DNA from: a virus
DNA: 31,502 nt
Virus record (IMG/VR): IMGVR_UViG_3300048017_000005
Coordinates: 1-31,502 of that record
Reading direction: 5' to 3' (one strand)
The notes beneath the pieces were generated by a model that saw only the letters and a list, made by a program, of their open reading frames with translations, was not told the DNA's origin and searched no databases. Positions 1-31,502 of this stretch are shown here, in pieces. Position 1 is the first letter of the stretch. Each line of letters starts with the position of its first letter. The translations under genes were made by a program, and so were the position numbers.

Positions 1-3000
1 TTGCCAAACAACTTTGACAGACAAGATTTTGGAAACTACTATACTGGAGCAACATACGCAGACGTAGTTGTTGACGGAGGCTTTGATGAAGACGATCTTC
101 CAGTAACCTTTATCTCAGACAAGAAAAAAGAAAACCTCCTCTACTCACTTGAGGATTGCTTCGGAAAGTTTAGACCACGTTCTGGAATCAACAAACTTAG
201 ATACTTCGATGGCAAGGTAACACACCACACAAACATCAACCTAGCAGAGCGTCCTCGCTACTACATGTCCTCAAAGGAAGATATCTTCAAGTACTGGACA
301 TCGTACAGAACTGAAGCGGTAGATCTAGATGGCGATGGCAAGATGGATACCACTGTAGAGAGAGGCATTGCAAGCAGTGCTAACGTATATGGCAGAAACT
401 ATATAGATGACACTGCTCCTTTTGTTGTCTACAAGAATCCAGTACCTGCTAATAGGGTTGTCGTTAAGATGCAGACCCACGTTGGAACAAAGGACCTAGG
501 TCCATTCTCCAGTATCACAGGCTCATTTGGAGATCCACTATTCGGAGACTCCAACAAGTATGCCCCAGTTAAATGGAAGATTCAGTACCTAGAGAATGAT
601 TCTTGGGCTGACGCAATCGTGTTTGATAACCAGTCTTCTCGCATCGATGGCTCACCTATAGTCAAGGCTGACGGATATGTTGAGATTGCTTACGGTCTAG
701 TAGTTCCAGACAAGTACAGGGACTTCTTTGTAAAGGCAGGAGAGTACACGTCGGAAGACTTCCTACCATCAACATCGACAGATGGATATGCTTACTTAAT
801 TAAAGAGAACTCCTCAGATATCGGATACTACAAAATTTGGCAAGATGAACTATCTGACTACGCCACCTTCGTGCCAACCTACGAATGGTACGTAGAAGAG
901 GAGACCATCAACAGGGCAACAAACTTTGTTACAGACCTTACCAACCCAGAGTCTTTTACCGATACGGCAAATCAGAGAACACGCTTCCGTGAGTTCCAGA
1001 ACCTACAGGGTCTAAGAATTGTTGTAGAGACGATGAACAAGTCTGAGACAACCTTTGACCTTATTGAACTGTCACCAAGACTTGCAGTTGACCTATCCGA
1101 CAAGACTAGTTCTTTTAGCGTAAAGAAGAGTGCCTCCGATCTTGGGGTAGCAGGATTGCCAGTGTCACAACTACTAGCGTCCACAGGCTCACTAGAACTA
1201 TTTGACTATGACCAGGCATTCTGGGATACGAATACTACCAGCCTAATCTATGGTCACTCAACAAAGACTGTTCAGATAAAACTTTACGAGGTTGTAGTTA
1301 ATGTAAATAATTACGATTATCACATCCCAATTAAGACAATGTATGTCGAAGGCTTGCCAAGCATTAATAATGAAGACAGGTCAGTCTCACTTAGACTTCG
1401 AGACATGTTCTTTCACTTTGAATCACAGAGAGCACCAGAAATCTTAATTCAGAATGCTTCAGTCAGTTATGCAGCCTCTCTGCTTCTAGACTCTATTGGA
1501 TTCTCAAACTATATGTTTAAGAGAAATGCGGATGAGAATGAGGCTACCATTCCATACTTCTTTGTTGCTCCAGATATTAGCGTTGCTCAGGCACTTCAAG
1601 ATCTAGCAATCTCAACCCAGACCGCTATGTTCTTTGACGAGTACAATAACTTTATCATGATGAGCAAAGATTACATGATGCCAACACTTGCAGATAGAGA
1701 GACTGATGCTACTATCTATGGTTCAAATGATTTTGTGGATACTGGAATTCTTGAGAATGGAACATCGTCATCTTCCGCAGTACTAGCCAACATGATATCT
1801 ATCACTGGCGAGGACATGTCTCCATACAACAATGGACAGATTAACTATACTACTAGATACATTCAGCGTTCTTACGGAGCAATTCGTCAAGCAATGCTTC
1901 TGGACAAAGAGAAGACTTGGATCTACAAGCCTGTTCCACTATGGGCGGTATCTGGAACAGACAACACGAAGTCTGAAAATGATGAGACTAGCCAGATGTC
2001 AACGTATACCCTATCAGCCATCCCCCTCAATAGCAATCTAACTAACGTTGCCCCTTATGTCCTGAGAAACACGCTTGTAAACAATGTAATGGACTTGGGG
2101 GAGGGTGTCTACTGGATCTCTCGCTACAACGGTTACTTCTATGCTAATGGAGAGATTATCCGTTACGATGCTGTAGAGTACAATATTTCTGGTTATGGAG
2201 ATGTTTGGATTACCAGCCTGCAGGATTACCAGAACTACTTCTCAAAACTACCATTCAACGGAAAGATCTACCCTACAGGCCGTGTAAAGATTTTCGCAGA
2301 GCCTAATTATCAGACCATCGAAGGCCAGATCAAGATGGTCGATGGACCAGTGGTAAAGCACGGTCGTGCTCAGTTTGGAACAGAGATTCAGTATCACCAA
2401 GCAGGCCTATCGACATATTGGACAGACAACGCCAACATCCGTGGATGCAAGATGCAATCCAACTATCTGTTTAATACATCCGATGGAGAGTTCTTGCTAA
2501 GAAATGTATCTAGCACAGGAACTACCGTAACCACAAAATCAATCGTTGGCCTTCAAGTTGGCCAGGTAATCTCATTCGTAAGCGGCACAGGAAAGTTGGC
2601 AGCAGTCGGAGATACAAAGATTACCGCAATCAATTCAGTCAAGAATACCGAGACTGGGAATTACTTTTTTACTATTGACAAGACACCAGTAACAGCACTA
2701 AGTAGTGCCAGCATCTCAATATCCTATGAATTGAATACAACCACTGGGGCAGCAGGCGTTGACAACACTACTGCAGCAAAGACAACACGTTCTGGACTAA
2801 TCAAGAACTTCATGGATAGTGGATACGTAGAAGATACTAAGAACAATCTTGTGTCTATGAGTAGCCCAGCCATGCTGCAGGCATCTGCCTTGGTCATGAA
2901 CGGACCAACCTTTGAGGCAGCGGACAAGCCCCTAGACTTTATTTCTTATGTTTACAAGCCACTTGCTGACCGATTCAATCACTTTGGGACAAGGCTAAGA

Positions 3001-4410
3001 CTTATTGGCAAGGTAAAGAATGACACGACAATTGGACAGACTGGAACAGGTGGATCATCATACTACTCTGTTGCAGGAACATCTCCAGACAGCAGCATAT
3101 CGATCGCTGGATCTTCTGGCGGCCTTGGCGTAATGCTAAACCCAGCAACGAACAACGGATACTATTTTGAAATCATCGCACTGTCTGAGGCAGACGTTTC
3201 TGGATATACAGCAGGTAGCGATATCAACAATGTAATCTTCTACAAGATAGTTAAGGATGCAACTTCTGGAGAAGCAGTGCCTGTAAAACTTTGGGGCGGC
3301 ATGGCCTCGATTCTGGTTGACACTGGAGACTTTGTTGGCCAGGGAAGACTTAATGATGGTGGAGACCCAACGGTATACGACCTAGCCGTAGAGCACGAAA
3401 AGGTTGATGAGAAGACCTCTAGATTCCACTTGTTTATTAATGATAAACTAGTACAAGTTGTAGACGATACAGATCCGTTGCCAGTGTACAACAACATGGC
3501 CCTGTTTGTGCGTGGTTCAGCCAGAGTAATGTTTGAGAACGTCTATGCTCTTGTTGGAGACTACTCAAAGAACACATCATTCCTATTGGACACCCCAACA
3601 GCACAGGTATTCTCTGACCACCAGATTAATGCCAGCGATGCTTTTAGAAAGTATTCACTTAGCGGCATGGTTCAGTCTGTCTATCTTTCTGGAATTACCT
3701 CTGCAGATAGCCCGAAGTATAAGATTTATTTTGAGGAATTCGGAACCATCATGCGTGAAGCGGCATACTTCAATATTCGATATGACAAGGCATACCCAGC
3801 ACTATACGCAAAGATAACCCCTACCTTTAATAGACTGAAGGGATACGTTGTCTCTGGCTTTGTGCCAACTGCATATGGTGCAGAGTTTTTAGTATTCAAC
3901 GCAACCGACACAGCACTGAGCCTAGATGAGACAACAGGAAACTACTTGCAGATTCAGGGCGTTGCCTTTACTCAGGAATCTAAGCAATCTCTAACCGTCG
4001 ATGACTACTTCTCTAGATCAAGCAGCCTGTCAAACCCAGTCTTCGTTGAGCAAGACCTAGTCACATCCCCAATCGCACAAAAAGAATTGTTCATGGATAT
4101 CAAGAACAGCAGGTTGACATATGGCAATAAGGAGTTTACACTAGAGGTTCCTTATGTTCAGACCCAAGACGATGCGAGAGACCTAATGGCCTGGATCATA
4201 TCGAAGACCCATAAGCCTAGAAAGTCTATTGGAGTTAAGATGTTTGCAATGCCTACCCTACAACTAGGAGACATTGTAAAGGTTCAATACGTTAATGCAG
4301 ATGGGCTAGACGAGATTGGGACAGACAACAGGTTTGTGGTTTACAGCATCGACTACTCCAGATCCACAGAAGGTCCAGAAATGACAGTTTATTTAAGTGA
4401 GGTCCTGTAA
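1..4410 (+). CDS. Very large phage tail protein (tail-tip/baseplate type), possibly 5'-partial
   Basis: Open for 1469 codons from the first base, which reads TTG. The window edge hides whether this is the true start or whether some N-terminal residues are missing. It is the largest protein here and heads a run of tail genes, so a siphovirus tail-tip or baseplate role at the virion end is likely. Residues about 1040-1185 look like a concanavalin/LamG-type beta-sandwich, with the strand motifs GYYFEIIAL, RFHLFINDKLVQVV and MFENVYAL; this could bind host glycans. The last 100 residues (FTLEVPYVQTQDDARDLMAW, then LQLGDIVKVQY and a FVVYSIDYS-type strand) resemble the C-terminal part of tail-hub or tail-associated proteins. 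No signal peptide or membrane segment is seen. The stop overlaps the next ATG (TAATG). The tail role is confident; the domain calls are by eye. Confidence 0.8.
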   Translation: MPNNFDRQDFGNYYTGATYADVVVDGGFDEDDLPVTFISDKKKENLLYSLEDCFGKFRPRSGINKLRYFDGKVTHHTNINLAERPRYYMSSKEDIFKYWTSYRTEAVDLDGDGKMDTTVERGIASSANVYGRNYIDDTAPFVVYKNPVPANRVVVKMQTHVGTKDLGPFSSITGSFGDPLFGDSNKYAPVKWKIQYLENDSWADAIVFDNQSSRIDGSPIVKADGYVEIAYGLVVPDKYRDFFVKAGEYTSEDFLPSTSTDGYAYLIKENSSDIGYYKIWQDELSDYATFVPTYEWYVEEETINRATNFVTDLTNPESFTDTANQRTRFREFQNLQGLRIVVETMNKSETTFDLIELSPRLAVDLSDKTSSFSVKKSASDLGVAGLPVSQLLASTGSLELFDYDQAFWDTNTTSLIYGHSTKTVQIKLYEVVVNVNNYDYHIPIKTMYVEGLPSINNEDRSVSLRLRDMFFHFESQRAPEILIQNASVSYAASLLLDSIGFSNYMFKRNADENEATIPYFFVAPDISVAQALQDLAISTQTAMFFDEYNNFIMMSKDYMMPTLADRETDATIYGSNDFVDTGILENGTSSSSAVLANMISITGEDMSPYNNGQINYTTRYIQRSYGAIRQAMLLDKEKTWIYKPVPLWAVSGTDNTKSENDETSQMSTYTLSAIPLNSNLTNVAPYVLRNTLVNNVMDLGEGVYWISRYNGYFYANGEIIRYDAVEYNISGYGDVWITSLQDYQNYFSKLPFNGKIYPTGRVKIFAEPNYQTIEGQIKMVDGPVVKHGRAQFGTEIQYHQAGLSTYWTDNANIRGCKMQSNYLFNTSDGEFLLRNVSSTGTTVTTKSIVGLQVGQVISFVSGTGKLAAVGDTKITAINSVKNTETGNYFFTIDKTPVTALSSASISISYELNTTTGAAGVDNTTAAKTTRSGLIKNFMDSGYVEDTKNNLVSMSSPAMLQASALVMNGPTFEAADKPLDFISYVYKPLADRFNHFGTRLRLIGKVKNDTTIGQTGTGGSSYYSVAGTSPDSSISIAGSSGGLGVMLNPATNNGYYFEIIALSEADVSGYTAGSDINNVIFYKIVKDATSGEAVPVKLWGGMASILVDTGDFVGQGRLNDGGDPTVYDLAVEHEKVDEKTSRFHLFINDKLVQVVDDTDPLPVYNNMALFVRGSARVMFENVYALVGDYSKNTSFLLDTPTAQVFSDHQINASDAFRKYSLSGMVQSVYLSGITSADSPKYKIYFEEFGTIMREAAYFNIRYDKAYPALYAKITPTFNRLKGYVVSGFVPTAYGAEFLVFNATDTALSLDETTGNYLQIQGVAFTQESKQSLTVDDYFSRSSSLSNPVFVEQDLVTSPIAQKELFMDIKNSRLTYGNKEFTLEVPYVQTQDDARDLMAWIISKTHKPRKSIGVKMFAMPTLQLGDIVKVQYVNADGLDEIGTDNRFVVYSIDYSRSTEGPEMTVYLSEVL

Positions 4411-4889
4411 TGTCAAATGCAACTCCAGATGTGCCAGTAAACGACGGAACAAAGACTGTCGGTGCCGTTAAGATACCAGAGCAATACCTAATCAAGATTA
4501 AGGAAGAAGATCTTCCAATCGACGTGATGGCTGGAATGATCTTTGAAGATATTGGTGGCCAAGAACTGCTGAGTCTTACAAGAAACGACATCGTGAATGG
4601 CCAGGACATAACTTATCAGCCAATCAAGAACTTGTCAAGCCTCTACTTTCAATACAACCCAAACAACCTGCTCAAACTAAACAACACGTCGGATGCAAGG
4701 TTCAAGAAGTACGCCATTAAGTTTAGCGACTATGTCCCAGATATTGGCACAGGGCCAAATGGCGAAACCGTATACATCGAAGATGCAACAGGTGATCTGA
4801 TCATCAACGTTCTAAATCTGCCAAGAGGCTACGAGGTAGAGGTAGAAATCCTTGACGATGGCACCGTACTTGATGATACAATATACTAG
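4410..4889 (+). CDS. Putative minor tail/baseplate protein, 159 aa
   Basis: The start ATG shares one base with the stop of the giant tail gene, so the two are translationally coupled. The 159-residue product is acidic and soluble, with no signal peptide or membrane segment. Its C-terminal half (DYVPDIG, GETVYIEDATGDLIINVLN, then GYEVEVEILDDG) has the alternating pattern of a small beta-sandwich, as in many tail decoration or fiber-attachment proteins. I do not recognise a named family. Its place between the tail-tip gene and a fiber-like gene is the main argument for a structural role. The next gene follows after 9 bases with its own AGGAG ribosome-binding site. Confidence 0.6.
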   Translation: MSNATPDVPVNDGTKTVGAVKIPEQYLIKIKEEDLPIDVMAGMIFEDIGGQELLSLTRNDIVNGQDITYQPIKNLSSLYFQYNPNNLLKLNNTSDARFKKYAIKFSDYVPDIGTGPNGETVYIEDATGDLIINVLNLPRGYEVEVEILDDGTVLDDTIY

Positions 4890-4898
4890 GAGATTTAC

Positions 4899-6284
4899 AT
4901 GATTACTAACAACGGAAAAAGAATTTTAGGCAAGTACCTCATTGGTCAAGCCCCTGCCTATGCATCTTATATTGCGGTAGGCTGTGGAGCACAACCTCTT
5001 GCCATAGACGATGCCCTAGACGACTACTCGAATAAGCAAAACCTGGACTTCGAGATGTTCAGAGTGCCCATTGAATCACGAGGGTATGTTGTTGAAAATG
5101 AGAATGGTGTCGATATCTCCAAGATTGTGTTCACTGCTGAACTTCCAACAGCAGAACGATACGAGATTACAGAGATAGCCCTATACTCTGCAGGATCTAA
5201 CCCATCTGCAGCCACTTACGATAGCAGAACCATCCTCTCATTCTCAAATTCTGAGGTATGGAAGTATCACTCTGCAACCACCAACGTTACAGATATTCCA
5301 GAAATTCTGTATCCACTAGACTCTGGATACTTTAAGATCGCTACTGGTCTAGGAAATCAGACATTTGTCACTTTTACCACTACTACCAATCACTCAATGC
5401 AGGTTGGAGACATTGTCTCTATCAGCAAACTTTCGTCAACATCTAACCAGACAGAGATTATCCAGGCAACCATTTCTGCTGTTCCAACCTCAAGCAGTTT
5501 TGTTGTTGCGAGCACACTGACTGGCCCTTCAGTTCCTACAGGATATGCAAGCATTGACGACAACAACAACGTGATCAGATCTGCAGAACCAGCAATCAGA
5601 ACAAGCGTTAGCAATAGACTGTTCAGCAACACAGATAGAATCGCAAGGTATGAAAACTGCAGGTTCCTAAACAGCACAATTCTTCTGAATGGAAACCTGT
5701 CCGACATCACCTACGACCCTCTGACTGGCGATGTGGGCTTTAACTCACTAAACGATGATGCGACTAACCACATCCACCTAGATGGGGTAGACCTAGACCT
5801 TAGCAAGAACGCCCCCACTGATGAATTAAGATTAGCACTGTCTGTCATTAATAGAGATGGAGAGGCTACAAACTCAAATCCAAAAGAGGTAAGACTTGTC
5901 CTAGAGTTTGGTTCGTCTGAAGACCCAGACATCGAATCTGCACAACTACAGGTTGTCCTATCCGACACAGACTACGAGTTTGACTCAAACAGGTATATCG
6001 TAGTCAGAAAGCAGTTGCAAGACCTAGTTAAGCAGCCAGGGTTCTCTTGGAACCTTGTAAAGGTTATCAAGGTTTATGCCACAGTGATCAACCAAGATGA
6101 CGAGGTGTCAGACCAGTTCCTGGTAGCCTTAGATGCACTCAGACTTGAAAACATTAACACTGCAAACCCACTATACGGAATGACTGGATACTCAGTAATC
6201 AAAACCGCAAATGCTTCTACTATCAAGAAGTTGGAGAACACCTCAAACTCAATTGAGTTTAGATTGGCAATTGGTATTGAGTAA
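4899..6284 (+). CDS. Putative tail fiber/baseplate structural protein, 461 aa
   Basis: ATG preceded by a strong AGGAG at 4888-4892. The N-terminus (ITNNGKRILGKYLIGQAPAY, then SYIAVGCG) followed by a motif like ELPTAERYEITEIALYSAG resembles the start of fiber or appendage proteins in phages of Gram-positive hosts, where this segment anchors to the baseplate. The middle is beta-rich and Ser/Thr-rich (residues about 145-235). The C-terminal part (about 270-400) reads like a jelly-roll carbohydrate-binding domain: ILLNGNLSDITYDP, HIHLDGVDLDLSKN, then long alternating strands. Receptor contact is therefore plausible, but it is inference. The stop overlaps the following ATG (TAATG). There are no catalytic motifs. 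Confidence 0.6.
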   Translation: MITNNGKRILGKYLIGQAPAYASYIAVGCGAQPLAIDDALDDYSNKQNLDFEMFRVPIESRGYVVENENGVDISKIVFTAELPTAERYEITEIALYSAGSNPSAATYDSRTILSFSNSEVWKYHSATTNVTDIPEILYPLDSGYFKIATGLGNQTFVTFTTTTNHSMQVGDIVSISKLSSTSNQTEIIQATISAVPTSSSFVVASTLTGPSVPTGYASIDDNNNVIRSAEPAIRTSVSNRLFSNTDRIARYENCRFLNSTILLNGNLSDITYDPLTGDVGFNSLNDDATNHIHLDGVDLDLSKNAPTDELRLALSVINRDGEATNSNPKEVRLVLEFGSSEDPDIESAQLQVVLSDTDYEFDSNRYIVVRKQLQDLVKQPGFSWNLVKVIKVYATVINQDDEVSDQFLVALDALRLENINTANPLYGMTGYSVIKTANASTIKKLENTSNSIEFRLAIGIE

Positions 6285-6820
6285 TGGCTGACGAGGGAAT
6301 CAAAAAGGTAACGGTATTAAAGAAGAATCTTCCACCATTGGGAAAGATCTCAGGATCCTATGTCGTCCGTTATAGAATCTCCACAGACGACAAAAACAGA
6401 ACATCGCACTGGTCTCCAACATACACCCTGGGCACTGATCAATTTTCTGGAGAGCAGGTTCCAGCCTCAATCTCTTACTCGCAAGATGCCCTTAGCCAGA
6501 ACCTGGTCAAACTTATCTGGACTCCAGACACAGAACTTGAGTTGGACAAGTTCGACATCTATACTAGAGTTATCGGAGTTACAACTCCTGCTGGGGCAAC
6601 AGAGGCAGATGCCTATCCTTGGAAGTTTATTGGAACAATATCATCCACCACCTATGAGGCTGTCATTCCAGCAACAGTGCTACCGATAACGACACCAAAG
6701 ACAACAGTTCGTGTAAACTCTAAGTCCTTCCAGGTGGCGGTACAGATTCCAACGCACATCAAGGCTATCTCTGAAGAGGCTAATCTTTACACTTCCCCTG
6801 TAAAGACTTTAGTGGTATAA
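6284..6820 (+). CDS. Putative structural protein with fibronectin-III-like domain, 178 aa
   Basis: The ATG overlaps the previous stop. After a short basic N-terminus, residues about 18-125 look like a fibronectin type III or related Ig-like fold: SGSYVVRYRISTDDKNRTSHWSP, LVKLIWTPDTELELDKFDIYT and WKFIGTISSTTYEA match the usual strand and Trp/Tyr positions. Such domains are common in tail appendages and are thought to bind surface sugars weakly. The C-terminus (VRVNSKSFQVAVQIPTHIK) is more beta structure. No enzyme motif is visible. Coupling to the fiber-like gene supports a shared tail appendage. Confidence 0.55.
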   Translation: MADEGIKKVTVLKKNLPPLGKISGSYVVRYRISTDDKNRTSHWSPTYTLGTDQFSGEQVPASISYSQDALSQNLVKLIWTPDTELELDKFDIYTRVIGVTTPAGATEADAYPWKFIGTISSTTYEAVIPATVLPITTPKTTVRVNSKSFQVAVQIPTHIKAISEEANLYTSPVKTLVV

Positions 6821-6830
6821 TAGAACCACT
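6811..6830 (+). promoter_or_regulatory. Extended -10 promoter candidate inside a perfect inverted repeat
   Basis: TGGTATAAT at 6813-6821 fits the extended -10 form TGnTATAAT. It lies inside a perfect 6-bp inverted repeat, AGTGGT at 6811-6816 and ACCACT at 6825-6830, which directly abuts the ATG at 6831. No good -35 box is seen. A start about 7 nt after the -10 would give a leader of only about 3 nt. Because the left arm also encodes the end of the upstream gene, chance cannot be excluded. Confidence 0.4.
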
Positions 6831-7274
6831 ATGGCAAAACTACCACTACCACAAAGAGGACAGCCGATCGATGTAGGATACATCAGTCAGGTCGCAACCG
6901 CAGTTAATCAATTGGCAGAAGAGATGAACTCATCTGGCTATCAGTTCGTTACAATCGACACCCCATCAATGGGAAAGCAAAACACAAGAATCTCTGAGAC
7001 AAAGATTATTGCTGCGTACGTTCAGGTGAACAATTCTACATCAGTGACTGGTGGAACAGAAAAAGAATTCTACTACACTTTCCCAGCAGACTTTAAGTAC
7101 GCACCTGTGGCTACGGCTACAGTTATTAATGTGGGTGCTACAGATGCAGGTGAAGATGTGACGGTAGTTCTTAAGACTGTTAGCACCTCTAGAATCGACG
7201 GAATCGTAAAGTTTAATACCACTGGAAAACTTTCCATTGGAGTAAACATTATTGCCGTTGGCATTCCAACCTAG
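6831..7274 (+). CDS. Putative phage structural protein, 147 aa
   Basis: The start is the first ATG after the previous stop, at a 10-base gap. There is no clear Shine-Dalgarno sequence, but an extended -10 lies just upstream. Residues 1-35 (PQRGQPIDVGYISQVATAVN) look like the short helical head of tail-fiber-associated proteins. The rest is a single beta domain, with YAPVATATVINVG, GEDVTVVLKTVS and a GKLSIGVNIIAVGIP C-terminus, typical of a small virion surface or fiber-tip domain. It is the last of the tail genes; the next gene is a DNA-binding protein. No named family is recognised. Confidence 0.55.
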   Translation: MAKLPLPQRGQPIDVGYISQVATAVNQLAEEMNSSGYQFVTIDTPSMGKQNTRISETKIIAAYVQVNNSTSVTGGTEKEFYYTFPADFKYAPVATATVINVGATDAGEDVTVVLKTVSTSRIDGIVKFNTTGKLSIGVNIIAVGIPT

Positions 7275-7281
7275 GAACGTC

Positions 7282-7824
7282 ATGTCAATTAAGAAGAAGT
7301 CTATTGAGGTAGAGGGATACAATTCCTTACCAGTAATCCCAGGCAGTAAGAAGGTCTGGTTTCTAAACGGAGAACTAGTCAGGGTTCACCATCTAAATAA
7401 ATCCAACGGAATCATGTCCGTATACAACATCATTCAGGATAGAATCGAAAGTTGTCTTATTAGTGATTTCAAGAAGAATCGTGAACGTGCTTTTACTGTT
7501 GGCGAAACCGCAGACCTAGTCAACAGACACAAGAAGTATCTCCCAGACCTGATGAAGCGTGGGGTTATTCCGTTTCCAACTGGTAGCCAAAAGGGTGGAG
7601 CCAGAGGCTGGCAGGTAAGAAGTTACTATTCGGAATCCCAAGTCAGAGAGATTCGTGATATACTTGCTACCTACCACATTGGGAGACCAAGGCTAGACAA
7701 ACTGATCACCAACGACATAACTCCTACAAAACAGGAGTTGACAAGGCGTATGGGCGATGGTATACTAACATATACAAGGACCGAAGATGGACGCTTTATC
7801 CCCATTTGGTCTGAATCAATTTAA
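7282..7824 (+). CDS. MerR-like helix-turn-helix DNA-binding protein
   Basis: The ATG at 7282 follows AGGAA by a few bases and comes after the previous stop; an in-frame upstream start at 7252 would overlap the tail gene and lacks an RBS. The product has 180 residues. Residues about 65-115 (FTVGETADLVNRHKKYLPDL, then a glycine/basic wing and YYSESQVREIRDIL) match the winged helix-turn-helix of the MerR/excisionase class: a helix that selects the site, a wing, then a helix. No MerR effector domain or metal-binding cysteine pattern follows. It sits at the boundary between tail and replication genes, and a near-consensus promoter lies in its own 3' end, so a transcription-control role is plausible but not shown. 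Confidence 0.6.
   Translation: MSIKKKSIEVEGYNSLPVIPGSKKVWFLNGELVRVHHLNKSNGIMSVYNIIQDRIESCLISDFKKNRERAFTVGETADLVNRHKKYLPDLMKRGVIPFPTGSQKGGARGWQVRSYYSESQVREIRDILATYHIGRPRLDKLITNDITPTKQELTRRMGDGILTYTRTEDGRFIPIWSESI
7738..7766 (+). promoter_or_regulatory. Near-consensus promoter for the replication operon
   Basis: TTGACA at 7738-7743, a 17-nt spacer, then TATACT at 7761-7766 preceded by TG-G (extended -10). This is the strongest sigma70-type match in the window. It lies inside the 3' end of the HTH gene. Transcription should begin near 7773 and cover the gene at 7846 and the helicase genes. A 5-bp inverted repeat, CTCCT/AGGAG at 7721-7737, abuts the -35 and might be an operator. Confidence 0.75.
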
Positions 7825-7845
7825 AGTTCTTGAAAGGAACTGGGT

Positions 7846-8055
7846 ATGAATAACGAAGAAACTAAGGTCACTGTAGGCCTAGGATATACTTTAAATCTGG
7901 GAAACTTCCAGTCATTGCGTATTGACCTATCTGTCACAGACAACAAGCGTGAGGGTGAAAACACCAACGAGGCATTTGACCGAGTATACTCTTTCGTTGA
8001 GGCAAAACTATCTGAGAAGGTCAAGGAAGCAACCTCCGAAATCGAAAGTAAGTAA
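7846..8055 (+). CDS. Small conserved-looking phage protein, 69 aa
   Basis: The ATG has AAGGAA at 7834-7839 at good spacing and is the first gene after the strong promoter at 7738. The product is acidic. It begins with a beta-type segment (KVTVGLGYTLNLGNFQSLRI, then DLSVTD) and ends in a charged helix (AFDRVYSFVEAKLSEKVKEA). This could be a small strand-strand-helix fold, and such genes often sit beside phage helicases. No function is recognised. The stop codon abuts the next ATG, so the pair is probably translated together. Confidence 0.6.
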   Translation: MNNEETKVTVGLGYTLNLGNFQSLRIDLSVTDNKREGENTNEAFDRVYSFVEAKLSEKVKEATSEIESK

Positions 8056-8367
8056 ATGGCTGTAGAACGCAAAGACCGAATGGCTTTGCTTTCTCGTTAC
8101 AGCAAGTTACACACTGCTAAGTATGAGCAAAAGCCATTACTAAATTTAAACGTAGAACAGTGGGCAGCCGATGCCCTAATTGAATCCTACACTTTACCTT
8201 TCTGCTATGATCTGCTAGACTATTACTTTAGCGTAGCACAGTCACCAACATGGAAATACTTTGCGAATTACGCAGACAAGATTATTGATAGTCGCACGGA
8301 CTACCAAAAAGACCTACAAGAAAGAGCAGAGCGACGAGCGAAAGCCAAAGCGTGGTTAAATGAATAA
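8056..8367 (+). CDS. Unknown protein upstream of helicase, 103 aa
   Basis: Starts directly after the preceding stop and overlaps the helicase gene by 8 bases, so all three are coupled. The protein is mostly helical and ends in a strongly charged helix (residues about 80-103, rich in Arg, Glu and Lys). It has aromatic clusters (LPFCYDLLDYYFSVA, SPTWKYFANYADK). There are no metal or nucleotide motifs. Its place just before a DnaB-type helicase makes a helicase loader or accessory factor an attractive guess, but nothing in the sequence proves it. Confidence 0.6.
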   Translation: MAVERKDRMALLSRYSKLHTAKYEQKPLLNLNVEQWAADALIESYTLPFCYDLLDYYFSVAQSPTWKYFANYADKIIDSRTDYQKDLQERAERRAKAKAWLNE

Positions 8368-9580
8368 TACAGAATCTAAACTAATTTCAGCGGTACTGCA
8401 AGACAAGCAGGTACACGTACTACTCCAGGCCAACGTAGATGGAATTCTACGTACCCATAATGACATCTGGACATTCATCCGCAACTACTCTGAGACTAAT
8501 GGAACGGTCCCACCACTTACCCTGGTCGTTGATAAGTTCCGTGACTTCCACCCAGTGGATGGCGTTGGTGCTACAAAGTATCACCTAGAAGAACTTCAGT
8601 CAGAGTATCTCACAGACAGTCTCAAGGACATCCTTCGTGGAACCGCTGCAGAGGTACAAGCAGGCCAGGGTGTTAAGGCACTTGAAGACATCATCACAAA
8701 GACATCAGCACTGAAGAAGAACACTGCCGTTATCCGTGACATTGATGCTACTGATCTTCAGGATGCCATCTCTTATTACGAAAACGTTCAGCGTCAGAAG
8801 GAGATTGGTGCACTTGGTATCAAGACTGGTCTCCCAGGATTTGACAACTACTTGCCATCTGGAATCATGCCAGGTCAACTCGGCGTATTCCTAGCCTACC
8901 CAGGTATTGGTAAGTCATGGTTTGCACTTTACATGGCGGTACAGGCATGGAAGCAGGGCAAGTCACCACTAATCATCTCTCTAGAAATGTCAGAGACAGA
9001 GGTCCGTAACCGTGTGTTTGCAATCATGGGCGAAGGCCTTTGGTCACACCGTAAACTATCTAATGGAGAGATCGAGATTGACGACCTAAAGCGTTGGCAC
9101 TCAAAGGAACTTGCTGGTAAGCCAGAGTTCCACATCATCTCTAACGACTCTGGTGGAGAGGTTACTCCATCAGTTATTCGTGGTAAGATCGACCAGTACA
9201 AGCCAGACCTAATCATCGTAGACTACCTACAGTTGATGTCTCCAAACCAGAAGTCAGAGAATGAGACTGTTCGTATGAAGAACCTTTCTCGTGAACTAAA
9301 GTTGATGGCTATTGGCGAAGAGATTCCTATCATTGCTATCTCGTCTGCTACACCAGATGACGTTAACAAGTTGGACACCGTTCCTACACTTGGCCAGACC
9401 GCATGGTCACGTCAGATTGCATACGACGCTGACTGGGTGCTTGCTCTTGGTCGTGCCACTAACTCAGACATTCTTGAGTGTGTGTTCCGAAAGAACCGAA
9501 ATGGCTTTATGGGTGAGTTCCTGGTACAGGTAGACTTCGACAAGGGCTGGTATAAGTACAAGGACTTCGAAGATAACTAG
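8360..9580 (+). CDS. dnaB: DnaB-like replicative DNA helicase
   Basis: RecA-fold hexameric helicase that would unwind DNA ahead of the phage polymerase, using ATP. The 406-residue product has a helical N-terminal domain (1-150) and a DnaB C-terminal domain. The Walker A motif is GIGKS with Lys185. Next comes the helicase motif LIISLEMSETEVRNRVFAIM, and Walker B LIIVDYLQLM with Asp288. A later IIAISS strand and a C-terminal RKNRNG segment match the usual arginine-finger area. It is slightly shorter than bacterial DnaB (about 450-470), as in many phage versions. The start overlaps the upstream gene by 8 bases. With the primase 260 bases downstream it completes a helicase-primase pair. Confidence 0.93.
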   Translation: MNNTESKLISAVLQDKQVHVLLQANVDGILRTHNDIWTFIRNYSETNGTVPPLTLVVDKFRDFHPVDGVGATKYHLEELQSEYLTDSLKDILRGTAAEVQAGQGVKALEDIITKTSALKKNTAVIRDIDATDLQDAISYYENVQRQKEIGALGIKTGLPGFDNYLPSGIMPGQLGVFLAYPGIGKSWFALYMAVQAWKQGKSPLIISLEMSETEVRNRVFAIMGEGLWSHRKLSNGEIEIDDLKRWHSKELAGKPEFHIISNDSGGEVTPSVIRGKIDQYKPDLIIVDYLQLMSPNQKSENETVRMKNLSRELKLMAIGEEIPIIAISSATPDDVNKLDTVPTLGQTAWSRQIAYDADWVLALGRATNSDILECVFRKNRNGFMGEFLVQVDFDKGWYKYKDFEDN

Positions 9581-9586
9581 TATAAT
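9581..9586 (+). promoter_or_regulatory. -10 box giving a probable leaderless transcript
   Basis: A perfect TATAAT starts at the base after the helicase stop, with exactly 6 nt between it and the ATG at 9593. A typical start 7 nt after the -10 would put the first transcribed base at the A of ATG. No Shine-Dalgarno sequence is present. The -35 region is poor, so strength is uncertain. Confidence 0.5.
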
Positions 9587-9592
9587 TGGTGT

Positions 9593-9937
9593 ATGAGATA
9601 CGTCAATCACAAGAACATCAAGAGGTTCAGTCTGATCGGAGAGATCCATGACGACGGAGCAATATTGAGACTTAGAAATGAGTACACAAGAATGCTATCG
9701 ACAGAGATGAAAATTTCTGGGTACGTTCCAAGGCTTGACATACTAGAAGACTTTACGATAGACTATAACGAGACAACTAAATCATTTAAATTTGAATTAT
9801 CAATTTATGGAGTATACCTAGGAAGAAAAAAGAGCGAATGCATACAGGGAATAGACGGAAACAAAATAGTGTATATACAAAAGAGCAAATCCAGCGAGTC
9901 ATTACAGGCTCAGGAATTACCATTGAGTCAGAAGTAG
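9593..9937 (+). CDS. Unknown 114-aa protein, probably leaderless
   Basis: The ATG lies 7 nt after a perfect TATAAT and has no Shine-Dalgarno sequence. The basic product has 114 residues with two alternating segments (FTIDYNETTKSFKFELSIYG) and no recognised motif. Its last 100 bases overlap the primase gene in another frame, which is long even for a phage. That region also gives a Ser/Lys/Gln-rich tail that may be less constrained. The position between helicase and primase suggests a replication accessory role, but this is only context. The gene is probably real because it has its own promoter signal and fills the gap. Confidence 0.6.
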   Translation: MRYVNHKNIKRFSLIGEIHDDGAILRLRNEYTRMLSTEMKISGYVPRLDILEDFTIDYNETTKSFKFELSIYGVYLGRKKSECIQGIDGNKIVYIQKSKSSESLQAQELPLSQK

Positions 9938-10782
9938 ACTCTGACTATATCATCTTTTGTCCTTTTCACAACAACTACCGATCACCAGCAGGTGAGGTAG
10001 ACAAGTCTTCTGGATTCTTCTTTTGCTTTTCTTGCCAGCACGTGTGTGACCTAGAAGAACTAATCATGCACACCTCTAATCGTACATACTTTGAGGCAGC
10101 ACGTTATATTAAGTCCAAGGAAACAGAGTCCGACATTGAGTCTTTGGTCAATAAGACATTGACAGAAAAGCCAGACTATGTTCAGTATGACCAACTTCTA
10201 CTAAAGCGTCTAAATCAGCAGGCCCTAGAGTCTCCACGTGCAATGCGTTATTACTCTGGCAGATTGATTACAGAAGAGTCTGTAAAGAAGTTTGGACTCG
10301 GCTTCTCTGAGAAACAAGACATGGTAACTATCCCAGTACACTCACCAGATGGTATGGAGATTGGTTTCGTTGGTCGCTCAATCGAGGGTAAGGAGTTTAA
10401 GAACACTCCAGGCCTACCTAAGAGCAAGACTCTATTCAATCTTAACCGTGTTAAAACCGCAAACAAAGTTTATGTGGTAGAATCGTCTTTCGATGCTATT
10501 CGCTTGGACCAGTGTGGTTTTCCAGCGGTAGCAACATTGGGTGCAAACGTATCCAATATACAAACAGACCTACTACAAAAATACTTCAATAACGTTATTG
10601 TTATTGCAGACAATGATGAAGCAGGCGGTAACATGAAGACCAAGATCGTAGATCGACTGGGGCCACGTGTTACTGTTATCAAACTAGATAAACAATATAA
10701 GGATATTGGCGATATGCCAGACGAAGCCATCATGAACCTTGATGAATCGTTTGACAAGTCTATTGCCAGCATGCTAAACTAA
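9838..10782 (+). CDS. dnaG: DnaG-like DNA primase
   Basis: Makes RNA primers for phage DNA synthesis. The 314-residue protein has an N-terminal zinc-binding domain with CPFH (Cys41, His44) and CFSC (Cys63, Cys66), then a linker and a TOPRIM catalytic domain. The TOPRIM motifs are VYVVESSFDAI with Glu215 and IVIADNDEAGG with Asp258 and Asp260, the metal ligands expected for this fold. It ends soon after TOPRIM, so it lacks the C-terminal helicase-binding domain of full-length DnaG (about 600 residues); a compact phage primase is the best reading. ATG at 9838 is chosen, with a GGAAG somewhat far upstream; a GTG at 9871 is an alternative. The gene starts inside the upstream ORF. Confidence 0.9.
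   Translation: MHTGNRRKQNSVYTKEQIQRVITGSGITIESEVDSDYIIFCPFHNNYRSPAGEVDKSSGFFFCFSCQHVCDLEELIMHTSNRTYFEAARYIKSKETESDIESLVNKTLTEKPDYVQYDQLLLKRLNQQALESPRAMRYYSGRLITEESVKKFGLGFSEKQDMVTIPVHSPDGMEIGFVGRSIEGKEFKNTPGLPKSKTLFNLNRVKTANKVYVVESSFDAIRLDQCGFPAVATLGANVSNIQTDLLQKYFNNVIVIADNDEAGGNMKTKIVDRLGPRVTVIKLDKQYKDIGDMPDEAIMNLDESFDKSIASMLN
10751..10780 (+). promoter_or_regulatory. Promoter candidate for the SSB gene
   Basis: TTGACA at 10751-10756, an 18-nt spacer, then TAAACT at 10775-10780 preceded by TG-C (extended -10). It lies in the 3' end of the primase gene. A start near 10787 gives a leader of about 24 nt that carries the AAGGAGA ribosome-binding site of the SSB gene. Confidence 0.55.
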
Positions 10783-10810
10783 TAAACCAATAATAAACAA
10801 GGAGAAAATA

Positions 10811-11467
10811 ATGAGTATCATTCGAGGGCTAAAAGATATCAGTGCAGTTATGGATAAGCCAAAGTACGAGAGCACAGGACAGAAGGTCCGCTGGGTCAAG
10901 TTGGTAGACGGACAGTCTGCAAAGATTCGTTTCGTTGAGGAACTAGACGCAGATTCATCAAGTTATTCAGAGGACCGTGGGCTATCTGTGGTAATCGCAG
11001 AGCACACCAACCCAAAGGACTACAAGCGTAAGGCTGCCTGTACCCAGGACTCAGAGGGTCGCTGCTACGGTTGTGAGATGGCTCGCAAGGAGCCTAAGTC
11101 AGGCTGGCGTTCACGCCTACGCTTCTACTGCAACGTGCTAGTAGAGGACGGAACAGAAGACGCATACATTGCAGTATGGTCACAGGGTATTTCTAAGCAG
11201 TCAGCATTCAACACTATTCGTGAGTATGCTCTAGAGACTGGGTCTATCTCAAACATTGTTTGGAAGATTAAGCGTAACGGTCAGGGAACCGAAACCAACT
11301 ACACCCTGATCCCATCAACCGCACCAGACTCAGAGCCATTCAACTGGGGATCACACGAGTTCTTCAACCTTGAGAAGGTTGTTCGTGAGGTTCCATACCC
11401 AGAGCAGGAAGCATTCTACTTCGGCTTTGACTCACCGTCAGTTACATCTACCAACATCGACTGGTAG
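10811..11467 (+). CDS. ssb: Zinc-site single-stranded DNA-binding protein
   Basis: Likely coats and protects single-stranded DNA at the replication fork. It has 218 residues, with a strong AAGGAGA RBS. After a basic helical start comes an OB-like region (KVRWVKLVDGQSAKIRFVEE), then His65, Cys77, Cys85 and Cys88 (CYGCEMARKEP), a set that could hold one zinc. The ligand pattern and residue numbers recall T4 gp32. Further OB strands follow (RLRFYCNVLVED, AYIAVWSQG), then aromatic residues and a short C-terminal tail with Asp and Trp. It is not a bacterial SSB-type sequence; phage SSB-like proteins of actinophages have this layout. It has its own promoter and a perfect terminator just downstream, so it is probably strongly expressed as a single-gene unit. 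Confidence 0.8.
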   Translation: MSIIRGLKDISAVMDKPKYESTGQKVRWVKLVDGQSAKIRFVEELDADSSSYSEDRGLSVVIAEHTNPKDYKRKAACTQDSEGRCYGCEMARKEPKSGWRSRLRFYCNVLVEDGTEDAYIAVWSQGISKQSAFNTIREYALETGSISNIVWKIKRNGQGTETNYTLIPSTAPDSEPFNWGSHEFFNLEKVVREVPYPEQEAFYFGFDSPSVTSTNIDW

Positions 11468-11481
11468 CAGGTAGGCTTGTG

Positions 11482-11508
11482 GGGAGTGGTTAATAGCCAC
11501 TCCCTTTT
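11482..11508 (+). terminator. Rho-independent terminator after SSB
   Basis: Perfect 8-bp GC-rich stem, GGGAGTGG at 11482-11489 and CCACTCCC at 11497-11504, with a 7-nt loop, followed by TTTT. It lies 14 bases after the SSB stop. The arm and T-run overlap the -35 region of the next promoter. Confidence 0.9.
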
Positions 11509-11519
11509 GCATTTCTATA

Positions 11520-11528
11520 TGATATAAT
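11520..11528 (+). promoter_or_regulatory. Extended -10 promoter for the HNH gene (leaderless)
   Basis: TGATATAAT is a perfect extended -10 (TGnTATAAT), with 6 nt between it and ATG 11535. The predicted start base is the A of ATG and there is no Shine-Dalgarno sequence. No clear -35 box is seen, which extended -10 promoters can tolerate. The same TGATATAAT occurs at 27620. Confidence 0.7.
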
Positions 11529-11534
11529 GATAAT

Positions 11535-12272
11535 ATGACTATGTGCGTGGATAAAGAAGTGGATCTAAGATGTCCACAAAGATTGATTAAAGATCCAGAT
11601 GGAAACACCAGATGCACAAAGCATCACAATTATTTTCGGTACGGAGAATGCTCACAAAGGCATTTTGAGAGAGTCCCTGCATCAGGCAAGGATGGTTTGT
11701 GCTATGCACATAGAAAAGGAACCTACTCCAAGAAAACCCTGGCTATTGGAGATGTCAGTCAGCATGGCGTAAGGATTGTTGGCGGTCCATTTCTAAAACA
11801 ACAGGGTAATAGTAAAAATAGGTATTTTTGGAATACGGTTTGCCCAATATGTAATGATGAATATGAAATTGCAACTGGAGATTTTGATAAGCGAAAGTCT
11901 TGCACCAAATGCAAGGCAACACTAAAAAGAAAATCTTCACAGGAAATAAGTTGGAAAAATGCATATGCTCAGTTAAAAGCAAGAGGCAAAACAAGAAACA
12001 AGGAAGTCGATATGACTTTTGAACAGTTTGTAGAAATATCCAAAAGCAATTGCTATTATTGCAATGCTGAACCAACAGAATCCCCTGGTCCAAGAGAATG
12101 GTCAGAACCAATTTTTTCAAATGGACTTGACAGAGTAGATACAGGTGTGGGATACTTATATAACAATGTAGTGGCTTGTTGCAAATGGTGCAACGTAGCA
12201 AAATTAGATAGATCAGTAGAGGAATTTTATTCGTGGGTAACGAAACTAGCAAAACATCAGAATCTTATGTAG
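11535..12272 (+). CDS. HNH endonuclease with zinc-ribbon domains, probably a mobile homing-type gene
   Basis: Nuclease of 245 residues. The N-terminal part is Cys/His-rich (RCPQR, RCTKHHN, CYAHRKGTYSKKTLAI). The middle has a zinc ribbon (CPIC and CTKC, residues about 113-136). The C-terminal third carries the HNH/ββα-metal core: CYYCNAEP, NGLDRVDTGVGYLYNNVVAC and CKWCN, where the D-R-x-D and N-N-V-x-x-C segments are typical. Sampled 60-base lines of this gene are about 30-35% GC against about 50% just inside dnaE, so it was probably acquired separately. It has its own promoter and a terminator before it. The dnaE start lies inside its 3' end. A freestanding homing endonuclease is the likely nature; the target is unknown. 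Confidence 0.85.
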   Translation: MTMCVDKEVDLRCPQRLIKDPDGNTRCTKHHNYFRYGECSQRHFERVPASGKDGLCYAHRKGTYSKKTLAIGDVSQHGVRIVGGPFLKQQGNSKNRYFWNTVCPICNDEYEIATGDFDKRKSCTKCKATLKRKSSQEISWKNAYAQLKARGKTRNKEVDMTFEQFVEISKSNCYYCNAEPTESPGPREWSEPIFSNGLDRVDTGVGYLYNNVVACCKWCNVAKLDRSVEEFYSWVTKLAKHQNLM

Positions 12273-15200
12273 GACTTCACGTACACACACATTATAGTCT
12301 TTTCGATGGAATCGCCACCCCACAGGAATACGTGGACCGTGCTGTAAGTCTGGGAATGAATGCAATCGCTATTACTGACCATGGATCTCTATCTGGTCAC
12401 CGTGAAATGTACCGTGCCGCCAATGAGGCAGGCATCAAGCCTATTCTTGGTATTGAGGGGTACATCTGTAAGGACCGCTTTGACCATGAGGAAAAGGATA
12501 AGACTGACCTACTCAATCTTAACTATAACCACCTCATCATTCTTGCAAAGAATGCACAGGGTCTAGAGAACCTTAATAAACTTAATGAACTTGCTTGGAC
12601 TGAGGGCTTCTATAAGAAGCCTCGCATGGACTGGGAAATTCTGGAGCAGTACAAAGAGGGGCTAATCGTAACCTCTGGATGTCTGTCAGGCTACCTTGCC
12701 AAGGCTATCGAAGCAGACAACCTTGCTGTCGCAAAGGAGCACATCCAGTGGGCAAAGCAAACATTTGGAGATGACTACTACATTGAGGTTATGCCACACA
12801 ACCCTGCAGAGGTAAACAAGTTGCTACTTGAACTTGCAGACGAATTTGGGGTAACTCCAGTAGTAACTCCCGACTGTCACCACTCAGACGCATCTCAGAA
12901 AGAGATTCAGGAACTTAAACTAATCCTAAACTCTTACTCTAATAAGACTGAGAAGGATGTTACATACGAGAAGTCAACCAAGTATGAAAACCTTATGGAT
13001 CGTCTAGACTACCTATACGGTGCAGACCGCCAGATGTCGTTTAACAAGTTCGACATCCACCTACTATCTGACGAAGAGATGCACAACGCCATGAGGGCCC
13101 AGGGCATTGATCGTGAAGACATGTACCAAGCAACTCTTGACATTGTTGACAAGATTGAAGACTACAACATCCAGGACCACCTCAACCTGCTACCTGTTCA
13201 GTACAAGAAGCCAAACGAGGAACTCAAGTCTCTGGCACTTGAAGGCCTAAAGGAAAAGGGACTTGTTGAAAACAAGGACTACCTAGACCGCCTAGACGAA
13301 GAACTGAAGATTATTGCAGATAAGGACTTCGGCCCTTACTTCCTAGTCGTACGCTCCATGATTGCATGGGCGAAGAAGGAAGGAATTATGGTGGGGCCTG
13401 GTCGTGGTTCTGCTGCAGGCTCACTCCTCTGCTATGCTCTAGGCATCACAGACATTGATCCGATTGTTCATGGACTACTATTCTTCCGCTTTATTAACCC
13501 AGAGCGTAACGACTTTCCAGATATCGATACCGATATTCAGGATAACCGTCGTGAAGAGGTCAAGGACTACCTAGTTCGCCAGTATCGCCACGTAGCGTCT
13601 ATCGCTACATTCCTTGAATTCAAGGGCAAGGGTATCGTACGTGACATCGCTCGTGTACTTAATATTCCATTGGCAGACGTTAACAAGGTTCTAAAACTTG
13701 TAGACGACTGGGACGACTACTGTAACTCAAAGCAGACCCAAGAGTTCCGTGAGAAGTATCCAGAGATTGAACGTTACGGAGAGTTGCTTCGTGGTCGTAT
13801 CCGTGGTACTGGTATTCACGCTGCAGGTGTTGTAACCTCTAAGGAACCTATCTTTAAGTTTGCTCCACTAGAAACTCGCACCGCACCAGGAACTAAGGAA
13901 CGAATTCCAGTAGTAGCAGTAGACATGGCAGAGGCAGAGCGTATTGGTCTTATTAAGATTGACGCACTTGGTCTAAAGACCCTGTCTGTTATTCAGGATA
14001 CCCTAAAGGTTATCGAAGAGCGTTCAGGCGACAAGGTTGACCTGCAGAAGATTAATATGGAAGATGCCAACGTATACCGAATGCTATCTGACGGATACAC
14101 CAAGGGTGTGTTCCAGTGTGAAGCAACACCGTATACAAACTTGCTAGTCAAGATGGGCGTAAAGAACTTTAACGAGTTGGCTGCATCTAATGCTCTGGTT
14201 CGCCCAGGTGCTATGAATACCATTGGTAAGGACTACATCGCTCGTAAGCATGGTAAGCAGAACATCTCCTACCACCACCAGTTGATGAAGGCCTTCACAG
14301 TTGACACCTATGGCTGTGTTCTATACCAGGAACAGGTTATGCTTGCATGTACCGAACTTGGTGGAATGACCATGGCAACCGCTGACAAGGTTCGTAAGAT
14401 CATTGGTAAGAAAAAGGATGCTAAGGAATTCGACCAGTTTAAGAATGAGTTTGTCTCAGGAGCGTCTCGCTTTGTCACTCAGGAGGTCGCAGAAGCCCTG
14501 TGGCACGACTTTGAGGCTCACGCAGGGTATTCCTTCAACAAGTCTCACGCAGTGGCTTATTCGACCGTCTCTTACTGGACAGCATGGTTGAAGTACTACT
14601 ACCCGATTGAGTTCATGTACTCTCTTCTAAAGAATGAGAGCGACAAGGATGCTCGTACAGAGTACCTAATCGAAGCCAAGCGTATGGGCATTCCTGTAAA
14701 GTTGCCACATATCAATGACTCAGATGTTGACTTTAAGATTGAGGGCAAGGGTATTCGATTTGGCCTAACCGCAATCAAGTACATTTCTGACAATATTGCT
14801 AACAAGTATATTGCAGCCAGACCATTCGAGTCGTTTGCAGAACTAGAGGCATTTACTTTTGGAAAGGGTAACGGAGTAAACAGCCGTGCCCTACAGGCCT
14901 TGAAACTTGTAGGTGCAGCAACGTTTACAGACAACCCTCGAAACGAGGATGACGTTAGAGAGAATCTATACGAGTATCTAAACCTACCAGAGTTCAACGT
15001 GTCTATTCCGCAACACTACTACGCATTCATCGATGACGTAGAAGAGTTCGAGGAGAAGGGCTCGTACGTTCTTATGGGAATGGTCAAGGCAATTAAGCGT
15101 GGCACAGGGTGGTCACGTGTGGAGATCCTTGACAAGACTGGTAGCATTGGAATCTTCGATGAAGAACAAACTGCTATTGAGACTGGTAAGACATACATTC

Positions 15201-15535
15201 TTCTAGCAAGCGATAACAGAATTGTTACTGCAATTCCTGTAGACGAACTCAAGGGCAACCAGAGTGGTCTTGTAAAGATCCTAAACTACAGAATGCTTCC
15301 ATTCAAGGAAGAAGAGTTGTTTGTCGTATCGTTTAAGCCACGTGTTACAAAGGCTGGAAAGAAGATGGCATCTCTTGTGCTGGCAGATACCTCACGAGAA
15401 CTACACTCAGTCACAGTCTTCCCTACTGCTTTCTCAAAGGCGTACATGAAGATTGACGAGGGTAACGCATACAAATTTACCTTGGGCAAGACCAAGGATG
15501 GAACAACAATTATGGAGGATGTAGAAAATGTTTAG
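12233..15535 (+). CDS. dnaE: DNA polymerase III alpha-type (DnaE) phage replicative polymerase
   Basis: C-family DNA polymerase of 1100 residues. It starts at GTG 12233, 9 nt after AGAGGA; no later start leaves the PHP domain whole. The N-terminal PHP domain begins at LHVHTHYSLFDG (His16, His18, His20), followed by AITDHGSLSGH. The polymerase core has the nucleotide-binding GPGRGSAAG (388-396), the catalytic PDIDTD (Asp430, Asp432) and IKIDALGLKTL with Asp577 as the third acidic residue. GTGIHAAGVV and the LYQEQVM to FNKSHAVAYS stretch are typical DnaE. An OB-like region lies near 960-1100. No exonuclease subunit or sliding clamp is visible here, so host clamp use is possible. The overlap of 40 bases with the HNH gene is unusual. 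Confidence 0.95.
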   Translation: MGNETSKTSESYVGLHVHTHYSLFDGIATPQEYVDRAVSLGMNAIAITDHGSLSGHREMYRAANEAGIKPILGIEGYICKDRFDHEEKDKTDLLNLNYNHLIILAKNAQGLENLNKLNELAWTEGFYKKPRMDWEILEQYKEGLIVTSGCLSGYLAKAIEADNLAVAKEHIQWAKQTFGDDYYIEVMPHNPAEVNKLLLELADEFGVTPVVTPDCHHSDASQKEIQELKLILNSYSNKTEKDVTYEKSTKYENLMDRLDYLYGADRQMSFNKFDIHLLSDEEMHNAMRAQGIDREDMYQATLDIVDKIEDYNIQDHLNLLPVQYKKPNEELKSLALEGLKEKGLVENKDYLDRLDEELKIIADKDFGPYFLVVRSMIAWAKKEGIMVGPGRGSAAGSLLCYALGITDIDPIVHGLLFFRFINPERNDFPDIDTDIQDNRREEVKDYLVRQYRHVASIATFLEFKGKGIVRDIARVLNIPLADVNKVLKLVDDWDDYCNSKQTQEFREKYPEIERYGELLRGRIRGTGIHAAGVVTSKEPIFKFAPLETRTAPGTKERIPVVAVDMAEAERIGLIKIDALGLKTLSVIQDTLKVIEERSGDKVDLQKINMEDANVYRMLSDGYTKGVFQCEATPYTNLLVKMGVKNFNELAASNALVRPGAMNTIGKDYIARKHGKQNISYHHQLMKAFTVDTYGCVLYQEQVMLACTELGGMTMATADKVRKIIGKKKDAKEFDQFKNEFVSGASRFVTQEVAEALWHDFEAHAGYSFNKSHAVAYSTVSYWTAWLKYYYPIEFMYSLLKNESDKDARTEYLIEAKRMGIPVKLPHINDSDVDFKIEGKGIRFGLTAIKYISDNIANKYIAARPFESFAELEAFTFGKGNGVNSRALQALKLVGAATFTDNPRNEDDVRENLYEYLNLPEFNVSIPQHYYAFIDDVEEFEEKGSYVLMGMVKAIKRGTGWSRVEILDKTGSIGIFDEEQTAIETGKTYILLASDNRIVTAIPVDELKGNQSGLVKILNYRMLPFKEEELFVVSFKPRVTKAGKKMASLVLADTSRELHSVTVFPTAFSKAYMKIDEGNAYKFTLGKTKDGTTIMEDVENV

Positions 15536-15857
15536 TCAAACACTAGATGATATGGCACACTCAGTGCACAGAACTGCAGTAGAAAAAGGATTTTGGAATG
15601 TCGAGGTAAATGACATATTCATGACCAAGCAGTTGATGATGATTGTATCCGAAGCCGTAGAGGTTATGGAAGCAATTAGAAAAGACAAGGGTAAGCATGA
15701 GGTTGCAGACGAGATGGCAGACATCATCATTCGTACGCTAGATCTGTACGCAGGCCTGAAGGAATACGGCTACGTAGAGTCAGATCTCCAGGTAGCCTTC
15801 AACAATAAGACTGATTTTAATCAGACACGACCAGAGAAGCATGGAGTAAAATTCTAA
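15528..15857 (+). CDS. MazG-like nucleotide pyrophosphohydrolase
   Basis: All-alpha NTP pyrophosphatase of 109 residues that would hydrolyse NTPs or dNTPs to monophosphates and pyrophosphate; phage versions may tune the nucleotide pool or ppGpp response. The metal-binding helices are visible: SEAVEVMEAIRK (E-x-x-E type) and HEVADEMADIIIRTLDL (E-x-x-D type). The length fits the minimal MazG/RS21-C6-like fold rather than full MazG. The start overlaps dnaE by 8 bases and the stop overlaps the nrdH start (TAATG). It sits among nucleotide-metabolism and replication genes. The family is confident; the substrate is unknown. Confidence 0.85.
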   Translation: MFSQTLDDMAHSVHRTAVEKGFWNVEVNDIFMTKQLMMIVSEAVEVMEAIRKDKGKHEVADEMADIIIRTLDLYAGLKEYGYVESDLQVAFNNKTDFNQTRPEKHGVKF

Positions 15858-16090
15858 TGTCAGTAGTAGTATATACAAAGCCGTCATGCGTACAGTGTGA
15901 CCAGACCAAGCGATTCTTGGACAAGGTAAACGTTTCATACACAACCGTCGATATCACCGAAGACCAAGAGGCCTACGACAAGATTATCTCCATGGGCTTT
16001 AAGGCTGCCCCTGTTGTTATCACAGACAACGATGCCTGGGCTGGGTTCAATCCTGGCAAACTAAATAAACTAGCAGAGGAAAGTATCTAA
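15857..16090 (+). CDS. nrdH: NrdH-type glutaredoxin-like redoxin
   Basis: Small thioredoxin-fold dithiol protein of 77 residues that passes electrons to class Ib ribonucleotide reductase. The active site CVQC lies at Cys11-Cys14 followed by QTKRFLD, as in NrdH. The cis-Pro region is AAPVVIT, and the C-terminal GFNPGKLNKL matches the NrdH-specific SGFRPDKL signature. It overlaps both neighbours by one base (TAATG). In many bacteria nrdH heads the nrdHIEF operon; here it is about 8 kb from nrdIEF but surely serves it. General glutaredoxin activity is the alternative. Confidence 0.9.
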   Translation: MSVVVYTKPSCVQCDQTKRFLDKVNVSYTTVDITEDQEAYDKIISMGFKAAPVVITDNDAWAGFNPGKLNKLAEESI

Positions 16091-17103
16091 TGACAACAAT
16101 GGAAGAAGCCTTAGCGGCACTTGACCCACGCATTCGCAAGCGTCTTACTGACGGCACTGGGTTTAAGACTGAGTATCAGAAGACACCTAGTTTCGGTCTA
16201 AACCGTGCTCTGAATGGCGGTCTGCCAATGGGTAGACAGGTCCTCATCTGGGGATCTAAGTCATCCGCAAAGTCATCTCTATGCCTACAGATGATTGCCC
16301 TGGCACAAGAAGAGGGCAAACTCTGTGCATGGATTGATGCCGAGATGTCTTACTCTGAGGATTGGGCCCAGCAACTGGGGGTGGACACAAAGAACCTTAT
16401 CGTGTCCCAGGCAAGAACTATTAACGAGATGGTTGACGTAGGAACTAACCTGATGAATGCTGGAGTAGATCTGATTGTGGTAGACTCTATTACATCACTA
16501 TTGCCTGCTATTTATTTTGAGAAGGGGACCGATGAACTCAAAGAGTTGGAGAATACTAAGCAAATTGGAGCAGAGTCACGAGACTTTAGTAATGCTTGGA
16601 AGATGCTCAACTATGCAAATAACAAGGTCAAGCCTACACTATTTGTCCTTATTAGTCAGAGCCGTAATAACATTAGTGCAATGTACACAAGCCAGCAGCC
16701 GTCTGGTGGCCAAGCCACTAAGTTTTACAGTTCAACAGTCATCAAACTATTTAGTTCTGAGTCTGACAACCAGGCTATCAAGGGCAAGATCCCTGTGGGA
16801 GACAAACTCATCGAGGAAAAGGTTGGCCGCAAAGTTCGCTGGGAGTTGCAGTTTAGTAAGACGAGCCCTGGATTCCAAAGTGGTGAATATGATTTTTACT
16901 TCAGGGGTCCTCTCGTGGGTATTGACTCTGTTGGTGACCTCGTGGATACTGCGGAACTAATGGGTATCGTAGAGCGTACAGGAGCCTGGTACTTGCTGCC
17001 AGATGGCTCTAAGGTTCAGGGTAGAGAAGCATTCGTTAACCGTGTAAGAGAAGATGTCGATCTCCAGGATATGATTAAGGCTAAGGTCAATGGCGAAGTA
17101 TAA
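16090..17103 (+). CDS. recA: RecA-like recombinase/ATPase with variant Walker A
   Basis: 337-residue RecA-fold protein for homologous pairing of phage DNA. The N-terminal lead (KTPSFGLNRALNGGLPMGR) matches the RecA pattern of a target-strand loop before the P-loop. The Walker A is GSKSSAKSS (residues 55-63), aligned with GPESSGKTT of bacterial RecA: the key Lys61 is kept but the glycine before it is Ala. Walker B is LIVVDSITSLLP. A mid-region SRNNISAMY then a Gly-rich GGQATKFYSSTVIKL stretch fits loop 2 and the following strand. The C-terminal domain is short, near UvsX/phage RecA length. It overlaps the zinc-ribbon gene by 14 bases. Confidence 0.88.
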   Translation: MTTMEEALAALDPRIRKRLTDGTGFKTEYQKTPSFGLNRALNGGLPMGRQVLIWGSKSSAKSSLCLQMIALAQEEGKLCAWIDAEMSYSEDWAQQLGVDTKNLIVSQARTINEMVDVGTNLMNAGVDLIVVDSITSLLPAIYFEKGTDELKELENTKQIGAESRDFSNAWKMLNYANNKVKPTLFVLISQSRNNISAMYTSQQPSGGQATKFYSSTVIKLFSSESDNQAIKGKIPVGDKLIEEKVGRKVRWELQFSKTSPGFQSGEYDFYFRGPLVGIDSVGDLVDTAELMGIVERTGAWYLLPDGSKVQGREAFVNRVREDVDLQDMIKAKVNGEV

Positions 17104-17260
17104 CATTTACCATGGTAAGTTCAAATGCCACACCTGTGGCGTAGAGGTAACATCCCTAAGATCATATCCAGAAACTAAAGAGTTGACCTGGATGTGCCCT
17201 GACAAGCACGTCAGTCTGGTAAACCTAAACACTAAGAAGACTAGGAAAGACTATGAGTGA
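17090..17260 (+). CDS. Small zinc-ribbon protein, 56 aa
   Basis: A short gene that is easily missed. ATG 17090 lies in the end of recA and the TGA at 17258 lies in the start of the next gene. The protein reads MAKYNIYHGKFKCHTCGVEV then a middle with TWMCPDKHVSL. It has CHTC and CPDKH (C-x2-C plus C-x3-H), a likely single zinc ribbon, and a basic tail (NTKKTRKDYE). Overlaps on both sides and the intact motif argue that it is real. A role in recombination or transcription is possible; none is shown. Confidence 0.7.
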   Translation: MAKYNIYHGKFKCHTCGVEVTSLRSYPETKELTWMCPDKHVSLVNLNTKKTRKDYE

Positions 17261-17537
17261 GAAGAGTGAAAGCAAACGCATCGGAGCGAAGCAGCACAAG
17301 AACTCTGGTCGTGGCACTCACAAGGGCGATGCTACTTGGGAAAACTTCACCGTGGACTTTAAGGAAGTTGGCAAGTCCTTTACTCTTAATAAAGACGTTT
17401 GGGCCAAGGCTACTACGGATGCTATTCGTAATGGCAATGACCCTGCTATTGTGGTTGTCATTGGTGATTCCATGGCTAAGACTAGACTGGCCGTGATAGA
17501 ATTGTCTTTGCTAGAGCAAATCTTGGAGGGAGAGTAG
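17253..17537 (+). CDS. PD-(D/E)XK nuclease, Holliday-junction-resolvase-like
   Basis: 94-residue protein with the minimal PD-(D/E)XK layout. A basic loop (GAKQHKNSGRGTHKGD) leads to the first metal Asp in GDATW. Next comes FTVDFKEVGKSFTL, where D-F-K is the D/E-x-K pair. Then a helix (NKDVWAKATTDAIRNG) and a strand IVVVIGD. This matches short archaeal-Hjc-like and phage resolvases that cut four-way junctions. It overlaps the zinc-ribbon gene by 8 bases. The neighbours (recA, a RuvC-like gene, a Cas4-like gene) favour DNA repair. Restriction-type cutting is an alternative. Confidence 0.65.
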   Translation: MSEKSESKRIGAKQHKNSGRGTHKGDATWENFTVDFKEVGKSFTLNKDVWAKATTDAIRNGNDPAIVVVIGDSMAKTRLAVIELSLLEQILEGE

Positions 17538-17538
17538 C

Positions 17539-18102
17539 ATGCTGATTGATTACGAAAACATTATCATTGATAAAGTATTCACCACATCAGAGATAGATGA
17601 CCTTTACAACTATATAGAGTCTCAGCCAGAAGAGATAAAGATGGTTCACAACAGAATTGGCTATCTCGGATACATGTGTGGCGTACCAGAAAACATATTT
17701 AAGAAGATGGAACAGGTGGCTGCAGACAATCTTGGCATGGACCTCACTCTGACTGAGATATCCTTCTCAAGATATATTGGCAACAGCAACAAGACACCAG
17801 TCCTGCACCCACACATTGATGACTTCGATGGTGCTAGGATAACGGTAGATGTTCAGGTAAGGTCTAACACTGAGTGGTCTTTGTTCGTAGAGGGCAGAGA
17901 GTACATGTTGCAAGACAACCAGGCATTGGTATTTGCAGGAACCCACCAGGTACATTGGAGAGATTCGAGGGTACTTGAGGATGGTGAAGTTATGGACATG
18001 CTATTCTGCCACTTCACAGTAAACAATAATACAGACAACACAACTACTGAAGAAAGAAAAGCCAGACAACAGGACTGGATTGAGAAGATCAATGGAAAAT
18101 AG
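17539..18102 (+). CDS. 2OG-Fe(II) oxygenase-like protein
   Basis: 187 residues, ATG after GGAGGGAG with good spacing. The double-stranded beta-helix signature is visible: HPHIDDF gives the iron ligands His92 and Asp94, then ITVDVQVRSNTEWSLFVEGR strands, then VFAGTHQVHWRD with His136 or His139 as the distal ligand. Arg141 or a nearby Arg may bind 2-oxoglutarate. Such enzymes hydroxylate protein or nucleic-acid targets in the cytoplasm and are frequent in phages, where targets are mostly unknown. No neighbour suggests a clear substrate. It is a probable operon member between the resolvase-like gene and an unknown helical protein. Confidence 0.75.
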   Translation: MLIDYENIIIDKVFTTSEIDDLYNYIESQPEEIKMVHNRIGYLGYMCGVPENIFKKMEQVAADNLGMDLTLTEISFSRYIGNSNKTPVLHPHIDDFDGARITVDVQVRSNTEWSLFVEGREYMLQDNQALVFAGTHQVHWRDSRVLEDGEVMDMLFCHFTVNNNTDNTTTEERKARQQDWIEKINGK

Positions 18103-18412
18103 TAAACCAGAACAGCAGCAAACTACTCTTGAGATGGTCAATGGCCTATCGGAAATTGCTGACTACATGCAGGATGAAGAACTGACTCAGGCTCTAACCT
18201 TTATTGCTAAACTAATCATTAAGCCAGACGTTCCTCTCCAGGTAGCAACCGTAGAGATTGTAAGACTCCAAGCAATTGCTGCCAAGATGGCATTCAAAGC
18301 AACCTGGCTCACCAACGTTGACAAGAGCGACAGAGCCAAGAAGAACATCTACTACACAGCAGCAGAGTCAATTAATAGCCTAGTCTCAGCCTTGAAATAC
18401 ATCACGAGATAG
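18092..18412 (+). CDS. Unknown helical protein, 106 aa
   Basis: ATG 18092 is preferred over a TTG at 18080 because AGAAGA lies at a usable distance; it overlaps the oxygenase gene by 11 bases. The product is nearly all helical (LSEIADYMQDEELTQALTFI, then KLIIKP, ATVEIVRLQAIAAKMAFKAT) and has no Cys pairs or nucleotide motifs. No family is recognised. Its 3' end carries a good promoter for the nuclease gene, so it ends a transcription block. Confidence 0.6.
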   Translation: MENSKPEQQQTTLEMVNGLSEIADYMQDEELTQALTFIAKLIIKPDVPLQVATVEIVRLQAIAAKMAFKATWLTNVDKSDRAKKNIYYTAAESINSLVSALKYITR

Positions 18413-18420
18413 TGTATACT
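18392..18420 (+). promoter_or_regulatory. Promoter for the Cas4-like nuclease operon
   Basis: TTGAAA at 18392-18397, exactly 17 nt, then TATACT at 18415-18420. It spans the stop of the upstream gene. A start near 18427 gives a leader of about 21 nt; GAG at 18437-18439, near the ATG at 18448, could be a weak RBS. Confidence 0.7.
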
Positions 18421-18447
18421 TGAAGAAATAAGAAAAGAGTTAAAAAA

Positions 18448-19254
18448 ATGGCTAAAAGTTTATTGCAACAAGTAATGCTAAAAGTAGAAAACAAGATTGA
18501 TTCTCGACCATCCTTCATTGACAAGGATGCACTAATTCAAAAGATTAATTCTGGATACACGATTAACCGTGTAGACAAATTCACCACCAAGAAGACCTTT
18601 GCTCCAAGCACGATTGCATTCTCTCACGGAGAGTGTCCTCGCTATTGGTATCTAGCATTTGAAGGTGCAGTCTTTTCCGACAACGCAGATGCATATGGTG
18701 GTGCAAACATGACTGCTGGTACCAAGTCTCACGAGCGTATCCAGGAGGCTATGGGCAACGTGCCTGGCCTACTAGTTGATTCAGAATTTAAGGTAACATA
18801 TAACGACCCACCAATCTTTGGTTATGGCGACGTTATGCTTAACTGGGAAGACAAAGAACTTCTCGGTGAAATCAAGACCATGCCCAATGAAGGCTTTGAG
18901 TATAGAAAGACCGCTGGAAAGCCAAAACTTGGGCACATGGTTCAGTTGCTTATCTATATGAAGATCCTAAATAAGAGCAAGGCAGTACTCATCTATGAAA
19001 ACAAAAACAATCACGAACTTTTGATTTTTCCTGTAGAATTAAATGAGTATACATTTGAGTGGGTAGAGAACGCTTTCGAGTGGATGAGGAATGTTCGTAA
19101 GGCATGGGAGGATAAAACCTTGCCTGAAAAGAACTACCGATCTAACTCAAAGATTTGCAAAACATGTCCTATTAGGAGTGCTTGCGATCTAGCAGGATCT
19201 GGAGAGATGAAACTAAAATCTCTGGAGCCCTTAGATGAAAGCAAAACACTGTAG
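18448..19254 (+). CDS. Cas4/RecB-like PD-(D/E)XK exonuclease with Fe-S cluster
   Basis: 268 residues. The nuclease core shows His95 (TKSHERIQEA), Asp128 (GYGDVML) and Glu141-x-Lys143 (LLGEIKTM), followed by a Gln in HMVQLLIYM (the QxxxY-like RecB motif IV). Four cysteines, Cys63 (GECPRYWYL) and Cys237, Cys240, Cys246 (CKTCPIRSAC), are placed as in Cas4 and AddB, which bind a 4Fe-4S cluster. Such enzymes chew DNA ends, often with a RecA partner. No Cas1, Cas2 or CRISPR repeats are present, so this is a phage recombination or host-DNA-processing nuclease rather than a CRISPR part. It has its own promoter and overlaps the next gene by 20 bases. Confidence 0.85.
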   Translation: MAKSLLQQVMLKVENKIDSRPSFIDKDALIQKINSGYTINRVDKFTTKKTFAPSTIAFSHGECPRYWYLAFEGAVFSDNADAYGGANMTAGTKSHERIQEAMGNVPGLLVDSEFKVTYNDPPIFGYGDVMLNWEDKELLGEIKTMPNEGFEYRKTAGKPKLGHMVQLLIYMKILNKSKAVLIYENKNNHELLIFPVELNEYTFEWVENAFEWMRNVRKAWEDKTLPEKNYRSNSKICKTCPIRSACDLAGSGEMKLKSLEPLDESKTL

Positions 19255-19534
19255 TTGGTGTGACCACACCTTTGAGACGAGTATCTCTTACCAGATATAC
19301 TGCTCATCGGAATGCCGTGACTCAGCAACAAAAGAAAAGATCCTGGCAAGATATCAAATCACCAGAAGAACCAAACGTATTGGCAAGTCTCGCAAGTGCA
19401 AGAGTTGCGGTGGATCACTTTCAATATACAATGATGATCCATTGTGTAGATCCTGTGAGGTTAACCCAACCGACGTAAGCAAAACTTTAAAACAGATCAA
19501 GGGGATTGCCGATGGTAAACCTTGGGAAGATTAA
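19235..19534 (+). CDS. Zinc-finger protein, 99 aa
   Basis: The start overlaps the nuclease gene by 20 bases. Two zinc sites are clear: CSWCDHTFET then YCSSECR (C-x2-C, C-x3-C), and CKSCGGSLSI then CRSC (C-x2-C, C-x2-C). Between them is a basic helix (KEKILARYQITRRTKRIGK). This is a small nucleic-acid- or protein-binding zinc protein of a type common in phages. It overlaps the RuvC-like gene by 23 bases. No function is assigned; coupling to two nucleases points to DNA processing. Confidence 0.7.
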   Translation: MKAKHCSWCDHTFETSISYQIYCSSECRDSATKEKILARYQITRRTKRIGKSRKCKSCGGSLSIYNDDPLCRSCEVNPTDVSKTLKQIKGIADGKPWED

Positions 19535-20087
19535 CGCCAAGCCGCAGAACATCTGTTCCATTGATGCAAGCACAAACTCACTAGCCTTTGCCATATTCTC
19601 TGGTAATAGGCTAGTGACTTGTGGCAAGATCAAGTTCGAGGGTGCTAATGCATATCAGAAACTTGGAGACGCAGCAAGAAAGTCGATGCCCTTCTTTAAA
19701 CTATTTGACATCGATGCAATTGTTATTGAGCACACAGTTTTTATTAATAGTCCAAAGACTGCTTCGGACCTGGCACTAATCCAGGGAGCACTTCTTGGTG
19801 CTGCCAGAATTTCTGGGGTACGCACAGCAGGATCCATTAACCCTATTACCTGGCAAAGTTTTATTGGCAACAACAAACTCACAACCAAGGAGAAGCAAGA
19901 CCTGATGAACGAGTTCCCTGGTAAGTCAAAGAACTGGTATCAGAATAAGTCTCGTGAAATCCGTAAGCAAAGAACGATTAAGTTTGTTAATACATACTAT
20001 GATAAAAACCTAACCGACGATGACGTTGCTGATGCCATTGGTATTGGACATTATGCAATTAATAACTGGGGAAAGATTGACAAATAG
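19512..20087 (+). CDS. RuvC-like Holliday junction resolvase
   Basis: 191 residues from ATG 19512 (a TTG at 19506 is less likely). The RNase H-like core has the acidic residues expected of RuvC: Asp18 in CSIDASTNSLAFAIF, Glu73 in AIVIEHTVF, and LTDDDVADAIGIGHYAI near the end supplying the last pair. NPITWQSFIGN then a basic KSKNWYQNKSREIRKQRT stretch may contact DNA. It would resolve branched DNA before packaging. The nearby PD-(D/E)XK resolvase-like gene makes two candidate resolvases. The gene ends just before the tiny HTH gene, and its last codons hold a -35 box. Confidence 0.8.
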   Translation: MVNLGKINAKPQNICSIDASTNSLAFAIFSGNRLVTCGKIKFEGANAYQKLGDAARKSMPFFKLFDIDAIVIEHTVFINSPKTASDLALIQGALLGAARISGVRTAGSINPITWQSFIGNNKLTTKEKQDLMNEFPGKSKNWYQNKSREIRKQRTIKFVNTYYDKNLTDDDVADAIGIGHYAINNWGKIDK

Positions 20088-20105
20088 TTCCATGGCTGTT
20101 AAACT
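20077..20105 (+). promoter_or_regulatory. Promoter candidate for the DUF3310/terminase block
   Basis: TTGACA at 20077-20082, a 17-nt spacer, then TAAACT at 20100-20105 preceded by TG-T. The start would be near 20112, inside the 51-codon HTH gene, so it would make the DUF3310 and terminase mRNA without a complete HTH gene. The -10 matches only four of six consensus bases. Confidence 0.45.
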
Positions 20106-20247
20106 ATATACAAGTGAGGCGTGGCTCAAAAAAAGATACCACGTAGATAAAAAGACTCCAGAAGCAATCGCCAAGGAGTGCGGAACAAGCGTAGAGACCA
20201 TCTACGTATACCTAGCAAAATTTGGATTAAGGAAATCAAAAAGATGA
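20092..20247 (+). CDS. Tiny helix-turn-helix protein, 51 aa
   Basis: ATG 20092 follows the previous stop by 4 bases; longer in-frame starts lie inside the RuvC-like gene and are not needed. Residues about 20-45 (KTPEAIAKECGTSVETIYVYL then AKFGLRK) form a clear helix-turn-helix with a basic end, of homeodomain/resolvase type. The N-terminus YTSEAWLKKRYHVD is typical of phage HTH proteins. It probably binds DNA. The stop overlaps the next start (ATGA). It may regulate the terminase block or act in packaging; not shown. Confidence 0.65.
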   Translation: MAVKLYTSEAWLKKRYHVDKKTPEAIAKECGTSVETIYVYLAKFGLRKSKR

Positions 20248-20483
20248 GCCTAGCAGACCTAGACATTGTCGTAGATCAGGTAAACCACCCACAGCACTAT
20301 ATCTCAGACCCTAGCGGTGTTGAATGCATTCAGATTACAAGACACAGAAATTTTAATATTGGAAATGCAATTAAGTATCTATGGAGAGCAGGACTAAAGA
20401 ATGAAGGAAAGCACATCGAAGATCTCAAGAAAGCGATCTTTTATATTAATGACGAGATTAAACGACTTGAAGGAAACGCCTAA
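20244..20483 (+). CDS. DUF3310-family phage protein, 79 aa
   Basis: ATG 20244 overlaps the HTH stop; upstream starts add unrelated residues. The family signature is clear: VNHPQHYISDPSGVECIQIT, then FNIGNAIKYLWRAGLK and IEDLKKAIFYINDEIK. This is the DUF3310 pattern, which some annotations call a nucleotide kinase although no P-loop is present. It is widespread in phages, next to replication genes; the biochemical role is unknown. The stop shares a base with the next ATG (TAATG). Confidence 0.85.
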   Translation: MSLADLDIVVDQVNHPQHYISDPSGVECIQITRHRNFNIGNAIKYLWRAGLKNEGKHIEDLKKAIFYINDEIKRLEGNA

Positions 20484-20788
20484 TGGCAAAAAAGATTCAG
20501 ACAGTAGTGCTAGAGACCCACTTCCAAAGAGAAAGTGAACTGTCAATAGACAACCACACCATCGCTAAGGGTGACCTGATCAAGGTCAAGGGCGAGTATG
20601 GTGTTAGATTTAAGTTTGATTCATTTGTGACCAACACAAAAACAGGGGCAACCTGGATAGACTGCTTTGAGGTGTACAGGGGTACAGTCGGGGCATACAG
20701 GTCATTCAAGTCTGATAGAATTAAGCGTATCCCCAAGAAGAGAGTAAAGAAAAATGTCAACAGAAGATCAACTAGTACAGCATCTTGA
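20483..20788 (+). CDS. Unknown protein with SH3-like pattern, 101 aa
   Basis: Coupled to the DUF3310 gene by a one-base overlap. Residues about 20-80 show a beta-barrel pattern (TIAKGDLIKVKGEYGVRFKF, FVTNTKTGATWIDCFEVYRG) like small SH3-type or KOW-like folds. The C-terminus is strongly basic (DRIKRIPKKRVKKNVNRR), fitting nucleic-acid binding. It overlaps the small terminase gene by 35 bases, so its tail is coded twice. No function is recognised. Confidence 0.6.
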   Translation: MAKKIQTVVLETHFQRESELSIDNHTIAKGDLIKVKGEYGVRFKFDSFVTNTKTGATWIDCFEVYRGTVGAYRSFKSDRIKRIPKKRVKKNVNRRSTSTAS

Positions 20789-21293
20789 TAATGTAAATAA
20801 GGTAGTAGAGAAGTATCTCTCTGGTTCCGATGCTACACAAATCTCAAAAGAACTTGTTATGCCAAGACAAAAGGTCGTGGCTTACATCAACGAGTGGCGT
20901 GAGATGGCTGCAGACAATGCTGCTATCCGTGCACGTGCTAAAGAAGCACTTGTTGGTGCAGACACACACTACTCCTTGCTAATTGGAAAAGCATACGAGG
21001 TAATTGATGAGGCAACGACTGTTGCCAATCTGCCTGCAAAGACCGCAGGTATTAAACTTGTTATGGACCTTGAGTCTAAGCGTATCGATATGCTACAGAA
21101 AGCAGGACTCCTTGAGAACAAGGAACTTGCAGAAGAGATGATCGAGATTGAGCGTAAGCAGGAAGTCCTGGTAGCCATCCTGAAAGACATTGCAGCAGAG
21201 TATCCCCAGATTCGTGATGATATCATGCGTAGGCTATCTAATGTTGCGAAGGATAGAGAAGTAATTACTGTGGTGGTCAACAACGATGTTTGA
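20754..21293 (+). CDS. terS: Terminase small subunit-like protein
   Basis: 179 residues. An N-terminal HTH (residues about 18-50: YLSGSDATQISKELVMPRQK then VVAYINEWR) would bind the packaging site, followed by a long helical region (ADTHYSLLIGKAYEVIDEAT, IKLVMDLESKRIDMLQKAGL) typical of oligomerising small terminases. The gene ends inside the start of the large terminase, the classic arrangement. The subunit would select phage DNA and deliver it to the large subunit. Sequence alone is weak for this fast-evolving family; position gives most of the support. Confidence 0.75.
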   Translation: MSTEDQLVQHLDNVNKVVEKYLSGSDATQISKELVMPRQKVVAYINEWREMAADNAAIRARAKEALVGADTHYSLLIGKAYEVIDEATTVANLPAKTAGIKLVMDLESKRIDMLQKAGLLENKELAEEMIEIERKQEVLVAILKDIAAEYPQIRDDIMRRLSNVAKDREVITVVVNNDV

Positions 21294-23061
21294 TGACTTT
21301 CTAGATGCACTCAAGTCCGATAACTTTGCAGAGATTCCAGTAGACGCAAAGACATTTGTCGAGGGCGAAGACTACCTAAACCAGCCACCATTGTCTCAGG
21401 TACAGTACGACATTGTCGAGGCGATGAGCCAGATTTATAAGTTGGAAGACCTTATCGACATCATGGGAGATGAAGATGGCAGACGCTATTTTAAAAAGTA
21501 TACAAAGAATGAAGTTATCCTACAACTCGGCAAGGGCTCTGGTAAAGACTTTACCTCTACTGTTGCTTGTAGTTATATCGTTTACAAACTACTTTGCCTT
21601 AAGGATCCTGCTAGGTATTTTGGTAAGCCAAGCGGAGATGCCATCGACATTATCAACGTTGCTATTAACGCTCAACAGGCGAAGAACGTCTTCTTTAAGG
21701 GCTTTAAGTCAAAGATTGAAAGATCTCCGTGGTTTGCAGGAAAGTTCTATGCAAAAGCAGATAGCATAGAGTTCGATCACTCAATCACTGTTTACTCTGG
21801 ACACTCTGAGCGTGAGTCTCACGAGGGTCTTAACCTTATTCTAGCGGTACTGGATGAGATCTCTGGTTTTGCATCTGAGATTGGAACTGGTAACGACCAG
21901 GGTAAGACTGCAGACAACATCTACAAGGCCTTCCGTGCCTCAGTAGACTCTCGCTTCCCAGACCTAGGTAAGGTAGCCCTGCTATCATTCCCACGTTATC
22001 CTGGAGACTTTATCTCCACAAGATATGACGAGGTCATCGCTGACAAAGAGGTTATCCATAAGACTCATAAGTTTATTATGAATGAGGATTTGCCAGAGTC
22101 GCAGGAGGGCAATACGCTGGAGATTGAATGGGACGAGGATGAAATCATTTCATACAAGTACCCAGGAGTATTTGCACTAAAGCGTCCTACCTGGGTTGTC
22201 AATCCTACAAGAAAGATTGAAGACTTCAAGGTCTCATTCTTCACTGACCTGGGTGATGCCATGCAGCGTTTTGCCTGTGTGCCAACATATATGTCAGATG
22301 CGTTCTTCAAGCAGCAAGACAAGGTTCGTGCATGTATGACATTGCGTAACCCTATCGACACTGCAAAGAGGTTTGAGCCGTCATTCGTTCCAGACCCAGA
22401 CAAGAAGTACTACGTCCACGCTGACCTTGCACAGAAGCACGACAAGTGTGCTGTAGCAATTGCTCACGTAGAAAAGTGGGTATCTGTTCAGGTAATGAAG
22501 GACTATGAGCAAGTAGTCCCAATGGTAGTAGTAGATGCTGTAGTGTGGTGGGAGCCGAGAATTGAAGGACCTGTAAACCTTTCAGAGGTTAAGCAGTGGA
22601 TTCAGAACTTGCGTAGGCAGGGATTTGATATTGGTATGGTATCATTTGACCGCTGGCAATCCTTTGATATTCAGAATGAGTTGAAGTCTGTTGGTATGAG
22701 GACTGAGACTGTTTCTGTTGCAAAAAAGCACTACGAAGACATGGCCATGCTCATTTATGAAGAGCGTCTGGCTATGCCTGCAATTGATCTTCTGTTCTCA
22801 GAACTTACAGAACTAAAGATCATGAAAAACAATCGTGTGGACCACCCTCGCAAATCGTCTAAGGACCTTGCGGATGCTGTCTGTGGAGCCGTTTTCGGTG
22901 CCATCAGCCACACGCCAAAAGACCTAAACCATGAGGTAGAGGTTCATACATTTAAAGATAGACCTAAATCCATGCTTGACATAGATAATGGCAACGTGAT
23001 ACAATTGAAGCCTATGCCGAAAGAGGTTCAAGAATACCTGGCTAGATTCGATCTAATCTAA
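21286..23061 (+). CDS. terL: Terminase large subunit
   Basis: ATPase-nuclease that pumps DNA into the prohead and cuts it; 591 residues. ATPase: adenine-side QVQYDIVEAM, Walker A GKGSGK (82-87, Lys87) and Walker B LAVLDE (Asp190, Glu191). A SFPRYPGDF motif follows, like the coupling motif. Nuclease (RNase H fold): HADLAQKHDKCAV (Asp380), SFDRWQS (Asp455) and KDLADAVCGAV (Asp527, Asp530) supply the metal ligands. It overlaps the small subunit by 8 bases. No portal or capsid gene follows here; instead an exported protein and RNR genes do, so the head genes lie elsewhere. A strong promoter lies in its last 90 bases. Confidence 0.93.
   Translation: MFDDFLDALKSDNFAEIPVDAKTFVEGEDYLNQPPLSQVQYDIVEAMSQIYKLEDLIDIMGDEDGRRYFKKYTKNEVILQLGKGSGKDFTSTVACSYIVYKLLCLKDPARYFGKPSGDAIDIINVAINAQQAKNVFFKGFKSKIERSPWFAGKFYAKADSIEFDHSITVYSGHSERESHEGLNLILAVLDEISGFASEIGTGNDQGKTADNIYKAFRASVDSRFPDLGKVALLSFPRYPGDFISTRYDEVIADKEVIHKTHKFIMNEDLPESQEGNTLEIEWDEDEIISYKYPGVFALKRPTWVVNPTRKIEDFKVSFFTDLGDAMQRFACVPTYMSDAFFKQQDKVRACMTLRNPIDTAKRFEPSFVPDPDKKYYVHADLAQKHDKCAVAIAHVEKWVSVQVMKDYEQVVPMVVVDAVVWWEPRIEGPVNLSEVKQWIQNLRRQGFDIGMVSFDRWQSFDIQNELKSVGMRTETVSVAKKHYEDMAMLIYEERLAMPAIDLLFSELTELKIMKNNRVDHPRKSSKDLADAVCGAVFGAISHTPKDLNHEVEVHTFKDRPKSMLDIDNGNVIQLKPMPKEVQEYLARFDLI
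22976..23005 (+). promoter_or_regulatory. Strong promoter in the end of terL for the exported protein
   Basis: TTGACA at 22976-22981, an 18-nt spacer, then TACAAT at 23000-23005 preceded by TG-A (extended -10). Transcription would start near 23012, giving a leader of about 78 nt to the AAGGAG-led ATG at 23090. With the terminator at 24046 this defines a one-gene unit. Confidence 0.65.
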
Positions 23062-23089
23062 ACAATAAAGAAAATAAGGAGATACAAAC

Positions 23090-24028
23090 ATGACTTCACT
23101 TAAGAAGACACTAATCGCTACTGCCGCTGCTGTAGCACTTACCACCTCTGCACTAGTTGCAGGTCCTGCATTTGCAGTCGGAGCAACCTATGCACTAACC
23201 GTTTCTGGATCAGCACCTGCTACCGCAGGTACAGCAGAGGCCTCGGCCATTGCACTCCCAGTGCCTGCAGATAACTCTGTAGACACCGCAGATACTCTAG
23301 ACTTTGCTCTAACTGGTATCACCGCTGGTGAGGCTGTGGCAGTTGCTGCAACTGATGCAACTCTTATTGCTGCTGGAACTACTGGTGCAATCACTGCATC
23401 GTCTGGCTCTGCAACTCTAAACATCTCAACTGGTACTGGTACCACAGCAGGATTCAAGGTATACACTAAGACTACTAAGGTAGGCAAGGTTGTCATTACC
23501 GTCGGTGCTGCAACTCCAGTAACCTACTATGTTAAGGGTACTGCTGGTGCACTAAACACCATCACCCTATCGGCACCAACTGCTGCCCTAGGAACCACGG
23601 CAAAGGTAACTGTCACTGGTGCTGACGTATTCGGCAATGCTGTTTCTGGCTCTGCTGTAGCACTTCAGGTTATCAACGGCAAGGGAACCAACACCTACTC
23701 GGTAACCACCACCGCTGACGGCACTGCTGTCAAGGAACTAACTGGCCTATCGGTAGACACCTATGACCTAGTCGCAACCGCCACTGTGGCAACTGCTGTT
23801 ACTGGTCTAACCGTTCCTTCTGGCTTCCTTCGTGGAACCCTAAAGGTTGTAGACCTTGCTGGTCTAGTAGCAACAAAGGATGCAGAACTTGCTGTTGCAA
23901 CTGCAACTATTGCTGACCTAAAGGCACAGATTGCTGCCCTACAGGCTGCTGAGATTAAGAAGTACAACGCACTTGCTGCTAAGTGGAACAAGAAGTTCCC
24001 TAAGAACAAGGTTGCACTCCGCAAGTAA
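23090..24028 (+). CDS. Exported Ala/Thr/Val-rich Ig-like protein with C-terminal coiled coil
   Basis: 312 residues with a strong AAGGAG. A clear Sec signal peptide: MTSLKKT, a hydrophobic core, then GPAFA, cleaved after Ala29. The mature part is beta-type and rich in Ala, Thr, Val and Gly. Residues about 155-245 (ITLSAPTAALGTTAKVTVTG, then VFGNAVSGSAVALQVING and TTTADGTAVKELTGL) look like a bacterial Ig-like domain. Residues 255-295 form a heptad-like coiled coil, and the tail is basic (WNKKFPKNKVALRK). Such proteins sit on actinobacterial cell surfaces; a virion protein seldom has a signal peptide. It has its own promoter and terminator. It may alter the surface of the infected cell, for example by blocking other phages, or have been taken from a host surface gene. 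The function is not known. Confidence 0.8.
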   Translation: MTSLKKTLIATAAAVALTTSALVAGPAFAVGATYALTVSGSAPATAGTAEASAIALPVPADNSVDTADTLDFALTGITAGEAVAVAATDATLIAAGTTGAITASSGSATLNISTGTGTTAGFKVYTKTTKVGKVVITVGAATPVTYYVKGTAGALNTITLSAPTAALGTTAKVTVTGADVFGNAVSGSAVALQVINGKGTNTYSVTTTADGTAVKELTGLSVDTYDLVATATVATAVTGLTVPSGFLRGTLKVVDLAGLVATKDAELAVATATIADLKAQIAALQAAEIKKYNALAAKWNKKFPKNKVALRK

Positions 24029-24040
24029 TTGTGGTAAAAT
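24012..24040 (+). promoter_or_regulatory. Promoter candidate for nrdIEF, running into a terminator hairpin
   Basis: TTGCAC at 24012-24017, a 17-nt spacer, then TAAAAT at 24035-24040 preceded by TG-G. The predicted start, near 24047, is the first base of the next hairpin stem, so the nrd mRNA would begin with that hairpin. Confidence 0.5.
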
Positions 24041-24045
24041 TGATT

Positions 24046-24074
24046 AGGGAGAGGGCTCAGGCTCTCTCCCTTTT
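24046..24074 (+). terminator. Rho-independent terminator after the exported protein
   Basis: Perfect stem AGGGAGAG at 24046-24053 and CTCTCCCT at 24064-24071 with a 10-nt loop, then a T-run. It lies 17 bases after the stop codon. Confidence 0.85.
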
Positions 24075-24106
24075 CTGTCCCCTATTCTAAAAAGGAGTTA
24101 CAATAG

Positions 24107-24509
24107 ATGTCCATAGATATCGTGTACTTCTCAAATTATTCGGGGAATACTAAAAGATTCGTGGAGAAGTTAGATGTTCAGCATAGAAATATTACTCGTA
24201 TTCCTATTGATTGGGATAGCGACAACCCTGCTACTGTCAGCAGCAGTTATATACTTTTTGTTCCGACTTATGGTGGGGGTAGTGAGAGATCTGCAGTACC
24301 CAGACAGGTTCGACACTTTCTAAACGTTCCTGGTAACAGGGGGATGCTTCGAGGCATCGTGGCCTTTGGCAATACAAATTTTGGAGAGCATTTCTGTAAA
24401 GCAGCAGAAATAATCTCAGGGAAAACTGGTGTCCCGATAATAGCCAGAGTAGAGATTTTTGGAACGTCAGAAGACGTGCAAAAGGTACAGGATAGATTGG
24501 AAAAAATAA

Positions 24510-24517
<8 letters not shown>
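24107..24517 (+). CDS. nrdI: NrdI flavoprotein of class Ib ribonucleotide reductase
   Basis: Small flavodoxin-like protein that supplies oxidant to build the metal-tyrosyl radical cofactor of NrdF. 136 residues, AAAGGAG RBS. FMN-site signatures: [18 protein letters not shown] (phosphate loop), LFVPTYGGG and [18 protein letters not shown], all typical of NrdI. It overlaps nrdE by 8 bases. The leader may begin with a terminator-like hairpin, so attenuation is possible. Confidence 0.93.
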
Positions 24518-27568
<3,051 letters not shown>

Positions 27569-27580
27569 TCAATAAAAAGG

Positions 27581-27606
27581 GAGGGGGGCGAAAGCCCCTC
27601 TTTTAT
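27581..27606 (+). terminator. Rho-independent terminator after nrdF
   Basis: G/C hairpin with a GAAA tetraloop (27590-27593): left arm 27581-27589, right arm 27594-27600, with two bulged G in the left arm, then TTTTATTTTA. The T-run coincides with the -35 region of the next promoter. Confidence 0.85.
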
Positions 27607-27619
27607 TTTATCTAAATAA

Positions 27620-27628
27620 TGATATAAT
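27620..27628 (+). promoter_or_regulatory. Extended -10 promoter for the proline-rich exported protein
   Basis: TGATATAAT, the same 9 bases as at 11520, with no good -35 (the region is the terminator T-run). The start should be near 27635, leaving about 33 nt of leader to the ATT at 27668, including GAGGAG at 27654. Confidence 0.65.
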
Positions 27629-27667
27629 TATCTTGTTAGTCTTAATGTCTAACGAGGAGACCCCAGA

Positions 27668-29551
27668 ATTAAAAAGATAACCCCCTTTTTAGCCTCTATA
27701 GTGATAGCCACGGCACCACTATTTTTTGCTGCCCCTGCACTTGCAGAAGACGTTCCGCCAGTAGTTGTTGTAGTTACTACAGATGGTGGAGATGATTCGT
27801 CATACCAAATTCCCCTAACCACAACTGTAACGTTTGATGGGGTAGAGTATAGTTCTGTATTTGCCACAACTAACTCAGTGATTACCTTTGGCAGACCAGA
27901 TGGAACCTACTGGGCATATCCAGCAACCCCATCGATTAGCCTTTACTCTATGGACTGGGTCGTCTTTCCATGGGCCAGACCAGATGAGCACCTAACCATA
28001 GCAGCATCTGATGGCGGTTTCCAGGTAGACATTTCTGCTAGACCTATTTGGCTACAGCAGGCTACAGAGCCAACTAATATAAACATTGTTGCTGCCATAA
28101 ATACAAACGGTACAGTGTCAATATCCTACTCACTTACTGGGCCAACCTATGAAGGTCAAACCAGAACAGGTGTTAGGCTTACAAACGGAGACGTTGTAAC
28201 CCTTGAGGAATATGGAGTTGTCCGTGTTGAGGAGCCTCCAGTGCTTGAGCCAGTCCCAGTAGAGCCAACACCAACAGCATCCCCCGAGCCAACAGAATCC
28301 CCAACAGTTTCTCCAGAGCCTACAGAATCTCCTACTGCATCTCCAGAACCTGCCCCTACTCCAAACCCAGAACCAACGGTAGAGCCAACTGGATCACCTA
28401 CAGTAAGTCCCGAGCCTACCCCAGAGCCTACCCCCGAGCCAACAGTACCATCAATCCCAAGACCATTTGTTCCAGAGGGAGCGACGGTGATATCTGAGGG
28501 AACAAGCATTGAGGTAGTGGCTCCAGCAGGTCAAAGAATCGTAAGCGTTATGGCTTGGTATGGAGATCCAGATGACGCTACTCGTGGCCTTGATGTGTCC
28601 TCAGTAATCACTGAGTTGGCTTCTGGGCAGACATCTATAACCATTGACTCAGACAACAGGTACGGAGATCCAGCAGGTGGAACAGTAAAGGTTTTAATAT
28701 TCTTGCCCACCTATGAAAATATTCCTGCTCCAGAACCAACGCCCGAGCCTACTCCAACACCCACCCCCACTCCAGAACCTGTAATTCCTATTGTCCCACC
28801 AGTCGTTGAGCCACCTGTAATTGAGCCTCAGCCTCAGCCCCAGCCAATTCCAGTTCCAGAAACTCCTGTTATAATTGAACCAGTACCGCCAATAGTAGAG
28901 GAGCCAGTTGTCCCCATTCCAGAACCAACAGTGGATCCCGAACCAACCACGCCACCTGCTGAAGAGCCAACACCTACACCTACGCCGAGCGAGGAACCTG
29001 TTAAAGAGCCAACAGAGAATGTCGTGGAGCCGCTACCAGAGCCAGAGTCGCCAGCAACCCCAGAAGTACAACCAGAACCTGAGTTACGAGTAGAAGAAGA
29101 AGCGGTAGCAGAGATTCAAAATCTAATAGAAACCGCACCAGAAGACTTGACAGACGCACAGGTAGAGCAACTTGTTGAGGCAGCCCTTGTTGTGTTTGAA
29201 ACAGCAGAGCAAGGCTCCCCTGAATATGCCCAGGCCCTAGAAGCCCTTGCAGTCGCTGCAGAAGCAGACGATGTAGAACTTTCTGCAGAACTCGCAGCCA
29301 TCCCATTACTTGGAGATGTCGCAGGTGCAGCACTTGAAGTGTTTAATAATATTGGTAACGTTGGTGCTGACATGGCTCCAGAAGTTCGTGAAGAAGCAGA
29401 AAAGACAGTCATCGCTTCCGTTATCGCAACAGGTGCAGCAGTTCAAGCAACTGTCGGTGCAGCCGCAGCAGCGGCATCAACATCATCATCGGGTGGAGCC
29501 TCAGCAGGAGCATCTTCAGGCTCAGGCTCTGCTGGAAGAAGAAAAGAATAG
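27668..29551 (+). CDS. Proline-rich exported stalk protein, probable ATT start
   Basis: The reading frame allows GTG 27701, but that start has no RBS and yields a signal peptide with no positive end. An ATT at 27668, 8 nt after GAGGAG, extends the frame to (M)[18 protein letters not shown], a full Sec signal peptide cut after PALA (Ala26). The 627-residue product has a globular N-terminal domain (27-190), a Pro-Glu-Thr/Ser repeat (about 190-270, many PEPT units), a small domain (270-350, [20 protein letters not shown]), a second Pro-rich stalk (350-480), a helical Ala/Glu-rich part (480-600) and a Gly/Ser tail ending RRKE. Pro-rich stalks usually span cell walls. A late Ala-rich segment (about 577-596) might be weakly membrane-active. 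No LPxTG motif is seen. Function unknown. Confidence 0.8.
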
Positions 29552-29577
29552 TAATGAAAGAAAGGAAGATAGGTAAT

Positions 29578-29754
29578 ATGAAGAATTTTTTCAATGATAT
29601 CCTAGGCCAGGCATGGACCTTGCTAGGTATGTTCGTGGCTTGGGTAGTTCTAGAAGGATCTGCCAAGACAATCGTAGGCTATTGTATCTTGGGTACACTG
29701 GCTTTGTGGGCACTGACCCACCCAATCAGAAACACAAAGGAAGGAGACGATTAA
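29578..29754 (+). CDS. Small two-helix membrane protein, 58 aa
   Basis: ATG 29578 is chosen over 29554 because AAGGAAG at 29561-29567 fits it. Two hydrophobic stretches, LGQAWTLLGMFVAWVVLEG and IVGYCILGTLALWALTH, are split by a short polar turn, with a charged C-terminus (RNTKEGDD). This is the topology of small class II holin-like or phage accessory membrane proteins. It sits just before a second membrane protein, with a one-base gap. Holin or antiholin is plausible, not proven. Confidence 0.7.
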   Translation: MKNFFNDILGQAWTLLGMFVAWVVLEGSAKTIVGYCILGTLALWALTHPIRNTKEGDD

Positions 29755-29755
29755 T

Positions 29756-30013
29756 ATGGTAAAAACAATTGGAGATATCTTCGCAAGAATGGTAGCAGTG
29801 TTTGTCATCTCGGCACTTGGTGTTCTTGGTGCTGGTGCAGTAGCAGGAGTAGAAGTAGTCCAGGCAGTTGCCATGGCAGGTCTACTAGGTGTAGCACGAG
29901 TCCTGGAAGATCTGGCTAAGTCATTCTTGCAGGATGGAAAACTAACACAGGCAGAAATTGATTCCGCCTTCCGCAAGGAGCACAGACGTGCTGAGGAAGA
30001 AGACGGTCGCTAA
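29756..30013 (+). CDS. Holin-like small membrane protein, 85 aa
   Basis: A strong AAGGAAGGAG precedes the ATG. There are one or two hydrophobic helices (ARMVAVFVISALGVLGAGA and VVQAVAMAGLLGVARVLEDL), then a basic/acidic soluble tail (KLTQAEIDSAFRKEHRRAEE). The small size, glycine/alanine-rich helices and charged tail are typical of actinophage holins. A holin would form pores at the end of infection, but no endolysin with clear cell-wall motifs is present in this window. Coupled with the 58-aa membrane protein. Confidence 0.65.
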   Translation: MVKTIGDIFARMVAVFVISALGVLGAGAVAGVEVVQAVAMAGLLGVARVLEDLAKSFLQDGKLTQAEIDSAFRKEHRRAEEEDGR

Positions 30014-30024
30014 CTAGTAACCCC

Positions 30025-30053
30025 TTGACATTCCCCTCCTGGGACGCTATACT
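30025..30053 (+). promoter_or_regulatory. Consensus promoter inside a terminator stem-loop
   Basis: TTGACA at 30025-30030, exactly 17 nt, then TATACT at 30048-30053. The left stem arm (30033-30044) is in the spacer and the -10 is in the hairpin loop. The start is near 30060, after the left arm and before the right arm (30064-30076). Confidence 0.8.
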
Positions 30054-30080
30054 TTATGTATATTCCCTGGGAGGGGTTTT
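30033..30080 (+). terminator. Terminator stem-loop overlapping a promoter
   Basis: CCCCTCC at 30033-30039 pairs with GGAGGGG at 30070-30076; GGGA at 30041-30044 pairs with TCCC at 30064-30067, leaving a 19-nt loop. TTTT follows at 30077. It should stop transcripts from the membrane-protein genes but not those starting in the loop. Confidence 0.75.
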
Positions 30081-30110
30081 CATTTTCTCAAAAAACTTTT
30101 ACATATGGCA

Positions 30111-30139
30111 TTGACTTTTATGCCTACCCCATGTACAAT
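30111..30139 (+). promoter_or_regulatory. Promoter for the leaderless acidic gene
   Basis: TTGACT at 30111-30116, 17 nt, then TACAAT at 30134-30139, and 6 nt to the ATG at 30146. There is no Shine-Dalgarno sequence, so the mRNA is probably leaderless. Confidence 0.7.
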
Positions 30140-30145
30140 TGAAAC

Positions 30146-30346
30146 ATGACAGAACACAACATGACAGAGAGCCAACTAGACGTGGCCAAAATGCTAGACT
30201 GGATGACTATCGGTATAGAGAATGGCTGGGTATCAGAACCATTTTGCTATACTCATGACGGAGATCCGTACATGACCGAAGAAGAAGAACAAGAATGGGA
30301 AGACGGCGGAGATCCGTGTGCCCCAGTAATCAAACTACTAAAATAA
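30146..30346 (+). CDS. Small acidic phage protein, 66 aa
   Basis: The ATG is exactly 7 nt after a -10 box. The product is strongly acidic (residues about 45-55 are mostly Glu). The pattern MLDWMTIGIENGWVSEPFCY, then THDGDPYMTEEE and GGDPCAPVIKLL resembles small uncharacterised proteins found in many actinophages. No enzyme motif is seen; Cys residues at the two conserved sites may bind metal. Acidic DNA mimicry is a thought, not a claim. The stop is 8 bases before the next ATG, so the two are probably co-transcribed. Confidence 0.7.
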   Translation: MTEHNMTESQLDVAKMLDWMTIGIENGWVSEPFCYTHDGDPYMTEEEEQEWEDGGDPCAPVIKLLK

Positions 30347-30354
30347 GGAACATC

Positions 30355-31146
30355 ATGAAGAAGACAGCAATTGTATTGGGTGCATTGATTGCATCGCTAT
30401 CACTATCACCAGCACAGGCAGAAGAAGTAAAGTCACTAGTAATCATCGACTCCTATTTTGACTCACGAGTCTCTGGAGCGACCATTGTTTGCGTCGCCAA
30501 GGATTCGTGTACCAAGACTGTAAAGCCAGGAAAGTCTGTATCCGAGAATGTCAATCACGGCAACGCTATGGCAGAGGTAGCAAAGCGACAGAATCCAGAT
30601 GTTAAACTAACCCTATTGCGATCTGCCAATAATGGTGGAGATGTTACAGGAGCAGACCTAATCCGTGCACTTCGCTGGGTAGATGCAAACTCATCACTAG
30701 TGGGTGCAGTGTCGTTCTCACGAAGCATTAGCAATAATGCCAACAAGGGCAACTGCCAACTCGCACCAACAGGTCTCGCCGTAGAGGGAATGTCAGTGCC
30801 AGTTGCAGACAAGGAAATTCAACGCCTGATCGCCTCGCTAAAGGCCAAGGGTATTCCATTCTTTGCCTCTACTGGAAACAAGAGTTCAATTACAACCAGT
30901 GTAACCTATCCAGCCTGTCTGCCAATCACAGACTCTGTGACCGCAAACAACTATAGTCAGGCATTGTCTAATGCAGACACAGACTATGTTGGATCGCTTC
31001 CACCAAGCGTATACACCTACAAGGGAACTATCGTTTGGTCAACCAATGGATTCATCCCACAGACGACTTCGTCTGCTACAGCAGCAGTTGCTGCAAAGTA
31101 TCTTGCAACTACACTTGACGGCAAGACTGTCAATGTGGTAAACTAG
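30355..31146 (+). CDS. Secreted subtilisin-like (S8) serine peptidase
   Basis: ATG 30355 after AAGGAA; a longer frame start at 30295 would bury the signal peptide. 263 residues. Sec signal peptide MKKTAIVLGALIASLSLSPA followed by QA, cut near Ala22. The catalytic layout of S8 peptidases is visible: Asp32 (VIIDSYFD), His68 (NHGNAMAEV), oxyanion Asn175 (FFASTGNKSS) and Ser239 (TTSSATAAVAAK, in place of GTSMAxP). The helix pattern after His (NPDVKLTLLRSANNGG) and VGAVSFSRS match strands of the fold. It lacks the usual GTS and HGT words, so it is a divergent or very compact member with no visible propeptide. It may cut host surface proteins or process phage or host exported proteins. Whether it is active is untested. 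Confidence 0.7.
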   Translation: MKKTAIVLGALIASLSLSPAQAEEVKSLVIIDSYFDSRVSGATIVCVAKDSCTKTVKPGKSVSENVNHGNAMAEVAKRQNPDVKLTLLRSANNGGDVTGADLIRALRWVDANSSLVGAVSFSRSISNNANKGNCQLAPTGLAVEGMSVPVADKEIQRLIASLKAKGIPFFASTGNKSSITTSVTYPACLPITDSVTANNYSQALSNADTDYVGSLPPSVYTYKGTIVWSTNGFIPQTTSSATAAVAAKYLATTLDGKTVNVVN

Positions 31147-31264
31147 TTTTACAAATAAATAGAGAACGTGACCGTAAGTTCGTTAACACACCTAGGTAAA
31201 GTGTTAGGGGGCCTGCGTGAGGTAATTACTCTGATGAGGTAGGCATTGTCTTCTCCTACCACCT
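31147..31264 (+). ncRNA. Structured non-coding region before the tRNAs
   Basis: No credible reading frame. Two inverted repeats: TAACAC at 31184 with GTGTTA at 31201 (11-nt loop), and GGTAGG at 31238 with CCTACC at 31255 (11-nt loop). Neither is followed by a T-run, so simple terminators are unlikely. It could be a tRNA-transcript leader, a processing site or a small RNA. Not recognised. Confidence 0.3.
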
Positions 31265-31337
31265 TCCTCCTTAACTCAGTTGGTAGAGTGTTCGGCTGTT
31301 AACCGAAATGTCGTTGGTTCGAGTCCAGCAGGGGGAG
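31265..31337 (+). tRNA. tRNA-Asn(GUU)
   Basis: Complete 73-nt cloverleaf without encoded CCA. Acceptor TCCTCCT pairs with AGGGGGA (one G-T). D stem ACTC/GAGT; anticodon stem TTCGG/CCGAA with loop CTGTTAA (anticodon GTT); 5-nt variable loop; T arm GTTGG-TTCGAGT-CCAGC. Reads AAC and AAU codons, and AAC is common in the genes of this window. Confidence 0.92.
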
Positions 31338-31352
31338 CGATAGAAATATCAC

Positions 31353-31423
31353 GCAGACGTTGCATAATGGTAGTGCCTCATCCTTCCAAGTTGAAGGTGC
31401 CAGTTCGATTCTGGTCGTCTGCT
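31353..31423 (+). tRNA. tRNA-Gly(UCC)
   Basis: Complete 71-nt cloverleaf, no CCA. Acceptor GCAGACG/CGTCTGC is perfect; D stem GCAT/GTGC; anticodon loop CTTCCAA (anticodon TCC); T arm GCCAG-TTCGATT-CTGGT. The anticodon stem TCATC/GTTGA has one T-T mismatch. It should read GGA, the glycine codon often used by the tail genes. Confidence 0.88.
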
Positions 31424-31502
31424 CTATAGGCTAATCACCTATACGCATGAGGAAGTTGTTAAATTTCTCGGTTCTAAGTGACTTTATACTTAGCGTGTAA
31501 GT
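31424..31502 (+). other. Non-coding tail of window with two short inverted repeats
   Basis: TATAGG at 31425 with CCTATA at 31438 (7-nt loop), and CTAAGT at 31474 with ACTTAG at 31488 (8-nt loop). No gene is seen. The second lies at the window edge and could belong to a further RNA gene that is cut off. Confidence 0.3.

Follow-up and report, generated by a model that had tools for sequence, protein, structure and literature searches.

The gene at this locus raises the question of whether a small phage protein that carries the catalytic residues of subtilisin in order, with altered words around two of them and no propeptide, is a working protease, and where the phage would use it. The window, meaning the whole stretch of DNA that was analysed, is 31,502 bases long and is a virus record in IMG/VR; among its genes are phage genes for replication, a pair for ribonucleotide reductase and one resembling a terminase. 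From sequence comparison and structural modelling, we are confident that the protein is of the S8 type and catalytically competent, taking the two together. With much more reserve, we slightly favour the fuller reading, that it is a minimal subtilisin of clan SB with a competent active site, exported for use by the phage outside the host cytoplasm.

The initial annotation had described a compact, phage-encoded S8 protease without a propeptide. The first part of this description was upheld by the reading frame, the fold and a profile alignment, with export being predicted, and the second by a signal peptide that abuts the subtilisin core (Table 1). An N-terminus resembling this signal peptide was found in 54 of 55 distinct homologues; within this region, the AlphaFold2 model has a low-confidence helix (H7-13). 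The I9 propeptide, typical of secreted S8 members though not defining for them, was judged to be missing from the window protease because, in the model, the residues after the signal peptide enter the first core strand (E27-32) directly. In the branch of L003, L008 and L017, a Pro-rich linker of PTPVV repeats lies between the signal peptide and the catalytic domain.

Table 1. Features of the protease locus and its surroundings (positions in the window)
Feature	Position	Strand	Details and basis
Secreted Pro-rich protein, 616 aa	27701..29551	+	BLAST cluster with the PA14/coiled-coil exported protein of relatives, same position
Holin-like small membrane protein 1	29554..29754	+	By-eye likeness to family cluster 4; no PHROG match
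Holin-like small membrane protein 2	29756..30013	+	phrog_443 holin, E 1.4e-4; phrog_26427 (annotated nuclease), E 1.3e-23
Sigma-70-like promoter	30025..30053	+	TTGACA-17-TATACT; 11/12 match
Terminator-like hairpin	30064..30076	+	After the holin-like genes, before the acidic-protein/protease pair; consensus match only
Sigma-70-like promoter	30111..30139	+	TTGACT-17-TACAAT; ahead of acidic protein and protease
Small acidic protein, 66 aa	30146..30346	+	Directly upstream of protease; no signal peptide
Shine-Dalgarno-like AAGGA	30345..30349	+	5 nt upstream of ATG; direct sequence reading
Exported (predicted) S8-type, subtilisin-fold serine protease, CDS	30355..31146	+	263 aa plus stop; ORF, homologues, AlphaFold2, Foldseek, profile match to solved subtilisins
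Predicted Sec signal peptide, residues 1-22	30355..30420	+	MKKTAIVLGALIASLSLSPAQA then EE; MKK, hydrophobic core, AQA
Asp32, predicted catalytic	30448..30450	+	Partner of BPN' Asp32; word IIDSYFD; end of first core strand (model)
His68, predicted catalytic	30556..30558	+	Partner of BPN' His64; word NHGN; near start of helix 65-79 (model)
Insertion, about 21 residues (130-150), after S1-pocket strand	30742..30804	+	Invariant Cys134; absent from BPN'; unpaired in global hhalign
Asn175, predicted oxyanion hole	30877..30879	+	Partner of BPN' Asn155; word STGN; after strand 169-172 (model)
Ser239, predicted nucleophile	31069..31071	+	Partner of BPN' Ser221; word TTSSA; start of helix 238-251 (model)
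tRNA-Asn(GTT)	31265..31338	+	Directly downstream of protease; conserved
tRNA-Gly(TCC)	31353..31424	+	

When the window protein was searched as a single sequence, no family was matched in Pfam (PF00082 included) or PHROGs and the PDB gave nothing useful; adenovirus fibre matches in the PDB (E about 0.02) were rejected as chance. PF00082 (Peptidase_S8) detects 1 of 40 family members, weakly (E 1.9e-4), and leaves the window protein unmatched. Such a match serves detection; S8 is biochemically defined without it. The Pfam miss can be explained as a limit of single-sequence detection, because a profile of 40 family sequences does find subtilisins: they are the top matches among solved structures (best E 6e-6), with Asn175 and Ser239 placed on subtilisin residues. 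Membership of family S8 was therefore recovered by the family profile and missed by PF00082.

The fold expected in the initial annotation was found by modelling. The AlphaFold2 model (pLDDT 88.9, pTM 0.87) has the catalytic residues at the secondary-structure positions of subtilisin, and subtilisins rank first in Foldseek against the PDB (E 3.5e-9, probability 1.00). The TM of about 0.52 is modest and the rmsd is about 6, suggesting therefore that the loops of the cleft differ from those of subtilisin. For hhalign, an 8-member S8 profile, built from BPN' and seven subtilases of phages, served as reference, the BPN' query itself matching solved subtilisin BPN' chains end to end over 275 residues. 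In the global alignment (probability 93.6), Asp32, His68, Asn175 and Ser239 pair with Asp32, His64, Asn155 and Ser221 of BPN', and Ser122 and Pro186 with Ser125 and Pro168; four unrelated neighbour families, included as controls, score a probability below 1 against this profile. The subtilisin order that had been proposed for the four residues thus stands, with a one-to-one pairing in the profile alignment. A sedolisin (S53) was rejected since that family needs a Glu for the catalytic His, yet His68 never varies and aligns with His64 of subtilisin; in Foldseek, the subtilisins come out ahead of kumamolisin.

The alignment also suggests what has been lost. Residues 77-84 of BPN', within the calcium-site-A loop (75-83), have no partner in the hhalign alignment, the register of which could be wrong by a few residues. 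Deletion of 75-83 in BPN' greatly speeds folding and unfolding, and an easy-folding engineered subtilisin attains the same folded state without its prodomain (PMC4865297). Among the top Foldseek matches is 3bgo, a subtilisin with the 75-83 deletion (PMC7935941). Loss of the loop would be a simple reason for the propeptide to be dispensable in the phage protease. Past the signal region, exactly four cysteines are present in 54 of the 55 distinct sequences; Cys52, Cys134 and Cys188, as well as Ser122, are invariant in the 55. The even cysteine count fits with the formation of disulfide bonds after export.

Relatives of the protease are encoded on at least 96-115 viral contigs, 96 being confirmed in a first scan of viral contigs and 115 found in a second scan that used the family alignment; identities in the sampled set are 34-54%. 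A tblastn search of annotated phages with the window protease and a megablast search with the window end gave no match. No relative was detected when bacterial and archaeal genomes were scanned with the family alignment, so that neither a prophage nor a cellular source emerged. The DNA polymerase of the window is 56% identical to Streptomyces phage enzymes such as that of BillNye. WhiB is encoded by 11 of the 13 larger relatives, and among 14 control genomes only Corynebacterium matches; the hosts of the protease-bearing phages are therefore very likely Actinobacteria. The G+C is moderate (42-48%), and together with the actinobacterial signal this suggests that the hosts may be lake species.

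In these relatives, the protease usually belongs to a block with the order secreted PA14/coiled-coil protein, one or two holin-like proteins, HslV-like peptidase, small acidic protein, protease and tRNA-Asn(GTT). PA14 was matched by the counterpart of the 616-aa protein in relative L021 (E 5.4e-8); a PA14 search of the window protein itself gave no match. Among 36 loci with sufficient sequence, 34 have the HslV-like peptidase; the window is without it. It lies directly upstream of the acidic protein at L008:1616-2134, at L080:4175-4762 and in 33 other relatives, and is a proteasome-like N-terminal-nucleophile peptidase of the HslV family (phrog_1040) in which Thr2 and Lys34 never vary. The closest PDB match to its AlphaFold2 model (pLDDT 89.9) is BPH of Thiobacillus (E 1.3e-11). 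In a 2021 survey, AAH, one of its phage-borne classes, was found in no Actinobacteria-specific phage (PMC8665760).

Of the 36 loci whose upstream sequence extends far enough, 29 have the small acidic protein, which probably shares a transcript with the protease. In the window and 30 relatives, this acidic protein has the conserved words WVxEPFCxTHDG..YMxEEEExEWxxGGDPC. We set aside a role as a separate propeptide or inhibitor, since some relatives do without the acidic protein and it carries no signal peptide. Near-consensus sigma-70 sites, of the form TTGAC(A/T)-17-TAnnnT, are enriched: the window has 7, against 0.93 expected, and they lie at 14, 4114, 7738, 20077, 30025 and 30111 on the plus strand and at 4610 on the minus strand. 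In most of 27 relatives, the next gene after the protease stop is tRNA-Asn(GTT), often as the first of a tRNA cluster of up to 17 genes (L022). In a 118-kb relative (L095:16389-17234, L096:63-16699), a TP_methylase gene lies upstream of the HslV-like gene, WhiB is encoded, and oxygenase-, glycosyltransferase- and carbamoyltransferase-like genes were recognised by eye. A conserved exported protein of about 375 aa (MNSFKK...) with no family match follows the terminase in L095 (12428-13552) and in L062.

In the mechanism that we propose, Sec would export the protease unfolded, and the cytoplasm would thereby be protected. Outside the cell, the protease would fold without a propeptide since the calcium-site-A loop, which slows the folding of mature subtilisin, is gone, and two disulfides, tentatively C46-C52 and C134-C188, would stabilise its small core. 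Ser239 would then attack the peptide bond, with Asp32 and His68 acting as the relay and Asn175 holding the oxyanion. The substrate could be a host cell-envelope protein and the protease might then serve, as we propose with less conviction, in lysis and release, or in shaving the actinobacterial cell surface during infection. Judging from the sequence, action on the envelope is reasonably likely, while a role specifically in lysis or release is put forward tentatively. The holin-like and, in some relatives, CHAP-lysin neighbours were counted for the main reading. The link with lysis is a weak one because the CHAP endolysin adjoins the block only in some relatives, and in the 118-kb relative is separated from it by about 8 kb, on the downstream side. 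It is also conceivable, though we would not expect it, that freshwater actinophages have a natural, widespread family of exported subtilisins that fold unaided, having lost the propeptide and calcium-site-A loop as engineered in BPN', and that serve a conserved block of exported proteins as its dedicated enzyme for processing or for remodelling the envelope.

Another possibility is a substrate-specific maturation protease, similar to QhpE or mycosin, that clips a single exported phage partner such as the PA14/coiled-coil neighbour. QhpE acts once, on a partner from the same operon (PMC7876137), and its model is the best NCBIfam match, found by the window protease (E 1.8e-5) and by 12 of the 40 members; the mycosin and PatA models were each matched weakly, by a single member. 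In the relatives, a gene for a secreted PA14-type protein often lies nearby, and small size without a propeptide would suit a specific enzyme. However, the QhpE match reaches 24.2 bits against a cut-off of 165, no record scoring above the cut-off, and covers residues 31-113 only; QhpE is cytoplasmic (PMC7876137), whereas the phage protease has a predicted signal peptide, and no cleavage motif was identified in the neighbours of the protease. We consider this reading unlikely. To the same low degree, we could accept that superinfection is excluded because the exported protease strips the infected cell of phage receptors or other proteins on its surface. Its predicted export and the block shared with other exported phage proteins would suit such shaving, and the promoter-like sites past the terminator-like hairpin would permit expression separate from the holin-like genes. 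However, there is no known receptor, and the holin-like genes in the block suggest late expression.

Both of these readings, like the exported minimal subtilisin that we favour, presuppose an active enzyme, which the initial annotation had left open between a divergent active protease and a repurposed fold. It had noted the changed words correctly: HGT and GTSMA, which are typical of S8 members though not absolute, are HGN and TTSSA in the window protease. The special significance suggested for them did not hold, as HGN, HGT, HGD, HGM and HGG are all present across the family. HGT is found in 9 of the 55 distinct members and GTSMA in none, the Ser word being TTSSA, TTSAG or similar, and the Ser loop of the phage protease is therefore non-canonical. 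In subtilisin engineering, the position following the catalytic Ser accepts both Ser and Ala. Judged across the aligned members, the altered words are ordinary variation within the subfamily and would matter little. Asp32, His68, Asn175 and Ser239 are identical in all 55 distinct homologues of the first set. As the patterns of the first viral-contig scan contained the Asp and His words, this conservation could be built into the scan, and it was therefore repeated with patterns from the C-terminal half only; further contigs were found, and Asp and His were present in every new member long enough to show both. Among close protease pairs (dS below about 0.55), dN/dS was 0.11-0.37, indicating therefore that the protease is under purifying selection. 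A catalytically dead subtilisin fold reused for binding, to which the altered words and the lack of Pfam recognition could point, is thus very improbable: the four residues are invariant also in the members found independently of the motifs, selection is purifying, and dead enzymes usually lose at least one catalytic residue somewhere across such a diverse family. The active enzyme is much the better supported of the two. Chance resemblance in an unrelated secreted protein would explain why the single-sequence searches gave nothing meaningful, but is contradicted by the family profile, structure and profile-profile results, which converge on subtilisin, and can practically be dismissed.

Phage subtilases are already known; what appears to be new here, as far as sequence and model go, is an S8-type protease outside existing family models that is exported and has neither a propeptide nor a calcium-site-A loop. 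The view that secreted subtilases are unusual in phages was overstated, as a tblastn search with BPN' found 110 annotated phage records encoding a BPN'-like subtilase, counted irrespective of export. The S8 subtilases of Bacillus phages Goe3, SP-15, FADO and vB_BcoS-136, Staphylococcus phage phiSA_BS1 and Moorella phage MTATph1 have a canonical triad and are clear BPN' relatives by BLAST, those examined having HGT or HGS and mostly GTSMA; the window family was undetected there by tblastn. The best Foldseek match in the viral library (BFVD) belongs to the same family: A0A6J5P4E2 from an uncultured Caudovirales phage, with E 5.5e-26 and, over 257 columns, 48% identity. Its UniProt name, 'Peptidase S8/S53 domain-containing protein', is only an automatic domain label. 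The papers searched on phage subtilases, on S8 peptidases with lysis and on superinfection gave nothing on the protease family, the gene block or the missing propeptide, and Kavagutti et al. (PMC6802176) do not mention proteases. Phages of Actinobacteria, very likely freshwater ones, would encode a dedicated, exported protease with fixed neighbours that current family libraries miss, and its target would reveal how they deal with the envelope of bacteria that abound in lakes.

The nearest curated model is QhpE (NCBIfam NF049966), matched over the Asp/His region. It is compact like the phage protease (219 model positions), but it is a cytoplasmic, single-turnover enzyme (PMC7876137), whereas the phage protease is predicted to be exported. 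Subtilisin BPN', especially the engineered calcium-free delta 75-83 form (3BGO), shares the core fold, the catalytic order and the missing calcium-site-A loop. Compared with BPN', to which it is 23% identical (46 of 199 aligned residues), the phage protease has no propeptide, is without the N-terminal 22 and about 28 C-terminal residues, gains the cysteine-bearing insertion of about 21 residues, and has TTSSA for GTSMA. Should its folding need neither propeptide nor calcium, nature would have arrived at the equivalent of the engineered calcium-free forms, and the small protease could be of practical use.
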